The position numbers were made by a program, and so were the translations under genes. Under the pieces are notes generated by a model. It did not search any database. It saw only the letters and a program-made list of their open reading frames with translations, and was not told the DNA's origin. Source: Acidobacteriota bacterium (GTDB lineage: Bacteria; Acidobacteriota; Vicinamibacteria; Vicinamibacterales; UBA8438). Taken from it: a stretch of DNA of 64,000 nucleotides. Positions 1-64,000 of the stretch are shown one piece after another (within the stretch, counting starts at the first letter, position 1; every line of letters starts with the position of its first letter). The stretch spans positions 1-64,000 of the forward strand of contig VXME01000058.1 in NCBI GenBank assembly GCA_009861545.1, given 5' to 3'.

Positions 1-1
1 C

Positions 2-85
2 GCGGACGACGGCGACACGCTGGTGCTGTCGCTGATGGGTGACGACGGAGTTGAGAGCCGCGCCACCTGGCAGCGTCATCGCTAG
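2..85 (+). CDS. C-terminal tail of an unidentified protein (partial)
   Basis: An open frame enters from the left edge and stops at TAG 83-85, giving 27 residues (begins ADDGDTLVLS, ends TWQRHR). It points at the next gene convergently, with about 70 bp between the two stops. The tail is too short to assign a family, and the coding call rests on the frame being open with a plausible high-GC codon pattern. Confidence 0.5.
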   Translation, partial: ADDGDTLVLSLMGDDGVESRATWQRHR

Positions 86-154
86 TCCCTCCGGACTGGG
101 TTCGTCGCGGTTCGAGGCCGGCGGGACGTGTTCCAGGGTCTCTGTTTTGACCGT

Positions 155-1234
155 CTACTCCATCTTCCAGAACGCGACGCCGCCTGCCTGCTTGCCGACG
201 TCGACGGCGCCGACCCGCTCCGCCGTCGGCACGTGGTAGATCTCGACCGTGCCGGGGTCGCTGCCGACCCCCTCGAGCGTGACGAACGCGTACCGGCCGT
301 CCGGCGTGATGGCCACGCCATGGGGAATGGTGCGGGTGGTGGGCGCCCGCGCCCGCTCGACGCCGCTGCCGAGATCCCAGAAGCCCACCGCGTCGTCTCC
401 CTTGTAGGTGGCGATCAGGGTCGATCCGTCCGGGGTCACGTCGAGGTTGTAGGGACCGGCCCCGGTCTCGAACGTGCGCAGAATGCGCCAGGATCGGAGG
501 TCCACCTCGAACACCCTGGCGACGTTGTTGCCGGTCACGTAGGCGATTCCTTCCGCGGTCGGCGTCGTCACCCAGGTCGGCTGTACCCCTTCACCGAGCG
601 GCAGGCGGCGCGCGATCTCGAAGCCGAGGGCATCCAGCTCGACGAGGTCGCCGCCCATCATGTTGACCGAGTAGTGCCGCGTGCCGTCGCGGCTGAGGCG
701 CGAGCCGTGGGGCATGACGCCGGTGTCGATGCGCGCCACCTCGGCCATCGTCTCGACCTCGACGGCCGAGATGCTGCTCGGCTCCATCCGGCCGTGCAGG
801 TTGAAGTTCACGACGAACATCAGGCCGGTGGCCGGCGATACGTCGAGCGTCGCGGGGAACAATCCGAGCGTCACGTCCCCCACCCATGCATCCGTGCCCG
901 TCTCGTACTTGTGGACGCTGCCGAAGGGCAGCCCGTGGGCGATGGAGACGTACCAGTGGCGGCCGTCCGGATCGACGGTGATGCCATGCGGGCCCTCGAT
1001 CTCGTTGGGATAGCTCCCCACCCCGATCGTCTTGACGACCTCTGCGCCGCCGGGCCCGTAACGCACGAGCGCCACCTCGTCCTCCGACTCGGCGCACACG
1101 TAGACGTAGTAGCTGCGCTCCGGCGACTCCGGCGGCGCTGCTGCCGCGGGCACTCGCGCCTCCCGCGAACCGAGCAGGGCCAGCAGCGTGAGCGAAACCG
1201 CCACCGCGCCGATCGTCCGCGTCCCCACGTGCAT
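155..1234 (-). CDS. Secreted YncE/YVTN-type beta-propeller protein
   Basis: A 359-aa protein. A Sec signal peptide (about residues 1-33, hydrophobic AVAVSLTLLALLG) is followed by repeated short blades of the YncE/YVTN class. These carry recurrent segments such as PNEIEGPHGITVDPDGRHWYVS, PHGSRLSRDGTRHYSV, YNLDVTPDGSTLIAT and PHGVAITPDGRYAFVT. Such proteins fold as periplasmic or extracellular propellers and usually bind partners or metal/DNA rather than catalyse; the ligand here is unknown. The ATG at 1234 fits the signal peptide. It lies 33 bp downstream of the LVIVD/Big_2 gene on the same strand, so the two probably form one unit. Confidence 0.85.
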   Translation of the reverse strand: MHVGTRTIGAVAVSLTLLALLGSREARVPAAAAPPESPERSYYVYVCAESEDEVALVRYGPGGAEVVKTIGVGSYPNEIEGPHGITVDPDGRHWYVSIAHGLPFGSVHKYETGTDAWVGDVTLGLFPATLDVSPATGLMFVVNFNLHGRMEPSSISAVEVETMAEVARIDTGVMPHGSRLSRDGTRHYSVNMMGGDLVELDALGFEIARRLPLGEGVQPTWVTTPTAEGIAYVTGNNVARVFEVDLRSWRILRTFETGAGPYNLDVTPDGSTLIATYKGDDAVGFWDLGSGVERARAPTTRTIPHGVAITPDGRYAFVTLEGVGSDPGTVEIYHVPTAERVGAVDVGKQAGGVAFWKME

Positions 1235-1267
1235 GCTCCCGTCTGCGTGTCCCGCCGCGCCTGACTC

Positions 1268-3397
1268 CTACTGCGGCTCGCCGATGACCCGGCCCGGACC
1301 GGTCTTCTCCTCGAGGCGCACGGCCCAAAGCCCGCTGTTGTAGTCGGTGAAGAAGATGTGCCCCTTGTAGGGCTGCGGACCCCAGACGAACGGTGCGTTG
1401 GGAGCGAATCCGTCGGGCTCGAACGGCACGAATCGCGCGATCTCCCGGCCCTGCCGGTAGAGGTCGCCCATCAGCTCCCCGGACACGTCGACCACGCGCA
1501 GGCCGCCCGGGTAGTAGTAGCCGACGTAGAGAATGTCGTCCTCCACCCAGATGTTGTGCGAACCCGCCTCGGGCACCTGGTAGCGCGCCACCTCCTGCGG
1601 ATTGTCCCAGTCGCTCCAGTCGATGACGTGGATCCAGCCCGCGGTCCGAAACGGCAACTGCGCATCCTCGGCGGCGTTCGCCAGCCCGCCGTAGGGATAG
1701 GCCTCGTCGCCGGCGAAGAGGTAGAACTTGCCGGTCGACTGGCTGCGGTAGGGGAAGGCAGCGTGGTTCCAGCCGTTGGGATACGCGTAGCGCCCCAGCT
1801 CGACCGGCCGCTCCGGCGTTCCGCCCCGACCGCCCCCGCCGACGTCGACGGCCACCACGCCGTCCGTCCAGTTCGACGAGAACGCAATGCCGTCGCTGAC
1901 CCAGACGTCGTGCACGCTGTGCCCCTGCGTCTCGAGCTCGAAACGCCCCACCCGCTCCGGATTACGCGGATCCTCGATGCTCACGATGTCGTAGCGACGC
2001 CCGGCGCTGAGCGCGTACACATGATGCCCGTCCACGAAGACGTTGTGGACCCCGCCGGTCAGTTGATTGGTGAACTCCGACAGCACCGGAACCCCTTCGC
2101 GCGGATTGCCGGCGCCGAGCACGACGAAGCCGTTGCGCCGGTTCGAGGCGCCCTCGCGACCGATCACGGCCAGCTCGCCGTCGGCAGAGACCTTGACGTC
2201 GTTCACGGTCCTGGCATCGACCTGCACCTCGTTGACCTTCTCGATGTTGGCCGGATCGGTCACGTCCCAGAAGTAGGTGTGTCCGTCGGCGCCCCAGGTC
2301 CCGGTGAGGGCGTAGTCCCGGCCGTCGGTTCCCTCCCAGACCCAGAGGTCCGACGAGCGGCGGTCGAGCACCTTGCCGCGTCCGACCACCTCCACGTCCC
2401 GCGCCACGTCCCGCGGCTCGATGGAAACCGTCCGGGCAGCCGTATGCGTGCCCGCGGTCGCGATCACGGTGTAGGTCCCGGAACGTTCCGCGACGAAACG
2501 GCCGTCGGCGGCGATGTGCGCCGGGGCCCCGGCGGCGACGATGGCGGGGGCGGTCTCACCGCCGACCGCGAACCGCACCGGCACACCGGGCACGGGACGC
2601 CCCTGCGCATCGGCCGCGACGGCAGTGAAGCGCAGCACGTCCCCCGTGCGCGCCGCGTCGGCGCCGACCTCCAGCACCAGCGAGGAAACCGGATTGTCCT
2701 CGACCTCTATCGTCAGCGCGTCGCTCTCGGTGTCGACCGACGCGGTCACCGTGACCCTTCCGGCCTCACGCAGAGTCAGGAATCCGAACCGGTCGATGGA
2801 CGCAACGGCCGCGTCACTGGTGGCGAACATGACCGGCACGTCTTCCCGGCGGGCGCCTGCCGTGTCCGTCACGGCCACCTGCAGGCGCGGCTGGGTCCCG
2901 GCGTAGAACACCGACGGGACCCTGGAGAAAGCGACTTCCGAGATCGGCGGCAGAGGCACCGTCACCGGAATCTCCACCCGCGCGCGCGCATCGGGTCGCC
3001 GGCTCCTGTCGCCCGGGTTGGTCGGAACGAGAGCGATCAGCGTGAACTCGCCGGGGCGGTACGCCTCGACGCGGCCCGTGCGGGTCACGCTCACGCTGCG
3101 CCGCGCGCGCGAGTAGAAGACGACGGTCGCGTCGTCCACGACGGCGCCGCCGGCGTCCCGGACGGTCGCGGACAACTGCGCCGCCTCCCCTATCTCCAGG
3201 CGCAGGGCGCCCGGATCGACTTCGATGCGCAGCCCGGCCGGCGTATCGCCGCCCTGCCCGCGGACCATCAATGCGGCGCACGCGAGCAGGAGGAAGACGC
3301 ATGACAAAGAACGCGCCAACCGTACTCCCCAGCGCCGAGGCCGCGCATCCACGTGTCCGATCCGGGCCCCTGCCGCGAGTCCTTCGTCACTGCCCAC
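1268..3397 (-). CDS. Secreted Big_2 Ig-like and LVIVD-repeat propeller protein
   Basis: A 709-aa exported protein. After an N-terminal hydrophobic segment (SLSCVFLLLACAALMVRG) come bacterial Ig-like domains of the Big_2 type (LEIGEAAQLSATVRDAGG; the next starts near IEVEDNPVSSLVLEVG). The C-terminal half, from about residue 340, is built of LVIVD-like repeats (RRYDIVSIEDPRNPERVGRF, GGLRVVDVSGEL, GLWAVRLEE), which form a propeller. The listed start is GTG. A later GTG nearer the signal peptide is possible because the long basic N-terminus is unusual. The role is unknown; the architecture suggests a cell-surface binding protein paired with the downstream YncE-like propeller. Confidence 0.85.
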   Translation of the reverse strand: MGSDEGLAAGARIGHVDARPRRWGVRLARSLSCVFLLLACAALMVRGQGGDTPAGLRIEVDPGALRLEIGEAAQLSATVRDAGGAVVDDATVVFYSRARRSVSVTRTGRVEAYRPGEFTLIALVPTNPGDRSRRPDARARVEIPVTVPLPPISEVAFSRVPSVFYAGTQPRLQVAVTDTAGARREDVPVMFATSDAAVASIDRFGFLTLREAGRVTVTASVDTESDALTIEVEDNPVSSLVLEVGADAARTGDVLRFTAVAADAQGRPVPGVPVRFAVGGETAPAIVAAGAPAHIAADGRFVAERSGTYTVIATAGTHTAARTVSIEPRDVARDVEVVGRGKVLDRRSSDLWVWEGTDGRDYALTGTWGADGHTYFWDVTDPANIEKVNEVQVDARTVNDVKVSADGELAVIGREGASNRRNGFVVLGAGNPREGVPVLSEFTNQLTGGVHNVFVDGHHVYALSAGRRYDIVSIEDPRNPERVGRFELETQGHSVHDVWVSDGIAFSSNWTDGVVAVDVGGGGRGGTPERPVELGRYAYPNGWNHAAFPYRSQSTGKFYLFAGDEAYPYGGLANAAEDAQLPFRTAGWIHVIDWSDWDNPQEVARYQVPEAGSHNIWVEDDILYVGYYYPGGLRVVDVSGELMGDLYRQGREIARFVPFEPDGFAPNAPFVWGPQPYKGHIFFTDYNSGLWAVRLEEKTGPGRVIGEPQ

Positions 3398-3582
3398 CTG
3401 CCACCCCTTCCCTGACTGCTAACGGCTCCACTGCCACCGTCGGCCTGAACGGCCGGCCCCGCGTACCGGTCGCAAGGACTGCCTCATTGTATCGCCGCTG
3501 CCCGCCGGGAAGGCAGGATGCAGAATCTGCAACGGTCCGGGCCGTCAGGATGGCGGAAACTGCTGCTGCGCAGCCGAAAAGG

Positions 3583-3651
3583 GCGAAAGTCTAGAACAAC
3601 ATAAACTGCTTCATATAATGAATTTATATGGATTTCTAAACTGACTTTCGC
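3583..3651. repeat. Nested inverted repeats upstream of recA
   Basis: An outer perfect 9-bp inverted repeat (GCGAAAGTC at 3583-3591, GACTTTCGC at 3643-3651) encloses an inner perfect 7-bp inverted repeat (CATATAA 3612-3618, TTATATG 3624-3630). Both lie in a markedly AT-rich island inside an otherwise GC-rich region. The right outer arm abuts the recA -35 hexamer, so this could be a regulator site or an UP-like element. It does not match the LexA boxes I know (CTGT-N8-ACAG, GAAC-N4-GTTC, GTTC-N7-GTTC). Confidence 0.6.
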
Positions 3652-3680
3652 TTGACACTCGTCTGGCACGATCCTAGAAT
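3652..3680 (+). promoter_or_regulatory. Sigma70-type promoter of recA
   Basis: TTGACA (3652-3657) is followed after exactly 17 bp by TAGAAT (3675-3680). This predicts a start site near 3687 and a leader of about 40 nt before the recA ATG at 3729. The spacer holds a small inverted repeat, TCGT-N5-ACGA (3659-3671), which could be an operator. Confidence 0.8.
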
Positions 3681-3728
3681 ACGTTTCGTGACATGCAAGC
3701 CCGCCCTATCGAACAGAATGGAGAATCC

Positions 3729-4787
3729 ATGTCGAATCCGGAACGGATAGCCCGCGAACGCTCGAAAGCCGTCGAGATCGCGGTCGGGCAGATCGAGAAG
3801 CAGTTCGGCAAGGGAGCGATCATGCGCCTGGGCGCGCAGGGCGCGGTGTCGGCCGTCCCGAGCATTTCCACCGGATCGATCAGCATCGATTACGCGCTCG
3901 GCATCGGCGGCGTGCCGCGCGGCCGCGTCGTCGAGGTCTACGGCCCCGAGTCGTCCGGCAAGACCACCCTGGCGCTGCAGGTCATCGCACAAGCCCAGCG
4001 CGTCGGGGGCAACGCGGCGTTCGTCGACGCGGAGCACGCGCTGGATCCGATATACGCGCGGAAGCTCGGGGTGCAGCTCGACAACCTGCTCGTCTCGCAG
4101 CCGGACCACGGGGAACAGGCGCTGGAGATCGTCGAGACGCTGATTCGCTCGGGCGCCATCGACGTGGTGGTCGTCGACTCGGTCGCGGCGCTGGTGCCGC
4201 GGGCGGAAATCGAGGGCGAGATGGGCGAGGCGCAGGTCGGGCTGCAGGCCCGCCTGATGTCGCAGGCGCTGCGCAAGCTGACCGGCGTGGTGGCCAAGTC
4301 GCGAACCTGTCTCCTGTTCATCAATCAGCTCCGCGAGAAGATCGGCGTGATGTTCGGCAACCCGGAAACGACGACCGGCGGCCGGGCGCTGAAGTTCTAC
4401 TCGTCCGTCCGCGTGGACATCCGCCGCATAGGGGCCATCAAGGACGCCGACCGCGTGATCGGGGGGCGTACGCGGGTGAAGGTGGTCAAGAACAAGCTGG
4501 CGCCGCCGTTTCGCGTGGCGGAGTTCGACATCATGTACGGCGAAGGGATTTCACGCGAGGGCGATCTGCTTGATCTGGCGGTCGAGCGGCGCATCGTCGA
4601 GAAGAGCGGCGCGTGGTTCTCCTATGGCGGCGAGCGACTCGGGCAGGGCCGCGAGAACGTGAAGACGCTCCTGCGCGAGAAGGCGGATCTGTTCGGGAGC
4701 ATGGAAGCCGAGGTGCGCAAGGCGCTCGGACTGGCGACCGAGGCCGGCGCCCGGCCCACGCCCGTGGCCGAGAGCGCTACGGCCTAG
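3729..4787 (+). CDS. recA: RecA recombinase
   Basis: A 352-aa protein of normal RecA length. RecA forms ATP-dependent filaments on single-stranded DNA for strand exchange and triggers LexA-type autocleavage. Visible are the N-terminal helix ([29 protein letters not shown]), Walker A GPESSGKT, the Walker B region [18 protein letters not shown], loop segments [21 protein letters not shown] and [22 protein letters not shown], and a C-terminal acidic/variable tail. An upstream in-frame ATG at 3693 would add 12 residues but lies only a few bases past the predicted transcription start. The ATG at 3729 has GGAG about 5 bases upstream and matches the family N-terminus. No recX or lexA is adjacent. 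Confidence 0.98.
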
Positions 4788-4795
4788 GGCAGCGC

Positions 4796-5161
4796 TCAGG
4801 GCGCGGTTCGTGGCGCCGCCGCACTCGACGGCGGCGCGACCGAGCCAAGGATGAACACGCGCTCGCCCGGGTGTATCAGGCCGAACTCGCGGCGGGCGAT
4901 CTCCTCGATGAAGGTCGGGTCTTCGCGAAGCCGCCGAACCTGCTCGCGCAACGTCTCGTTCTCGCCCTTCATGTCGGCGATGCGCTCGGCGAGGCGCGCC
5001 TGTTGACGGCTGGCCATTCGCGTGGCCAGCAGACCGCTCTCGCCGACGAGCGCATTCGCCACCAGCGCACACGTGGCGAACAGCAGCAGATAGCCGACGG
5101 CGCGCCCGCCGGGACGCCGCGCTCGAACCGTTCGCGCCGGTGCAGGCGCATCGGAATCCAC
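4796..5161 (-). CDS. FtsB/DivIC-family septum formation initiator
   Basis: About 121 aa. A basic, proline-rich N-terminus leads to one transmembrane helix (GYLLLFATCALVANALVG), then a coiled coil (AERIADMKGENETLREQVRRLRED) and the family's terminal motif (FIEEIARREFGLIHPGERVFIL). FtsB/DivIC proteins link the FtsL-FtsQ complex at the divisome. I chose GTG 5161 because it has AGGA about 8 bases upstream; the longer open frame would run into the neighbouring gene. It converges on recA with 8 bp between stops. High confidence in family, lower in start. Confidence 0.8.
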   Translation of the reverse strand: MDSDAPAPARTVRARRPGGRAVGYLLLFATCALVANALVGESGLLATRMASRQQARLAERIADMKGENETLREQVRRLREDPTFIEEIARREFGLIHPGERVFILGSVAPPSSAAAPRTAP

Positions 5162-5237
5162 GATACGTCCTGACGATACACGAAAAGGCCGTGCGATGGA
5201 CAGACGAGCCGGAGCGCCGCCGGCCCCGGCTGCCCTG

Positions 5238-6743
5238 TCAAGGAGAGGACGGGTACTCCATGGTGAACGGATCCGGCAGCGGTATGCCGGCAATCTCGCC
5301 GGCGGCGAGTCCCGGCAGGGTTACGTCCGGATTGTCCGGGTCGCCGGCCTCGATCGTCGAGCGATCACCGACCACCAGCATGACAAGCCGTTCCGGATCG
5401 AGGTACTCGCGCGCCACGCGCAGCACGTCGTCGCCGCTGACGCTGCTGATCCGATCCCGGTAGGCCACGAGATACGCCGGGTCGCGCCCCGTGTATTCGT
5501 CGTTCGCGAACAGGCCCGCCGTCGACGCGGCGCTCGAGAAACTGCGGCTGAAGGTCTCGACGAACGACGCCTTCGACGTGCGGAGCTCCGCTTCGGTCAC
5601 CGGCTCGGAACGGATACGCTCGATTTCCTCCAGCACGATCGCCGCGGCGCGCGCCACCGTCTCGCTCCGCGACTGGAAGCTGACCCGGAAGGCGCCGGGA
5701 AAGTACGTGCCGAACCCGTACGACGAGTAGGCGCTGTAGGCGAGCCCTTCGTCCGACCGGATGCGGGTCAGCAGGCGCGCCGCGAAGCCGCCACCGCCGA
5801 GGATGTCGTTCATCACCATCAGCGCGTAGCGGTCCGGGTTGTCGCGCATCGCGCCGAGATGTCCGATGACGACGCGCCCCTGGTTCACGTCGTCCTTGTC
5901 GACGACGTAGACGCCGGGTCGAATCTCGTGATCCGGCGCCGGCACCGGCGTGGAAACCGGCTTGCGGGCCGGCCAGTCGGCCAGGCGGCCCTCCAGCCGG
6001 GCCAGGAAGTCGGCCGGCTCGACGTCGCCGGACACCGCGAAGATGAAGTTGCCCGGATGGTAGTACTCGCGGTGGAAGGCGACCAGGTCGTCACGCGTGA
6101 TCGCATCGATGCTCGCCCGCGTCGACGGGGTCGTCGTGAAGTGCCCGCCGCCCCGCAGCAGCCTGCGCCACTCGCGGACCTCGATGCTCTGCGTGCTGTC
6201 GTTGCGCCGCTCCATCTGCTGGAGAACCTGGCTCTTGGCGAGGTCGAGACGGTCCTGATCGAAGCGCGGCCGCCGCAGCATGTCGAAGAACAGGTCGAGC
6301 GAGGCGTCGAGGTCCTTCGTCAGAGAGTTGACGCCGGCGCGGCCCGAGGTGTCGCCGATGCCGCTCGACAGCTCCGCGGCCAGGAACGCCGCTTCCTCGT
6401 CGAATTCCACAGGTCCCAGCGCACCCGCGCCGCCGGCGCGCATCTGGCTGCCGGTCAGGGCTGCGAGGCCGGCCTTATCGGCGGGCTCGAGATAGGCGCC
6501 GGTCCGCACCGTCACGGAGACCGACACCAGCGGCAGAGCCCGATCCGGCACGATGAAGACGACCGAGCCGTTCGACAGCTCGTGGCGATGCGCCGCCGCG
6601 TCCGGCGGATCGAACGCCAGATCCTCGAACACCAGGTCACGCGGGTGCGCCGGGATCGGCTGGGCCAGGGCCGGCGGGACGGCCAGGCCTGCAAACACCA
6701 CGCCCATCCAGCACCACACTGCGAATCGTCGCGCCCCCGTCAC
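5238..6743 (-). CDS. M16-family peptidase-like protein lacking the zinc motif
   Basis: About 501 aa. Starts at GTG 6743, which overlaps the TGA of the upstream M16 gene (GTGA) and has GGAGG at good spacing. A signal peptide (FAVWCWMGVVFAGLAVPPALAQ) precedes two M16 half-domains: N-terminal VSVTVRTGAYLEPADKAGLAALTG and a C-terminal domain with NDILGGGGFAARLLTRIRSDEGLAYSAYSSY. At the position where M16 enzymes carry HxxEH this protein has LAALTGSQM, so it should be catalytically inactive. M16B enzymes often pair an active and an inactive subunit (as in mitochondrial MPP or Sphingomonas heterodimers), and the overlap with the active gene supports this. Confidence 0.9.
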   Translation of the reverse strand: MTGARRFAVWCWMGVVFAGLAVPPALAQPIPAHPRDLVFEDLAFDPPDAAAHRHELSNGSVVFIVPDRALPLVSVSVTVRTGAYLEPADKAGLAALTGSQMRAGGAGALGPVEFDEEAAFLAAELSSGIGDTSGRAGVNSLTKDLDASLDLFFDMLRRPRFDQDRLDLAKSQVLQQMERRNDSTQSIEVREWRRLLRGGGHFTTTPSTRASIDAITRDDLVAFHREYYHPGNFIFAVSGDVEPADFLARLEGRLADWPARKPVSTPVPAPDHEIRPGVYVVDKDDVNQGRVVIGHLGAMRDNPDRYALMVMNDILGGGGFAARLLTRIRSDEGLAYSAYSSYGFGTYFPGAFRVSFQSRSETVARAAAIVLEEIERIRSEPVTEAELRTSKASFVETFSRSFSSAASTAGLFANDEYTGRDPAYLVAYRDRISSVSGDDVLRVAREYLDPERLVMLVVGDRSTIEAGDPDNPDVTLPGLAAGEIAGIPLPDPFTMEYPSSP

Positions 6744-8476
6744 CGCGCACCTCCCAACTCTTCGATCCGTTGCCGAACGAGCGCGACCAGCGCCTCGGCC
6801 ATGTCCCGGTTCTCCGGCGGGACCTGCCCGACCATCTGCTCCGCCTGCGCCAGGAACTGATTGAGCTGATCCTCCGGCATCTGCCCGAGCATCGCGCGCA
6901 CCTGGCGGATCTGCTGCCGCTCGTCGTCGCTCAACCCCGCCAGGAGGGGATCCTCCTCGGTCTGTGTGCTCTCGTCGCGGTAGTAGACCGCCACCGCGCG
7001 CGTCTCGGGCGTGAAGTACCTGTTCGCCACCCGCATGACGTCGGCGGCGGTGACCGCGTCGTAGAGGGCCGGATCGGTATTGATGTGCTCCCAGCCGCGA
7101 TTCCCCTCGCGGATGAGAAGCTGCATCATGAGTCCGAAGTTGCTGCGGAGGCCCCGGAAGGTGTCCGCGGCGTTCTGGTTCTTGACCTTCTGCAGCTCGC
7201 GCTCGCCGACCGGCTCGGTCTTCATTTTCTCCAGCTCGGCGTAGATGGCCTGCTCGACCTCTTCCGGCGTCCTTCCCTGCCGGGCCGTGCCGCGCAACTC
7301 GAACATCCCCTCGAACTGGAAGCCCGCCTGTCCGCCGGAGGCCCTCGTGGCCACCGCCTGCTCCTCGACCAGGGAACGATAGAGGCGTCCCGTCCGACCG
7401 CTCAACAACTGTCCCAGCACGACCAGCGCCGGCTCGTCCACATGTCCGTCGCGCACCGAGTGGTACCGGACGACGACCTGCGGGTTCGTGTCGGCATACG
7501 CGATCATCCGCTTCTCGGCGAGCTGCGGCATCTCGCGCGTGCGCGGTTGAAGAGGCGGGCGGGCTCCGCGCTCGAGCCGGCCGAAGTAACGCTCGGCCAG
7601 CTCGATCGCCGCGTCGGGGTCGAAATCGCCGACCAGCGCCGCGGCCAGGTTGTTCGGGGCGTAGTACGTGTCGAAGAATCCCAGCGCCTCGTCCCGGGTG
7701 ATGCCCTCGAGATCGCTGGGCCAGCCGATCACCGGCCAGCCGTACGGCGACGACTGCCAGAACATCGCCTCGAACTGCTCCTGGAACTTGCCGATCGGCG
7801 TGCTGTCCGTGCGCAGCCGCCGTTCCTCGTGCACCACGCTGCGCTCGGCGTAGAACTCCCGGAACACCGGGTTCGCCAGCCGGTCGCTCTCCATCCAGAA
7901 CCACAGCTCCAGCTTGTTGGCGGGAACGTTGATGAAGTAGATGGTGAAGTCGTAGCTCGTGCCGGCGTTCATGCCCGAGCCGCCCTCGGCCGTGTAGATG
8001 CGGCTGAAGTCCTCCTTGATGAGCAGGTCGCTCTGCCGGGCGAGCAGCGTCTCGAACTCGTCGAGCAGCTCCTGGTGGCGCGTACTGCGCACGGCGGGAT
8101 CGGCCGGGTCCTCGATCTCGCCGAGCTGGTGCCGGCGATCCAGCTCCACCTCGGCGGCCTGGATCTCGGCCCGCAACGCGTCGAGCTGCTCGATGATCTG
8201 CAGGTCCTGCTCGATGTCCCGGGTCCCGATCGTCTGCGTCCCCTTGAACATCATGTGCTCGAAGAGGTGCGCAACGCCGGTGATCCCGGGCCGCTCGTAC
8301 ACGGAGCCGACCTTGGCCACCCAGCCGGCCGCAACGTTCGGATCACCGGGCCGCGGAACCAGCAGCAGGGTCAGGCCGTTGTCGAGCCGATGCTCGATCA
8401 CGTCGACCTGCTGCGCGCCGGCCGACCCGGCCAGCACCAGGACGACCGGAAGAACCCACCAGGATATCTGTCTCAT
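6740..8476 (-). CDS. Active M16 zinc metallopeptidase, periplasmic
   Basis: About 578 aa. A signal peptide (WWVLPVVLVLAGSAGAQ) is followed by the inverted zinc motif HLFEH at residues 70-74 (HxxEH), with the distal glutamate in YAERSVVHEERR. This is the insulinase/MPP/PqqL class. ATG 8476 was preferred over GTG 8491 because GAGG lies 8-9 bases upstream. A long insertion near residues 95-170 looks helical/coiled (LRAEIQAAEVELDRR). The C-terminal half is a second M16 domain ending in a Q-rich helix. It is co-transcribed with the inactive M16 partner by a 4-bp overlap. Confidence 0.93.
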   Translation of the reverse strand: MRQISWWVLPVVLVLAGSAGAQQVDVIEHRLDNGLTLLLVPRPGDPNVAAGWVAKVGSVYERPGITGVAHLFEHMMFKGTQTIGTRDIEQDLQIIEQLDALRAEIQAAEVELDRRHQLGEIEDPADPAVRSTRHQELLDEFETLLARQSDLLIKEDFSRIYTAEGGSGMNAGTSYDFTIYFINVPANKLELWFWMESDRLANPVFREFYAERSVVHEERRLRTDSTPIGKFQEQFEAMFWQSSPYGWPVIGWPSDLEGITRDEALGFFDTYYAPNNLAAALVGDFDPDAAIELAERYFGRLERGARPPLQPRTREMPQLAEKRMIAYADTNPQVVVRYHSVRDGHVDEPALVVLGQLLSGRTGRLYRSLVEEQAVATRASGGQAGFQFEGMFELRGTARQGRTPEEVEQAIYAELEKMKTEPVGERELQKVKNQNAADTFRGLRSNFGLMMQLLIREGNRGWEHINTDPALYDAVTAADVMRVANRYFTPETRAVAVYYRDESTQTEEDPLLAGLSDDERQQIRQVRAMLGQMPEDQLNQFLAQAEQMVGQVPPENRDMAEALVALVRQRIEELGGAR

Positions 8477-8591
8477 CGGATGCCTCGCCACGTCGTACAG
8501 GGGAGACCGGCGCCGGGGGACTCCGGCTTTCCGGCCATTACCGACGGTACACCAGTCCCGACGAAGACGCCAAGCACGGCCGGCGCGCGCC

Positions 8592-8621
8592 TTGCGCGGC
8601 GTGCGCGCCGTGCAGTATCTT
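8592..8621 (+). promoter_or_regulatory. Possible promoter of tRNA-Phe
   Basis: TTGCGC (8592-8597), an 18-bp spacer and TATCTT (8616-8621) lie 34 bp before the tRNA 5' end. The match to a sigma70 consensus is moderate, but the position is right for a tRNA promoter. Confidence 0.35.
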
Positions 8622-8655
8622 GGTATTTCCTGCCGGGTTCCGCGCCCGCCTGCGT

Positions 8656-8731
8656 GCCGAGGTAGCTCAGTCGGTAGAGCACATGACTGAAAATCATGGT
8701 GTCGCCAGTTCGATTCTGGCCCTCGGCACCA
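8656..8731 (+). tRNA. tRNA-Phe (GAA)
   Basis: A 76-nt cloverleaf. The acceptor stem GCCGAGG (8656-8662) pairs perfectly with CCTCGGC (8721-8727), then A and an encoded CCA (8729-8731). The D-loop contains AGTCGGTAGAG. The anticodon stem CATGA/TCATG encloses the loop CTGAAAA with anticodon GAA (8689-8691), and the T-loop is TTCGATT. It reads as a functional phenylalanine tRNA. The AbiEii-type gene pair begins about 210 bp 3' of it. Confidence 0.97.
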
Positions 8732-8943
8732 CCTTCAAGTTACTGATTCTCGGGCAGTAATAGGAACACGGCACTTCCGGCGGCTTCTCGGCCAGCCGAG
8801 TTGCCCTTCCCGGCAAACTGGATGTTGCACCCGGTTCCGGCGAATGACGGCCCGCGGCTCCGCCCCCCCGCATTGCGGGCAACGGAGCACCAGGGTAGAG
8901 TCGAGACGACGGGCACCGTCCGGGTGACCGAGCAAAGGCTGCC

Positions 8944-9417
8944 ATGCGAATCCCGGCGGCGGGGAACGGACAACCGAGCGAACAGCAGATGCGCGCCCAG
9001 GGCTGGGGAGCCTACGAGCGCCTCCTGCCGGCGGCGCGGCTCTCGAACGCGGAAATCGACGAAGAAACCGTGAGGACGATCGCGACCAGGCGCAACCGGA
9101 ACGGCGAGCCCGAAAGCCCTACGGTACGAGCGCGGCTGTGCAGCGCGACCTGCGGTTGGAAGACACCGGCCACCGAAGCCGAATTCTACCGGGCCCTGCG
9201 AGCGGAAGAGCCGGACAGCCGGCAGAGGAACATTCTGGATGCGTGGGCGACCGAAGCCACCCCGGAAGAGATATTCCGGGCCTGGGCCGAGGGTGCCTAC
9301 ACCCCGCGCACGCTGGCCGCGGCCCTGCATCGTGCAGGCCTGCAGGTATGCAAGGCGGCCAGGTTCCTCAACAACTTCGACCAGGAGCCCGCAGGATGGA
9401 CGAGACCGAGCGGTTGA
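8944..9417 (+). CDS. Unrecognised 157-aa protein upstream of an AbiEii-like gene
   Basis: I do not recognise this family. The 157 residues are mostly helical and polar, with no signal peptide or membrane segment; a central basic patch (IATRRNRNGEP) and a C-terminal helical region (AAALHRAGLQVCKAARFLNNFDQ) are visible. ATG 8944 has AAGG about 5 bases upstream. Its stop lies inside the next gene (22-bp overlap, 9396-9417), so the two are translationally coupled. By position it could be the antitoxin of the nucleotidyltransferase, replacing the usual winged-helix AbiEi; that is inference. Codon use appears more A-rich than in the flanking genes. Confidence 0.7.
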   Translation: MRIPAAGNGQPSEQQMRAQGWGAYERLLPAARLSNAEIDEETVRTIATRRNRNGEPESPTVRARLCSATCGWKTPATEAEFYRALRAEEPDSRQRNILDAWATEATPEEIFRAWAEGAYTPRTLAAALHRAGLQVCKAARFLNNFDQEPAGWTRPSG

Positions 9418-10364
9418 GGCTGCCGGCGCATGCGGGAGCACTGTGGCGCACAACGCGCGAGATCACGCGCCGGGGAATCGCCGAACTGACAGGGGAAAGC
9501 GGGAGCTACACGATCGGGGGCGGAACGATCCTGGCGGCGAGGTGGAAACACCGCAGCAGCAGCGACATCGACATCGTCGTCGCAGAGGAAACGAGGCCGG
9601 GAAGCGTCCTGGCACGGCCGGACAGCAGCTTCAGGAACGGAATCGAGACCTTGCGCGGAACCGTAGCGCCCAGGGCGCGCGGGAAACTGGTGACGGCTGG
9701 ATGGGCGGACCAGAAAATCGATATCTGGGCGACCACGCCGATGCCGGCCAGCGGAGCGGCAGCGGCGATCGTCGACGGGAACATCGAAACGGTGCTATCG
9801 ACGATCCAGATCCTGCGCGGGAAACTGGAGCGAGGCGAAGACTGTCTGGTACGGGACGTGTACGACGTACTGCGGGCCAGTGAACTCGACCGCGGGAGCC
9901 TGGTTGCGGCCGCCAACGGCGCCGGCCGCAGGTGGGCGAGGACCATAGCCGGAATATGGCAGGCGGCGAAAACGAGAATCGGCGCCCGGGCAGAGACGCT
10001 CGACACCGTCGAAGCACTGGAACGGCCGGAACGACTGGGCGCCGACGCGGCCGACGCAATCAGAAAGGCCATCTACACGAGACTGGAGGTCGGGGTGGAC
10101 AGAGGCCGGATCCTGGTGAGTGCCACGACGGGCTTCGGCGACGAGAAAGCGCGAACGATCGCCGGAGTCAGCGACGAGGCTTTCGAGCGACTCGGACTCA
10201 ACGGGTACCTGGCCCACCAGCGACCCGACGGAAGACGCGTTCGAGAGCGCGCCGAAGAAGCACGCCGGGAGTTGGGCAAGTACACGCGAATCTACAGCGA
10301 AGAGAACGGCCAGGTAACGGCGTGGCACGGCGATGTCCCACCTGCGGGGCAGCGGGACAAGTGA
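9396..10364 (+). CDS. AbiEii-like nucleotidyltransferase (candidate toxin)
   Basis: About 322 aa from ATG 9396. The nucleotidyltransferase core is clear: GGGTILAARWKHRSSSDIDIVV (the GGT-x-RxRxSxDxD pattern of AbiEii/DUF1814), a later acidic residue in KIDIWATTP, and the helix ILRGKLERGEDCLVRDVYDVL, which matches the AbiEii K-x-R..RDxxDL block. Known AbiEii proteins are type IV toxins that add nucleotides to tRNA or other targets and are neutralised by AbiEi. The longer frame starting at 9138 is mostly a shadow of the upstream gene. The C-terminal 150 residues are family-variable. Toxin activity is inferred, not shown. Confidence 0.82.
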   Translation: MDETERLRLPAHAGALWRTTREITRRGIAELTGESGSYTIGGGTILAARWKHRSSSDIDIVVAEETRPGSVLARPDSSFRNGIETLRGTVAPRARGKLVTAGWADQKIDIWATTPMPASGAAAAIVDGNIETVLSTIQILRGKLERGEDCLVRDVYDVLRASELDRGSLVAAANGAGRRWARTIAGIWQAAKTRIGARAETLDTVEALERPERLGADAADAIRKAIYTRLEVGVDRGRILVSATTGFGDEKARTIAGVSDEAFERLGLNGYLAHQRPDGRRVRERAEEARRELGKYTRIYSEENGQVTAWHGDVPPAGQRDK

Positions 10365-10529
10365 GTTGAATCACGCGTGGTCCAACCCTTCGACCCTGGC
10401 CAACTTCCTCAGGGTCGCCAAGGCGACCAGAGCGAGTGCGCCGTCGAGGTCGATGTCGACGAGCATGATCGGCTGCGGCGCATCACGGACGATGCGGTCG
10501 GGGGCCGGAACTCGCCTGTCGGCTCCGGG

Positions 10530-12239
10530 TCAACGGCGTTTCCGTCCCAGCCTGCCCACGTGACGGCGCAGGCGCCGCCACGTGGGCAGGAGCGTGGTTG
10601 CGCTCACCACCGTGCCGCCGATGCTCAGCACGATGACGACCGCATCCCAGAGCGGGCGTTCGTAGTAGAGAAACGGGAAGTCGAGGCTGTGCAGCCCCTG
10701 GTACAGCCAGCGCAACTGCCGCCGGCTGTCGTCGGTCCGCAGCGCGATCCCGCCGCGAGCCGGATCCAGATAGAGCCAGGTCCGATCCGAATCCTCGTAG
10801 CGGACCCGCAGCACCGGAAGCGACCGCGTCCCCCGGGAATCGTAGTAGTGGGCGTCGAACTCGTGCAGCCATACCGCGTCCCGAACCGGCACGCCGGGCA
10901 TCGCGAGCTTCGCGAGCTCGACCAGCGACTCGCCCTTCAGATGCCTCTCGCCGAACGCGCGGAACGCCCCGTTATCCGGCCGAGCGGCGGATACGTAGCG
11001 CTGCTCGAGCACGGGCCGCGGCGTCCGCGGCATCAGGCCGATCCGCATCCACTGCACGGCCTCCTCGTTCGAGGGCGCCCGATGGCCATGCCAATACGGT
11101 TCGCCCCGGACCTGAACGGCATCGAGCTCCTTGAGCGCGCCGGCCTTCCCGAAGGCCCTTTCGACCTCCGCCGCGGCCGCCCGCAGATTGGCCAGCGTCA
11201 TCAGGTCGACGCGCAGCGGCCCGCCGGTGAACACCTCGCGCTGCTCGCGCGAGACGCGCGGAGACTGAAACCAGTCGAACGGCCCCACCGAGAGCAGACC
11301 GCTGTACGCCCAGGTGAAGGTGATGACACCGAAGAACAGGCCGGCATAGTGATGCCACTTCATCAGGCCGACGTACGGCGACGGCACCGGGACATCGCGC
11401 ATCCGCAGACGGAACCGCCGAATCGGAGAGTAGCGCCAGACGCCCCAGACCAGGCCGGTGAGGCACATCACGCAGCCGAGGAGCGACGACCAGATGATGA
11501 ACTCCAGCCAGACCGATCCGTGCTTGCGTAGCGGCGTGAAGTAGACCCAGTGGGTGACCGGTCCCAGGTATCCCCAGAAGCGCTCGCTCCACGTGGTGCG
11601 CAGCACCACGTCGCCGGTGACCGACGACACGTACAACCGCGTGTCGTCCGCATCGTCGAGCGCAAAGCGGTGCATCGGCATCTGCCCGCGGGCCTGCAGC
11701 GTCCACTGATCGGGCTCGGTGAGGTAGCCGTCGTAGTGCAACGGGCCGTCGTAGCCCGGGGCGTAGCGACGGGCGATGGACTCGGCCTCGGCTCGACCGA
11801 CGTACGTGAACATCTCCCCCGTGTCGGCGAAGACGATCTGCGCGCTGCTGAATGCGCCGCCGCGGCGGGAGCTGCCGAAGCGGTAGACCGGCCGGTCGTC
11901 GAGCATGCCGAGCCGGACGCGGTCGACGCCGATTGCCGCTGGCCGCGGCGTCGCGTCCTTGCCCGCAGCCGGCGTCGACTCGGCGAGGGCCTTGTCATCA
12001 GGGGCGAGGCCGGCTGCCTGTGCGGCCTCGAACGGCGATAGGGTCACGCTGGCGAGGTCGAGGGCGGGCGAGCGCGCGAGGCGCTCCTCGTTCGCCATTC
12101 CCGGCATGCGGGCGTACATCATCACCACGCCCGACACGAACCAGGCGACGAAGAGCACGCCGCCGGCTATCCCGAGCCACCGGTGGAGGTAGACGATCCA
12201 CCGTCGCCAGTCGAGCCACCGCTTGAGCGACCGCAGCAT
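10530..12239 (-). CDS. PepSY-associated TM protein of a siderophore-receptor operon
   Basis: About 569 aa. Four or more membrane helices are visible: residues about 15-37 (WLGIAGGVLFVAWFVSGVVMMY), ~240-265 (LEFIIWSSLLGCVMCLTGLVWGV), ~300-325 (YAGLFFGVITFTWAYSGLLSV) and C-terminal (WDAVVIVLSIGGTVVSATTLLPTW). PepSY-type extracytoplasmic segments lie between them. The family sits in the inner membrane near TonB receptors and is proposed to act in reductive iron release or transport. ATG 12239 is 2 bp from the receptor stop, so it is co-transcribed behind that gene. The homologous PepSY gene at 17.7-19.2 kb has the same layout. Confidence 0.9.
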   Translation of the reverse strand: MLRSLKRWLDWRRWIVYLHRWLGIAGGVLFVAWFVSGVVMMYARMPGMANEERLARSPALDLASVTLSPFEAAQAAGLAPDDKALAESTPAAGKDATPRPAAIGVDRVRLGMLDDRPVYRFGSSRRGGAFSSAQIVFADTGEMFTYVGRAEAESIARRYAPGYDGPLHYDGYLTEPDQWTLQARGQMPMHRFALDDADDTRLYVSSVTGDVVLRTTWSERFWGYLGPVTHWVYFTPLRKHGSVWLEFIIWSSLLGCVMCLTGLVWGVWRYSPIRRFRLRMRDVPVPSPYVGLMKWHHYAGLFFGVITFTWAYSGLLSVGPFDWFQSPRVSREQREVFTGGPLRVDLMTLANLRAAAAEVERAFGKAGALKELDAVQVRGEPYWHGHRAPSNEEAVQWMRIGLMPRTPRPVLEQRYVSAARPDNGAFRAFGERHLKGESLVELAKLAMPGVPVRDAVWLHEFDAHYYDSRGTRSLPVLRVRYEDSDRTWLYLDPARGGIALRTDDSRRQLRWLYQGLHSLDFPFLYYERPLWDAVVIVLSIGGTVVSATTLLPTWRRLRRHVGRLGRKRR

Positions 12240-12241
12240 GT

Positions 12242-14212
12242 TCAATTCGTGCGGATCCGTACGGTGGCCATGACGTTGAACGGCTCGCCCGGATAGAGCT
12301 GCCGGCTGCCGAGCGACGATTGCCAGTACGCCGTGTTGGTCACGTTGGTCAGGTTGAGCGCGTACTGCGCCCGGCCCCTCGTGTACGACACGCCCAGGCT
12401 GAGGCGCTCGTAGCCGTTGAACTCGACGGTCTCGGAGTCGTTCAGGAACTGGCTCGAAATATACTGGCCGGCGCCCATGACCGCGAGCCCGTTCGGCCAG
12501 AGGTACGACGTGGAGAAGGTCACCGTGTGCCGGGGCGACCGCCGGGGCGTGTTGCCCGAGAGCACGGCGCCTCTCGACGTCGTGTAGTCGAGGAAGCTGG
12601 CCGCGGTGAAGCCGTAGCCGACGTCGAGCAGCCAATCGGGGGTGACGTTGCCCCGCAGCTCCGTCTCGAAGCCGCGCGCGCGCAGGCTGCCGATCTGCTC
12701 GTAAATCCCCGCACCGAGCGAACGCGTCAGGTTCCGCTTCTGGATCTGGAACACGGCGTTGCTCAACTGCAGACGTTCCCCCAGGAAGCGGACGCGCTGA
12801 CCGGCCTCGTACTGCACCCCGTATTCCGGATCGAGCGGCGTGCCGTCCACGTTCACGTCGTACTGCGGCTGGAACGACGTGGAGTTCTGCAGGTAGAGAT
12901 CGTACGCCGGCGCCGCCTGGTAGACCAGCCCCACGCGGTGGCTGAAATCCTGGAACTCGCCCTCGTTGAGGGGACCCTCCGACTCCACTCCGTTCTCCAC
13001 GGGGTTCCGGTGGGTCGTGCGGTCGAAGATGTCGAAGCGCCCGCCGACGACCACCTTCAGGGTGGGCGCGAGCGTCAGCGTATCCTGCAGGAACAGCCCG
13101 GAGGAGTGGGCCGTCTGGTAGTCGTAACGCGTCACCGGGAAGGAGCCGATATCGACGTTCGCGTGGGTCTCGACGGGATTGAACAGGTCGATCGGAGTCG
13201 TGTTGAAGTTGGCCCCGCCGCGCCGATCCGTCCGGTTCGGGTAGAACTGATAGTCCCATCCCGCCAGCACGTCGTGCTCGATGCCGGTCGAGAAGCTTGC
13301 GCTCAGCTCGGCCTGATTGACGAGCGAGCGACGGTGGTGGAAGAAGTACAGGAAGCCCCGGTTCACCTGGCTGGGCGGGGTCACGTCCAGAAACTCCGCG
13401 ACGAAGTACTCGTCGTCGAAGCGACGGAACCCGAGCGTGTCGCGGAAGACGACATTGTCGCCGAGGACCTGCGAGTAGCTGACGCGCAGGTTCTGGTCGA
13501 TCGCCGACCCGAAATCCTGCGGCGTGTTGTAGCGGCTGGACGGCGACACGTTGGGAATCGATGCGCTGTCGTCGCCGCTGATGGCCCTGGTCAGCGGATC
13601 GCCGATGATGCCGCGCTCGGCGCTCGGCATGAACCCGCCGTCGAGCGGCACCAGCGGGATGCCGCTGTCGCCGCTGACGCGGTTGCGATCGACGAAGTAG
13701 CGCAGCTCGAGCTGCGCCGAGTTCGATGCCCGCCACGTCAACGACGGCGTCACGTTGAGTCGCCTGGACGGATCCTGCCGATAGTTGGTGGCCGACTCGC
13801 CGGCGGTGTCGAAACGGTAGAAGAGCGTGTCGCTCAGGCGTCCGCCCGCGCCGAACGTCCCCCGGTAGGTGTCCCAGCGCCCGAGGGCCAGCGAGGCGTC
13901 GTAGGCGGGATCGGGGGTCGGCTTCTTCAGGACGATGTTCACGGTGCCGCCGAGCGCGCCCGTGCCGTACAGCACGGACGCCGGTCCCTTGAGGACCTCG
14001 ACGCGTTCGACGTTCGCAAGCTGGGTGGTGACGCGGTTCCCCTCGTTGCGAATCCCGTCCACCATCTGCACGTTCTCTCTGAAGCCCCGGAACGTGAAGT
14101 ACTGGTAGACGCCGTAGTTCGTGTACGCGTTGACGTTGGGCACGTGCTGCAGCGCGGTGACGACATCGTTGATGGCGTGCGTCTCCAGGTACTCCCGGTT
14201 CAGGGTGTTCAC
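12242..14212 (-). CDS. TonB-dependent ferrisiderophore receptor, main part (frameshifted gene)
   Basis: Plug and barrel of a TonB-dependent outer-membrane receptor. Visible are plug motifs (NDVVTALQHVPNVNAYTNYG, FTFRGFRENVQMVDGIR, VERVEVLKGPASVLYGTGALGGTVNIV), many amphipathic strands, and a C-terminal strand ending in an aromatic-poor VMATVRIRTN. The recorded start is GTG 14212, but the same frame is open further 5' and encodes a carboxypeptidase-regulatory strand set (EYRLEIAAQGFDLHAQTITI...GTAVAPTIG). This continues the signal-peptide fragment at 14344-14574 in a different frame. The full receptor would be about 770 aa. It leads an operon with the PepSY gene and is most like FecA/FhuA-type siderophore receptors. 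Confidence 0.88.
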   Translation of the reverse strand: MNTLNREYLETHAINDVVTALQHVPNVNAYTNYGVYQYFTFRGFRENVQMVDGIRNEGNRVTTQLANVERVEVLKGPASVLYGTGALGGTVNIVLKKPTPDPAYDASLALGRWDTYRGTFGAGGRLSDTLFYRFDTAGESATNYRQDPSRRLNVTPSLTWRASNSAQLELRYFVDRNRVSGDSGIPLVPLDGGFMPSAERGIIGDPLTRAISGDDSASIPNVSPSSRYNTPQDFGSAIDQNLRVSYSQVLGDNVVFRDTLGFRRFDDEYFVAEFLDVTPPSQVNRGFLYFFHHRRSLVNQAELSASFSTGIEHDVLAGWDYQFYPNRTDRRGGANFNTTPIDLFNPVETHANVDIGSFPVTRYDYQTAHSSGLFLQDTLTLAPTLKVVVGGRFDIFDRTTHRNPVENGVESEGPLNEGEFQDFSHRVGLVYQAAPAYDLYLQNSTSFQPQYDVNVDGTPLDPEYGVQYEAGQRVRFLGERLQLSNAVFQIQKRNLTRSLGAGIYEQIGSLRARGFETELRGNVTPDWLLDVGYGFTAASFLDYTTSRGAVLSGNTPRRSPRHTVTFSTSYLWPNGLAVMGAGQYISSQFLNDSETVEFNGYERLSLGVSYTRGRAQYALNLTNVTNTAYWQSSLGSRQLYPGEPFNVMATVRIRTN

Positions 14213-14343
14213 CGTCAGTGGCTGGTCGCGCAGCGGCGCTTCGACCCGCCCGATCGTCGGCGCGACGGCGGTACCCAGTACGGTGATCTCTTCACGGACG
14301 GTCGCAACCTGCAGCCTCGCTTCGACGGTCCGGTCGCCAGCGG

Positions 14344-14574
14344 CTATCGTGATCGTCTGCGCGTGGAGATCGAAACCCTGGGCGGCGATCTCCAGACGGT
14401 ACTCCCGGTGATGCCGGTCCGCCGCTCGCCGGAACCGACGTGAATCAGAACGACCGGCGCGCCGACGACGGCGCCCCCGTCCGAATCGACTGCGCGTGCG
14501 ACGAGCGAAGCATCCTGCGCCGCGGCTGGCGTGACTAGCGCCAGCAACAATCCAACTGCCGCGCCCGAAATCAT
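14344..14574 (-). pseudogene. Signal peptide and N-terminal fragment of the frameshifted TonB receptor
   Basis: ATG 14574 (GAGG just upstream) opens a signal peptide (MISGAAVGLLLALVTPAAAQ) and the start of a carboxypeptidase-regulatory-like domain (ASLVARAVDSDGGAVVGAPVVLIHV). After GERRTGIT near 14410 the frame stops making sense and ends at TAG. The expected continuation EYRLEIAAQG is present two frames away, so a net -1 or +2 indel (perhaps with loss of a few codons) at about 14400-14415 separates the two parts. It may be a true inactivating mutation or a sequencing/assembly error. Confidence 0.75.
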
Positions 14575-14664
14575 GAAGGCCCTCACCTCAACCCCTTTCC
14601 GGCTTCATGTTCGGCGGAAGCCGTTACGCCGGAAGACCCTACGGCGGGCGCCGAGCCGAAACAA

Positions 14665-14702
14665 CTTAAGAGTTGCTGAAATCCTCTTCAGCAACTCTTA
14701 AG
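14665..14702. promoter_or_regulatory. Head-to-head response-regulator boxes in a perfect 16-bp inverted repeat
   Basis: CTTAAGAGTTGCTGAA (14665-14680) and its exact reverse complement (14687-14702) are separated by 6 bp. Each arm contains hexamers spaced 11 bp apart, CTTAAG-N5-CTGAA(A/G). This is the layout of OmpR/PhoB-family sites; the PmrA box is CTTAAG-N5-CTTAAG. It lies 91 bp upstream of the TonB-receptor start. Related boxes occur at 14850 and 17622. The transcript could also form a hairpin here. Confidence 0.6.
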
Positions 14703-14849
14703 ATGCTGTCCGGTGGTAGCGCGATTTGGCGCCGGCTTTCCAGGAACGCCATACTCTTTCACCCCGTTTCTGTCCGTCCTCCTGGTCGCCTCCGCATCGT
14801 TCACTCCGCCTATCGATACGTTGCCGCAACCGGATCGCGCGGCGTGCGC

Positions 14850-14866
14850 CTTAAGATTTCCTGAAA
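14850..14866 (+). promoter_or_regulatory. Second response-regulator-like box, CTTAAG-N5-CTGAAA
   Basis: CTTAAG at 14850-14855 and CTGAAA at 14861-14866 are 11 bp apart, like the boxes at 14665 and 17622. The site is 36 bp upstream of the -35 hexamer of the predicted small RNA, so it may control that RNA, the receptor operon or both. Confidence 0.5.
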
Positions 14867-14901
14867 AGCGAACTACCGGGAAGTAATGAACGCCCCGGGT
14901 C

Positions 14902-14930
14902 TTGACCTGGGTCGCACTCGGAGCCATAAT
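14902..14930 (+). promoter_or_regulatory. Promoter of a predicted small RNA
   Basis: TTGACC (14902-14907), a 17-bp spacer and CATAAT (14925-14930) form a strong sigma70-like promoter. The nearest downstream signal is a terminator at 15024-15070, with no open reading frame of note between them. Confidence 0.7.
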
Positions 14931-14936
14931 GCCGGC

Positions 14937-15070
14937 GTCTCCCCGAGAAATCGGGCTTGTAAGGCTGCCATCGGAGGTAGCAGTCCCCGGTTGGTGATGA
15001 CAAGCTGACGGGGGACACACAACGGGTGGCTCTGCGACGCTTTGGGGGCGCAGAGCCACCTTCTTTTTTT
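14937..15070 (+). ncRNA. Predicted structured small RNA, family unknown
   Basis: An approximately 134-nt transcript is bounded by a good promoter and an intrinsic terminator. By eye it folds into a long bulged hairpin. 14937-14945 (GTCTCCCCG) pairs with 15009-15016 (CGGGGGAC) with one bulged U. GCTTGT (14955-14960) pairs with ACAAGC (15000-15005). An apical stem GCTGCC (14964-14969) pairs with GGTAGC (14976-14981). The terminator is separate. A closed rod with internal loops is reminiscent of 6S RNA, but I see no conserved 6S, SRP, tmRNA or riboswitch sequence, so the class is left open. Confidence 0.65.
15024..15070 (+). terminator. Intrinsic terminator of the small RNA
   Basis: GTGGCTCTGCG (15026-15036) pairs perfectly with CGCAGAGCCAC (15049-15059), extendable by two pairs at the base, and is followed by TTCTTTTTTT (15061-15070). 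The U-tract fixes the direction as plus. The 280 bp after it, up to the DUF3325 stop, shows no gene I can support. Confidence 0.9.
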
Positions 15071-15350
15071 GCTCACGCCCGGATCAGTCGCAAGACCCGC
15101 ACGCAAGGCATGCGGCCTGCGGATACACAAGCGCGCGAACGGTAACGCACGCGTCAGAGTGTCGGTTGCAAGCGCACCGCGAACTGCAACGACCGCCGTA
15201 CCTCTTTCCGACGAGGGCCGAAGACGAAGTGCCGGGTATCCGGAACTCGATACCAACCCGACCCCGATAAGCGCCTGAAAGGAACAAGCGTTCGAAACCG
15301 AACGCGGAACCGAGTCGTCGCGACTTCGAGCTTGCGAAAAACGAACCCAA

Positions 15351-15686
15351 CTATCCGAAGAATCCCACCCAGAGGCTGGCAACGGCACCGACCGCGGCGG
15401 CAACTCGGATGGGGGCAACCGCCTGCGGGGAGTAGGTGAGGAGCAACGCCGCCGCAACCGCGGTAACCGTCACCACGCCCGGGAACGCCACGGCCGCCAT
15501 CGCCGGTCCCCACGCGCGGGCCGTCGCCGCCGCACTCGCGGCCAGCAGTATCCAGCCGGCCGACCGGTCCGCTCGCCGGCGCCGGCTGCTCGGCTCGCGG
15601 CCGTACACCCGGCGGTGGTGGCGGGTCTGGCTCAGGCCCAGGGTCGCCAACCCGGCGTAGCTCAGCGCGAACGCGGCCAGCGTCAT
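15351..15686 (-). CDS. DUF3325-like small membrane protein
   Basis: 111 aa from ATG 15686, whose ATGA overlaps the PepSY stop. It has three to four hydrophobic helices (LAAFALSYAGLATLGLS, GWILLAASAAATARAWG, VVTVTAVAAALLLTY, VAAAVGAVASLWVGFF) with a basic loop HHRRVYGREPSSRRRR. This order and size match DUF3325 proteins, which follow a PepSY protein in siderophore-receptor loci. The frame is hidden inside a longer open shadow frame. Function unknown; probably part of an inner-membrane iron-handling complex. Confidence 0.8.
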   Translation of the reverse strand: MTLAAFALSYAGLATLGLSQTRHHRRVYGREPSSRRRRADRSAGWILLAASAAATARAWGPAMAAVAFPGVVTVTAVAAALLLTYSPQAVAPIRVAAAVGAVASLWVGFFG

Positions 15687-17299
15687 CCCGCGGCGTCCTC
15701 CGGATACGGGGCCCCCGCCGCAACGACCGCGGGCGCGTCGCGCCGTGGGCGGTCGTTCGCCGCCACCCCGGCCGCCGTCGCGGGCGCATGACGGTGCAGG
15801 TACACCGCGGCCGCCGCGAAGCCGAGTCCGGCCGCGAGCGCGACGAGATCGAAGCCGGCCACCTCCCACGCGCCGGCGGGTATCGAGGCCGCCAGGTGCC
15901 GGTCTGTCGTAGCCGCGTTCAAGGCAGGCAGTGCACCATAGGCGACTGCGGCCAGCCCGAGCTGATCGGTCCAGGCGTGACGGGCCGGCCGCAGCCAGGG
16001 CAAGGCCAGCATCGCCAGCCACACGATGAACAGGACGTGGATCTCCCACGCCGCCCGGTCCGCCATCCCGACCGGCAGCAGCCGGTTCGCCCAGAAGTAC
16101 GCCGCAATGCCGATCGGCAATCCCACGATCGTACCGACGTTGAGACGCTCCACCACCCGGATGGCGGGGGGCAACGGACCCGCGGCCGCCGCTCTGGCCT
16201 TCCGCTTCGCCGTCCACAGCACCAGCCCCGTGCCGATCATCGCCGTGCCCAGCAACCCTGAAAGAAAATAGAGCCAGCGCAGCACGGGTCCCGCGAAGAG
16301 TCCCTCGTGCAGGGCGAGCAGCGCGTCGTTCACCGCCATCGGTCCGGTGCGCCGGTCGAAGCGCTCGAGCAACCCGCCGGTGGCGCCGTCGAAGACCATG
16401 CGCCCGCCGTTGCTGACCGCATCGACGTGGTTGCGCGTGAAAACGACCCGCGCGTTGCGGTCGCCCGGGTTGTAGACGGACACCACCCGCAGCGGCGTTT
16501 CGCCCCAGTGGCGCTCCGCCGTCTCGTACATGGAGGCCAGCGGGGCCCGCGGGGCCGCCACGTGCGCCGGCTCCGGAATCGGCGGGTTGCGGAAGGCCTC
16601 GTCGAAGAACCGGTCGCGCTGGTCGCGCCCGTAGGTCGTATCCAGCACCGGGGACATGTAGGTGAAGACGAAGAAGACCAGGCCGCTGTACGTAAGCACG
16701 AGATGAAACGGCAGGGCGGTCACGCTGAGCACGTTGTGGACGTCGAGCCACGAGCGCTGCCCCTGCCCGGGACGAAACGTAAAGAAGTCCGCAAAGAACT
16801 TCTTGTGCGTGATGACGCCGGAGAGAATGGCCACCAGCATCAGCATCGAGCAGATGCCGACGAGCCACCGCGCCGCGGAACGCGGCAGGTAGTGCAGCGT
16901 GTAGTGAAGCTGATAGAGCGTCTGGCCGCCCGCGGTCGCTCGCGCCTCGAACGGTGCCCCGGTGCGGGGATCGAGCGCCTCGCTCCGGCGGCCCGAGGCG
17001 CCCCCGGGGCCGCTCCAGGAGATGGTGACGTTGGGCACGTCGTGCCCGCTCGGCGGGAAGATCGTCCATCGCGACGCCCGCGGCGCCACCCGCTCGAGTC
17101 GTGCCAGCCCCATGGCCAAACCGTCCATCTGCGAAGGGGCCGGCAGCGCGAGCGGCGTCTCCGGCCGCATCCACCGGTCTATCTCGCTGTCGAAATAGCC
17201 CAGCGTGCCAGTGAGGAACACGAAGAAGAGGACCCATCCCACCGGAAGCCCGGTCCACGTGTGCAGCCACGCCATCGACTGGCGCAATCCGCCGTTCAT
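15683..17299 (-). CDS. PepSY-associated TM protein (DUF3649-PepSY-DUF3325 operon)
   Basis: About 538 aa. The first helix (WLHTWTGLPVGWVLFFVFLTGTLGYF) has the family's HTW/TG pattern. Further helices are WLVGICSMLMLVAILSGVITHKKFF, FHLVLTYSGLVFFVFTYM, LYFLSGLLGTAMIGTGLVLWT, several C-terminal helices (VGLPIGIAAYFWANRLLP, HVLFIVWLAMLALPWL) and a final HRHAPATAAG tail. Conserved histidines in the helices could bind haem, as proposed for ferric-reductase-like PepSY proteins. ATG 17299 overlaps the upstream stop (ATGA), and the downstream gene also overlaps by ATGA, so the three genes form a tight operon. Confidence 0.9.
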   Translation of the reverse strand: MNGGLRQSMAWLHTWTGLPVGWVLFFVFLTGTLGYFDSEIDRWMRPETPLALPAPSQMDGLAMGLARLERVAPRASRWTIFPPSGHDVPNVTISWSGPGGASGRRSEALDPRTGAPFEARATAGGQTLYQLHYTLHYLPRSAARWLVGICSMLMLVAILSGVITHKKFFADFFTFRPGQGQRSWLDVHNVLSVTALPFHLVLTYSGLVFFVFTYMSPVLDTTYGRDQRDRFFDEAFRNPPIPEPAHVAAPRAPLASMYETAERHWGETPLRVVSVYNPGDRNARVVFTRNHVDAVSNGGRMVFDGATGGLLERFDRRTGPMAVNDALLALHEGLFAGPVLRWLYFLSGLLGTAMIGTGLVLWTAKRKARAAAAGPLPPAIRVVERLNVGTIVGLPIGIAAYFWANRLLPVGMADRAAWEIHVLFIVWLAMLALPWLRPARHAWTDQLGLAAVAYGALPALNAATTDRHLAASIPAGAWEVAGFDLVALAAGLGFAAAAVYLHRHAPATAAGVAANDRPRRDAPAVVAAGAPYPEDAAG

Positions 17300-17565
17300 G
17301 ACACGCCCGACCTCCCGAGCAGGGCCAGACTCCCGAACGCCGCGCTGGTCAGCAGGATGCCGAGCCACGCCCGCCGCGCCGAGCGCGCCGCGAAGACCCA
17401 AACGACGGCTGCTGCGTAGACGAGATAGGTCAGCAGGATGCCGGTCATCACCGCGTCGCCGCGTGACATCGGCAGGATCTGCGCGAGGCCGAGCGCGACG
17501 GCGTTGGCCGCGGCGTAGCCGCCGACGACCGCGGCCAGCACCCGCGAGAGGACGTGGCGGCTCAT
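17296..17565 (-). CDS. DUF3649-like small membrane protein
   Basis: About 89 aa from ATG 17565 (a GTG at 17586 would add 7 residues). Three hydrophobic helices: LSRVLAAVVGGYAAANAVALGLA, DAVMTGILLTYLVYAAAVVWVF and WLGILLTSAAFGSLALL. The size, helix layout and position directly before a PepSY protein and a DUF3325 protein match DUF3649 of iron-uptake loci. A triplet of 11-bp-spaced CTGAAG repeats lies about 57 bp upstream. Confidence 0.8.
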   Translation of the reverse strand: MSRHVLSRVLAAVVGGYAAANAVALGLAQILPMSRGDAVMTGILLTYLVYAAAVVWVFAARSARRAWLGILLTSAAFGSLALLGRSGVS

Positions 17566-17621
17566 GCTCGTGGAGCGTCTCACCACGCCGGCGAGTCTAT
17601 TGAATGAGAAGCGCCCTCAAT

Positions 17622-17649
17622 CTGAAGAGTTTCTGAAGACTCCCTGAAG
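17622..17649. promoter_or_regulatory. Three CTGAAG direct repeats with 11-bp period
   Basis: CTGAAG occurs at 17622-17627, 17633-17638 and 17644-17649, each exactly 11 bp from the next. This is the spacing of OmpR/PhoB-family response-regulator half-sites. The first 16 bp match the boxes at 14665 and 14850 closely. It lies just upstream of the DUF3649-PepSY-DUF3325 operon, so these genes and the TonB-receptor operon may share a regulator. Confidence 0.6.
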
Positions 17650-17701
17650 CGGCGGGGAACGCTGTTGGCCGCATGGACCTCTCACCGTTGCTGTCGGTCC
17701 A

Positions 17702-19243
17702 TCAGCGGCCGAGCGCACGGCGGACCCGCTTGATGCCGAGCCACAGGCCGATACCGCTGGACGCCAGCCCGCCGAACATGAGAGCGATCAGACCGATGTC
17801 CCATAGCGGCCGTCGTTGATACCAGAAGGCGAAGTCCAGGCTGTGCAAGCCGTTGAACAGCCAGCGCTCCAGACGGCTGTAGCGGTGAACGGTCCCCACG
17901 ATCCGGTTCACCGCCGGGTCCACGTAGATCCAGGTCCGCATCGGGTCGGCGAACCGGATGCGAATCACCGGCAGCGGGGGGCGGTCGACGCCGCGGCCGT
18001 AGTAGTAGCTGTCGTACGACTCGAGCTGCGTCGCCCCGGCCAACGGGATGGCGGGCAGCGCCGCACGCAGGCGCTCCACCAGCGTCTGCGTGTCGAACGG
18101 CCCGCGCCGCGGCTGCAGCGTGTTCGCAGCGACAACCAACCGATCATGCCCGCTCGGGTCAACGGAGGCTACCCGGTTGCGGCTCATGCGCACTTCGTAG
18201 TGCGCCTCGCCGTCGATCCGCAACAACGTGACCTCCTTCACCTCCCGCCCGGCGGTCGCCTGCTCCCACGCTGCGGTGTCCGTCGGTGGAAAGTCGGCCA
18301 ACACGAGCGGTCCCCCACCGACTGCCGCCGATGAAACATGGAGACCCTCCGCCGTCATCCACGCGAACGGCTGGACCGACAGCATGCCGCTGAAGACCCA
18401 TGTCAACGTCGCGAGTCCGAAGGCGACGCCGGTGAGGTAGTGCCAGCGGAGCCAGCCGCCGTACGGAATGCGCGGTTGTGCGCGCTGTGCCCGCCTCCAC
18501 CGAAACTGCGTCACCCCGAGCAGCAGCCCGGTGATCGCGATCAGACAGCCGATCGCCGAGGTCCAGACGATGACCGCTTCCCACAGCGGGCGGTCGATCC
18601 TGAGTGCCGGAAGATAGAACCAGTGCGGGATCGCACCGATCCAGGCGAGCGCCCTGCTTCGGCGCGTCGTCACCATCGCCACCGCGGCCGTCCGCTGTTC
18701 GACGTACACCTCGGTCCCGGCGCGGTCCGACACCCGCACCTTGTGTGCCGGCAGGAACTGTTGTGCAATCAGCATCCACTGATCCGGCTCCTCCACGAGC
18801 CGGTCGTGCGTTATCGCCGACGCCGGTGCGCCGGTGAACCGCGAAGCTACCTCCCGGGCCTCGTCCGGTCCGAGTGGTGAGAGTCGCTCGCCGGTGTCGG
18901 CAAAGACGGTGACACCGTCGAAGCGGTATGCCGGCCGTCCCATCACCGCCAACAGCTTCGCCCGGGCCGGCGGTTGCGTGACCCTGCCGCGCTCGGCGGC
19001 TGCCGCCGGCGTCAGGTGCACCCTTGAGAGATCGAGTGCCGCCCGGTGCTCGATACGCGCCGTCGGCGTCAGCTCCGGCATGCCGCCGGTGTACATCATC
19101 ACGACGCCGGAGAGGAACCAGAGCACGAACAGCGGGCTGAGGGGAATCCCGACGTAGCGGTGCGTCCAGATCAACCAGCGCCGCAGCAGCACTTCGCTTC
19201 GCTCCGTTCTGCGGCACAGGTCCTGGAAGCCCGTCCGGGGCAT
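17702..19243 (-). CDS. PepSY domain membrane protein, third copy
   Basis: 513 aa. The layout matches the protein at 10.5-12.2 kb: N-terminal helix (YVGIPLSPLFVLWFLSGVVMMYTGGMPEL), a PepSY segment (GRPAYRFDGVTVFADTGERLSPL), helix VIVWTSAIGCLIAITGLLLGVTQF, helix YLTGVAFGLATLTWVFSGMLSV, a second PepSY segment, and a C-terminal helix WDIGLIALMFGGLASSGIGLWLGI. An inner-membrane protein linked to iron/haem acquisition by family. The listed ATG gives a 17-residue basic leader; GTG at 19192 would match the N-terminus of its paralogue better. No TonB receptor is directly attached to this copy. Confidence 0.88.
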   Translation of the reverse strand: MPRTGFQDLCRRTERSEVLLRRWLIWTHRYVGIPLSPLFVLWFLSGVVMMYTGGMPELTPTARIEHRAALDLSRVHLTPAAAAERGRVTQPPARAKLLAVMGRPAYRFDGVTVFADTGERLSPLGPDEAREVASRFTGAPASAITHDRLVEEPDQWMLIAQQFLPAHKVRVSDRAGTEVYVEQRTAAVAMVTTRRSRALAWIGAIPHWFYLPALRIDRPLWEAVIVWTSAIGCLIAITGLLLGVTQFRWRRAQRAQPRIPYGGWLRWHYLTGVAFGLATLTWVFSGMLSVQPFAWMTAEGLHVSSAAVGGGPLVLADFPPTDTAAWEQATAGREVKEVTLLRIDGEAHYEVRMSRNRVASVDPSGHDRLVVAANTLQPRRGPFDTQTLVERLRAALPAIPLAGATQLESYDSYYYGRGVDRPPLPVIRIRFADPMRTWIYVDPAVNRIVGTVHRYSRLERWLFNGLHSLDFAFWYQRRPLWDIGLIALMFGGLASSGIGLWLGIKRVRRALGR

Positions 19244-19322
19244 GACCGAGTACGTCCGCGGGCGCCCGGCATCAGCGTGTTGGCGTAAAAGAACGACGGA
19301 GCCTGCGCCGGGTTTGGCGGCG

Positions 19323-20219
19323 CTAGCGTTGCGTCCTGCGGTCCATGTGCAGGCTGAATGCGAGGTCGCTGCCCGTCACGCTGACCGAAAGGCGCATCCC
19401 CGGCGGATCCGGGCGTTCGAAGACCAACCGGTAGCGCCTCGACACCTCGCCGTAGTGCTCGTTCATGCGCTCCGCGAGTTGCGGCAGCACGCGCTCGTAC
19501 CCGGTCGGAGCCACGAAGGTCTCGACGCTGCCGCCGGTGTTCTCCACCAGGCTCAGGGCGTACTGGGGCAACCGCTGCTGGGCCCGAACCCCTCCGCGCG
19601 TAGCCAGCATCACCGCGTGGATCGTGACCCCGTTGGCGATCAGCGGATTCAGCAGATCGGCGTACCGGTTGTCGTTGTAGCTCCCACTCGTCTCCGTGCC
19701 GTCCGTGAGCACCAGCACCATGACCGGAAACGCGTCGTCCTCCTCGAAGCGGCGGTCCCACGTCTCCCGCACGCCGTCGAGCAACCGCGCCCCCGCGCCG
19801 CGGTCGGGGAAGAGAAGGCCGACGCCGTCCTTCAATTCCGCGCGATCCGTCGTGAAATCGACCCGCTGCTGGACGCTGCGGCCGATCGTCACCAGGGAAA
19901 TCTCGTGCCCCGGCGCCAGCGTATCGAGAAACCCGTCGAGTCCGGCGCGGAGCGGATTGAGTGCGCTCGTCTCCATGAGGCGGTCGCCGTTGTCGATCAG
20001 CACGGCTATCTTCATCGGCGCCGCGTCGAGATTGGCCGAGACGATCCCGGCCGAACGACCGTCCTCGGAGACCTCGAAGGCGTCAGGAGCGAGGTTCAGC
20101 ACCGGCTCCCCCGTCGACCGGCGGGTAACCTCGACGAACACCTGTCCCAGCGTCTGGGCCGGCGCGAGCGAAGGCACCAGTCCGGCGAGCACGACGAACA
20201 AGACGAAACGAAACGACAT
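19323..20219 (-). CDS. Secreted VWFA-related protein, copy 1
   Basis: 298 aa, signal peptide MSFRFVLFVVLAGLVPSLAPAQ. The acidobacterial VWFA-related fold is visible: VFVEVTRRSTGEPVLNLAPDAFEVSEDGR, then APMKIAVLIDNGDRLMET, VLVLTDGTETSGSYND, and a closing strand RRYRLVFERPDPPG. The usual MIDAS motif DxSxS is replaced by DNGDR, so metal-dependent adhesion by the classic site is doubtful. ATG 20219 has GGAG 8 bases upstream. It is a tandem paralogue of the next gene (20372-21253), with which it may be co-transcribed. Function unknown. Confidence 0.88.
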   Translation of the reverse strand: MSFRFVLFVVLAGLVPSLAPAQTLGQVFVEVTRRSTGEPVLNLAPDAFEVSEDGRSAGIVSANLDAAPMKIAVLIDNGDRLMETSALNPLRAGLDGFLDTLAPGHEISLVTIGRSVQQRVDFTTDRAELKDGVGLLFPDRGAGARLLDGVRETWDRRFEEDDAFPVMVLVLTDGTETSGSYNDNRYADLLNPLIANGVTIHAVMLATRGGVRAQQRLPQYALSLVENTGGSVETFVAPTGYERVLPQLAERMNEHYGEVSRRYRLVFERPDPPGMRLSVSVTGSDLAFSLHMDRRTQR

Positions 20220-20371
20220 GGGTCAGCTCCCCCTGGCTACCGCAAGCGTCCCGCGGGGCGCGCGCGCCCCGCGGACAAAGGAACCCGCCGCGCGGACAAC
20301 GGAACGCGCGGGCGTGCACGCACCGCCGCCATGGCGTCCGGACGTGCGGCCCGCGAGTCCGCCTCCGGCTG

Positions 20372-21253
20372 CTACTGCATGCGGAGCCCGGCGAACAGCC
20401 CCGCGATGCGGGCACCGGACCGCGTGATGGAAGCCGAGATCTGGGCGCCGGGCGGATTCGGTCGCTCGTAGACCACGCGGTAGCGCCGCGACACGCTCTC
20501 GTAGTGGGCGTTCATGCGGTCCGCGATGCTCACCAGCATCTGCTCGATGCCGGTCGCCGCCGCGATGTTCTCGTATATGCCGCCGGTGTTCCCGGTCAGG
20601 TTGAGCGCGTACTGGTTGATGACGCTGCCGCCCCGCGACGACAGGAGCACGACGTGGACGGTGATCGAGTTGGTGATCAACTCGTTGACCAGCTCGACGT
20701 ACTCGTTCTCGTTGTAGTTGCCGCTCCCCTCGGTGCCGTCGGTCAGCACCATCACGAAGACCGGAAACGGCTCGTCGTCCTCGAAGCGGCGCTCCCAGGT
20801 CTCGCGAATGCCGTCCAGCACGACGGCGCTTGCGCCCCGGTCCAGAAAGATCTCTCCGGCCGATCGCTGGAGCTCGCCGCGGTCGGTGGTGAAATCGACC
20901 CGGCGCTGGATGTTCCTGCCAATCGTGAACAGCGAGATCTCGTGCGGCGGCGGCACGGCCTCGAGGAACCCCTGCATCCCGTTCCGCAGGGCGTTCAGCG
21001 CGTTCATCTCGACCATCCGGTCGCCATTGTCGACCATGAACGCGATCTTCATCGGCCCCACCGGCTCGGCCGACACGATCCCCGCCTCGCGGCCGTCCTC
21101 CCGCACCACGAAATCGGCCGGCGTCATGCCGGGCACGAACTGCCCCGCCCCATCGACCACCTCGATGAACAGTTGCCCGAGGGACTGGGCTCCCGCCACG
21201 GACGGAGCGACCAGGAGAACCGACACCGCGACGACGACAGCGAAACGAATCAT
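20372..21253 (-). CDS. Secreted VWFA-related protein, copy 2
   Basis: 293 aa from ATG 21253. Signal peptide FAVVVAVSVLLVAPSVAGAQ, then LFIEVVDGAGQFVPGMTPADFVVREDGREAGIV, PMKIAFMVDNGDRMVEM, VMVLTDGTEGSGNYNENEY and a C-terminal RRYRVVYERPNPPGAQIS. It is clearly homologous to the downstream copy over the whole length, including the DNGDR replacement at the MIDAS position, so a tandem duplication is likely. Start chosen because the longer frame upstream runs into the divergent hisC region. Function unknown; secreted or periplasmic. Confidence 0.88.
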   Translation of the reverse strand: MIRFAVVVAVSVLLVAPSVAGAQSLGQLFIEVVDGAGQFVPGMTPADFVVREDGREAGIVSAEPVGPMKIAFMVDNGDRMVEMNALNALRNGMQGFLEAVPPPHEISLFTIGRNIQRRVDFTTDRGELQRSAGEIFLDRGASAVVLDGIRETWERRFEDDEPFPVFVMVLTDGTEGSGNYNENEYVELVNELITNSITVHVVLLSSRGGSVINQYALNLTGNTGGIYENIAAATGIEQMLVSIADRMNAHYESVSRRYRVVYERPNPPGAQISASITRSGARIAGLFAGLRMQ

Positions 21254-21373
21254 GCGAGACCTCCCGTCTCCGGTGGACGCTCCAGGCGCTGTTCCAACAG
21301 GCATCTCCGCAGTATACTGCGCGGCTTCCGGCCGCACGCGCACGCCGACTGGTATCGTTCCGATCCGAGGTCC

Positions 21374-22423
21374 ATGACACGCTTCCGCCCAGCCATCGAC
21401 TCCCTCCGCGCCTACGCGCCGGGCGAGCAACCGCCCGACGGCGTCGACGTCGTCAAGCTGAACACGAACGAGAACCCGTACCCGCCCAGCCCGCGCGCGC
21501 TCGCCGCGCTCGCCGCCATCGACGCAGAGAGCCTGCGCCGCTACCCCCAACCGCTCGCCGGCACGTTCCGGCGGAGCGCGGCCGAGGTCCTGGGCGTCGA
21601 TCCGGAATGGATCCTGGTGGGCAACGGCAGCGACGATCTGTTGACGATGCTCTTCCGCGCCGTCACCGGCGCCGGCCGGGCGGTCGCATACCCTGCGCCG
21701 ACCTACGTCCTCTATCGCACCCTGGCGGCCATCCAGGGCGCGCCGGTCCTGGAGGCGCCGTTCGACGAGGATTACACGCTCCCCGTGGATGCGCTGGCGG
21801 ATTCCGGCGCGGCGCTGACCATCGTCGCCAACCCCAACAGCCCGTCCGGCACCGCGGCCACGACCGAGCAGCTCGCGAGGCTGGCCGACCGCGCGGCCGG
21901 CGTGGTAGCGGTCGACGAGGCGTACGTGGCGTTCGCCGACGGCTCCGCGCTCGATCTGGTCCGCGGCAACGACCGGGTCATCGTACTGCGCACGCTGTCC
22001 AAGAGCCACGGGCTCGCCGGGCTGCGGCTGGGCTTCGGCATCGCCCATCCCGACCTGCTGTCCGGGCTGGCCAAGGTGAAGGACAGCTACAACGTCGACG
22101 CGGTCGCGGCCGCGGTGGGCGCCGCGGCCGTTCGCGACGTCGCCTACACGCGCGAGACCGTCGAACGAATTCGCAGGACCCGGGCCCGACTCGGCCGCGC
22201 GCTGGCCGACCGCGGGTTCCGGATCTGGCCCAGCCAGGCCAACTTCGTGTTGGCCCGGCCCGCCGACGGCGATGCCCGCCGGCTATACCACGGACTGCGG
22301 GAGCGCGGCGTCCTGGTGCGCTACTTCGCCGAGCCGGGCCTGGCCGACAAGCTGCGGATCACCGTCGGCACCGAGCAGGAGACCACGAGGCTGCTGTCGG
22401 CGCTCGCGGATCTGACGCCCTGA
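21374..22423 (+). CDS. hisC: Histidinol-phosphate aminotransferase
   Basis: About 349 aa, normal length. PLP-dependent fold-type I aminotransferase that converts imidazole-acetol phosphate and glutamate to histidinol phosphate in histidine synthesis. Seen: VVKLNTNENPYPPSP (substrate-binding arm typical of HisC), NGSDDLL, NPNSPSGT, VDEAYVAFA, the PLP lysine in RTLSKSHGLAGLRLGFG, and the C-terminal RITVGTEQETTRLL. ATG 21374 follows a purine-rich CGAGG. No other his genes are nearby, so it stands alone; some HisC-like proteins act on aromatic amino acids, which cannot be excluded. Confidence 0.93.
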   Translation: MTRFRPAIDSLRAYAPGEQPPDGVDVVKLNTNENPYPPSPRALAALAAIDAESLRRYPQPLAGTFRRSAAEVLGVDPEWILVGNGSDDLLTMLFRAVTGAGRAVAYPAPTYVLYRTLAAIQGAPVLEAPFDEDYTLPVDALADSGAALTIVANPNSPSGTAATTEQLARLADRAAGVVAVDEAYVAFADGSALDLVRGNDRVIVLRTLSKSHGLAGLRLGFGIAHPDLLSGLAKVKDSYNVDAVAAAVGAAAVRDVAYTRETVERIRRTRARLGRALADRGFRIWPSQANFVLARPADGDARRLYHGLRERGVLVRYFAEPGLADKLRITVGTEQETTRLLSALADLTP

Positions 22424-22470
22424 CCGGTCGCCGCGGCACAATCCGGCGATGGCCCGGTTATGATGACGGC

Positions 22471-23517
22471 GTGACCAGCCCGACATCCCTTGCCTCGAGG
22501 ACGGCGCGCTTCCTGGTGCTCGCGGCGTGCCTGCTGATCGCGGCCGGGTCGGCAGCCCCCGCCGCCGCCCAGTCCGCGGTCGACCGCTACGAGCTCGACC
22601 GCAACCGCAAACGCGAACGCGACCGGACGTTCCGCCGGCTCAGCGACGGCGTCCTGCGCATGCGGAAGCTCTCGTACGAGAGCCGGGTCGACCGCCTCGA
22701 CATTCCGTTCTACCTCTTCGAGCCGCTGCAGGTGCGGGGACCGCGGGCCCACGCCGCACTGATCTGGATTCACGGCGGCGTGCACGGCGACCTCGACCCC
22801 ACCTACTTCCCGTTCATCCGGGAAGCGGTGTCCCGCGGCTACGTCATCCTGGCCCCCGAGTACCGGGGCAGCACCGGCTACGGCCGGGCGCACCATCACG
22901 CCATCGACTACGGCGGCTACGAGGTGGACGACTGTCTGACCGCGGTCGACTACATGCGCCGTCACCTGCCGCACGTCGACCTCGAGCGGCTCGGCATCAT
23001 CGGCTGGAGCCACGGCGGGTTCATCACGCTGCACTCGGTGTTCCGCGACCAGGCCACGTTCAAGGCGGCGGCGGCGATGGTGCCGGTGACCAATCTCGTG
23101 TTCCGGCTCTCCTACAAGGGCCCGCGCTACGCCCGGCACTTCGTGGCCCAGGAACGCATCGGCGGCCCGGTGCACGAGCGGCGCGGCGTCTACGTCGACC
23201 GCTCACCCCTCTACCACGTCGACAAGCTGCAGACGCCGCTGCTGGTGCACGTCGCGGACAACGACCGGGACGTCAACTTCGAGGAAGCGCAGCAGCTCAT
23301 CCACGCGCTCGAGTACCTGAAGCCGGATCTGGCGGAGACGCGCATCTACCGCGACCCGCCGATAGACCGGTTCGGCGGCGGCCACCGGTTCAACCGGCGG
23401 GTCGATCGGGATCGCGGCTACCGGCGCGTCGACAGCCCCGAGCAGCGCGATTCGTGGAACCGGATCTGGACCTTCTTCGACTGGCATCTCCGGCCGTACC
23501 TGACCCGCCCGCGATAA
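22471..23517 (+). CDS. Secreted S9/prolyl-oligopeptidase-family hydrolase
   Basis: About 348 aa from GTG 22471. Signal peptide ARFLVLAACLLIAAGSAAPAAAQ. An alpha/beta-hydrolase core follows: oxyanion segment LIWIHGGVHGD, nucleophile elbow GWSHGG, acid in HVADNDRDVN, and catalytic histidine in GGGHRF. The S9 insertion LAPEYRGSTGYG is typical of acylaminoacyl/dipeptidyl peptidases. It lacks the N-terminal propeller of classic S9 enzymes, so it is a catalytic-domain-only member. It lies 47 bp behind hisC and may be read through from it; no functional link is evident. Confidence 0.9.
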   Translation: MTSPTSLASRTARFLVLAACLLIAAGSAAPAAAQSAVDRYELDRNRKRERDRTFRRLSDGVLRMRKLSYESRVDRLDIPFYLFEPLQVRGPRAHAALIWIHGGVHGDLDPTYFPFIREAVSRGYVILAPEYRGSTGYGRAHHHAIDYGGYEVDDCLTAVDYMRRHLPHVDLERLGIIGWSHGGFITLHSVFRDQATFKAAAAMVPVTNLVFRLSYKGPRYARHFVAQERIGGPVHERRGVYVDRSPLYHVDKLQTPLLVHVADNDRDVNFEEAQQLIHALEYLKPDLAETRIYRDPPIDRFGGGHRFNRRVDRDRGYRRVDSPEQRDSWNRIWTFFDWHLRPYLTRPR

Positions 23518-23540
23518 CGCCGCGGCGGCCCGACTCGGCG

Positions 23541-24812
23541 TCACGGACCGGGAGCCAGCCGCCGGAGCCGAAGCGCCGCCTCCTCGAGGGTCTCCCGGCC
23601 GCGGCAGAAGGCGAACCGCAGATACCGAGCACCGTCGCGGCTGCGTTCGTAGAAGTTGTCGCCGGGCACCGCCGCCACCCCGACGCGTTCGATGAGGTGC
23701 ATGGCCGCCGGCAGGGGATCCAGTTGCGCCAGATCCGCGACCCCGCGGTAGTCCGCCAGAAAGTAGTAGGCGCCGCACGGCTCCGTCATGCGGAATCCCG
23801 CTTCGCGCAACGCGCCGCCCAGGACGGCGCGCTTGTCCGCGTAGCCCCGCCCGAGATCGCGGAAGAACGCCGCGGGCATGGCGAGAAGCTCGACCGCGGC
23901 CTTCTGCAGCGGCGTCGGAGCCTGTACGACCAGCGTGTCGTGGACCGCACGAATCGCCGGCGTCAGGTGCGGCGGCGCCAGCACCCAGCCGATCCGCCAG
24001 CCGGTCGCATTGGCCGTCTTGGAGATCGAGTTGACGACGATGGTCCGCTCGCGCATGCCGGGCCACGTGGCGATGGACCGGTGGCGCGCGCCGTCGAAGA
24101 CGATGTGCTCGTAGATTTCGTCCGCGACCACGACGAGGTCCCGCGACCGCGCGAGGTCGGCGATCGCCTCCAGGTCCTCGGATTCGAACACCTTGCCGGT
24201 CGGGTTGTGCGGCGTGTTCAGAATCAGCAGCCTGGCGCCGGCCGCAACGCGCCGCAACTCATCCGGGTCGAGCCGCCATGCCGTTCCGCTCTCTTCTTCG
24301 CGCAGGGTGACGAAGCGGGGCGCGAGCCCGAAGATCTCCGCCTGCGCGGGGTACATCTCGTGAAACGGCTCCACGATCACGACGCCGTCGCCGCGGCGGC
24401 CGACCGCGGCGAGCACCGCCGCGAGCCCCTCGGTGGAGCCGAGCACGACCGTCGCTTCGGTTTCCGGGTCGGGCTCGAAGCCGCTCCAACGCGCCGTATG
24501 GGCGGCGATCGCCTGCCGCAGCTCGGGCAACCCGAACGGATAGGAGTACTGGTTCAGCTCGTCGCGCCGTCCCTGCAGGGACTCGAGCGCATCCCGCAGC
24601 AGCGTCGCCGGGCGGTCGGCAGTGGAATCGACCGCTGCGGCTCGCTCGATCCGTCGGATGCCGGCGTCGCTGCCGCCGAGCAGCGCCGTGATCGCACCCC
24701 AGACGAGCGGGAAGGGCGGGGGCTCGTCCGTGAATCCCTGGGCCAGATTGATGGCGTCATGCTGCCGGGCGAGTCGCGTCATGCGCCGAATGACCGATTC
24801 GCTGGCCTGCAT
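23541..24812 (-). CDS. PLP-dependent aminotransferase, class I/II
   Basis: 423 aa from ATG 24812. Aspartate/kynurenine/methionine aminotransferase group: INLAQGFTDEPPP near the N-terminus, YSYPFGLPELRQAIAAH, NTPHNPTGKVFE, VVADEIYEHIVFDG, and the PLP lysine in NSISKTANATGWRIGWV, then the C-terminal arginine region RYLRFAFCRGRETLEEA. Reaction: reversible transfer of an amino group to a 2-oxo acid. The NLAQGF start is shared by MetC/YbdL-like and KAT-like enzymes, so methionine or kynurenine may be the substrate, but the sequence alone does not decide. Convergent with the S9 peptidase, 23 bp apart. Confidence 0.92.
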   Translation of the reverse strand: MQASESVIRRMTRLARQHDAINLAQGFTDEPPPFPLVWGAITALLGGSDAGIRRIERAAAVDSTADRPATLLRDALESLQGRRDELNQYSYPFGLPELRQAIAAHTARWSGFEPDPETEATVVLGSTEGLAAVLAAVGRRGDGVVIVEPFHEMYPAQAEIFGLAPRFVTLREEESGTAWRLDPDELRRVAAGARLLILNTPHNPTGKVFESEDLEAIADLARSRDLVVVADEIYEHIVFDGARHRSIATWPGMRERTIVVNSISKTANATGWRIGWVLAPPHLTPAIRAVHDTLVVQAPTPLQKAAVELLAMPAAFFRDLGRGYADKRAVLGGALREAGFRMTEPCGAYYFLADYRGVADLAQLDPLPAAMHLIERVGVAAVPGDNFYERSRDGARYLRFAFCRGRETLEEAALRLRRLAPGP

Positions 24813-24877
24813 CGCCGGTCATTCTACCCGCGCCCCCCCTCACGAGCCGCCGGCCCGCGGCCGATACAGCGGAAGAC

Positions 24878-25117
24878 ATGGTGCGTTTCGTCAACCGCCG
24901 GATGCAGGAGCCCCGCCGGCTGACGGTGCGGCGCATCCGTGCTCGCAGCGGCCATCGGCTGGTGGTGACGTATCCGGACGGCCTGCGACGACTGCACGCG
25001 TTCGCGGACGATGCGGCCCTCGCCGCCGGAACCGCCGCGCTGCAGGCGGCGCTGGCCGCGGACGGCTGGGAGCCGTTGCACCGGCCGGCGCCCCGCTGGC
25101 GTCCCGCCGCCGGATAG
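24878..25117 (+). CDS. Small hypothetical protein, 79 aa
   Basis: Soluble, basic N-terminus (RFVNRRMQEPRRLTVRRIRARSGH), then a beta-rich stretch RLVVTYPDGLRRLHAF and an Ala-rich helix ALAAGTAALQAALAADGWEPLHRP. GGAAG lies just before ATG 24878. Divergent from the aminotransferase and 44 bp before the 2H phosphoesterase, with which it may be co-transcribed. I do not recognise the family. Confidence 0.6.
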   Translation: MVRFVNRRMQEPRRLTVRRIRARSGHRLVVTYPDGLRRLHAFADDAALAAGTAALQAALAADGWEPLHRPAPRWRPAAG

Positions 25118-25161
25118 CGCCCCGAAACGCCTCGCCGGCTCGGCGTTGTACGCTGTCAACG

Positions 25162-25767
25162 ATGCCCGGCTCGCTCCTGGCTGTCGACGTCGCGCTCCTG
25201 CTGCCGCCCGGGGTGCACGATCTGGTGACGCAGCTCAACGCCCGGCTGCCCGGCCCTCCGGAAGGCTTCCGGTTCGACGCGGATCATCTGCCCCACGTGT
25301 CGCTCGTCCAGCAGTTCGTGCCCGCAACCGACCTGCCGTCGGTGTCGGCCGAGGTAGGCGCCGTCCTCTCCACGGCCCCGCCGCTGACGCTCGTCGCCGA
25401 GGGTCTCGCGTCGAGCGGAACCACGACGTCGCTCGTCCTCGCCGCGACGCGCCCCCTGGAGACGTTGCACGCGCGCCTCATGGATCGCCTGGCGCCGTTC
25501 GACATGGCCGCCGGCGACGCGGAGGCCTTCCTCGCGGCCGGCGAGCCGGCGCGCGCCCGGGACATCGAATGGGTGACCCGATTCAGGACCGCCGCCGCCT
25601 ATGCCGCGTTCGAACCCCACGTCACGTTGGGGGCCGGCGTGCTCGATGACCGAGCGCCGGCACTCGAGTTCGAGGCGGACCGGGTCGCCATCTGCCGGCT
25701 CGGACGTTTCTGTACCTGCCGCCGCGTGCTCGCCTCGTGGACACTTGCCGGCCGGACCGGAACATGA
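25162..25767 (+). CDS. 2H phosphoesterase (2'-5' RNA ligase superfamily)
   Basis: About 201 aa. The two signature motifs are HVSL (H45-L48) and HVTL (H153-L156), spaced as in the 2H superfamily, which acts on 2',3'-cyclic phosphates or 2'-5' linkages. The surrounding strands (LLAVDVALLLPPGVHD; LVLAATRPLETLHARLMDRLAPF) fit the duplicated fold. It ends in ATGA shared with the VKOR gene, so the two are translationally coupled. The substrate is not predictable from sequence. Confidence 0.88.
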   Translation: MPGSLLAVDVALLLPPGVHDLVTQLNARLPGPPEGFRFDADHLPHVSLVQQFVPATDLPSVSAEVGAVLSTAPPLTLVAEGLASSGTTTSLVLAATRPLETLHARLMDRLAPFDMAAGDAEAFLAAGEPARARDIEWVTRFRTAAAYAAFEPHVTLGAGVLDDRAPALEFEADRVAICRLGRFCTCRRVLASWTLAGRTGT

Positions 25768-26186
25768 CGCTCGCCATCGGCCTGCTCGCCGCCGTCGGAC
25801 TGGCCATCTCGAGCTACTTCACGGCCGTCGCGTATCGCTGGACGACCCCGGACGTGCGCTGGATCCCCTCCTTCTGCAGACTGCAGGAACGGACCTGCGC
25901 CTCGGTCGTCTTCACGCCGAGCGCGCGCGTGTTCGGTCCACCGAACTCCCTGCTCGGCCAGGTATTCTACGCGGCGCTGCTGGCGGGAGCCGCGTTCGGA
26001 CGGCTCGCCGATCCGCATTGGTGGTGGCTCTACCTGGGAGCCAGCCTCGTGACGGTCGGCCTCGGCGTGTACCTGAGCCACGCGTTGCTGTTCGTGCTGC
26101 GCGTGCCCTGCCCCCTCTGCTTCGTCTCGCACGGCGTCAACGCCGTCATCTGCGGACTCCTGCTGTTTCTTCCGCACGCCGGGTGA
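25764..26186 (+). CDS. Vitamin K epoxide reductase (VKOR) family protein
   Basis: 140 aa, four-helix membrane protein. It contains all four VKOR cysteines: the loop pair C38 and C45 (FCRLQERTC) and the active-site CxxC, C116-P-L-C119. The helices are MTLAIGLLAAVGLAISSYF, LGQVFYAALLAGAAFG, WWWLYLGASLVTVGLGVYLSHALLFVL and GVNAVICGLLLFLP. Bacterial VKOR reoxidises DsbA-like proteins by passing electrons to quinone. No fused thioredoxin domain is present. Its ATG overlaps the previous stop; its 3' end overlaps the convergent membrane protein by 41 bp. Confidence 0.92.
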   Translation: MTLAIGLLAAVGLAISSYFTAVAYRWTTPDVRWIPSFCRLQERTCASVVFTPSARVFGPPNSLLGQVFYAALLAGAAFGRLADPHWWWLYLGASLVTVGLGVYLSHALLFVLRVPCPLCFVSHGVNAVICGLLLFLPHAG

Positions 26187-27039
26187 CCGCCCCCGCCAGC
26201 GGCTCCCGCAACGGCGCCGGCTCCGCCGACGCCAGCCGCTCGCGGTCTCGCAGGATCGACTGGTACTCCGCCGAGCGCTTCCAGATTCGCCCGGATACCT
26301 CCGTCAGGTGGACCGCCTTCAGTCCCAGGTACAGAAACACGGCGCCCAGCAGGCCGACGATGAGGTACTGCAGCCCCTGCACGGCGGTGGAACCGATGCG
26401 GGCGGTCAACAGGTCGAGCACCTGGTAGGACAGGAATCCGCCGAGCGCCAGCAGCGGCCCGGTGACCGTCCGCACGCTCCACGACGCGACGCGCGACTGC
26501 TTCTCCATGACGGAGCTGATGACGCGCAACTCGTCCACGGCACGATACAGGCCCGGAAAGTCACGCCCCGTCAGGATTTCGCGCAACGGGACACGCGCTC
26601 GGCAGGCGCGCACCACCCGCCGATCCCCGCGCAGCCAGGACGGACCGTCGATGACGATACGGCGCCCTGGAAACCGCCGGCGCAGCCGCTCGACCAGCCG
26701 CGCGTGCGAGGCCTCGGTGTGCTCGCCCGCGGTCGAGACGACGTCGACCTCGATCCGGCGCCGCGAGGGTACGCAGACCACCTCGTGCAACCCCCCGCCG
26801 TCGATATCCTCGATGTAGGCCGCGGCGTGGGGCGGGATACCTTCGTGCAGCTTCGCCTCGTGGTCCAGGCAGGGCAGAACCGGCACCGCCTCGGGCAGGG
26901 GCACCGACACTCGGTACATCTTGACTGCGTGCAGCCGCGCGAACGCCGAGAGGGCGTCGAGGAACTCCCGGCACGCCGCGCCGTCGTCGGCGGGCGCCGG
27001 CGCTCGAACGGAGGCGGCCACGGGCCGACCATAGCACAC
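26146..27039 (-). CDS. Unrecognised protein with C-terminal membrane helices
   Basis: About 297 aa if GTG 27039 is the start; GTG 27021 is also possible and the frame is open beyond both. The N-terminal two thirds are soluble (repeated VVCVPSRRRIEVDVVSTAGEHTEASHARLVERLRRRFPGR-like alpha/beta segments). Two helices near the C-terminus (VTGPLLALGGFLSYQVLDLL, GLQYLIVGLLGAVFLYLGLKAV) precede a charged tail. I do not recognise the family. Convergent overlap of 41 bp with VKOR is unusual but both reading frames look genuine. Confidence 0.65.
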   Translation of the reverse strand: MCYGRPVAASVRAPAPADDGAACREFLDALSAFARLHAVKMYRVSVPLPEAVPVLPCLDHEAKLHEGIPPHAAAYIEDIDGGGLHEVVCVPSRRRIEVDVVSTAGEHTEASHARLVERLRRRFPGRRIVIDGPSWLRGDRRVVRACRARVPLREILTGRDFPGLYRAVDELRVISSVMEKQSRVASWSVRTVTGPLLALGGFLSYQVLDLLTARIGSTAVQGLQYLIVGLLGAVFLYLGLKAVHLTEVSGRIWKRSAEYQSILRDRERLASAEPAPLREPLAGAVTRRAEETAGVRR

Positions 27040-27128
27040 GGCATCGACCGCCTCGACGAAGGCTCGCGCCGCGTTTGCGTTTCGGAGTATCCTGATCTGT
27101 AGACGGTCGTCAGGAACGGAGGGAAGCC

Positions 27129-27440
27129 ATGTCGGAGCAGCAGTGGTACATGACGCGCCGCGGCCACCAGATCGGCCCCGTGCCGCAATCCGAGATCGAG
27201 GCAATGATGCGCAACGGCGGCGCCGACGGCGACACCTACGTCTTCACCGCCGGCATGACCGAGTGGTTGCGCCTCAAGGAAGTGGGCGCCTTCCGGCCCC
27301 TGCTGGCCGGCGACGGCTCCGGTCCCATCCCGGCGCCGCCCGGACCGCACACGAGATCGCACCGGACCGGCGGGCGGCGGCGGGGCGAGGAATCCGTGCT
27401 CGACAACCTGGGCATCGGGAGCCTCGTCGACGGGCAGTGA
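27129..27440 (+). CDS. GYF_2 domain (DUF4339) protein
   Basis: 103 aa. The GYF_2 pattern is clear: QQWYMTRRGHQIGPVPQSEIEAMMRNG followed by TYVFTAGMTEWLRLKEVGAF (the W-x-Y...GP...W core that binds proline-rich peptides). A disordered Pro/Arg-rich tail (PAPPGPHTRSHRTGGRRRGEE) could itself be a ligand. GGAGG lies 8 bases before ATG 27129. In bacteria such domains are often fused to membrane proteins; this one is free-standing. Confidence 0.85.
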   Translation: MSEQQWYMTRRGHQIGPVPQSEIEAMMRNGGADGDTYVFTAGMTEWLRLKEVGAFRPLLAGDGSGPIPAPPGPHTRSHRTGGRRRGEESVLDNLGIGSLVDGQ

Positions 27441-27529
27441 GCCGGTGGTGATATAGTCAGTGGCTGTCTTCGGATACGCGGTCCGATACGTTGAGCTACA
27501 TTCGACACGTTGAACTGAAGAGGAAATCA

Positions 27530-27973
27530 ATGATCGCACGACGCAACGGCATGATCGGCGCCGCCGCCGCGGCGCTGCTGGTGACGGCAGCCCTGTTCTC
27601 CGCCGACGTGGCGGCACAGGACGCCCAATCGACCTTGGACGGCGTCTTCACCGCCGAGCAGGCGGAGCGGGGCCAGGCGGCCTACGATCGAGAGTGCGCC
27701 CAGTGCCATCTCGAGGACCTGCTCGGGGACGGCATCGCGCCCTCGCTCATCGGCGCGCCGTTCCACTTCCGCTGGAGCGAGCTGTCGGTCGGCGACATGC
27801 TGGTCGCCATCCGCACGACCATGCCGCAGGGCGCGCCGGCGAGCCTGAGCCCGCGCGCCTACGTGGACATCGTCGCGTACATGCTCTCGCGCAACGACTT
27901 CCCCGCCGGCGACATGGAGCTGCCGACCGACCAGGACGTCCTCGAGTCGATCATCATCCAAGAGGCGCAGTAG
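27530..27973 (+). CDS. Periplasmic monohaem c-type cytochrome
   Basis: 147 aa from ATG 27530 (AGAGGA 7 bases upstream; an upstream ATG in frame has no such site). Signal peptide GMIGAAAAALLVTAALFSADVAAQ. The haem-binding motif CAQCH is at residues 56-60, preceded by AERGQAAYDREC as in class I cytochromes. The likely axial methionine is in RTTMPQGAP, followed by VDIVAYMLSRN. A small electron carrier, possibly for one of the dehydrogenases in the region. The next gene starts about 190 bp on. Confidence 0.92.
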   Translation: MIARRNGMIGAAAAALLVTAALFSADVAAQDAQSTLDGVFTAEQAERGQAAYDRECAQCHLEDLLGDGIAPSLIGAPFHFRWSELSVGDMLVAIRTTMPQGAPASLSPRAYVDIVAYMLSRNDFPAGDMELPTDQDVLESIIIQEAQ

Positions 27974-28166
27974 CCTTCCCGGCGACCCTCCCGTCCGCGT
28001 GTGGCCGAATTCGGCTTTCCGTCACACGCCCGCGGTCTCGGGCGACGGACGAGCGGCCGGCCTTGCCGTCGGCTGCTCGCCGTCGCACCCGTACTGCCCT
28101 TCGCCTCACCAACGGTCTACTCGCGGTGGACATGCGCATGGGCCGCGCATGTGCCACAATCCCGGC

Positions 28167-29450
28167 ATGTTGAGACATGCCAGACGTATCGTTCCGGGGC
28201 TTCGCTGCGTCGCCACGGGCTCCCTGTGCGCCGCCGTGCTGCTGTTCGGACCGACCGCCGCGCCGGCGCAGGACGACATCGTGGTGGTCGGCGGCGAGGG
28301 CCGCCATTGCGGCGAGGATCCGCAGTGCATGAACCGCCTGCACCCGGCCATCCCGATGGCGGCGCGGGCGCGGCCCGGCCAGACCATCGTGTTCCGCGCG
28401 CGCAACGCCAGCGACTTCGACCTGGACCCCGCCAGCACCTACGAAGACCCACGCGCCGGCGACTCCCAGATCGGTACGGTGCACCCGCTGACCGGGCCGG
28501 TCCACATCGAGGGCGCCGAACCGGGCGACGTGCTGGCCGTGACGCTGCTCGACATCGCGCCGGGCCGGTTCGGCTACACGTCGGTCAGCCCCATCGGATT
28601 CGTCTCCGATCACGTCACCGGGTCGTTCCGGGCCGAGTGGCGCCTGAACCGGATCGAGGCCGTCAGCGACGACCTGCCCGGCGTGCGCATTCCCAACGCC
28701 AGCTTCCCCGGCATCGTCACGGTGCTCCCGGGCCCCGACGAGCTCGCCGCGATGCTTTCACGCGAGGCGGAACTGCGCGCGGTCGGCGGCGCCGGCTTCC
28801 CGCCGTATCCGACGCACGCCTCGCCCGCGGCCGTCTGCGGTCCGGACGGCTCCCACCCGGACGAGTGCCTGCGCACCCTCCCGCCGCGCGAGCACGGCGG
28901 AAACCTCGATATCCGCTACCTGCAGGTCGGGGTCACGCTGTATCTTCCCTGCTACGTCGCGGGCTGCGGCCTCGCCATCGGCGACCCGCACTTCGCGCAG
29001 GGCGACGGCGAGGTCTCCGGCACCGCCATCGAGATGGACGCCGACTTCACGCTGACCACCCGGCTCATCAAGGAGGGCCCGGAGCTGCGCCGCGGACCGC
29101 ACTTCGAAGGGCCGGTCCGCGTGCTCGACATCCCGTCACGCCGCTTCTACGCGACCACCGGGTTCCCGCTGAAGGCGGCGGGCGAAGTGCCTCCCGACAT
29201 GCGCTACCTCGGTGCTTCCGAGCGCATCGGGGCGCTGCGCAACCTGTCGAAAGACGTCTCCCTGGCCGCCCGCAACGCCCTGCTGGAGATGATCGACTAC
29301 GTCACCGAAACCTACGGCCTGACGCGGGAGCAGGCCTACGTCGTCGCCAGCGTGGCCGTGGACCTGCGCATCAGTCAGCTCGTCGACGCGCCCAACGTGG
29401 GCGTGACGGCGCTGCTGCCGCTGGACATCTTCACGTCCCCCAGACGGTGA
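28167..29450 (+). CDS. Secreted acetamidase/formamidase-family protein
   Basis: About 427 aa from ATG 28167. A signal peptide (VATGSLCAAVLLFGPTAAPAQ) is followed by the FmdA_AmdA fold: VHPLTGPVHIEGAEPGDVLAVTLLDI, GGNLDIRYLQVGVTLYLPCYVAGCGLAIGDPHFAQGDGEVSGTAIEM (the conserved GD.H..QGDGE core) and the C-terminal NALLEMIDYVTETYGLTREQAYVVASVAVDLRISQLVD. Family members hydrolyse formamide or short amides to ammonia and acid. Cysteine-rich insertions (CGPDGSHPDEC) and export are unusual for the cytoplasmic FmdA type. Convergent with the AAA gene by a 20-bp overlap. Confidence 0.9.
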   Translation: MLRHARRIVPGLRCVATGSLCAAVLLFGPTAAPAQDDIVVVGGEGRHCGEDPQCMNRLHPAIPMAARARPGQTIVFRARNASDFDLDPASTYEDPRAGDSQIGTVHPLTGPVHIEGAEPGDVLAVTLLDIAPGRFGYTSVSPIGFVSDHVTGSFRAEWRLNRIEAVSDDLPGVRIPNASFPGIVTVLPGPDELAAMLSREAELRAVGGAGFPPYPTHASPAAVCGPDGSHPDECLRTLPPREHGGNLDIRYLQVGVTLYLPCYVAGCGLAIGDPHFAQGDGEVSGTAIEMDADFTLTTRLIKEGPELRRGPHFEGPVRVLDIPSRRFYATTGFPLKAAGEVPPDMRYLGASERIGALRNLSKDVSLAARNALLEMIDYVTETYGLTREQAYVVASVAVDLRISQLVDAPNVGVTALLPLDIFTSPRR

Positions 29451-31023
29451 TTGGCCGGCCGGCTCGGTCCGCGTCCCGGCGGAAGATCTTCTCGTCCCAC
29501 GACCTGTCCGCCCGGCGGTCGAACACGACCAGATGACCGGTCCGCGCCGCGCAGCGGTCCATGTAGGCCGACGTCTGCTCCATACCTTCCGCAATCGTCC
29601 GCTCGAGGCCCTTGTGCGCCACCTTGCACTCGATGACGAATCTGTCGGTCGCGGCGTCCGGCGCCGTCGCGCCGCCGCGGGGCCAGACGATGAGCAGGTC
29701 GGTACGCCCGCGGCCCAGGCCGTACTCCCGCTCGATGCGCCCCCCGCCGTTCACCACGCGCTGCAGGAACGCCTGCAGGATGAGCTGCGGGCCCGCCTCC
29801 GCGTAGTCGAAACGGCCCAGCCAGTGCTCCGAGTGCTCGCGGAAGAACGCCTGGAAGGCGCCGAGCAGCCTGTCGACATCGAGACCGCCATCGTCGTCGA
29901 CGTACCAGGCAATGTCCTCAATCAGTCGCGACTGGGCGGCCCACGTGAGCTCGCGCGGCACGATCTCCGCGTAGATGGGATTAGCGATGCGCGGAGGAGC
30001 GTCCCCTGCGATCAAGCCGAGGTCACGGACGTACTCGAGATCACGGTTTGAGAACGTCCATTCGTTACCGCCGCTCAGCAACGGTTCGACCACGCGCCGC
30101 ACGCGATCCTCCTGCAGCTTGTCGGCGAGCTGGTCGAGATGCACTTGCCGACTGAGAATCAGGTGCTCCTGGGCGTCGAGGACATCCGGGGCGGTGATGG
30201 CTCGGGAACGGTCGCGGCCCGCCGCCTCGTCGAAGCAGACACGACGGCAAAGCGCGTTCACCAGCCACGGCTGCCCCCGGGTCTGTCTCCAGACCGTCTC
30301 CAGGGCCTCCGGCGTGAATGGCTGGCTTGTCTCGCGGGTGTGCTGGTCCAGCAGGGCGCGCACCTCGGCCTCGGTGAAGTCGCCGAGGCGCAGCGATTCG
30401 GCCCTGACGTTGAACGCGCTGCCGCCGGCGACCGCCGCGTTTTCGGCGCTCGATTGAATCCGGTAGTCGCGCACGTCGCGCACGCCGCACAACACCACGC
30501 TCTGCGGGAAGCTCTCGGGACGCCGATCGTAGCGCGCCCGCAACTGTCGCAGCACGGCGATCAGCGTGTCGCCGATCAGGGTGTCGATCTCGTCGATCAG
30601 CAGCACGACCGGCGCTGCGGTGTTCTCGCACCAACGGGTCAGGGCTTCTGCGAGCGCGCCGTCGCCGAAAGTCTCCAGTATGTCGGGCCAGGCGTCGTAC
30701 AGGAACTCGTCGCCCGCGGACCGGGCCCGGGACGCCAACTCGCCGAGGATCACCTGCATGGCGCGCCGCACGTCTTCGCGCACGGCCTGGGCGGCCTCGA
30801 CATTCACGTAGACGCAACGGAACTCCCCGACACCGCCGCTGTTCAGCAGGTCGCGCAGGGCGAGCAGGGTGGACGTCTTGCCGGTCTGGCGGGGCGCATG
30901 CAGCACGAAGTAGCGCTTGTCCCCGATCAACTCCAGGATCGACGGCAGGTTCAATCGTTCCAGCGGTGGGATGCAGTAGTGATCCCGCGCGACGACGGGC
31001 CCTTCCGTGTTGAACTTCCGCAC
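29431..31023 (-). CDS. AAA ATPase fused to a PD-(D/E)XK nuclease-like domain
   Basis: 530 aa from GTG 31023. Residues about 1-260 form an AAA module: Walker A APRQTGKTS (43-51), Walker B VVLLIDEIDTLIG, and a sensor-like VVLCGVRDVRDYRI. The middle is helical winged-helix-like (TPEALETVWRQTRGQPWLVNALCRRVC). The C-terminal 130 residues carry a PD-(D/E)XK-type core, GRGRTDLLIVW...RFVIECKVAHKG. This layout is that of the AAA-ATPase/DUF1703-type group, often linked to mobile or defence genes. No partner gene is adjacent. Confidence 0.85.
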   Translation of the reverse strand: MRKFNTEGPVVARDHYCIPPLERLNLPSILELIGDKRYFVLHAPRQTGKTSTLLALRDLLNSGGVGEFRCVYVNVEAAQAVREDVRRAMQVILGELASRARSAGDEFLYDAWPDILETFGDGALAEALTRWCENTAAPVVLLIDEIDTLIGDTLIAVLRQLRARYDRRPESFPQSVVLCGVRDVRDYRIQSSAENAAVAGGSAFNVRAESLRLGDFTEAEVRALLDQHTRETSQPFTPEALETVWRQTRGQPWLVNALCRRVCFDEAAGRDRSRAITAPDVLDAQEHLILSRQVHLDQLADKLQEDRVRRVVEPLLSGGNEWTFSNRDLEYVRDLGLIAGDAPPRIANPIYAEIVPRELTWAAQSRLIEDIAWYVDDDGGLDVDRLLGAFQAFFREHSEHWLGRFDYAEAGPQLILQAFLQRVVNGGGRIEREYGLGRGRTDLLIVWPRGGATAPDAATDRFVIECKVAHKGLERTIAEGMEQTSAYMDRCAARTGHLVVFDRRADRSWDEKIFRRDADRAGRPITVWGT

Positions 31024-31067
31024 GTTCCGAGTATGACACCTCGACTGCGGCCGCCCGGGCGGGCCGG

Positions 31068-32243
31068 CTACTGATCGGCCGCGCCGCGATCGGCTGCGCG
31101 GTTGACGAGATTCTGAAACTCGCGGCGCGGGTTGATCCCCCCGGGGCTCTGCGTGAACGCCATGCCGATGATCTCGCGCTCCGGGTCGACCCAGCCCATC
31201 GTCCCGTCGGAGCCGGCGTGCGAGTACGTGCCGTCACTGGTGATCTGCCAGCCGAGCCCGTACCGGGTGTTCGTCCCGCTGACGATCTCGCCACGCGTGC
31301 CGGCCGCTACGGAGTCCTCAGAGAGGATCTGGGCGTCGGCGTAGCGCCCGCGGTTCAGGTACATCTGCAGGAAGCGGGCATAGTCGGGCCCGGTCGAGAT
31401 CATCCCGCCCGAGGCGCGGACGATCGGGAAGTCCGGCGGATCGCCCGGCGTGAAGCCCTGCCGGAAGACGACACGCCCGCCGTCCCGGGGCCGCCCGCGA
31501 TAGACGGTGGCCATTCGGCTGAGCTTGGTCTGGTCCTCGTGATTCAGCGTGTCCGTCATGCCGAGCGGCTCGTAGATGCGTGCGCGCAGGAAGTCTTCGA
31601 GCGGCATCCCGGAGGCAACCTCGATGATGGCGCCCACGGTGTTGTAGCCGGCGTTGTTGTAGCTGTAGGAGGTGCCCGGCTCCACCGCCGGCCCTTCGGC
31701 CCCGAACTTGGCAACCGCGCCGATCAGGGTCGGGTTCTCGTCACCCTCGAACGGGTAGAAGATCGGACCGATCCGCAGCCCGGAGGAATGGCTCAGCAAC
31801 TGCCGGATCGTGATGTCGCGCGAGCGAGAATTGTCGAACGATTCCAGGTACCGCGCCGCGCGGTCGTCGAGCGACAGCCGGCCCTCCTCCTGCAGAATCA
31901 GGACCGCCGTGCCGATAACCGGCTTCGTGTTCGAGGCCATCCGGAAGAGCGTGTCGTTCTCCATCGGAAGCTGGTACGCCTCGTGCCGCCAGCCTACCGC
32001 CTCGTGCAGGACGATGACGCCCCGTCGCGCGACCATCAGGACCGCGCCCTTCAGTTCGCCCCGTTCGACGGCGGCCCGGTAGAGCTGTACGGCCTCGTCG
32101 AGCAGCGCCGCGTCCATGCCCACCGAGGACGCCGGGCCGTAGGAGAGCGTCGTGGCCTGCTGCGCCGGCGCTCCGGATGACCCGACCGACAAGGACCAGG
32201 CAATCCCTACGACGGCTGCGAGACGGCAAGTCGATGGCTTCAT
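31068..32243 (-). CDS. Secreted serine hydrolase, beta-lactamase/esterase fold
   Basis: About 391 aa from ATG 32243. Signal peptide LAAVVGIAWSLSVGSSGAPAQ. Class C beta-lactamase/PBP4-like motifs: SxxK as SNTK (S104-K107), the YxN triad position in SYSYNNAGY, and HAGSDG in place of KTG. HSSGL and GMTDTLNHED are typical of EstB-like esterases and D-aminopeptidase relatives. It probably hydrolyses an ester or peptide substrate in the periplasm; no evidence for lactam resistance. Stands alone, with the AAA gene 44 bp downstream. Confidence 0.9.
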   Translation of the reverse strand: MKPSTCRLAAVVGIAWSLSVGSSGAPAQQATTLSYGPASSVGMDAALLDEAVQLYRAAVERGELKGAVLMVARRGVIVLHEAVGWRHEAYQLPMENDTLFRMASNTKPVIGTAVLILQEEGRLSLDDRAARYLESFDNSRSRDITIRQLLSHSSGLRIGPIFYPFEGDENPTLIGAVAKFGAEGPAVEPGTSYSYNNAGYNTVGAIIEVASGMPLEDFLRARIYEPLGMTDTLNHEDQTKLSRMATVYRGRPRDGGRVVFRQGFTPGDPPDFPIVRASGGMISTGPDYARFLQMYLNRGRYADAQILSEDSVAAGTRGEIVSGTNTRYGLGWQITSDGTYSHAGSDGTMGWVDPEREIIGMAFTQSPGGINPRREFQNLVNRAADRGAADQ

Positions 32244-32344
32244 GGCGTACTCCCTCGCGGACCCGAATCTTCCACCTCGGCACGCGCGACTCAGGCGGCC
32301 ACTGTGGGCACGACGCTTAGCCGGCGCCATTGCCGAGATGGTCC

Positions 32345-32587
32345 TCACCTCCTGCGCCGTGACCTGACCTGAGCCCGTCGTAGCGGCGGAACCGGAGCGT
32401 CCTTGCCAAGCTGGCGTCTGATATTCGCAATTATAAACGGCGGGAGATCATCATATACCGGTATCACAATCGGCCGTGGCGATCCGGCTTTCGTATAGAT
32501 CATGTGGCTGCCTTGTTGCCGCTTGAGAACCCATCCTTCTTGTTCACACATTCTGGCAAGGTCTTTGTGCGTGTACCGCTTCTTCAT
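32345..32587 (-). CDS. hicA: HicA-type mRNA interferase toxin
   Basis: 80 aa. HicA fold: KDLARMCEQEGWVLKRQQGSHMIYTKAG, with the catalytic histidine in GSH, then PIVIPVYDDLPPFIIANIRRQLG. HicA cleaves mRNA and tmRNA during stress. An Arg-rich tail (RRAQVRSRRRR) is added. Its ATG overlaps the hicB stop by 4 bp, so the antitoxin is made first. Confidence 0.88.
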   Translation of the reverse strand: MKKRYTHKDLARMCEQEGWVLKRQQGSHMIYTKAGSPRPIVIPVYDDLPPFIIANIRRQLGKDAPVPPLRRAQVRSRRRR

Positions 32588-32967
32588 GCTGGCGCTTCGA
32601 GGAGATGCTGATATGCAAAATCAGAGAAATTACTGGAGATATCGCCACTATCCCCTTCATCAGCCAAGTAGTCGGCAGACTTCACGTAAGAACATGCCCC
32701 GATCTTCACGAAATCCAGCTTGCGATTCGCACTCGAAACCTCGTCTTGCGCAGCCACGATGAACCCCACCTCCTGCAGTGCTTCATCCAACGTCCCCAGC
32801 TCGCCGCAAGTGTCAAGCCACAAGCCGATCGCTTCCTTTACAGCTTCGCGCGCTTGCGCCTGTGTTTCGCCGACCGACGCAACGTCAATGCTCGGACACC
32901 ATCCGACCCAGAGGTTGCTGTCCTCCTGGCGGGTTCCGATGCGAAGATTGATTTCAACCAACGGCAA
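32584..32967 (-). CDS. hicB: HicB-type antitoxin
   Basis: 127 aa from TTG 32967 (GGGAG upstream). The N-terminal RNase-H-like HicB domain is seen in WVGWCPSIDVASVGETQAQAREAVKEAIGLWLDTC. The C-terminus (LDFVKIGACSYVKSADYLADEGDSGDISSNFSDFAYQHL) is longer than in many HicB proteins and has no obvious HTH. hicB precedes hicA here, the reverse of the E. coli order but common elsewhere. It neutralises HicA and probably represses the operon. Confidence 0.85.
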   Translation of the reverse strand: MPLVEINLRIGTRQEDSNLWVGWCPSIDVASVGETQAQAREAVKEAIGLWLDTCGELGTLDEALQEVGFIVAAQDEVSSANRKLDFVKIGACSYVKSADYLADEGDSGDISSNFSDFAYQHLLEAPA

Positions 32968-33071
32968 CTGCCACTACTCCCTTCTCTCAGTAGCCGACGG
33001 CACGCCGGCCCCTCGTCCGCAGGCTAACCCAGGTCCTTGTTCCTGTCCAGACAGGCTGAACACGCCAGATC

Positions 33072-33767
33072 TCATCGAACACTCCGCCGGAGCTCGGAAA
33101 CGACCGCGGCGGGGGCGCGCAGACCCTTTCCGAGCATCGCCCGCGCCGCGAGCCCGGTGATGTTGGCTACGGCGAAGCTCAGCCCCTTGAGGTTCCGTTC
33201 GGGATCGACGCCCGGAATCGGACGCGGGTAGCCGCACGTGCGGAACACCGGCGCTTCGGGCGGACCCGTGACCCTGTGGGATCCGCGCGGGCACTCCCAG
33301 TCGAGCTCGACGCGAATCACGCCTTCGAGCCCCAACGTACCGGGCAGCCAGTCGACGCCGCGGTGGGAGCCGGCCGCCACGATGACGACGCCGGCTTGGT
33401 GCGAACGCCCGACCGCATCCGCCAACACACCGGCGCGGGATCGATCATTCGTGCCGAGGCTGAGGTTCACGAGCGGCAACCCGTGCGCCGCCGCCCAGTC
33501 GATGGCCGCGACCAACGCCTCGACCGACGCGTCGAGCGAGCGGTTGAAGACTCTCAGCGGGCAGACATGGACGGCAGGGGCGAGGTCCTGGATCGCCGCT
33601 GCCACGGCAGTGCCGTGGCCCAGGCGGTCGACGGTGTCGTCACGAGGGTTCCCCTCGCCGTCGAAGCCCGCGCCGGCTGCAACCGGGCCGATGTGCGGAT
33701 GGCTGGCATGGATGCCGCTGTCGATGACACCGACGACAAGCGGCTGCGCTGGGGTTTGTACGGTCAC
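33072..33767 (-). CDS. qhpE: QhpE: subtilisin-like protease for gamma-subunit leader removal
   Basis: 231 aa from GTG 33767. S8 catalytic triad seen: Asp in VVGVIDSGIHASHP, His in DRLGHGTAVAAAIQD, Ser in NLKGLSFAVANITGLAA (GTSxAxP is relaxed to GLSFAVA). There is no signal peptide, so it acts in the cytoplasm. In the characterised qhp system QhpE cuts the leader peptide from the cross-linked gamma subunit before or at export; the location directly behind the exporter supports this. Its size is small for a subtilase. It ends the operon; a short hairpin CCTGTC-N2-GACAGG lies at 33042-33055 just after the stop. Confidence 0.88.
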   Translation of the reverse strand: MTVQTPAQPLVVGVIDSGIHASHPHIGPVAAGAGFDGEGNPRDDTVDRLGHGTAVAAAIQDLAPAVHVCPLRVFNRSLDASVEALVAAIDWAAAHGLPLVNLSLGTNDRSRAGVLADAVGRSHQAGVVIVAAGSHRGVDWLPGTLGLEGVIRVELDWECPRGSHRVTGPPEAPVFRTCGYPRPIPGVDPERNLKGLSFAVANITGLAARAMLGKGLRAPAAVVSELRRSVR

Positions 33768-33799
33768 CGGACCAAGCGATACGAGTGCCCTTGACTCGC

Positions 33800-35665
33800 C
33801 TACCGGGCCGGCGACGCCTCCGGCGCGCGCGGCGTCTCTTCCCGATCCCCGGCTGACTCACGCTCATTCGTCGAGCCGGCCCCCGCCCTGAAGTGTTCGG
33901 CTCCCCTCGGGTCCGCGGTGTGCAACTGCGACGCGAACAGCCGCGCGAAGACCCCACCCCGCGCCAGGAGCTCGTCGGGGGGCGCAATCTCCGCGACGCG
34001 CGCCCCGTCGAGCGCCACGACGCGGTCCGCCCGGCGGGCGAGCCCGAGGCGGTGCGTGATGAGCAACGTGGTCCGCTCCCGCATGAGCGCCTCGTAACCG
34101 TCGATGACAAGCCCCTCCGCGACGGGATCCAGCGAGGCCGTCGCCTCATCGAGCACCAGCACGCTCGGCTCGGCCAGCAACGCGCGGGCGATGCCGACGC
34201 GCTGCCGTTCCCCCGCCGACAGCGCGGCCCCCCGCTCGCCCACGACGGTCCCGTAGCCCTCCGGTAGTCCGGCGATGAAGTCGTGGATCCCGGCCGCGCG
34301 AGCCGCCGCCTCCACCTCGGCATCGCCCGCGGCCGGCCGCGCGTAACGGATGTTCTCGCCCATCGACGCGTGGAAGATGAACGGCGCGTGCTCAACCAGC
34401 GCCACGTGCCGGCGGACGAACCCCAGCGGCAGCCCGCGCAGGTCGCGGCCGTCGAGCCGCACGACGCCCCGGTCCGGATCCTGGAAGCGGAGCAGCAGGT
34501 CGGCCACGGTCGACTTGCCGACGCCGCTGCGGCCGACGACGGCCACGGTCTCCCCCGGCGCGACGGTGAACGAGACGTCCTCCAGCGTAGGCCCACCGCG
34601 GTCGAACGAGAAGGTCACCCGGTCGAACTCCACGACCCCGCGGGCTTCGGCGGGCGCCGCCGCTCCCGGTGTTTCCTGCACATCGACCGGCGCATCGGCG
34701 ATCTCGTGGACCCGCGCCAGCGAGACCTTGGCGGTGGCGAGGCTCGCGTAGAGCCCCATCAGTCCCTGCACCGGCGCCATCAGCCGCGTCTGGTAGGCCA
34801 TGAACGCCACCAGCGTTCCCATGCTGAGGGTGCCGTCCAGGTAGCGGAAGCCGCCGTAGAGAAACACGACGCCCAGGCCGCCGGACAGCAGCACGCCGGG
34901 CAGCCCGCCGGCCAGGTAGGTCACCCGCTGCATCGCCATCAGCGCGCCGATGAACGCCTGGTTCCGGTCGCGGAATCGGGCCACCTCCCGCCCTTGCGCG
35001 TTCGCCGTGACCACGAGCTTCATGGCCGAGAGCGTCTCGATCAGGAAGCTCCCGATGTCGGCGCTCCGCTCGCGGAACGCGGCCACGCGCCCCTCGAGCC
35101 GGCGGCGGTAGACGACCAGCGCCCACACGCTCAGCGGCAGCACGGCGATGCCGGCCAGGAACAGCCGCACGTCGAGCCAGATCATCATGCCGACCGACCC
35201 GGCCAGGAACAGCAGGTTGCCGATCCACGAGAGCGCGGCCTCGGCCGCCACGCGCTGGATCTCGCCGATGTCGTTGTTCAGGCGCGACACGATGTCGCCC
35301 AGCCGCGTGCGGGCGTAGAAGCGGGGCGAGAGGCGCTGCAGGTGGCGGTACAGATCCAGCCGCATGTCGAACAGGATGTCCGCCGACACACGGGTGTAGC
35401 GCAGGCCGCTGGCGACGTTGAGCAGGAAGCCGAGAAGCGTCAGGCCGATAAACAGGGCGACGATGCGCAACAGCACCGCCCGGTCGCCGGCCAGCAGCGC
35501 GTCGTCGATCAGGTCGCGGGACAGCAGGGGAACGATCAGCGACGCCGCGGTGCTGGCGAGGCTGAGCGCGACGACCAGCGCGAGGCGCCGCCAGTACGGC
35601 GCGACGTAGGCCAACGCGCGCCGGAACTGGGGATCCAGAAAGGCCCGGCGCGTCCGGACCGGCAT
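33800..35665 (-). CDS. qhpF: QhpF: ABC transporter exporting the gamma subunit
   Basis: About 621 aa from ATG 35665, overlapping the qhpB stop (ATGA). A fused exporter half-transporter: six membrane helices in residues about 20-310 (LALVVALSLASTAASLIVPLL, LLRIVALFIGLTLLGFLL, ALSWIGNLLFLAGSVGMMIW, LFLAGIAVLPLSVWALVVY, GLPGVLLSGGLGVVFLYGG), then the nucleotide-binding domain with Walker A VGRSGVGKST, signature LSAGERQRVGIARALL, Walker B VLVLDEATASLDP and H-loop LITHRLG. In the qhp system this exporter carries the modified gamma subunit to the periplasm. A variable acidic tail follows. Function assigned from operon context. Confidence 0.92.
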   Translation of the reverse strand: MPVRTRRAFLDPQFRRALAYVAPYWRRLALVVALSLASTAASLIVPLLSRDLIDDALLAGDRAVLLRIVALFIGLTLLGFLLNVASGLRYTRVSADILFDMRLDLYRHLQRLSPRFYARTRLGDIVSRLNNDIGEIQRVAAEAALSWIGNLLFLAGSVGMMIWLDVRLFLAGIAVLPLSVWALVVYRRRLEGRVAAFRERSADIGSFLIETLSAMKLVVTANAQGREVARFRDRNQAFIGALMAMQRVTYLAGGLPGVLLSGGLGVVFLYGGFRYLDGTLSMGTLVAFMAYQTRLMAPVQGLMGLYASLATAKVSLARVHEIADAPVDVQETPGAAAPAEARGVVEFDRVTFSFDRGGPTLEDVSFTVAPGETVAVVGRSGVGKSTVADLLLRFQDPDRGVVRLDGRDLRGLPLGFVRRHVALVEHAPFIFHASMGENIRYARPAAGDAEVEAAARAAGIHDFIAGLPEGYGTVVGERGAALSAGERQRVGIARALLAEPSVLVLDEATASLDPVAEGLVIDGYEALMRERTTLLITHRLGLARRADRVVALDGARVAEIAPPDELLARGGVFARLFASQLHTADPRGAEHFRAGAGSTNERESAGDREETPRAPEASPAR

Positions 35666-36876
35666 CAGGGCGCCGGCGGAGACGGGATGACGATGAGCCC
35701 CGACGTCATGTCGCCGTCGAGCGCCAGCGTATCGAGGTAGTCGAACGACGCGGCCTCGTAGAAGTCGATCGTATTCCCGGCGGACGAGATGTAGAGCACC
35801 TCCCCGTTGGTGCTGACGTCGAGCGCCATGCGCGGCCGGCCGGCGACCTGCCGGCGGTTGCCGATGCTTCGCTGTTCCAGATCGAAGGTCCAGAACTCGT
35901 AGCCCTCGATGCTGCTCTGCAGCCCGTAGGCGGTCCGCCGCCCCGGCGCCAGCGCGAACTGGATGCCCCTGGACGGCCCGAGCGTATAGAAGTCGACCTC
36001 GCGGTTCGGCAGGTCGATGCGGGCGATGCCCATCAGGTCGCGGTCCTGCGCCTCGTCGTGCAGCGTGAACAGGTTGGTGAAGAAGCCGGGCTCCTCGTAG
36101 ATCAGGTCGGTGGAGAACCCGAACCGGATCGGCCCGACACCGGGCTGGATCGGCTCGCGGAGCGACCAACGGTCGACCTCCGTGAACTCCTCGGTCTCCA
36201 GGACGATCACGTCGCGGCCGAAGTGGTACAAGTACTCGCCGTCGGGTGAGTACAAGAAACTCGATCGGGGGGTCGACTCCCCCGTCGGCCACGGCAGATC
36301 CTGCAGGATCTCGTGGGTTTCGAGATCGACCTCAACCAGCCGGTACGGCTCGATCTCGAAGCGGTCGATCAGCTTGACCGCGGTATCGAGCGTCAGGATC
36401 GCGGTCCGCCCGTCCGGCGCCGCCCGGAACCCGCGAATGCGCACGGCGCGGTTGCCCGCGCTGAAGTTGAACGAGTCGGTCACCTCCCGCGAGGCGACGT
36501 CGACCGTCGTCAGGTACTCCATGGTCGGGTCGAGGAAGTAGAAGCGCTCGCGATCCTCCGATACGACCATCGCGCGCGGCGAGCCGTGCGGCACCGTGAT
36601 CTCGTCGACGACGCTGGTGGTCGCCTCGTCGATCACGAAGATGCGGCTGGGAAACCCGCCGAGGTAGAGCGTGCCGTCGCCGGCCGACACTCCCGGCGGC
36701 AACGACGCCTCTTGCGCGGCGGCCGACTGGCCGGCCAGCACGAGCAGCGCCCACAGCGCGACGGTCACCCATGCGATGCCGGGCCGCCCGCGCGTCCCGC
36801 GCACGTCCGGTCGCCGGGACCACCGCCAGACCGGAGCGCGGCTCCCGGCACATCTACTACGGAAATATGAGGTCAA
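35665..36876 (-). CDS. qhpB: QhpB: beta subunit (propeller) of quinohemoprotein amine dehydrogenase
   Basis: 403 aa from TTG 36876, which lies inside the end of qhpC (20-bp overlap). A signal peptide follows a basic stretch (GIAWVTVALWALLVLAGQSAAAQ). The mature part is a seven-bladed-propeller-like chain with recurring units: TLYLGGFPSRIFVIDEAT, PRAMVVSEDRERFYFLDP, GFRAAPDGRTAILTLD, SFLYSPDGEYLYHFG, ALDVSTNGEVLYISSAGNTIDFYEAASFDYL. In the known enzyme the beta propeller caps the gamma subunit active site. A later start nearer the signal peptide is possible, but none has a clear ribosome site. Confidence 0.9.
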   Translation of the reverse strand: MTSYFRSRCAGSRAPVWRWSRRPDVRGTRGRPGIAWVTVALWALLVLAGQSAAAQEASLPPGVSAGDGTLYLGGFPSRIFVIDEATTSVVDEITVPHGSPRAMVVSEDRERFYFLDPTMEYLTTVDVASREVTDSFNFSAGNRAVRIRGFRAAPDGRTAILTLDTAVKLIDRFEIEPYRLVEVDLETHEILQDLPWPTGESTPRSSFLYSPDGEYLYHFGRDVIVLETEEFTEVDRWSLREPIQPGVGPIRFGFSTDLIYEEPGFFTNLFTLHDEAQDRDLMGIARIDLPNREVDFYTLGPSRGIQFALAPGRRTAYGLQSSIEGYEFWTFDLEQRSIGNRRQVAGRPRMALDVSTNGEVLYISSAGNTIDFYEAASFDYLDTLALDGDMTSGLIVIPSPPAP

Positions 36877-37249
36877 CCTTCCGCCAGTCCTTCTGCGCCG
36901 CGGCGCATTTGCCCGTCCAGTCGGGCGCGTGATTCAACTGATCCGGCACCTGCGCCGGCCAGAAGCAGCCGAGGTGGCAGTCGAACAGGTCGCGCTCGAC
37001 CGGCTGGCACAGGCCCGCCGCGCCGCCGTTGCTGTCCGCCTCCCAACCGGGCAGGAAGATGAAGCTGCATCCCAGCGGGATGTGCGGCCCCTCCTGCTTC
37101 GGCGGCTGCGCCGGACTGTCCTGCAAGGCGACGACGCGGCCATCCTCGCCGGCGCTTCCGCCGTTCCCGGCCGCGGCGCGGCGCCGGGCTTCTTCCATCC
37201 CCTGCGCGATGCGGGCCGCCTTCTGGTTAATGGGCCTCAGATGCGTCAT
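36857..37249 (-). CDS. qhpC: QhpC: gamma-subunit precursor carrying the CTQ cofactor
   Basis: 130 aa from ATG 37249. This is the small catalytic subunit that bears cysteine tryptophylquinone (CTQ) and intrachain thioether bonds. With C61 set to mature Cys7, every key residue falls in register: C61-E70 (Cys7-Glu16), C81-D87 (Cys27-Asp33), C95-D103 (Cys41-Asp49), and C91 with W97 (Cys37-Trp43, the CTQ pair). D87 is also the catalytic base position. The block GCFWPAQVPD is nearly identical to the known protein. The leader is about 54 residues, against about 28 in Paracoccus; C115 is an extra cysteine. It overlaps qhpD by 23 bp and qhpB by 20 bp. Confidence 0.95.
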   Translation of the reverse strand: MTHLRPINQKAARIAQGMEEARRRAAAGNGGSAGEDGRVVALQDSPAQPPKQEGPHIPLGCSFIFLPGWEADSNGGAAGLCQPVERDLFDCHLGCFWPAQVPDQLNHAPDWTGKCAAAQKDWRKVDLIFP

Positions 37250-38717
37250 CGTTTCCCTCTTCCGGCGTGCCACCGCCGTCGAACCGCCGCAGATACGCGG
37301 GGTTCCGCTCGGCGATCTCGCCGTAGATCTCCAGGCAGGTCTCGGTCCAGCCGCGAATCCACTCGCAATAATGCAGGTTGGGCGCCTGCGTGGTGCCGTA
37401 GCGCGTGTACGCCTCGTGGTAGCAGCCGCCGGCGCACAGCGGACGAGCCCAGCAGGTCCGGCAGTCGGTCTTCCGGTCGATGTGATGGGCGTCGAGAAAC
37501 GCCGTCTGCGTCGTGTCGTCGACGCCGTCCCGAACCGTGCCGAGCTTGTGATCGTCGGAGCCCGCGAAACGGTGACAGAGCGCCACGTCGCCGTTGGTCG
37601 CCACGCCCATCAGGCCGAGCCCGGCCCCGCACGGCAGCGCCTTGCTCGCCCCCTTGTGCAGCTCCTCGACCGTGTCGCGGACGTTGCTGAAACCGTGGTG
37701 CCGGCCCGCGAGCGCAGCCTCCAGGAACTCGTGGGCCAGCTCCCGGAACTGCGCCAGCATCGAGTCGAAGCCGGTCTCCCCGATGGCGTGGGCGCGGCCG
37801 GGCGAGGTGGTGACCGGTGCGAAGCCGACCTCCCAGAAGCCGACCTCCTCCCGCAGGTGCCGGTAGATGCGGGTGATGTCGAGCACATCCGAGGTCAGCG
37901 TGACGCGCGCGCCGATCGGTCGCGACGTGTGCCGCTTGAGCAGCTCGCGCACCTTCGGCGCCACCACGTCGTAGCTGCCCCGCCCGTCGTGAAACACGCG
38001 GAACTTGTCCTGCATCTCCTTCGGACCGTCGATGGAGATGGTCACCCCGACGTCGTTGTCGGCCAGGAACTCGATGACCTCGGGACGCAGCAGCGTGCCG
38101 TTGGTCGTCAGGCTGAACTCGACCCGCTTGCCGACCTCGGCGGCGCGGCGGCGCGCGTACGGAATGGTCTTCTCGAGCACCGCGAAGTTCAGCAGCGTCT
38201 CGCCGCCGAAGAACGTCAGCCGCACCACCGGGCTGCCGCCCGAACGCTCGATCATGAAGTCGACGCTCTCGCGCGCGGTCTCCTCGCTCATCAGCTTCGG
38301 CATGCCGCCCGCGGTCGGTTCGGCGATCTTGTCCTCACCGTACTCGTAGCAGTACGCGCAGCTCAGGTTGCAGCGGTTGGTGACGTTGACCACCAGCGTC
38401 GAGAGCGGGATCGGCTTCAGCGGGATGATGTTCGGGGCCGGCTCGGGCGGCGGCGCGGCGGGCGGCGCGGGTTCCACCGGCTGAATGACGCGGGCGCCGG
38501 CCAGCTCCGCCAGGCTGTCCTCGACCGTTCGCGGGTCGAAGCGCGGCGCGAGGCGCGCGTACAGATCGGGAGCCGCCAGGTGCCCGCCGCGCAGGGTCTC
38601 CACGACGGCGGCCGACGTCTCGTCGAGCGCGAACACCGCGGCGCTCGGCACCAGGTACAGGAACTGCCGGCCCGCCGCCTCGAACGGATGGCATTCCCCG
38701 AGTGCAATCGCGGTCAT
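37227..38717 (-). CDS. qhpD: QhpD: radical SAM/SPASM enzyme forming the thioether cross-links
   Basis: 496 aa. An N-terminal PqqD-like/peptide-binding region (FLYLVPSAAVFALDETSAAVVETL) precedes the radical SAM barrel with CNLSCAYC (C116, C120, C123), GGETLLN and the TTNGTLLRPEVIEFL block. The C-terminal SPASM region has clusters of cysteines (PCGAGLGLMGVATNGDVALC, TDCRTCWARPLCAGGC, HYCEWIRGW) for auxiliary iron-sulfur centres. QhpD joins Cys to Asp/Glu side-chain carbons on the gamma subunit. ATGA overlap with qhpA; its 3' end overlaps the qhpC start by 23 bp, so enzyme and substrate are made together. Confidence 0.95.
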   Translation of the reverse strand: MTAIALGECHPFEAAGRQFLYLVPSAAVFALDETSAAVVETLRGGHLAAPDLYARLAPRFDPRTVEDSLAELAGARVIQPVEPAPPAAPPPEPAPNIIPLKPIPLSTLVVNVTNRCNLSCAYCYEYGEDKIAEPTAGGMPKLMSEETARESVDFMIERSGGSPVVRLTFFGGETLLNFAVLEKTIPYARRRAAEVGKRVEFSLTTNGTLLRPEVIEFLADNDVGVTISIDGPKEMQDKFRVFHDGRGSYDVVAPKVRELLKRHTSRPIGARVTLTSDVLDITRIYRHLREEVGFWEVGFAPVTTSPGRAHAIGETGFDSMLAQFRELAHEFLEAALAGRHHGFSNVRDTVEELHKGASKALPCGAGLGLMGVATNGDVALCHRFAGSDDHKLGTVRDGVDDTTQTAFLDAHHIDRKTDCRTCWARPLCAGGCYHEAYTRYGTTQAPNLHYCEWIRGWTETCLEIYGEIAERNPAYLRRFDGGGTPEEGNDDASEAH

Positions 38718-40501
38718 TGGCCGGACTCCCCCCGCCGGATATAGAGCGGCACCGTCACCAGCAGATGCGCCCGCGCGCGGAGCGGCCGGTCGAGCGCGCT
38801 GCCGTCCGGGGCCGCGGCGAGCGTCGCCACCACCCAGACGTCGCCGATGTTGTTGCGGTCTCCGCTCCGCTCCGGATTGGGACCGTCGACGGCCGGCTCG
38901 AACACGCCGTGCTCACCGAGGGTGCCGACGAACGCGGTGTCGTCGTCGTCGAAGGTGACGGCGTACTCCTCCATGCTCCAGTCGACGTCGACCAGCATGC
39001 CCAGATCCAGATCGTCGTCGGTCCCCGACTCACCGTCGGGACCGTCGTGCCAGGCGCGCGCCTCGAAGCGCTCGTACTGCTTGGGGAACGCCGCGCCGCC
39101 AACGCGGGCGAGGCCCGTGGCCGGGCTCACCTCCAGACGGTGAATCGCATCGTACACGGTGACCGCCTCGGTCAGCGCCGCCCGGCCGACGAAGAGGTCG
39201 CGGCTGCCGACCCGCGCGTCGGACGCCACGGCCACCTGCAGCGTCGCGGCCGTCGACGACTGATCGCTGATGCCGGTGACGGTGAGGCCCGCGCCGAGGT
39301 CTATCGACGCCGCGTCGAGCCCGTCCGGCAGGTTGGCGCCGAAGAGCTGCAGCGTCACCTCCCCCGCCGCGGCCGACACCGCCGGCGGGTAGACCCCCGT
39401 GATCAACGGCTCGGGCCCGACCCGGCGCAGCGTGACGTCGATGCCCCGCTCGTCGTAGGCGCCGGTGAACCAGCGGCCGCCGATCTCGTCGCGGTCGCGC
39501 GAGACGAACAGCACCTCCCGTGCGCTGAAGTGTTCGGGGCTGGTACTCCGCCCCCGCCACTGATAGCCGGTGTAGACCAACGCCTGCCCGGTCCGCGTGA
39601 CGTCGACGCCGCGGGCCGGATACGTGTAGCGCGCCCGGGTCTCGAACTGGTCGGGCGCGGAGGGATCGGCCTCCACGACGACCTCGCCGTAAACGGGTCC
39701 CTGCCCCCGCTCGTAGCCGACCAGCGCCCAGGCGCCCTCCAACCGCGGCGTCCGCATGTTGGCAGACCAGCTCGCCCACGCCGGCGAAGCGAGCGGAAAC
39801 ACCTCCGCCAGGTGATCCACCGCCCGGTCGACCGCCGTCCGGCCGTCGTCCTCGTCGTCGGCCTCCGGCCCCGGCCCGCGGAGCCAGTCGCCGACCAGGA
39901 ACGACTGGACGTCCGCGAGCGGGTAGTAGCCGCGGTGCATCGCGGTCAGCAGCTCCCACTCCTCGAGCGTCCGGCGCTGATTGAGCACCCGCCCCATCGA
40001 ATGGCAGCGGTTGCAGGTTTGCTGCGTCTCGGGATCGGCCTCGTAGTGGAAGTCGATGTTGCGGCGTTCCACCTCGAAGGCCCCGAGCCGGGCCTCCTCG
40101 GGCGCCAGACCGTGGTTGGTCGCGAGATAGCGCACGGCCTCGCGCGCGTCCGCGGGCTCGATCTGCAGATTGTTGAGCAGCACCATCCGACGAATGGTCT
40201 GCTGCCAGCCCTCCGGCGTCGTGCGCTGGTAGGAGATGCGGCTCATGCGGCGCTGCTCGTCCGCGCGGTGGCACGTCCCGCAGACGCGGTGCACGAGATC
40301 GCTCGTGACCGGGATCCCGCCGTCCGGCAGGACGGCGCCGGAGGACACCTCCTGTGCGAGGGCCCGAGAACCGCCCCCGGCCAGGACCGCCGCCGCTGCC
40401 AACGCCGCCGCCAGCCGACCGCCGATCGTTGCGACGCACGAAGCACGCCGCGGAGCAAGCGAAGATGGAGAAGCCATGACTTGCGCTGTTTTAGCACACA
40501 T
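38714..40501 (-). CDS. qhpA: QhpA: diheme alpha subunit of quinohemoprotein amine dehydrogenase
   Basis: 595 aa from ATG 40501 (ATG 40477 is an alternative with no better ribosome site). Signal peptide GGRLAAALAAAAVLAGGGSRALAQ. The two haem-c motifs of domain I are CGTCH (C74-H78) and CNRCH (C163-H167), with the methionine-bearing region following. Domains II-IV are beta-rich: the IPT/Ig-like ITGVYPPAVSAAAGEVTLQLFGANLP and the terminal VPLYIRRGE. It matches the QHNDH alpha subunit in size and layout. The enzyme oxidises primary amines in the periplasm and passes electrons through the haems to a cytochrome c or azurin. 30 bp behind qhpG. Confidence 0.93.
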   Translation of the reverse strand: MCAKTAQVMASPSSLAPRRASCVATIGGRLAAALAAAAVLAGGGSRALAQEVSSGAVLPDGGIPVTSDLVHRVCGTCHRADEQRRMSRISYQRTTPEGWQQTIRRMVLLNNLQIEPADAREAVRYLATNHGLAPEEARLGAFEVERRNIDFHYEADPETQQTCNRCHSMGRVLNQRRTLEEWELLTAMHRGYYPLADVQSFLVGDWLRGPGPEADDEDDGRTAVDRAVDHLAEVFPLASPAWASWSANMRTPRLEGAWALVGYERGQGPVYGEVVVEADPSAPDQFETRARYTYPARGVDVTRTGQALVYTGYQWRGRSTSPEHFSAREVLFVSRDRDEIGGRWFTGAYDERGIDVTLRRVGPEPLITGVYPPAVSAAAGEVTLQLFGANLPDGLDAASIDLGAGLTVTGISDQSSTAATLQVAVASDARVGSRDLFVGRAALTEAVTVYDAIHRLEVSPATGLARVGGAAFPKQYERFEARAWHDGPDGESGTDDDLDLGMLVDVDWSMEEYAVTFDDDDTAFVGTLGEHGVFEPAVDGPNPERSGDRNNIGDVWVVATLAAAPDGSALDRPLRARAHLLVTVPLYIRRGESGQ

Positions 40502-40531
40502 CGTCGGCGCGGTCGAATGCGCCCGCCCCGG

Positions 40532-42106
40532 TCAGACGTCGTTCCGCAGCAAGCCCTTGCCCAGCAGAACGGCCAACGCGCCGAGGAAATCGGCCAGTTC
40601 CACCGGCGGATGCGACCTCCCGTATGCCTCGTACAGGTCCGGCACCTGCGTCCATCGGTCGGCCATGGCGACCAGCGCCGGCAAGTCGACGCCGCGCAGA
40701 TACCGCATGGCCACGATCCCCGCCTCGCCCGCCGCGATCGAGAGGCTGGCGTCGGGCACGATCTCCCGCCCCACGACCGCCGGGGTCATGGTGGCGCGTG
40801 CCGCGCGCGTCGGCCGCAGGCGGATGAACGGCGCGCGCCGCAACGCCTCGAACGCGTCCCACACCGCCGGATCACGCCGAAACGCCGCGACCGCATCGGC
40901 CCCACCCGACGAGCCCTCCACGGCAGCGACTTCGACCGGGTCCGCGCGATCGCTCCAGAACGGATGCAATTCGTTCCTGGACACCTCGGCGAAGAACTCC
41001 GCAGCCTGGCGTCGGTAGCTGGCCCAGACCTCCTGCTCCCGCCGAGCATGGAACTGTCGCGCCAATTCCGCGCGGTCGGGATGCCGCAGACAGGTGTTCG
41101 TCACGATCGCGGCGAGCCAACCCGACGCCATCGCCTTCTTGACCCCGAACGACGACAGCGGATCGATGAAGGTGGCGGCATCGCCGACGAGAAGAAACCC
41201 CGGACCTCCGAAACGGCGGGCGCCGTACTGCGAAGCGTCGCAGGCCCAGGGCGGCCCCTCCAGCATCGCCCCGCCGGTCATGCTCGCCAGGTGACGGGTC
41301 TTGCCGATCTCGGCGGCGTAGCGTGCAGCCAGCGCTCCGGGGTGATCGGTCTCGGTCGTCCGCGGATCGACCATCACCGTCACGTAGCGCCGCCGGCTCG
41401 ACACCGGCACCGACCACGCCCAGCCGTCGGCGTACGCCTCGACCACGGTGTACGTGTCGTCCCCGGACTCCTCTCCGGCGCCGTCGACCGGCTGGCGTGC
41501 AAGACGCGGCCACGGATCGTCGCACCGCCAGACGCCCACCAGCGCCAGCGTCGTTGCCCCGGCCTGCACCCGCGTGCGGTGACGGCGCGCGACGATGCCC
41601 GCGCGCCCCGAACAGTCGAGCACCGTGCGCGCGAACGCCGCCACCGGGCGGCCACCGTCGTCGCGGCCGGTGACCGTCACCCGGCATCCATCGGCGAGCG
41701 CAACCTGCCGCACCGTCACGCCGGTCCGCACGACCGCGCCGGCGCGCCGCGCCTCGGCCAGCAGCAACCGATCGAAGTCCCGCCGCAGCACCTGGTGGCC
41801 GACGCGAGCGCCGCCGAACGTCGCGCTCCGCGGCGGGCCGCCGCCCCAACAGACCGTGTTCCCTTCGGCGGTGAGAAATCCCGCCGACTCGACCGCCTCG
41901 CGAACGCCGACCGCCTCGAATACCTTCCGGCAGCTCGGCGGCAGCGACTCGGCCAACCCCGGCGTCCCGGCGTCGGACTTCGTCAGAACCTGCACGGAGT
42001 GCCCCCACGCCGCAAGCAGGCGGGCTGCCGACGCGCCGGCCGGCCCGCCGCCCACCACCAGCACGTCGACCGGCCCGCCGGAGTGCCACTCCGACTCCTC
42101 TGTCAT
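40532..42106 (-). CDS. qhpG: QhpG: FAD-dependent monooxygenase for CTQ formation
   Basis: About 524 aa from ATG 42106 (a longer frame to 42154 overlaps the divergent promoter). Rossmann FAD motif DVLVVGGGPAGASAARLL at the N-terminus, the GD motif FLLVGDAATFIDPLSSFGVKKAMASG and a halogenase/geranylgeranyl-reductase-like body. In the known pathway QhpG hydroxylates the gamma-subunit tryptophan in two steps to start the quinone. It is first in this operon, whereas in Paracoccus it is near the end. The stretch RARRVGP... after about residue 380 is a family-variable C-terminal helical domain. Confidence 0.9.
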   Translation of the reverse strand: MTEESEWHSGGPVDVLVVGGGPAGASAARLLAAWGHSVQVLTKSDAGTPGLAESLPPSCRKVFEAVGVREAVESAGFLTAEGNTVCWGGGPPRSATFGGARVGHQVLRRDFDRLLLAEARRAGAVVRTGVTVRQVALADGCRVTVTGRDDGGRPVAAFARTVLDCSGRAGIVARRHRTRVQAGATTLALVGVWRCDDPWPRLARQPVDGAGEESGDDTYTVVEAYADGWAWSVPVSSRRRYVTVMVDPRTTETDHPGALAARYAAEIGKTRHLASMTGGAMLEGPPWACDASQYGARRFGGPGFLLVGDAATFIDPLSSFGVKKAMASGWLAAIVTNTCLRHPDRAELARQFHARREQEVWASYRRQAAEFFAEVSRNELHPFWSDRADPVEVAAVEGSSGGADAVAAFRRDPAVWDAFEALRRAPFIRLRPTRAARATMTPAVVGREIVPDASLSIAAGEAGIVAMRYLRGVDLPALVAMADRWTQVPDLYEAYGRSHPPVELADFLGALAVLLGKGLLRNDV

Positions 42107-42169
42107 CTCGATGCCCCCAAGGTGCGCCGCTATCGTATACTCAATCGTGCACACAACGATGAGGCAGTT
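42107..42169. promoter_or_regulatory. Shared divergent promoter region of qhpG and a Phd/PIN pair
   Basis: Only 63 bp separate the two starts. It holds a GTATAC core read as TATACT (42136-42141) on the plus strand and TATACG on the minus strand, both fair -10 hexamers, but no clear -35 for either. An inverted repeat ATCGT-N7-ACGAT (42144-42148, 42156-42160) sits just before the antitoxin start and is a plausible autoregulatory operator. Confidence 0.45.
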
Positions 42170-42457
42170 ATGCGCTTTGTGAGCGTGCGCGAGTTGCGCA
42201 GCCGGTCGGCGGCGGTCTGGACCGCGCTGTCGAACGAGCGGGACCTGGTCGTGACGTCCAACGGCAAACCCATCGCCCTGCTCTCGGCGACCTCGGAGGA
42301 CGTCCTCGAGGAGTCGCTCGGCGCCCTGCGCCGGGCGCGCGCGCAGGCCGCCGTCACAGCCATGCAGCAGGCCTCGCTGAAGTCCGGCGCCGACCGCATG
42401 TCCCCGGAGCAGATCGACGCCGAAATCACGGCGGCGCGCTCGGAACGATCCCGATGA
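42170..42457 (+). CDS. Phd/YefM-type antitoxin
   Basis: 95 aa from ATG 42170 (GAGG 5 bases upstream). The Phd/YefM fold is seen in MRFVSVRELRSRSAAVWTALSNERDLVVTSNGKPIALLSA, with a C-terminal toxin-binding helix. Its stop overlaps the toxin start (ATGA). Such antitoxins bind their own promoter through the N-terminal domain. Confidence 0.85.
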   Translation: MRFVSVRELRSRSAAVWTALSNERDLVVTSNGKPIALLSATSEDVLEESLGALRRARAQAAVTAMQQASLKSGADRMSPEQIDAEITAARSERSR

Positions 42458-42897
42458 CGCTCGTGCTGGATACGAACGTGCTCGTATCCGGCCTGCTCTC
42501 TCCGTTTGGTGCCCCGGGCGAGATTGTCCGCCTCGTCACGAGTGCGGCCGTTCGCCTGTGCTACGACGCCCGCATTCTCGGCGAGTACCGTCAGGTGTTG
42601 CTGCGACCCGCGTTTCCATTCGGTCGCCCCCGGATCGAGTCCCTGCTCGACCAGATCCGGGCCGACGGAGATCTGGTGGTGCCGCACCCCCTTGCCGCGC
42701 CGCTGCCGGACCCGGACGACGAGGTCTTTCTGGCCGTCGCCCTTGCGGGTCGCGCCCAATGTCTCGTGACCGGGAACATCAGGCACTACCCGCAGGATCG
42801 CCGGCAGGGGGTACATGTCGTTGCACCGAGACAATTCCTCGATCTCTATCGCGCGGTGTCTCCAGGCGCCCCGCCGTGTCGCGTTCACGACGAGTAG
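42454..42897 (+). CDS. PIN-domain toxin
   Basis: 147 aa. Acidic PIN residues seen: Asp in LVLDTNVLVSGLLSPFG, Glu in LGEYRQVL, Asp in PDPDDEVFLAVAL and a final TGNIRHYP. This is the COG1569 PIN group, which pairs with Phd-like antitoxins; predicted to be a metal-dependent ribonuclease. It is translationally coupled to the antitoxin by a 4-bp overlap. Confidence 0.88.
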   Translation: MTLVLDTNVLVSGLLSPFGAPGEIVRLVTSAAVRLCYDARILGEYRQVLLRPAFPFGRPRIESLLDQIRADGDLVVPHPLAAPLPDPDDEVFLAVALAGRAQCLVTGNIRHYPQDRRQGVHVVAPRQFLDLYRAVSPGAPPCRVHDE

Positions 42898-43017
42898 GAC
42901 ACCGCACCGTGGCCGACCTCCGACCCGCGCTCCTGGCGCCGAATCGAGAGTTGCCCTCCGTTCGCCGGTGGGATATCGTGAGCCTGTTCCAGAGACCCTG
43001 TGCCCCGGAGGAATGCC

Positions 43018-43998
43018 ATGCCCGTTTCGCGACCGATTGCCCCGATTCTGCTCGCCGCGGCCGTCGCCGTGGTACTTGTCCAGCCCATGTTCGCCCAGAA
43101 CAGCGCCCGCATCTTCGGCGTGGTGAGCGACCACGAGGGGAACCCCGTCGAGGACGCCACCATCCTCCTGGAGTTCCAGGGCGGCATCACGCGCAGCTTC
43201 GAAACCACGTCGAACGACGAGGGCGAGTACATCCAGATGGGCTTGGCGAGCGGTCCCTACATCGTGACGGTCACCGCGGAAGGGATCGGCGCCTTGCGGT
43301 ACAGCGTCAGGGTGTCCGCCGGAGAGGAATTCGAGCTGGATGCGCAGGTCCTCGCCCCTGGACAGGTCGACCGCACGGGACTCTCGGCGGAGGAGATAGC
43401 CGAACTGGACGCGCGCGAAGCGACGGCCGGTGCGTTCGCGGGCGGCCTGGAGGCGGCGCGGGGAGGCAACTACGACGAGGCGGCGCAGCTCCTGACCGAA
43501 GCCATCGAGTCGACGCCGGACTGCGGCGAATGCCTCCGGAACCTGGGCATCGTCGAGTACCAGCGCGGGAACCACGACGAGGCCGAGCAGGCCCTGCTGC
43601 GGGCAACCGAGATCGCCCCGGACGACGCAGCGGCGTTCGACACGCTGGCCGCCGTCTACAACGCGCAGCGGCGCTTCGATGACGCTGGCGAGGCGAGCGC
43701 CGAGGCGTCCCGGATCCGGGGCGGCGCGACGGGCGGGGGCGGCGACGCCGGCGCGGTGTTCAACCAGGGCCTCGCCGCCTGGAACGCGGGGCGTACCGAT
43801 GAAGCCCGCGGCCACTTCGAACAGACCCTGGAACTGGACCCGAGCCACGGCGAGGCGAACTACTGGCTGGGCATGGCGAGCCTGAACGCCGGGCAGATCG
43901 CCGAGGCGGTCACCTACTGGCAAACCTACGTGGAACGCGAGCCCGACGGTCGCTTCGCGGCCCAGGCCTCCGGTCTGATCGCGCAACTCGCGCCGTAG
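43018..43998 (+). CDS. Secreted CarboxypepD_reg and TPR repeat protein
   Basis: About 326 aa from ATG 43018, with GGAGGAA at 43007 as a strong ribosome site (an in-frame ATG at 43000 is weaker). A signal peptide (IAPILLAAAVAVVLVQPMFAQ) is followed by a carboxypeptidase-regulatory Ig-like domain (ARIFGVVSDHEGNPVEDATILLEFQGG) and then about four TPR units (GNYDEAAQLLTEAIESTPDCGECLRNLGIVEYQRGNHDEAEQALLRATEIAPDD... and EARGHFEQTLELDPSHGEANYWLGMASLNAGQIAEAVTYWQ). Probably a periplasmic scaffold. Function unknown. Confidence 0.9.
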   Translation: MPVSRPIAPILLAAAVAVVLVQPMFAQNSARIFGVVSDHEGNPVEDATILLEFQGGITRSFETTSNDEGEYIQMGLASGPYIVTVTAEGIGALRYSVRVSAGEEFELDAQVLAPGQVDRTGLSAEEIAELDAREATAGAFAGGLEAARGGNYDEAAQLLTEAIESTPDCGECLRNLGIVEYQRGNHDEAEQALLRATEIAPDDAAAFDTLAAVYNAQRRFDDAGEASAEASRIRGGATGGGGDAGAVFNQGLAAWNAGRTDEARGHFEQTLELDPSHGEANYWLGMASLNAGQIAEAVTYWQTYVEREPDGRFAAQASGLIAQLAP

Positions 43999-44024
43999 AC
44001 CGTCGGCGGCGCCGGCTCCGCCGA

Positions 44025-44792
44025 CTACCTGCCCGGAAACTGGAGGAGGTTCCGGACCTCCTCCGACTCGAACGCCTGCCGGGCGATCGACTCCAGAATG
44101 CGGCTCTCGGCCCCGCTACGGACCGACCCGACGAGCATGACCACCGCCTGGTCCACGATGATGCGGAACGGCGGGATGATGTCTCCCGTCAGCGTGTAGT
44201 GCGACAAGGTTGGGTGCCGCAACGCGCGGGCGGCGATCTCCAGCCGCAGCCGATCGTCGCGGGCCGAAGCCGACTGCTGGGCAATCCCCATCCGGATGTC
44301 CTGCACGCCGGGGATCCTCGCCACCCGCTCGAACAGCTCCGCCGGTTTGTCGCGGTCCGGCGTCACGGCCCCGTTCAGGGTCACCACGCCGTCCTCCACG
44401 CCGCCGCCGACGTAGTCCCAGATGGTGATGTAGCGGTAGTTGATGATCGCCCGGCCCACCTCGCGGGCGATCTCGTTGTCGTCCTCGACCTCGGGGACTA
44501 CGAGCTCGCTGGCGACGGTCTCCACCTGGGGGAACGCCAGCGTGCGGTTGATCGCCTCGGTCTTGTCCCACAGCGTCGGCACGCTGCCGGCAAGCGTCGC
44601 CTCGGTGTCGTCAACGGTAACAGTCACGTCCTCCAGGTCGAGGCCATCGCGAAGCATCTCCGCCACGGCGGCCGCGACCGTCGGCCGGGACTGCGCCGCG
44701 CCGGTGGCCGCCTGCACCTCAAGGGAACCCAGCGTGAACAGGCCGGCCACGGCGAGAATGGTTGCCAGCGATCCGCGCGTTGGAGCATTCAT
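44025..44792 (-). CDS. Secreted BON-domain protein
   Basis: 255 aa from ATG 44792, which has an excellent GGAGGTGATC just upstream (GTG 44798 is less likely). Signal peptide LATILAVAGLFTLGSLEVQA. Three BON-like units: EDVTVTVDDTEATLAGSVPTLWDKTEAI, VEDGVVTLNGAVTPDRDKPAELFERVARIPGVQDIRM and FRIIVDQAVVMLVGSVRSGAESRILESIARQ. BON domains bind phospholipid or peptidoglycan-associated partners (OsmY/Kbp type) and are often stress linked. Convergent with the TPR gene. Confidence 0.9.
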   Translation of the reverse strand: MNAPTRGSLATILAVAGLFTLGSLEVQAATGAAQSRPTVAAAVAEMLRDGLDLEDVTVTVDDTEATLAGSVPTLWDKTEAINRTLAFPQVETVASELVVPEVEDDNEIAREVGRAIINYRYITIWDYVGGGVEDGVVTLNGAVTPDRDKPAELFERVARIPGVQDIRMGIAQQSASARDDRLRLEIAARALRHPTLSHYTLTGDIIPPFRIIVDQAVVMLVGSVRSGAESRILESIARQAFESEEVRNLLQFPGR

Positions 44793-44950
44793 GATCACCT
44801 CCCCTCCATCCTACTCCCATCGCGCACGTACTGGACCCGCCGCCGGGACGGCGAACAGACGCATGCCGCTATTCTCGCGGCGCCCGACTACCAGTGACGG
44901 GCAAAGACGGGGTAGCATGGTCCGTAGCTCGAAAAGGAGGTTGGATACCC

Positions 44951-46285
44951 ATGCGCCATCTTCCAGTGGTTTCGCCGATGTGCATACGTGCCGGACTGGC
45001 GATCTGCGGCTTCGCCCTTGCGGCGGGAGTCGCGTCCGAGACGCCGGCCCAGACCACCGAGGCTCCGTCGCCTCAGCAACCGGGGACCACCTTCCGGTCC
45101 GGGGTAACGCTGATTCGCACGGACGTCATCGTCCGCGACGCCAACGGGGCGTTCGTCCCCGATCTGACGGAGGCCGACTTCCGGATCGTAGAGGACGGGG
45201 TGCCGCAAGAAGTGGCCTCACTGATACTGGTGCACGGCGGCCGGGTCTTCAACCAGCTCGTGCCGCCGCCCCCCGTGCACGAGGGCATCATCCTCCCGGA
45301 GCAACGCGTCGACAGCCAGATTCCAGGACGGATCATCGTCTTCTTCGTCGACGCGATGCACCTGGAGCCGGAGGTCACCCCCCGGGTCCGCCACTTCGTC
45401 AAGGAGGTGGCCGACACCCTGGTGCACGACGGCGACCTGGTGGGGCTGATTTCCAACGGCCCGGGCGGAAAGGCGGTCGATCTCACCTACGACCTGGGCC
45501 ACGTGAAGTCGGCGGTGGACGGGATCGTCGGAACCGGCATGACGCCGCGCGACCTCATCGAGAACACGCAGGAGGGACCCGACGGCCCCGGCGAGCTCCG
45601 CTGGCGCGCGCACCGCGCGTTCATGGCGGTGAACGGCGTCCTGGAAGGGCTGGCGGGAATTCAGGACCGGCGCAAGGTCATCATCTACATCAGCACCGGA
45701 TACGACCTGAATCCCTTCGCCCTGCAGCGGCTGGTGCGCACCTCCATGCGCGACGAGCTCCTGCGCGAGCGGCCACTCGACCTGGCCGGCGGCGGCGCCG
45801 GCACCGACCCGCGCATCCTGATGAGTCCGCTCAACCGCGTCGAGCGCCAGGGAGTCGTGTTCGCCGACAGCGAGCTCATCAGCGAGCTGGCCGAGCTGAG
45901 CGACACGGCCACCCGCGCCAACACGACGCTGTACACCATGGACCCGCGGGGACTCATCTCCAGTCCCGACATCGACTACAACGTGCCGATCGAGGCTTGG
46001 CGCGAGTACATGATGGCGGCCCGCTCCAGCCTGCGCACACTGGCAGAGCTCACCGGCGGCATCTCCATCGTCAACACGAACAACTTCTCCGAGCTTCTGC
46101 AGCAAATCGACGCGGAGACGAGCGACTACTACGTCGTCGGCTACTACACCAGCAACCCCGACCCCACCCACCGGCGACGCGCGCTACGCGTGAGCGTCGC
46201 CCGCGACGGCCTCCACGTACAGGCGCGCGATTCGTATACGCTCGCCCGGACGGGCGAGCCCGTTGAGCTGCCGGGAGGGCCCTGA
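44951..46285 (+). CDS. Secreted VWFA-related acidobacterial-domain protein
   Basis: 444 aa from ATG 44951 with AAGGAGG upstream. A signal peptide (MCIRAGLAICGFALAAGVASETPAQ) is followed by the family start (TLIRTDVIVRDANGAFVPDLTEADFRIVEDGVPQEV) and a VWA-like core (RIIVFFVDAMHLEPEVTPRVRHFV, KVIIYISTGYDLNPF, LYTMDPRGL, DYYVVGYYTSNPDP). MIDAS is degenerate: DAMHL in place of DxSxS. Characteristic of Acidobacteriota, function unknown. It is followed by a hairpin that could end transcription. Confidence 0.9.
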   Translation: MRHLPVVSPMCIRAGLAICGFALAAGVASETPAQTTEAPSPQQPGTTFRSGVTLIRTDVIVRDANGAFVPDLTEADFRIVEDGVPQEVASLILVHGGRVFNQLVPPPPVHEGIILPEQRVDSQIPGRIIVFFVDAMHLEPEVTPRVRHFVKEVADTLVHDGDLVGLISNGPGGKAVDLTYDLGHVKSAVDGIVGTGMTPRDLIENTQEGPDGPGELRWRAHRAFMAVNGVLEGLAGIQDRRKVIIYISTGYDLNPFALQRLVRTSMRDELLRERPLDLAGGGAGTDPRILMSPLNRVERQGVVFADSELISELAELSDTATRANTTLYTMDPRGLISSPDIDYNVPIEAWREYMMAARSSLRTLAELTGGISIVNTNNFSELLQQIDAETSDYYVVGYYTSNPDPTHRRRALRVSVARDGLHVQARDSYTLARTGEPVELPGGP

Positions 46286-46337
46286 GGCGCGGTCAGCAGG
46301 GGCGGCTGGACTCAGCGCGCACCGTTATGGCTCAACC

Positions 46338-46374
46338 GTGACGCTGGTGGCGGTGCGCTCGCCGCCAGCGTCAC
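46338..46374 (+). terminator. Stem-loop after the VWFA-related gene
   Basis: GTGACGCTGGTGGCG (46338-46352) pairs with CGCCGCCAGCGTCAC (46360-46374) over 15 bp with one G-U, around a 7-nt loop. There is no T-run after it, so it may be a weak terminator or an mRNA-stability hairpin. It lies 53 bp past the stop. Confidence 0.5.
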
Positions 46375-46449
46375 TGCTGCCGGCGCATGCCGGCGGGTGG
46401 CGTGTCGCCGCTCTGACCGCCGAGGTTGATCTCGATCACCCGCACGCGT

Positions 46450-46687
46450 TCATCCCACCCGCCGGATCTCCATCCGAATAGCGTCGAGTTCCGCTCGCAT
46501 CGTGCCGTGTTCCGCCCGCATGTCGGCCCGGTATCCTGTCATGCTCCGCCCGCATGTCCAGACGGAGCTCTCGGATTGCAGCCTGGATGTCGTCGATGCG
46601 GGCGTTCGTGGAACACGACCCGCCGACAATCGAAACCGCGACGGCTGCGCCGGTCGCCATGACGGTCAGCCGATCCGCAAGGGTCAT
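46450..46687 (-). pseudogene. Frameshifted small membrane coiled-coil protein
   Basis: ATG 46687 opens MTLADRLTVMATGAAVAVSIVGG, one membrane helix, then a coiled coil NARIDDIQAAIRELRLDMRAEHDRI. At about 46538 the frame changes, but the neighbouring frame continues the same pattern (ADMRAEHGTMRAELDAIRMEIRRVG) and stops at 46450. The gene would be about 79 codons with a 1-nt indel. The heptad-like unit DMRAEH is repeated, which favours slippage. A related intact small gene with the same plan lies at 61920-62201. Real mutation or sequencing error cannot be told apart here. Confidence 0.65.
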
Positions 46688-46812
46688 ACCCAACAACCCT
46701 ACCACAGTTTTACACTATAGAGAACGCGTGCGTGCGACCCGACCGTCGCACTGCGCGCGTCGATACGCTGTGGACCGGCTTGGGCGGCACGCGAAACGCA
46801 CCGTACAAGAAA

Positions 46813-46845
46813 GGAGCCGGACGCCCCTCGCGGGCGCCCGGCTCC
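46813..46845 (-). terminator. Terminator-like hairpin of TonB receptor 1
   Basis: GGAGCCGGACGCCC (46813-46826) and GGGCGCCCGGCTCC (46832-46845) pair over 14 bp; the single A/G mismatch becomes a G-U pair in the minus-strand RNA, which fits a terminator for the receptor. The U-tract is poor (CUUUCUUGU). It has a near copy at 50506-50537. Confidence 0.65.
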
Positions 46846-46877
46846 ACGTGACCTCGGTCAGTCTCTAGACGCGCTGC

Positions 46878-49800
46878 CTAGAAGCCGTACCGAATCCCGA
46901 AGTTCGCCTGACGCGGGATACCACCAGAGCGCAGCGACGTGTAGTTCAGGAAGTTGCCGCTGTCGTAGTTCCCGGTCGGGTTGTTGAAGTTCGGGCGGTT
47001 GAAGAGGTTGATGATGTCGAAGTAGATGTCGAGCGTGTCCCCCTCCGCCGGGCGGGCCCGCCACCCGAACCGCAGGTCCAGGTTGATGAAGTCCGCCGCT
47101 CGCGCGCCGCCCTGGCGGCCGTTGTGTTCCACCGTGATCGGGTTCCGGTGCGTGCGATCGGGGAATATGGCCGTGGGGTTGTAGGACCCGGCGGGAAGCG
47201 GATCCCAGTTGGTCCCGTTCCTGTCCAGGTCGACCCGGGCGTTGTAGACGGTGAACGGGTTCTTGCTCATGTAGCGGAAGATGGGGCTCAGGGTGATCCC
47301 ACCCGGCAGCTCCGTGCGCCCGCTCAGCGTCAGGATGTGCAGGCGGTCCTGCTCGGCCGGCTGCCAGTTCCGGTCCATGTGCAGGTTGCCGAGGACCTGG
47401 GTCTGGACGCCGTTGAGGCTGACGCCGTTGGTGCCGTACTGCTCGAAGGTATCGCCGCGCGAGTGGCCCAGCGCGTACGAGAGCCGCATGCCCCAGCGGT
47501 CCGAGTAGCGCTTCTCCACCGAGACGTTCAGGCCGTCATAGGCCGACAGCCCGACGCTCTCGATCGACAGCAGCCGCCCCTGCCAGACGCCAATCGGCAG
47601 GCCGGCCGGACCGAGGCCCGTCGCCGGATCCACCTTCGCGCACTCCATGGCGAGCAGGGCGGGATTGCTGTAGAGGCCGGCGGTCGCCGCCCCTGCCGCA
47701 CAGCTCGGGAACGAGTTCAGCCCCCCGATGCCCGGCGAGCCGTTCTCGGGCCGGTCGTAGACCCCGCCCCGCTCCGTCCCGTACCACGCATCGTACCACG
47801 TGAGCGGGTCGCTGCTGTCGGTGCCGGAGCGCAACGGCGCCACGTAGTTGATGCGGTTGAGCAGTCCAGAGCCCCGGATGTTGACGTAGTCGACCCCGAC
47901 CGACAGCGTCGGCATCAGCTCGCGCTCGAAACCCAGCGTGAGCTGCTTGAACAACGGCTGCTGGCGGCGGTAGTTGTCGATGTAGACGTTCGACTCGTTG
48001 AAGCGGTCCGTGGTGCCCGGGGGGTAGACCGAATTCACGAAGTCATGATTCACCAGTGGGCAGTGCGACGCGCCGTCGCGGATGGTCGCCGGCCCGCACT
48101 CCCCGGCCGCCGCCGAGCCGATGCGCAGGGCCTGCTGCAGCTCGGGGTCCTGGATCGGCATGCCGTTCCGCGGCCCGGGATCCTCCTGTCCGCCCTGCTC
48201 GCCCCCACCGCGGGGGAACGAGGCGACGAAGGAGTTGTTGATGACCGGATCCTGCAGGACGTTGTCGAGCCCGCTGAAGAGCGTCCGGTCATAGAAATAC
48301 CCGTAGCCCGCCCGCAGAACGGAACGGCCGTCGCCCGTCACGTCGTAGGCGACCGAGAGCCGGGGCGAGACGTTGTTCCAGTCGCGCGGATCCGTCCCGG
48401 GCACCATCAGCGGGTTGTCGGTCCGTGCGGCGCTGATCATCTCGGCGTCCCACCGCACCCCGAGCCCCAGCGTCCAGCGCTCGTTCAGCGTCCACTTGTC
48501 CTGGAAGAACGTCTCCCACGTGTTGATGGGGTAGGCGAACTGGTTGCCGGTGGGCGCGCCGACGCGAATCTGGAGCCGTTCGGGGTAGGTCGAGTAGTCG
48601 TTGATGTCGAACGGCATGTCGGTATTGAAGTGGAACGCGCCGCCCAGGAAGTTCTCGCGGAAGTCGTCGATGAACGACCGGTGGAACGTGCCGCCGAACT
48701 TGAAGTCGTGATCGCCCATCTTGTCGGGGACGAACCACGAGGTGGTGTTGTTGTACTGCCACTGCGAGTCGATGCGGCCGCCGGCCCACGGCGCGATATT
48801 GTCCCAGAAACTGCTCATTCTGTAGCCGGGCGCCAGGTTCCGCATCTGCCCGTCGCGGGTCACGTGCCCGTTCAGGTCGTACCATGCCGGAGAGGCCCCC
48901 GCGGCGTTCTCGTAGCTGCGGGTGATCCGCACCGTGTTGACGACGTTGTTGCCGATGACGCTGGTGTAGCTCCCGACCCAGATCATCTCGTCGTCTTCCT
49001 GGTTGTGCCCCGAGGTCAGCGTCCGGTTGCCGTAGCGGTCGGTCTCCGGGCTGAGCTCGCGCATGAACCGCAGGGCCCACGAGTTGTTCCCGTTGATCTG
49101 GTGGTCCACCCGGTACATGGTGTTCCACGCACGCCATTTCTCCGGTACGGACCAGTCCAGATCCGGACGGCTGTTGAACTGCCGCGTCCTGGCCGGGTTG
49201 GTCAGCCGCCGCTCGAGGCTCACGAAGAAGTGCGCCCTGTCCTGCACGATCGGCCCGCCGAAGACGCCGCCGAACTCGTACTTGTTGTTCGGCGGCTTCT
49301 CTACGCTCGAGTCTTCCTGGAACAACTGGTTGTTGAAGTAGTCGCGCGCCGTCATGCCGGTGCTGGTGCTGTAGCTGAAGCCGGCTCCGGACCACTGGTT
49401 CGTCCCCCGCTTGGTCACCGCGTTGATGACGGCGCCGGACGAGCGGCCGAACTCGGCGTCGAACTGTCCGCTGACGACCTGGAACTCCTGCACAGATTCG
49501 ATCGCCACCTTGACTTGGCTGCCGCCCGCGCCGCCGCCGGTGGAGTCGTTGTTGTACCCCCCGTCGACGTTCAGCGAGCTGGCCGCGGCGGTCTGCCCGT
49601 TGGCGATGATCCCGTCGTTGCCCTGCGAGCTCGACGGCAGGAACTGGATGCCCGGCAGTAGCGAGATCGCGGCGAACGCGCTGCGGTTGACCAGCGGCAT
49701 CTCCACCAACTCGGCGTTGTCGAGCGTGCCGCCCACCTCGGCCGAGGTGAGGTCGACCAGCGGGGCCTGCCCGGAGACGGTCACCGTCTCCTCGAGGGCG

Positions 49801-50135
49801 CCCACGCCGAGGATGATGTCGAGCGGGACGGTCGCCCCGACCCGCAGCTCGTAGCCGGTCGTCTGGAACGTGCTGAAACCGGGCAGCGCGGCGGTGACCG
49901 TGAAGACCCCCGGCAGCAACTGCGCCGCGAAGTAGCTTCCGTCACCGCCGGTGATGACTTCGCGGAAGGTCCCGTCCGCCTCGTTCTGGATGAAGACGGT
50001 CACCCCCGGAAGCGCGCCTCCCGTCTCGTCGGTGACCGTCCCTCGAAGCTCCGTCCGACCCACCTGTGCCAGGGCCGGCGCCGCCGCCGCGCCCACGAGC
50101 GCGCCGACGATCAGGAATGTCGTAAGCCTTCGCAC
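46878..50135 (-). CDS. Oar-like TonB-dependent receptor 1 (tandem duplicate)
   Basis: 1085 aa from GTG 50135 (AAGGAGG 6-7 bases upstream). Signal peptide FLIVGALVGAAAAPALAQ; carboxypeptidase-regulatory domain (TELRGTVTDETGGALPGVTVFIQNEADGTF, residues about 27-110); plug (GQAPLVDLTSAEVGGTLDNAELVEMPL, VSGQFDAEFGRSSGAVINAVTKRG); then a large 22-strand-type barrel ending in ARHRNPITVEHNG...FGIRYGF with the terminal aromatic typical of outer-membrane proteins. Such receptors import large substrates or carry out outer-membrane export in Acidobacteriota; substrate unknown. It is a tandem paralogue of the gene at 50570-53803. Confidence 0.93.
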   Translation of the reverse strand: MRRLTTFLIVGALVGAAAAPALAQVGRTELRGTVTDETGGALPGVTVFIQNEADGTFREVITGGDGSYFAAQLLPGVFTVTAALPGFSTFQTTGYELRVGATVPLDIILGVGALEETVTVSGQAPLVDLTSAEVGGTLDNAELVEMPLVNRSAFAAISLLPGIQFLPSSSQGNDGIIANGQTAAASSLNVDGGYNNDSTGGGAGGSQVKVAIESVQEFQVVSGQFDAEFGRSSGAVINAVTKRGTNQWSGAGFSYSTSTGMTARDYFNNQLFQEDSSVEKPPNNKYEFGGVFGGPIVQDRAHFFVSLERRLTNPARTRQFNSRPDLDWSVPEKWRAWNTMYRVDHQINGNNSWALRFMRELSPETDRYGNRTLTSGHNQEDDEMIWVGSYTSVIGNNVVNTVRITRSYENAAGASPAWYDLNGHVTRDGQMRNLAPGYRMSSFWDNIAPWAGGRIDSQWQYNNTTSWFVPDKMGDHDFKFGGTFHRSFIDDFRENFLGGAFHFNTDMPFDINDYSTYPERLQIRVGAPTGNQFAYPINTWETFFQDKWTLNERWTLGLGVRWDAEMISAARTDNPLMVPGTDPRDWNNVSPRLSVAYDVTGDGRSVLRAGYGYFYDRTLFSGLDNVLQDPVINNSFVASFPRGGGEQGGQEDPGPRNGMPIQDPELQQALRIGSAAAGECGPATIRDGASHCPLVNHDFVNSVYPPGTTDRFNESNVYIDNYRRQQPLFKQLTLGFERELMPTLSVGVDYVNIRGSGLLNRINYVAPLRSGTDSSDPLTWYDAWYGTERGGVYDRPENGSPGIGGLNSFPSCAAGAATAGLYSNPALLAMECAKVDPATGLGPAGLPIGVWQGRLLSIESVGLSAYDGLNVSVEKRYSDRWGMRLSYALGHSRGDTFEQYGTNGVSLNGVQTQVLGNLHMDRNWQPAEQDRLHILTLSGRTELPGGITLSPIFRYMSKNPFTVYNARVDLDRNGTNWDPLPAGSYNPTAIFPDRTHRNPITVEHNGRQGGARAADFINLDLRFGWRARPAEGDTLDIYFDIINLFNRPNFNNPTGNYDSGNFLNYTSLRSGGIPRQANFGIRYGF
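49741..49958. repeat. 218-bp exact repeat shared by the two TonB receptors, copy 1
   Basis: Reading the two genes side by side, 49741-49958 and 53409-53626 are identical at every base, while positions just outside (49740 against 53408, 49959 against 53627) differ. The segment encodes much of the N-terminal regulatory domain and the start of the plug. Synonymous sites are also unchanged, which points to recent gene conversion or duplication. Confidence 0.85.
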
Positions 50136-50268
50136 TATTCCATCCTCCTTCTAAAACCGAAACGAACGATCAGCGGTTTTTTCGGATTGACGCAGGCGGC
50201 CACGTTGCCGACTGCCCGTGCTTCCCGGCTCTACCTGTCTCACTGCCCTCCTTGATAACACTCAACCC

Positions 50269-50278
50269 GCGAAATCGC
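50269..50278. promoter_or_regulatory. Conserved GCGA-N2-TCGC element upstream of TonB receptor 1
   Basis: GCGAAATCGC, a short inverted repeat, is followed by a TAGCGCAGACGC-like stretch. The same block occurs upstream of receptor 2 at 53958. It is 134 bp before the receptor start and could be an operator or part of a promoter. The rest of 50136-50569 holds no gene, only the BamHI-type palindrome at 50459-50478 and the next terminator. Confidence 0.4.
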
Positions 50279-50458
50279 ACCCTAGCGCAGACGCGCGTCG
50301 GTTGGCAAGTCCGTTTCGCCCCCGCGCGCCCCTGGTGCGCTCTGATTGCATACTCCGGGCCATCTCGTCAGCGACGCTGCGGAGCCCGGCAACGCCCGCC
50401 AATGTTCGCGTCGCGTGACAGATCGCCACGCCCTCGCCACGGCGGGATCCCGATTCCT

Positions 50459-50478
50459 GGATCCGGGATCCCGGATCC
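50459..50478. repeat. 20-bp perfect palindrome
   Basis: GGATCCGGGATCCCGGATCC reads the same on both strands. A shorter palindrome, CGGGATCCCG (50443-50452), sits just before it. Together they form a REP-like extragenic element between the two TonB receptors, close to the terminator of the second one. Confidence 0.7.
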
Positions 50479-50505
50479 TCGCCGGCCCGGGAGGCGTACA
50501 GAAGG

Positions 50506-50537
50506 GGAGCCGGACGCCCTCGGGGGCGCCCGGCTCC
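50506..50537 (-). terminator. Terminator-like hairpin of TonB receptor 2
   Basis: GGAGCCGGACGCCC (50506-50519) pairs with GGGCGCCCGGCTCC (50524-50537) with a 4-nt loop and one G-U in the minus-strand RNA. It is a near copy of the hairpin after receptor 1, showing the duplication unit includes the terminator. Confidence 0.65.
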
Positions 50538-50569
50538 AAGTGACTCCGGTCAGACTCTGTACGCGCCGC

Positions 50570-53500
50570 CTAGAAGCCGTATCGGATCCCGAAGTTCGCC
50601 TGCCGCGGGATCCCGTTGGAGCGCAGCAGCGTATGGCGTGCGAAGTTGCTGTCGTTCTGGTTCCCGTTCGCCCACGACGCGACGAAGAAGTTCGGGCGAT
50701 TGAACACGTTGATGAGGTCGAAGTAGATGTCGAGCGTGTCCCCCTCCGCGGGTCGGGCCCGCCATCCGAACCGCAGGTCCATGTTCATGTAGTTGCCCTG
50801 GCGGGCGCCGCCCTGCCGGCCGTTGTGCTCCACCGTGAACGCGTTGGGGCCCTCGCCCGTGTACGTCCCCGCGGGAATCGGGTCCCAGTTGGTGCCGTTC
50901 CGGTCCAGATCCCACAGGCTGTTGTACATCGTGAACGGGTTCGCGCTCATGTAGCGGAAGATGGGGCTCAGGGTGATCCCGCCCACCAACTCTGTGCGCC
51001 CGCTCAGCGTCAGGACGTGCTTGCGGTCGTGCTCCGCCGGCTGCCAGTTCTCATCCATGTTGAGGTCGCCGAGGACCTGGGTCTGGACGCCGTTGACGCT
51101 GATGCCGTTGGTGCCGTACTGCTCGAAAGTGTCGCCGCGCGAGTAGCCGAGCGCGTACGACAGCCGCATGCCCCAGCGGTCCGAGTAGCGCTTCTCCATC
51201 GAGAAGTTCAGGCCGTCGTAGGACGAGAACCCGGTGCTTTCGATCGACAGCAGCCGGCCCTTCGCCCAGACGCCGATCAGCAGGCCGGTCCGCGGATCGA
51301 TGCCGGTCACCGGATCCGCCTTCGCGCACTCGGCTTGAATGATGGCGGGATTGCTGCTGTAGAGATGGGCATCGGCCACCGCCTGCGGACAGCTCGGGTA
51401 GAACACCGTGTCGGTCCGGTTGTAGACCCCACCTCGTTCCGGAAACACGTCGTAGTACGTGAGATCGGAGGAAGCGTCTATCGAATCGCGGAGCGGCGCC
51501 ACGTAGTTGATGCGGTTGAGCAGTTGGCTGCCCCGGATGTTGACGTAGTCGACCCCGATCGACAGCGTCGGCATCAGCTCGCGTTCGAACCCCGCCGTGA
51601 ACTGGGCGAACACCGGCTGCTGCCGCCGGTAGTTGTCGATGAAGGTGTTGGCCTCGTTGAATTGAGTCGACGTGCCGGTGGGGTAGATCGTCTCTATGAA
51701 GTCGCGATTCAGCAGCACGCACTCTGCCACGCCGTCGCGCGTGGTCGCCGGCCCGCACTCCCCGGCCGCCGCCGAGCCGATGCGCATGGCTCCCGCCAGC
51801 TCGGGATCCTGGATCGGCATGCCGTTCCTCGGCCCGGGATCTTCCGCCCCGCCCTGGTCGCCGCCGCCCCGGGGGAAGGAAGCGACGAAGGAGTCGGTGA
51901 TGATCGGATCCTGCAGGACGTTGTCGAGTCCGCTGAAGAGCGTCCGGTCGTAGAAGTGCCCGTAGCCCATCCGGATGACGGACCGGCCGTCGCCCGTCAC
52001 GTCGTAGGCGAGCGACAACCGCGGCGAGATGTTGTTCCAGTCGCGCGGGTCGGTCCCCGGCACCATCAGCGGATTGTCCGTCCGCCGCGCGCTCAGCAGC
52101 TCCGCGTCCCACCGGACGCCGAGCCCGACCGTCCAGCGTTCGTTCAGCGTCCATTTGTCCTGGAAGAACGCCTCGAACGTGTTGATGGGGTAGGCGAAGT
52201 TGTTGCCGCCCGGGTTGCCGACGCGAATCCGGAGCCGTTCAGGGTAGGTCGAGTAGTCGTTGCGGTCGAACGGCAGGTCGGTCGCGAAATGGAATTCACC
52301 GCCCAACCAGTGCGCGGCGAAGTCGTCGATGGCCGAGTGGTGGTAGGTGCCTCCGAACTTGAAGTCGTGATCGCCCATCATGTCGGGGACGAACCACGAC
52401 GTGGTGTTGTTGTACTGCCACTGCGAGTCGTCGCGATTCCACGCCCACGGCACGTAGTCCTGGTAGCTGTTGTAGATGTAGGCGGGCGGGAGGTTCCGCA
52501 TCTGCCCGTCGCGACTGATGTTCCCGCCCAGCTCGTACCATTCGGGAGGGCCGCCGCCGCGGGCCTCGAAGACGCGGGTGACCCGCGCCGTGTTGACGAC
52601 GTTGTTCCCGATGACGCTGGTGTAGCTCCCGACCCAGATGTAATCGTCTTCCTCTCTTTGGAGCGGCGAGATCACGGTGCGGGTGCCGAGCTGGTTGCGC
52701 TCCGGCTTCGACTCGTCGACGTACCGCAGGGCCCAGGAGTTGTTGCCGTTGATCTGGTGGTCTATCCGGTACATGGCGTTCAACGCCCGCCACTCCTCGT
52801 TCGACGACCAGCTCAGATCGGGCAGGCCCGGGCCACGGGAGCCGAAGACCTGCGCCCGGGCCGGGTTGGCGACCCGCCCCTCCAGGCTCACGAAGAAGTG
52901 CGCCTTGTCCTGCACGATCGGCCCGCCGAAGACGCCGCCGAACTCGTACTTGTTGTTCGATGGCTTCTCGACGGTCGGGTCCTCGGCGAACTGCTGGGCG
53001 TTGAAGAAGTTGCGCGACGTCATGTTGGTGCTGGTGGTGTAGCTGAAGCCGGCGCCGGACCACTGGTTCGTGCCCCGCTTGGTCACCGCGTTGACGACGG
53101 CGCCGCTGGAGCGGCCGAACTCGGCGTCGAACTGGCCGCTGATGACCTGGAACTCCTGCACCGACTCGATCGCGATCCTGACCTGGCTGCCGCGGGCGCC
53201 GCCGCTGCTGGAGCCGCTGTTCGAGCCCCCGTCGAAGTTCAGCGAGCTGGCCGCGGCGGTCTGGCCGTTGGCGATGATCGTGTCGGCGCCCTGCGAGGCC
53301 GACGGCAGGAACTGGATCCCCGGCAGCAGCGAGATCGCGGCGAACGCGCTACGGTTCTGCAGCGGCATCTCCGTCAGCTCCCCGCTGTCGAGGGTGCCGC
53401 CCACCTCTGCCGAGGTGAGGTCGACCAGCGGGGCCTGCCCGGAGACGGTCACCGTCTCCTCGAGGGCGCCCACGCCGAGGATGATGTCGAGCGGGACGGT

Positions 53501-53803
53501 CGCCCCGACCCGCAGCTCGTAGCCGGTCGTCTGGAACGTGCTGAAACCGGGCAGCGCGGCGGTGACCGTGAAGACCCCCGGCAGCAACTGCGCCGCGAAG
53601 TAGCTTCCGTCACCGCCGGTGATGACCTCGCGGAAGGTCCCGTCCGCCTCGTTCTGGATGAAGACGGTCACTCCCGGGAGGGCTCCCCCCGTCTCGTCGG
53701 TGACCGACCCTCGGAGCTCCGTGCGGCCCTGCTGTGCCACGGCCGGTGTCGCCGTCACGCCGACGAGCGCGGCGACGGTCAGGAATGTCGTAAACGTTCG
53801 CAC
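50570..53803 (-). CDS. Oar-like TonB-dependent receptor 2 (tandem duplicate)
   Basis: 1077 aa from GTG 53803 (AAGGAGA upstream); the longer open frame reaching 56 kb is a shadow of the opposite-strand gene. Signal peptide FLTVAALVGVTATPAVAQ, carboxypeptidase-regulatory domain, plug and large barrel as in receptor 1, with the same terminal WRARPAEGDTLDIYFDLINVFNRPNFF...FGIRYGF. The overall identity with receptor 1 is high, but several loop regions differ (for example the region around DSIDASSDLTYYDVFPERGG), so the pair may take different substrates. Its upstream region also repeats elements of receptor 1. Confidence 0.93.
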   Translation of the reverse strand: MRTFTTFLTVAALVGVTATPAVAQQGRTELRGSVTDETGGALPGVTVFIQNEADGTFREVITGGDGSYFAAQLLPGVFTVTAALPGFSTFQTTGYELRVGATVPLDIILGVGALEETVTVSGQAPLVDLTSAEVGGTLDSGELTEMPLQNRSAFAAISLLPGIQFLPSASQGADTIIANGQTAAASSLNFDGGSNSGSSSGGARGSQVRIAIESVQEFQVISGQFDAEFGRSSGAVVNAVTKRGTNQWSGAGFSYTTSTNMTSRNFFNAQQFAEDPTVEKPSNNKYEFGGVFGGPIVQDKAHFFVSLEGRVANPARAQVFGSRGPGLPDLSWSSNEEWRALNAMYRIDHQINGNNSWALRYVDESKPERNQLGTRTVISPLQREEDDYIWVGSYTSVIGNNVVNTARVTRVFEARGGGPPEWYELGGNISRDGQMRNLPPAYIYNSYQDYVPWAWNRDDSQWQYNNTTSWFVPDMMGDHDFKFGGTYHHSAIDDFAAHWLGGEFHFATDLPFDRNDYSTYPERLRIRVGNPGGNNFAYPINTFEAFFQDKWTLNERWTVGLGVRWDAELLSARRTDNPLMVPGTDPRDWNNISPRLSLAYDVTGDGRSVIRMGYGHFYDRTLFSGLDNVLQDPIITDSFVASFPRGGGDQGGAEDPGPRNGMPIQDPELAGAMRIGSAAAGECGPATTRDGVAECVLLNRDFIETIYPTGTSTQFNEANTFIDNYRRQQPVFAQFTAGFERELMPTLSIGVDYVNIRGSQLLNRINYVAPLRDSIDASSDLTYYDVFPERGGVYNRTDTVFYPSCPQAVADAHLYSSNPAIIQAECAKADPVTGIDPRTGLLIGVWAKGRLLSIESTGFSSYDGLNFSMEKRYSDRWGMRLSYALGYSRGDTFEQYGTNGISVNGVQTQVLGDLNMDENWQPAEHDRKHVLTLSGRTELVGGITLSPIFRYMSANPFTMYNSLWDLDRNGTNWDPIPAGTYTGEGPNAFTVEHNGRQGGARQGNYMNMDLRFGWRARPAEGDTLDIYFDLINVFNRPNFFVASWANGNQNDSNFARHTLLRSNGIPRQANFGIRYGF
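53409..53626. repeat. 218-bp exact repeat shared by the two TonB receptors, copy 2
   Basis: Identical to 49741-49958 base for base, in the same strand and the same codon register. It lies 3,668 bp from the first copy, close to the length of the duplicated gene unit. Confidence 0.85.
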
Positions 53804-53872
53804 TGTTCCACTCTCCTTCCAAGACCAGCGCCCCAAAAACGAGCGCCACGATGCTTCGAATTCGACGCGGAC

Positions 53873-53902
53873 GGCGACGACGACTACGGCGACGACGACT
53901 AC
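53873..53902. repeat. Two tandem copies of a 15-bp unit
   Basis: GGCGACGACGACTAC occurs at 53873-53887 and again at 53888-53902. It lies in the untranslated leader of TonB receptor 2 and is absent from the matching region of receptor 1, so it may affect spacing or expression of this copy only. Confidence 0.7.
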
Positions 53903-53957
53903 AGGTGTGCTGTTGCGTGATTCTCGGCTCCAGGCTCCTCCTCGATGCTTGCAGGAC

Positions 53958-53967
53958 GCGAAATCGC
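53958..53967. promoter_or_regulatory. Conserved GCGA-N2-TCGC element upstream of TonB receptor 2
   Basis: Same block as at 50269, followed again by TAGCGCAGACGC. It is 155 bp before the receptor start, against 134 bp in copy 1. Confidence 0.4.
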
Positions 53968-54205
53968 AACGTAGCGCAGACGCCCGCCGGTTGCAAGCCC
54001 CTTTTTTTCCGCCGCGCAGCGCCTGCCTGCCTCTCGAACGCAAGCTCCGGGCTGCTCGAACTCGAAACGACGCGGCCCAGGTCGGGATGGTCCGACAGCG
54101 TTTCGATGCCCTCGACAATCGCACCCCGTGGGCTCTCGGGCAGTGCCCGGTCTCGGCCGGGCAAGGGGTGCTACCCTCTTTGGACACGGCTTCCCTCCAC
54201 CACCT

Positions 54206-56044
54206 ATGAAGTCCACCGCTACCCTCGCCCTCGCCGTCCTGCTCGGCGCGACCGGCTTCGCTCAGGAGCGGGCGCGCACGTCGGCCGCGCCGGACGCCCT
54301 CGCACGCACCCCGCCCCTCGCGCTGACCCCGACCGAGTACAACAACACCATCGCGGACCTGCTCGGTTTTCCGCGGGACGGCGAGCGCTGGCCGCCGCGG
54401 CCGGCCCTGGCCGACACGCTGAGCCCGCGGCGCGCGGCGAGCAAGGGGGTCTTCCTGCCCCCGCCGCCGCCCCCGGTCTGGCCCTGGCGGTTTCCGTCCG
54501 AGCCGGGTGCGGGCGGCTTCGAGGGAATCGCGCAAGGGCAGAGCCCGTCGTCCTACCAGGTCGAGGAGCTGCACCTCGCGGCGATGCACTTCGCCTCGTT
54601 CACGCTGCTGTCGCCGACGTTCTTCGCCTGCGACGACCGGGCCGCGTTGTCGCCCGCCGAGCGGGAGGACTGCGCGTGGACCAGCATCGAACGGTTCGCC
54701 GGGCGCGCCTGGCGCCGGCCGCTCCGCGGCGGCGAGCGCGAGCGGATCGGAGCATTCTTGCGAACAAGTCTCGCGGCCCACCCGTTCGATGAGGCAGTCG
54801 CGCTCACGGTCGCCGGCATTCTGCAGTCGCCGGCGTTCCACTTCCGGCTCGAGCGGGGCGACACCGCCGGGGGCGGACCCACGGATTGGGAGCTGGCGAC
54901 CCGCCTCTCCTACTTCCTCTGGGATTCGATGCCGGACGACGAGCTGTTCGCGGCCGCGGCGGCCGGTGAGCTGTCCACGCGGCGGGAGATCGAACGGCAG
55001 GCGCGACGGATGCTGGAGGATTCGAAGGCCCGGCCCGCCGTCGTCCATTTCCACAACCAGTGGCTCGGAACCGACGACGTGCTGCGCATCGCGCCCGCGC
55101 GCCGCGCCTTCGGGCCGCGCTTCGGCATCGAGCCGGAGCTGGAGACGGCGCGCGACGACGATGTCGAGTGGCCGACCGTCCTGGGACCGGTGCGGCACTC
55201 GCTGAAGCTGGAGACCGAGCTCTTCGTCGAGCAGACCATCTTCGACGGCGACGGCACGTTCACCGCCCTGATGACCGACCACCACGGCTACCTGTCGGAC
55301 GCCACGGCGCCGATTTACGGCGCGGGCGCCACGCGACTCACCGACCGGCCGGCGGTGACCCGGCAGATCGAGTTCGTGGCGGCGTCCATCGGCCGGGAGA
55401 AACCGCTGCCGCTCTACGCGGCGGCGTTCCCGCCCGACCAACGGGCCGGGATCCTGACGCACCCTTCGGTCCTCGCCGTCGGCGCCTACGCCGTGCAGCC
55501 CGGGCCGATCCTGCGGGGCGTGCACGTGCTGGAGCGCATCGCCTGCACGGAGCTGGGAACACCGGTTCAGGGCGCCGAGACCGCGCTGCCGCTCGACTCG
55601 CTGGCGGTCGAGAGCACCAACCGCCAGCGAACCGCGGCCGCTACGGCTCCGCCGACCTGCGTTTCCTGCCATCGGCGAATCAACCCGCCGGGTTTCGCGT
55701 TCGAGCACTACGATGCACTCGGCGCCTGGCGCTCGCACGACAATGGTCAGCCGGTGGACGCGAGCGGCTCCCTGACGCTGCCCGGCGGTGAGACGTTCAC
55801 CTTCGCTGACGCCATCGACTTCGTCCATCAGCTCGCGGCCAGCGACCGCGTACGCGATTGCTACGCGTTGCACTGGACGCGCTATGCTCTGGGCGACCGG
55901 ATCGACGCCGGCACCCCGGAGCTGCGGTCGATTCAGCAGGGCTTCCGGGAACACGACTCGATCGAGGAGTTGCTGGTCTCGATTGCCGGCAGCGACCTGT
56001 TTCGCCGAGGTTCGACGACGCAAGTCCGAGGAGCGGCCAGATGA
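54206..56044 (+). CDS. DUF1592/DUF1588/DUF1585 secreted cytochrome-like protein
   Basis: About 612 aa from ATG 54206. Signal peptide STATLALAVLLGATGFAQ; then a DUF1587-like start (LTPTEYNNTIADLLGF), DUF1592 (WELATRLSYFLWDSMPDDELF), DUF1588 with the haem motif CVSCH (485-489, followed by RRINPPGFAFEHYDALG) and a DUF1585 end (IEELLVSIAGSDLFRR). This domain chain is typical of Planctomycetes and Acidobacteriota and is always found with DUF1552 proteins. Role unknown; a secreted c-type haem protein, perhaps in polysaccharide or sulfate ester oxidation. Confidence 0.92.
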   Translation: MKSTATLALAVLLGATGFAQERARTSAAPDALARTPPLALTPTEYNNTIADLLGFPRDGERWPPRPALADTLSPRRAASKGVFLPPPPPPVWPWRFPSEPGAGGFEGIAQGQSPSSYQVEELHLAAMHFASFTLLSPTFFACDDRAALSPAEREDCAWTSIERFAGRAWRRPLRGGERERIGAFLRTSLAAHPFDEAVALTVAGILQSPAFHFRLERGDTAGGGPTDWELATRLSYFLWDSMPDDELFAAAAAGELSTRREIERQARRMLEDSKARPAVVHFHNQWLGTDDVLRIAPARRAFGPRFGIEPELETARDDDVEWPTVLGPVRHSLKLETELFVEQTIFDGDGTFTALMTDHHGYLSDATAPIYGAGATRLTDRPAVTRQIEFVAASIGREKPLPLYAAAFPPDQRAGILTHPSVLAVGAYAVQPGPILRGVHVLERIACTELGTPVQGAETALPLDSLAVESTNRQRTAAATAPPTCVSCHRRINPPGFAFEHYDALGAWRSHDNGQPVDASGSLTLPGGETFTFADAIDFVHQLAASDRVRDCYALHWTRYALGDRIDAGTPELRSIQQGFREHDSIEELLVSIAGSDLFRRGSTTQVRGAAR

Positions 56045-57444
56045 TCTCGCGGCGGCATCTTCTTCGGGCGGGCGGCCTTACGGCACTCGGAGCCGCGTGG
56101 CCGGGCGGCGTGCTGCGCGCCGCGGCCGAAACCGCCGCGCCGCCCCGGCGGCTCGTCCTGATCAGTCACTGCCACGGGTGGCCGTACGCCGACTGGCGCA
56201 TGCGTCCGCCGGGGATGCCCGAGACGCGGCCCTGGTCACTCGATCTGACGCCTCTGACCGAGCGCGATCTCAGCGCGCCGCTGGCCCCCCTCCACCCGCA
56301 CCGGCGCCGACTGCTCGTCCTCGACGGCCTGTCGCTGGCGACGGCGGAGCTCGACGCCGGGGGAAACCGCCACGACCGGGGCTGGATCCACGCCTGGACC
56401 GGCAACAACGCCGACTTCTCGGGGCGGGACACGCGCTCGACTTCCGCGTCGCTGGACCAGCTCGTGGCCGCGCACGTCGCACGGCCCGACCGGCTGCCGT
56501 CGCTGGAGCTGTCGGTGGATGCGGCGCTCGAGGCCGGCCGGCCCATCGCCTACAACCTCGGCGGCGTGCGGCTGCCGGCCGAGAACACACCGTTGCGCGC
56601 GTGGGAACGGGTATTCGGACCGGCGTCTTCCGGCGACGCGGTGGGCGCGCGCCGGCGCGACACGCTCGACTTCGCGTACCGCGAGTACCGCGCCTTCGCT
56701 GCCCGCTTCGGCGCCGCCGAGCGGGCGCGCATCGAGTCCCATTTCGGGCTCGTCGACCGGCTCGGCCGCAGGCTGGAAGGTCTGGCGACCCTGGCCTGCG
56801 ATGCCCCGCCGCGGCCGGCCGCCGCGTTCGAGCAGTACGACCGGCGCTTCGACGCCTTCGCGGACATCATCGCCGCGGCGTTCGGCTGCGACATCACCCG
56901 GGTGGTCTCCCTCTCCCTCGGCGAGATGCCGACGACGGAGTTCGGCGCGGATCACATCAGCGACAAGGTGCACAAGGGCATCGCGCACTACATCTACGAA
57001 GACCCGGCCAAGCACGCCGCGATGAGCGACTACGTGCGACACCACGCCCGGCAGGTCGCGCGGCTCGTCGACACCCTGGAAGCGATCCCGGACGCCGGCG
57101 GCGGCTCGGTCATGGACAACACGCTCATCGTCTGGGGCTCCGAGCTCGGCGACGGCTGGCACGGCTACAGCCGCTACAACCCGGTGCTGATCGGCGGCTC
57201 GTGGGCGTTCCGGAGCGGGCGTTACCTGCACTGGCCCCACCGGACGCCCGTGCAGATGCGAGTTCCACCGCACATCGCGTCAGGCGGCAGGACCCGATTC
57301 GCCGGCGTGCCTCACCAGCGGCTGCTGGTGAGCGTGGCTCGCGCGATGGGTCTGCCCGTCGATCACGTCGGGCTGCGGCAGGTGCGCGGGCAGCGCGGCG
57401 ACTTCGTCGACGTGTCGGGCCCGCTCGACAGGCTGACGGCATAG
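56041..57444 (+). CDS. DUF1552 family protein with Tat signal
   Basis: 467 aa. ATG 56041 overlaps the previous stop (ATGA). A twin-arginine signal MISRRHLLRAGGLTALGAAW is followed by the DUF1552 core (RLVLISHCHGWPYADWRM, NTLIVWGSELGDGWHGYSRYNPVLIGG). The HGWP and SELG.G segments resemble metal sites of sulfatase/phosphoesterase-like proteins (DUF1501 relatives). It is the constant partner of DUF1592 proteins, consistent with an exported two-protein system. Function unknown. Confidence 0.9.
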   Translation: MISRRHLLRAGGLTALGAAWPGGVLRAAAETAAPPRRLVLISHCHGWPYADWRMRPPGMPETRPWSLDLTPLTERDLSAPLAPLHPHRRRLLVLDGLSLATAELDAGGNRHDRGWIHAWTGNNADFSGRDTRSTSASLDQLVAAHVARPDRLPSLELSVDAALEAGRPIAYNLGGVRLPAENTPLRAWERVFGPASSGDAVGARRRDTLDFAYREYRAFAARFGAAERARIESHFGLVDRLGRRLEGLATLACDAPPRPAAAFEQYDRRFDAFADIIAAAFGCDITRVVSLSLGEMPTTEFGADHISDKVHKGIAHYIYEDPAKHAAMSDYVRHHARQVARLVDTLEAIPDAGGGSVMDNTLIVWGSELGDGWHGYSRYNPVLIGGSWAFRSGRYLHWPHRTPVQMRVPPHIASGGRTRFAGVPHQRLLVSVARAMGLPVDHVGLRQVRGQRGDFVDVSGPLDRLTA

Positions 57445-57575
57445 ACCTTCCAGCAGCGTCGCGCTGCGCCACCGCTCGAAGAACCGTCCTCCGGGGGAGC
57501 AGTAACCACGGCTGGTCGACGGCTGTGGTCCATTCCATGTATTCTTGACCATGTTAGTCACAGGAGGGCTCCCCG

Positions 57576-57869
57576 ATGGCCGAATCCCCGTCCGAGCGGT
57601 ATGCCAAGCCGACTCGGCAGCGCTGGAAGCTCGGAGAGGCCAAGGCCAGGTTCAGCGAGGTAGTCCGCCTCGCCGCCTCGGGCCAGCCGCAACGGGTCAC
57701 GGTGCGCGGAGGGTCCGCGGTAGTCGTCGTGGCGGCCGATGAATTCGACAGTCTCCGGGCCAGACACTCCGCACCGAGCCTGCATGATCTTCTGTCCGGT
57801 TCCCCGCTGAACCGCCTGGAGTTCGGGGACGAAGGCGTCCGGAGCCCGGTTCGCGAGGTCGACCTTTGA
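57576..57869 (+). CDS. Phd/YefM-type antitoxin of a VapC pair
   Basis: 97 aa from ATG 57576, with CAGGAGGG upstream. Phd fold seen in RWKLGEAKARFSEVVRLAASGQPQRVTVRGGSAVVVVAADEFDSLRAR. A C-terminal tail (LHDLLSGSPLNRLEFGDEG) should bind the toxin. Stop and toxin start overlap (TTGA). Confidence 0.87.
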   Translation: MAESPSERYAKPTRQRWKLGEAKARFSEVVRLAASGQPQRVTVRGGSAVVVVAADEFDSLRARHSAPSLHDLLSGSPLNRLEFGDEGVRSPVREVDL

Positions 57870-58291
57870 ACGGCTGGCTGCTCGACACGAACGTGGTGTC
57901 CGAGCTGCGCAAGACGCGTCCTGCCGCGCGCGTGAAGGCGTGGTCGGATGCGCAGCCGCCCGACAGCCTCTTCCTCAGCACGGTCACGCTCGCCGAGATT
58001 CGGTACGGGATCGAACGCCAGTCGGATCCGGCGTTTCGGCAGGAGCTCGAGAGCTGGCTCGACGGCGGACTCAGGCCGTGGTTCGCACGGCGCATCCTCC
58101 CGGTGGACGAAGACGTAATCCTGGAATGGCGCCGCATGGTCGCCCGCGGCAGGAAGCAGTCGATCACGTTCAGTCAGCCGGATCTCTTCATCGCCGCGAC
58201 CGCGCAGGTGCATGCGCTGACCGTCTGCACGCGCAACGAGAACGACTTCCGCGCCGCGAAGGTCCCCGTTCTCAATCCCTGGTCGGCGTGA
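57866..58291 (+). CDS. VapC/FitB-like PIN toxin
   Basis: 141 aa from TTG 57866. PIN-domain acids seen: Asp in WLLDTNVVSELRK, Glu in TLAEIRYGIERQ, Asp in QPDLFIAATAQVHALTVCTRNENDF. These match FitB/VapC ribonucleases. The TTG start overlapping the antitoxin stop implies low, coupled translation. Confidence 0.9.
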   Translation: MNGWLLDTNVVSELRKTRPAARVKAWSDAQPPDSLFLSTVTLAEIRYGIERQSDPAFRQELESWLDGGLRPWFARRILPVDEDVILEWRRMVARGRKQSITFSQPDLFIAATAQVHALTVCTRNENDFRAAKVPVLNPWSA

Positions 58292-58328
58292 TCGCCGGAA
58301 CCCGCATGCCGGTCGTATGATACGAGGC

Positions 58329-60347
58329 ATGTCCAAGCGTCGCTTCGCGTCCACGCCCATCGCGCTCGCGTTGCTCTTGCTGCCGGCCCCGGCCGCCGCC
58401 CAGCCGGCGGATGACGAGTCCGCGCATCGAACCCTGAGCACGGAACAGGGCGAGTGGCCCAGCTACGGCGGTGACGCCGGACACACGCGCTACTCGCCGC
58501 TCGACGAGATCGACGCCTTGAACTTCGGCGCCCTCGAGCTGGCCTGGCGCTTCAGGACGGACAATCTCGGTCCCGCGCCCGAGTTCAAGCTGGAGGGGAC
58601 GCCGCTGATGGCCGGCGGGGTGCTCTACGCCACCGGCGGCACGCGCCGCACCGTGGTCGCGCTCGACGCCGCGACCGGCGAGCTGCTCTGGATGCACCGG
58701 GAGGACGAGGGCGAGCGGGCCGCGGCATCGCCGCGCCGCCTGTCGGGCCGCGGACTCGCGTACTGGTCCGACGGCCGGGAGGCGCGCATCCTGTACGTCA
58801 CCATCGGCTTTCGCCTGGTGGCGCTGAACGCGGTCACCGGCGAGCGGATTCCCGACTTCGGATTCGGCGGCGCCGTCGACCTGAAGGCAGCCGCCTTCGT
58901 CGGCGACGGGCGGCGGATCGATCCGGTCACCGGGGCCATCGGCTCGAACGCCACCCCGACGGTGGCGCGCGACGTCGTGGTCGTTGGCGGCACCTTCGCC
59001 GACGGGGCCGCACCCCCCACCCACAATCACATCAAGGGACTCGTGCAGGCGTTCGACGTCCGCACCGGCCGGCGCTTGTGGACCTTCAACACGGTTCCCC
59101 GCCCCGGCGAGTTCGGCGCCGACACGTGGCTCGGCGATTCATGGGGCACGAACGGCAACAACGGCGTCTGGACGCAGATTTCCGCCGACGCCGAGCTGGG
59201 CATCGCCTATCTGCCGGTCGAGTCCCCGACCGGCGACTACTACGGCGGACACCGCCCGGGCGACAACCTCTTCGGCGAAAGCCTCGTGGCCGTCGATCTG
59301 CTGACCGGCGAGCGGCTGTGGCACTTCCAGCTCGTCCACCATCCCCTCTGGGGCTTCGACATGGCCAGCCCGCCGATCCTGGCCGACATCACCGTCGACG
59401 GGCAGGAGATTCGGGCGGTGGCGCAGCCCGGCAAGCAGGCGTTCCTCTACGTCTTCGACCGGGTCACGGGCGAGCCGGTCTGGCCGATCGAGGAGCGGCC
59501 GGTGCCGCAAGGAGACGTCCCGGGCGAATGGTACTCGCCGACGCAGCCGTTCCCGACCAGACCGCCGGCCTACGACCGCCAGGGGGCGTCCATCGACGAC
59601 CTGATCGACTTCACGCCCGAACTGCGCGCCGAGGCGGTCGAGCTCGTCTCCCGCTACAAGCTGGGACCGCTGTTCACGCCGCCGGTCGTCAGCCGGCCCG
59701 AGGGGCCCATCGCCACGCTGGGGCTCGGCGCCGGCAGCGGCGGCACCAACTGGCCGGGCGGCGGCTACGACCCGGAGACCCGCATCCTCTATGTGCCGTC
59801 GCGCACCGGATTCTACTCCTGGGAGCTGATTCCCAGCCCCGGGCCCGACGTGTCGGATATGCGCTACGTCAAGGGGACCGCGCAGTACGGGGTCGGACAC
59901 GGGGGCTTGCGCGCCCTCAACGTGCGCGGGCTACCGCTAGTGAAGCCGCCTTACGGGCGTCTCTCCGCAATCGACCTCGACCGGGGCGACATCCTGTGGC
60001 AGCGGCCGCACGGTGAGACGCCGGATCTGGTGAAGAACCACCCGGCGTTGCAGGGGCTGGAAATCCCGCGCACGGGCGAGCCGTGTACCCATCTGATCGG
60101 TCCGCTCGTCACCGCCACCTTGATCGTGATGGGCGAGTGCGGCTTCCACGAGACCCCCGGCGGGCGCGGCGCGATGCTGCGCGCCTACGACAAGGCGTCG
60201 GGCGACGAGGTGGGCGCGGTCCTCATGCCGGCGCCGCAGTCGGGTTCGCCGATGACCTATCTGGCCGGCGGGCGGCAGTACATCGTCCTCGCCGTCAGCG
60301 CGCGCGGTTACCCGGGCGAGTACGTAGCGTTCAGGCTGCCCTCGTAA
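58329..60347 (+). CDS. Secreted PQQ-dependent quinoprotein dehydrogenase
   Basis: About 672 aa from ATG 58329 (ATG 58317 is equally open). Signal peptide FASTPIALALLLLPAPAAAQ. The eight-bladed quinoprotein layout starts with EWPSYGGDAGHTRYSPLDEI and has repeated W motifs (ATGELLWMHRED, TGRRLWTFN, TGERLWHFQ, RGDILWQRPHG). Membrane/soluble glucose or alcohol dehydrogenase group. The block usually reading HHDLWDYD is HHPLWGFD here, with both acidic residues altered, so substrate or PQQ handling may differ. No haem domain, so electrons must leave by an external carrier. Confidence 0.92.
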   Translation: MSKRRFASTPIALALLLLPAPAAAQPADDESAHRTLSTEQGEWPSYGGDAGHTRYSPLDEIDALNFGALELAWRFRTDNLGPAPEFKLEGTPLMAGGVLYATGGTRRTVVALDAATGELLWMHREDEGERAAASPRRLSGRGLAYWSDGREARILYVTIGFRLVALNAVTGERIPDFGFGGAVDLKAAAFVGDGRRIDPVTGAIGSNATPTVARDVVVVGGTFADGAAPPTHNHIKGLVQAFDVRTGRRLWTFNTVPRPGEFGADTWLGDSWGTNGNNGVWTQISADAELGIAYLPVESPTGDYYGGHRPGDNLFGESLVAVDLLTGERLWHFQLVHHPLWGFDMASPPILADITVDGQEIRAVAQPGKQAFLYVFDRVTGEPVWPIEERPVPQGDVPGEWYSPTQPFPTRPPAYDRQGASIDDLIDFTPELRAEAVELVSRYKLGPLFTPPVVSRPEGPIATLGLGAGSGGTNWPGGGYDPETRILYVPSRTGFYSWELIPSPGPDVSDMRYVKGTAQYGVGHGGLRALNVRGLPLVKPPYGRLSAIDLDRGDILWQRPHGETPDLVKNHPALQGLEIPRTGEPCTHLIGPLVTATLIVMGECGFHETPGGRGAMLRAYDKASGDEVGAVLMPAPQSGSPMTYLAGGRQYIVLAVSARGYPGEYVAFRLPS

Positions 60348-60415
60348 GCACCTTGCGGAACCGCAGGCGACCACTGGCGGGCGAGACTCGGATGGTGAGA
60401 TTCTGGAGGTCGCAC

Positions 60416-61852
60416 ATGGTTTCGGCACCGCGCCCCCGACGTACGCGGCTCCCGGCGGCAACCGTTCCGGCGGTTTGCCGCGCGGCAGTCGTCCTGTTCC
60501 TTGCAGGCACGCAACCCGTCCTGGCGCAGCCGTTCGACGGCCAACGCGACACGCAGCCCGAGAGCGCGACGCTGGCCATCGTCGGGGGCCTGCTGATCGA
60601 CGGACACGAGGGACCACCCCTGTCCGGGGGCATCGTCCTGGTCGACGGCGACCGCATCGTCGCCGCGGGCAGCCGGGAAGCGCTCGACGTACCCGCCGAC
60701 GCCGAGGTCATCGACGCCACGGGGATGACCGTCATGCCGGGACTCATCGACGCCCACGTCCACCTGGACATTCTCGGACACTCCGACTACCAGCACTGGC
60801 ACGGAACGCACCGCCCGAACTACGCCGACATCATGGCGGTCTCCTCCCGACAGCTCCTGCTGAGCGGGGTCACCACGGCCGTCGACCTGGCGGGGAATCC
60901 GGACGCGCTCATCACGACCCGGGAGCGGATCGAGAGCGGCGAGATCCCGGGCCCCCGCATCGTCGCCAGCATGGGCTGGATCACCAACTGGACCGACGAG
61001 CAGGTCCGACGGCACCACCGCCGTACCCACACCGTCAACGTCCGCACCGTCGAGGAGGCGCGGGCCGCCGCGCGCACCGCCATCGCCCAGGGGGCCGGGA
61101 TCATCAAAGTCCACACGGGGCTCTCCGAGGCGCAGTTGCGAGCGATCGCGGCCGAGGCCGACCGGAACGGCCTGCGGATCACCGGGCACGTGGGCGACCG
61201 CGACGATCTGCTGATGCGGATCCGGTCCGGCCAGGACGGCATCGAACACCTGTCCCTGGCGGCCGGAGACAGCCCGGCCATCCATCCCGACGTCATCCAG
61301 GGCCTGGTCGATCGGCGGACCTGGGTGGTGCCGACGATGATCCAGACGATGGCGCAGGGCCTGACCGCGGAATGGCCCGACCGGCGCGACAACCCGCGGG
61401 CACGCGCGCTGACCCCGCCCGACCTGTGGGCGGACATCCGGCGCTCCATCGAGAACCCGCGGCGGTTCGGCTACTTCGGGGGCGGCCTGCGCGTGAGCCG
61501 CTTCGAGGCGCTGGGCGCGAGGCTCCGCCAACTCCGGGATGCGGGCGTGCGGGTGCTGGTGGGCACCGACGCGGGCACGCCGCTCAACTTCCACACCGAT
61601 GCCACCTGGCAGGAAATGGACCTGATGGCCGGCTTCGGGTTCCCGCCGATGGAGGTGCTGGTCACCGCCACGCGGCGGAACGCCGAGTACCTGGGGCTGG
61701 AAGACGAGCTGGGCAGCCTCACGCCCGGCAAGCTGGCCGACATCATCGTCGTCGACGGCAACCCGCTGCTGAGCATGCGGGACCTGCGCAACGTCGTGGC
61801 CGTCGTAAAGGACGGCCGGGTCTACAAGCGGCCGGACGCGGGAGTGCGGTAG
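60416..61852 (+). CDS. Secreted amidohydrolase-family protein
   Basis: About 478 aa from ATG 60416 (GGAGG 7 bases upstream). Signal peptide VCRAAVVLFLAGTQPVLAQ. The metal-dependent amidohydrolase core is seen: GLIDAHVHLD (HxH), K in GIIKVHTG (bridging lysine position), ITGHVGD, IEHLSL and the acid in LVGTDAGTPL, with the small beta-sandwich from VIDATGMTVMPG and LTPGKLADIIVVDGNPL. Exported members act on imides, dipeptides or lactones; substrate unknown. About 70 bp behind the PQQ dehydrogenase. Confidence 0.9.
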   Translation: MVSAPRPRRTRLPAATVPAVCRAAVVLFLAGTQPVLAQPFDGQRDTQPESATLAIVGGLLIDGHEGPPLSGGIVLVDGDRIVAAGSREALDVPADAEVIDATGMTVMPGLIDAHVHLDILGHSDYQHWHGTHRPNYADIMAVSSRQLLLSGVTTAVDLAGNPDALITTRERIESGEIPGPRIVASMGWITNWTDEQVRRHHRRTHTVNVRTVEEARAAARTAIAQGAGIIKVHTGLSEAQLRAIAAEADRNGLRITGHVGDRDDLLMRIRSGQDGIEHLSLAAGDSPAIHPDVIQGLVDRRTWVVPTMIQTMAQGLTAEWPDRRDNPRARALTPPDLWADIRRSIENPRRFGYFGGGLRVSRFEALGARLRQLRDAGVRVLVGTDAGTPLNFHTDATWQEMDLMAGFGFPPMEVLVTATRRNAEYLGLEDELGSLTPGKLADIIVVDGNPLLSMRDLRNVVAVVKDGRVYKRPDAGVR

Positions 61853-61919
61853 TTCAGGCCGCCACCGGGATCCTCCGGCCACAATGTCGCGACAGGCCGC
61901 TCGCGGCCGTCGTGGTAGC

Positions 61920-62201
61920 ATGAAATTCGTGACCGCGGAAGAGTTCTCACTTGTGACGACCGGCCTGGGCAGCGTGATTACACTGCTGCTCGGCCTCCTG
62001 GTCTGGTTCCTCCGGCGAGAGATCAAGCAGAACGACGAGGCTCACAAGAATCTGGGACAGCGGATCGACCGGGTCGAAGGCAAGATCGACCACCTTCGTG
62101 AGGATGTAGGCGTGCTTCGCGAGGACATGGGGGTGCTCAAGGGTATTCTCATCCGGCACTACGGCAATCCCGACCACGCACGCCAGGAGTCTGCGCCGTA
62201 G
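61920..62201 (+). CDS. Small membrane-anchored coiled-coil protein
   Basis: 93 aa from ATG 61920. One membrane helix (LGSVITLLLGLLVWFLRREI) then a coiled coil IDRVEGKIDHLREDVGVLREDMGVLKGILIRHYG, in which REDVGVL/REDMGVL is a repeated heptad unit. Same plan as the frameshifted gene at 46450-46687. Function unknown. Confidence 0.7.
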   Translation: MKFVTAEEFSLVTTGLGSVITLLLGLLVWFLRREIKQNDEAHKNLGQRIDRVEGKIDHLREDVGVLREDMGVLKGILIRHYGNPDHARQESAP

Positions 62202-62247
62202 AACGGCGTAGACTGCCAGTCGTCATCACTTTCCGCGGCCCACGGCA

Positions 62248-64000
62248 ATGCAGACACCACGGATCGGACCAGCCATCGTCTTGTTGCTTGCAGTCGCCAC
62301 CGGTGCGCCGGCGCAGGTCCCCGCGACGTACGAGGCGGTCCTGTTCGCCGAGGATGTCATGGTCCCGATGCGCGACGGCGTCCGGCTCGGCACCGACGTC
62401 TATCGGCCGGCGCGCGACGGCGCACCCGTAGAGGAGCCGCTGCCCGTCCTGCTGCAGCGCACTCCCTACGGCAAGAGCGGACGCGGGCTCGTCGAGCGCA
62501 GCCTGTACTTCGTCGAGCGCGGCTACGTCGTGGTGCTGCAGGACATGCGGGGCCGGTACGAGTCGGAGGGCACGTTCTCGAAGTACCACGACTTCGACGC
62601 CCCCGACGGCTACGACACGGTCGAATGGGCCGCCACGCTCCCTTACACCTCCGGCGAGGTCGGCATGTTCGGCACCTCCTACGGCGCGCACACGCAGGCC
62701 GACGCGGCCAAGATGAATCCGCCGCACCTGCGCGCGCTGCTGCTCAACCAGGGGGGCATCTCCCGCCCCTGGGCGCACAAGGTCCGCAACCACGGCGCGT
62801 TCGAGTTGGGACAGCAGCTCGGCTGGGCCTTCGGCCAGCTCCGGGTCTCGCCCGACCCGGTGGTGCGAGCCACGTTCGAGGCGGAAGACGTCGCGGACTG
62901 GTTCGCGGCGATGCCGCTGCGGCCGGGCCTCAGTCCGCTGGCCGCGGCGCCCGAGTTCGAGGAGTACGTGCTCACGCAGATGACGCACGGAGACGACGAC
63001 GATCCCGACGCCGACTTCCGGCACTGGGATCGCATCGGCGTGAGCTGGCGCCGCTACTACGGGCGGACGGCGGACGTGCCGATGCTGCACGTCGCCGGCT
63101 GGTACGACCCCTACTGCGGCAGCATGTTCGAGAACTTCCGCGGACTGTCGGCGGCCAAGACTGCACCGCAGCGGTTGCTGGTCGGCCCCTGGACGCACGG
63201 CGGCAACACCCGCTCCTACGCCGGCGACGTGGACTTCGGACCGGCGGCCGCGCTGCCCGACTTCGCCACGGAGCTGCACCTGCAGTGGTTCGACCGCCAT
63301 CTGAAGGACCGGCCCACCGAGGCCGACGACTGGCCGCCGATCCGCCTGTTCGTGATGGGCACGGGGGACGGGCGCCGGGACGAGAACGGCCGGCTGCGCC
63401 ACGGCGGCTACTGGCGCGACGCCGAAGAGTGGCCGCTGCCCGAGGCGGAACCGACCCGCTACTATTTCCACGCGGACGGCACGCTGCGCACGACCCCGCC
63501 GGCGGGCGGCGTGCCGCCCACCACCTACACCTACGACCCGGCCCACCCGGTGCCGACCATCGGCGGCTCGTTCTCGGGCGTGCTCAAGCGCGGCGCCTTC
63601 GATCAGCGGGAACGCGAGTTCCGAAGCCTCCGGGGCGGCTCGGAGAACGGCTTCTACGGATCGCGGCCGCCCTATCTGCCGCTGAGGACGCGGCCCGACG
63701 TGGTGGTGTTCCAGACCGCGCCGCTGGAGGAACCGGTGGAGGTCATCGGTCCCGTCACGGTCCGGCTGTATGCGTCGTCGACCGCGGTCGACACGGACTT
63801 CACCGTGAAGCTGGTCGACGTCCACCCGCCGAGCCGCGACTTCCCCACCGGCTTCGACATGAACGTGACCGACGGGATCCTGCGAGCGCGCTATCGCAAC
63901 TCACCGAGCCGGCCGGAGTTGATGGCGCCGGGGGAGGTCTACGAGTTCGAGATCCGGCCCTACCCGACGGCGAATCGCTTCCAGGCGGGCCACCGGATCC
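62248..64000 (+). CDS. Secreted CocE/NonD-family hydrolase (X-Pro dipeptidyl-peptidase type), partial
   Basis: From ATG 62248 the frame stays open past the window's right edge (more than 580 residues). Signal peptide PAIVLLLAVATGAPAQ. S15 hydrolase features: VMVPMRDGVRLGTDVYRPA, oxyanion region LLQRTPYGKSGRG, nucleophile in MFGTSYGAHTQADAA (GTSYGA), acid in VAGWYDPYCGSM, histidine in VGPWTHGG, and the C-terminal jelly-roll starting at VVVFQTAPLEEPVEVIGPVTVRLYASSTAVDTDF. These enzymes cleave acyl esters or X-Pro peptides; substrate unknown. Confidence 0.93.
   Translation, partial: MQTPRIGPAIVLLLAVATGAPAQVPATYEAVLFAEDVMVPMRDGVRLGTDVYRPARDGAPVEEPLPVLLQRTPYGKSGRGLVERSLYFVERGYVVVLQDMRGRYESEGTFSKYHDFDAPDGYDTVEWAATLPYTSGEVGMFGTSYGAHTQADAAKMNPPHLRALLLNQGGISRPWAHKVRNHGAFELGQQLGWAFGQLRVSPDPVVRATFEAEDVADWFAAMPLRPGLSPLAAAPEFEEYVLTQMTHGDDDDPDADFRHWDRIGVSWRRYYGRTADVPMLHVAGWYDPYCGSMFENFRGLSAAKTAPQRLLVGPWTHGGNTRSYAGDVDFGPAAALPDFATELHLQWFDRHLKDRPTEADDWPPIRLFVMGTGDGRRDENGRLRHGGYWRDAEEWPLPEAEPTRYYFHADGTLRTTPPAGGVPPTTYTYDPAHPVPTIGGSFSGVLKRGAFDQREREFRSLRGGSENGFYGSRPPYLPLRTRPDVVVFQTAPLEEPVEVIGPVTVRLYASSTAVDTDFTVKLVDVHPPSRDFPTGFDMNVTDGILRARYRNSPSRPELMAPGEVYEFEIRPYPTANRFQAGHRI

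Follow-up and report, generated by a model that had tools for sequence, protein, structure and literature searches.

A Structured RNA Family Encoded 3' of PemK/MazF-like Toxin Genes, Probably RNA Antitoxins, with a Toxin-less Copy in an Acidobacteriota Genome

The window, a 64,000-nucleotide stretch of an Acidobacteriota genome, carries a small RNA gene belonging to a family whose other members mostly lie directly behind a PemK/MazF-like toxin gene. The members share a covarying structure, a conserved promoter and terminator and a linkage to the toxin, and no conserved protein antitoxin accompanies them. We consider it probable that the family consists of RNA antitoxins and, because the same genome has a full toxin–RNA module on another contig (C154), that the window copy is a toxin-less orphan whose likeliest role, now or in the past, is to provide antitoxin in trans. 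The family is apparently widespread and uncatalogued; our literature search covered open-licence papers, so an earlier report may have been missed.

The RNA Gene in the Window

A sequence-only reading of this stretch had proposed an unannotated small RNA gene with a promoter, a fold and a terminator, and all three elements were borne out by the promoter score, the folding z-score and the terminator stem. The features of the gene are as follows.

14902–14930, + strand: sigma-70 type promoter TTGACC-N17-CATAAT (−35 at 14902–14907, 17-nt spacer, −10 at 14925–14930)
14937–15070, + strand: small RNA gene, ~133 nt, its boundaries predicted from the promoter (5') and the terminator (3')
14942–14955, + strand: hairpin P2, CCCGA[GAAA]UCGGG (fold; covariation of helix 2)
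14956–14960, + strand: CUUGU, which may form the 5' side of a pseudoknot with 15000–15004 (direct complementarity)
14964–14981, + strand: hairpin P3, GCUGCC/GGUAGC (fold; covariation of helix 3)
14983–15016, + strand: hairpin P4, 12 of 13 pairs formed, apical loop GAUGACAA at 14996–15003 (fold; covariation of helices 4–6)
15000–15004, + strand: ACAAG, which may form the 3' side of that pseudoknot, spanning P4 loop and stem (complementarity to 14956–14960)
15024–15070, + strand: Rho-independent terminator GGUGGCUCUGC/GCAGAGCCACC, then UCUUUUUUU (fold; covariation of helix 7)

The promoter has 10 of 12 matches and is the better of two sites in 14 kb (1.0 expected from shuffles). The region 14937–15069 folds at −67.1 kcal/mol (z = −5.6), which none of 200 shuffles equalled, and with the terminator left off, 14937–15020 still folds at z = −2.8. 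The terminator stem (15024–15061) has a core of 11 perfect pairs, and TCTTTTTTT comes after it. In line with the sequence-only reading, no sense ORF is apparent, and the listed frames over the RNA are antisense. The closed rod suggested by the sequence-only reading was not recovered; the fold comprises three separate hairpins and the terminator, and the closing helix, P1, was not kept, with just 61% of cells paired across relatives.

Copies in the Same Genome and Order

A DNA search of the same genome revealed a second copy on contig C154, and a search of 60 relatives located copies in three of them, the Acidobacteriota genomes G001, G019 and G013. This homology was evident at the DNA level (E from 5e-25 to 2e-5) prior to any model, and the copies have three hairpins and the terminator in common. 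A covariance model, R1, built from five of these copies matched G000:C154 (the same genome), G001:C184, G001:C166, G019:C276, G019:C440 and G013:C91 with E from 1e-12 to 1e-43; the window copy scored 130.9 bits under R1, to whose building it had itself contributed. Scanning the family and order with R1 gave no further convincing copies. Two palindrome-like matches, at G011:C23, where both strands match, and at G626:C38, were not counted.

On C154, the RNA starts straight after a 146-aa ORF with a match to PF02452 (PemK_toxin, E 2.7e-11), and this toxin ORF likewise precedes the copies on G001:C166, G019:C440 and G013:C91. The toxin is present in exactly four of the 162 genomes of the order, and convincing RNA matches are confined to the same four. 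The remaining copies (window, G001:C184 and G019:C276) have no toxin and are not syntenic, and each of the three genomes that bear such an orphan also has a complete toxin–RNA module. The toxin directly 5' of the RNA, as seen for the paralogue on C154, is absent at the window copy, and tblastn and blastn searches of 900 bp near it for a toxin ORF or a remnant of one returned nothing beyond chance.

Could the RNA instead be a 6S-like or an iron-responsive RNA, as was first proposed? Its location, with a TonB receptor on one side and two PepSY_TM proteins on the other, and the response-regulator-like box at 14850 favour such a role. The box is real, as the motif CTTAAGN5CTKAA has just four occurrences in the 6.35-Mb genome, of which three lie in the window.

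14665–14680, 14687–14702 and 14850–14865: CTTAAGN5CTGAA boxes, two of which form a perfect inverted repeat

These boxes look like sites for a regulator of TonB receptors and, because the fourth (C102:53171) lies upstream of a TonB-receptor-like ORF, the 14850 box need not belong to the RNA. Furthermore, the Rfam scan that the sequence-only reading had suggested, run on the entire window, gave no family at gathering score, and 6S RNA (RF00013) did not match even at E ≤ 10 within 14600–15400. Both are stand-alone structured RNAs, but 6S RNA is one long rod with a bubble, whereas the family has three hairpins. As to iron, the three orphans are not syntenic, iron genes sought beside the relatives' copies were absent, and the constant neighbour of the family is the PemK/MazF toxin gene. 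Against this evidence, a 6S-like or iron-responsive role is scarcely credible.

Conservation of the Structure

The structure test used an R1 alignment of 54 matches, of which five are spurious antisense rows. The results show that 91% of the cells pair and that 27 of the 30 pairs changed on both sides; both-side changes amounted to 379 cells compared with 123.2 ± 10.2 in the shuffled and at most 87 in the slid controls, a test that leans in the structure's favour because the alignment was fitted to it. P2 (helix 2) was paired in 95.8% of cells and P3 (helix 3) in 96.3%, each with both-side changes in four of five pairs, and the terminator (helix 7) in 99%, with such changes in eight of nine pairs. 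Compensatory changes in relatives, which the sequence-only reading had named as a check, thus leave the pairing intact. The apical loop of P4 is near-invariant (consensus GAUNACAAG).

In a structure-blind scan of a sequence-only MAFFT alignment, P3 and P4 column pairs were among the highest, mixed with others that arise from relatedness or misalignment. RNAalifold recovered just P3 and part of P4 from the all-member MAFFT alignment; P2 was missed because it is misaligned there.

The pseudoknot (14956–14960 with 15000–15004) is a tentative assignment in the window copy. The pairing is kept in most close relatives and covaries in L069 and L071 (GGAUU with AAUCC), is weakened in L021 and is lost in many alphaproteobacterial members. 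A family-wide pseudoknot was therefore rejected, as it suits the close relatives but not the alphaproteobacterial members.

Is the Orphan Copy Functional?

The window copy has the family's P2, P3, P4, GAUNACAAG loop and terminator and an AAGAC-like junction, which reads AAGGC here compared with AAGAC-like sequences in the family. Its P4 loop equals the family consensus, and that of the toxin-linked C154 copy deviates from it (GAUCACGAG). At the same time, no branch among the close relatives is longer than that of the window copy (0.32).

One alternative is that the family consists of RNA antitoxins but that the window copy is a decaying relic, left after toxin loss and of no present function. 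This would fit the missing toxin in cis, the lack of synteny among orphans and the long branch, which is compatible with relaxed constraint. On the other hand, the promoter, all three hairpins, the loop and the terminator of the window copy are intact, sequence changes in P3 and in the terminator leave its stems paired, and the orphans L011 and L012, in two other genomes, have all hairpins intact; the promoter of L011 is weak, and that of L012 is shared with the window copy. We regard the relic as unlikely, though a contender to be taken seriously. The intact elements and the consensus loop are compatible with a functional solitary antitoxin, and we place the chance that the window copy functions at present somewhat better than even.

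The RNA Lies 3' of the Toxin across Phyla

To survey the family independently of the RNA, 82 toxin relatives (80 genome loci and two viral-contig loci) were fetched by toxin alignment with no RNA information. The loci are mainly from Proteobacteria, with others from Nitrospirae, Chlorobi and Acidobacteria. R1 matched in sense and 3' of the toxin (E ≤ 0.01) at 47 of the 82 loci. A motif test, which asked for both motifs (junction and loop) together with eight or more P4 pairs, was positive in sense at 63 of 79 usable loci and in antisense at four, with 2.3% positive in shuffles. Taken together, the two tests place the RNA on the 3' side of the toxin at at least 67 of the 79 usable loci, and at several of the remaining loci, RNA variants are visible by eye. 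In 15 whole genomes, eight of ten R1 matches fell in the 3' flank of the toxin itself; the other two were the two weakest.

Members also occur on plasmids of Xanthomonas and Fluviibacter and in a record of Neisseria gonorrhoeae (E 6e-10), and a tailless Vibrio virus has a weak RNA match 3' of its toxin (E 0.01). On the E. coli plasmid p5217, the RNA (L125, 858–999, minus strand; E 0.002) lies on the strand opposite to that of the toxin gene and converges with it, near RNAI of the replicon, and has its own promoter-like TTGATA/TATAAT; it is therefore not just a 3' UTR.

Two of these loci showed further features. In the Neisseria gonorrhoeae chromosome record (L129, 1501–2006), neither the toxin nor the RNA is annotated in the table used. 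In tailless Vibrio viruses (Vinavirales; L134, 1501–2178), the toxin gene lies beside a LexA-like repressor gene.

A promoter is conserved at the RNA. When anchored on the RNA, a −35/−10 pair scored at least 10 in 62% of 65 loci compared with 5.6% of shuffles, a conservation that also backs the promoter call made from the window sequence. The family promoter is TTGAC-N16–19-TATAAT-like, predominantly with 17-nt spacing, and occupies the same place as the window's; at many loci, its TTGAC falls within codons for a C-terminal Leu-Thr or Leu-Asp of the toxin. The conserved pair indicates that the family RNA is very probably transcribed from its own promoter.

Might the RNA be a cis regulator, a substrate or sensor that closes the toxin mRNA and lets the toxin regulate its own message, and not an inhibitor of the protein? 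At nearly all loci, the RNA is indeed directly 3' of the toxin and in sense. However, its own promoter, its toxin-less copies (L011, L012 and the window) and its opposite orientation on p5217 all argue against a cis regulator, which we consider improbable. It could also be a base-pairing regulatory RNA whose targets are other mRNAs and whose link to the toxin gene is incidental, as might be expected of a discrete promoter–RNA–terminator unit that exists in orphan form. But the conservation is structural, with stem sequences that change freely, the most conserved unpaired stretches (AAGAC and GAUNACAAG) are short, and the RNA is tied to one toxin family across phyla, so that we hold a base-pairing regulator to be quite improbable too.

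The Toxin and Its Neighbours

Databases label the relatives of the toxin as type II toxins; it is absent from the PADLOC listing. The AlphaFold2 model of the toxin (pLDDT 89.6) had MazF chains from S. aureus (E 1.3e-6) and M. tuberculosis as its best Foldseek matches, and no ToxN chain was among the 50 matches listed. The toxin profile matches MazF sequences weakly. By its modelled fold, the toxin is predicted to be a MazF/Kid-like endoribonuclease. E24 and R29, which are invariant in the toxin family alignment, lie within the stretch aligned to MazF positions 4–55; in the MazF of E. coli, these positions are important for catalysis.

No conserved protein antitoxin was found upstream, where the ORFs 5' of the toxin form no shared family. 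The largest cluster of upstream ORFs came from eight Pseudomonas loci, which have the same neighbouring gene 126–165 nt away. Four loci (L083, L088, L110 and L104) carry, on the 5' side of the toxin, a small ORF that is HTH- or ribbon-helix-helix-like and could encode a protein antitoxin there. Separately, in L043 and L044 alone, the toxin is immediately preceded by a short zinc-ribbon/HTH ORF that looks like a truncated MqsA-type antitoxin.

A Probable RNA Antitoxin

A MazF-fold toxin that has no conserved protein partner, and a conserved, structured RNA with a promoter of its own as its sole constant neighbour, is what would be expected of an RNA antitoxin. In a complete locus, the toxin gene precedes the RNA, with the −35 of the RNA in or near the last codons of the toxin and the −10 at or just past the stop, and the RNA then folds into P2, P3 and P4, followed by the terminator. 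The separate promoter would hold the RNA in excess of the toxin mRNA. By analogy with ToxI acting on ToxN, the folded RNA, which has the conserved AAGAC junction and the GAUNACAAG loop, may bind the toxin and block its RNA-binding or active site. Inhibition through direct binding has a precedent in ToxIN-type systems (PMC5086642), and by this analogy we infer that the family RNA would neutralise the PemK/MazF toxin.

Type III systems are defined by antitoxin RNA repeats 5' of the toxin, with one promoter and a terminator in between, and their toxins have a MazF/Kid-like endoribonuclease fold (PMC5086642). The family resembles ToxIN, CptIN and TenpIN in its small structured RNA adjacent to the toxin, its Rho-independent terminator, its occurrence on chromosomes, plasmids and a virus, and its MazF/Kid-like endoribonuclease toxin, the last by predicted fold alone. 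On the other hand, the RNA lies 3' of the toxin, has a promoter of its own and forms a single three-hairpin unit of ~85 nt, whereas type III RNAs are 34–50-nt repeats 5' of the toxin, and the best fold matches of the family's toxin are MazF chains. Because gene order, single unit and separate promoter all differ, we say that the family would work like type III and not that it is a member of it. The arrangement is best read as new, a type III-like function exerted by a single unit that is 3' of the toxin and has its own promoter.

Other known systems offer partial parallels. In AbiF/RCd22, a structured RNA neutralises the toxin by direct binding, both in cis and in trans (PMC12373285). That RNA (abiF motif, RF03085) also lies beside a toxin and was found by comparative genomics, but the toxin is unrelated, and the RNA is upstream of the gene, in two motif copies. 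The name of the Rfam pemK RNA (RF02913) indicates a catalogued PemK-associated RNA; however, this is a 61-nt model, which had no match in the window or in 20 module-bearing genomes and none at E ≤ 3 in 14 module loci; it rose above its cut-off nowhere, controls included. Type II MazEF/PemIK systems share the PF02452 match and the MazF fold of the toxin, but the family's loci have no conserved adjacent gene for a protein antitoxin.

Many proteins labelled "type II PemK/MazF toxin" have no visible antitoxin, and a conserved RNA behind them would explain how the cells survive. We are evenly divided on a broader proposition, namely that a large share of the solitary Gram-negative "type II PemK/MazF family toxins" form a new, RNA-neutralised class with one three-hairpin RNA whose promoter is written into the last codons of the toxin, and that genomes like the window's keep toxin-less RNAs as stand-alone antidotes. 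RNA antitoxins would thereby gain a new gene order and fold. The orphan copy poses the question of RNA-based anti-addiction, and the E. coli plasmid p5217 offers a module that can be tested.

A different arrangement was seen behind some toxin relatives from Acidobacteriia. At L106, L113 and L120, the three-hairpin RNA is replaced by a terminator and CCCG..CGGGAAUGCG hairpins, one or two in number, and L119 has one clear copy of the hairpin. These hairpins recall the repeats of type III systems.
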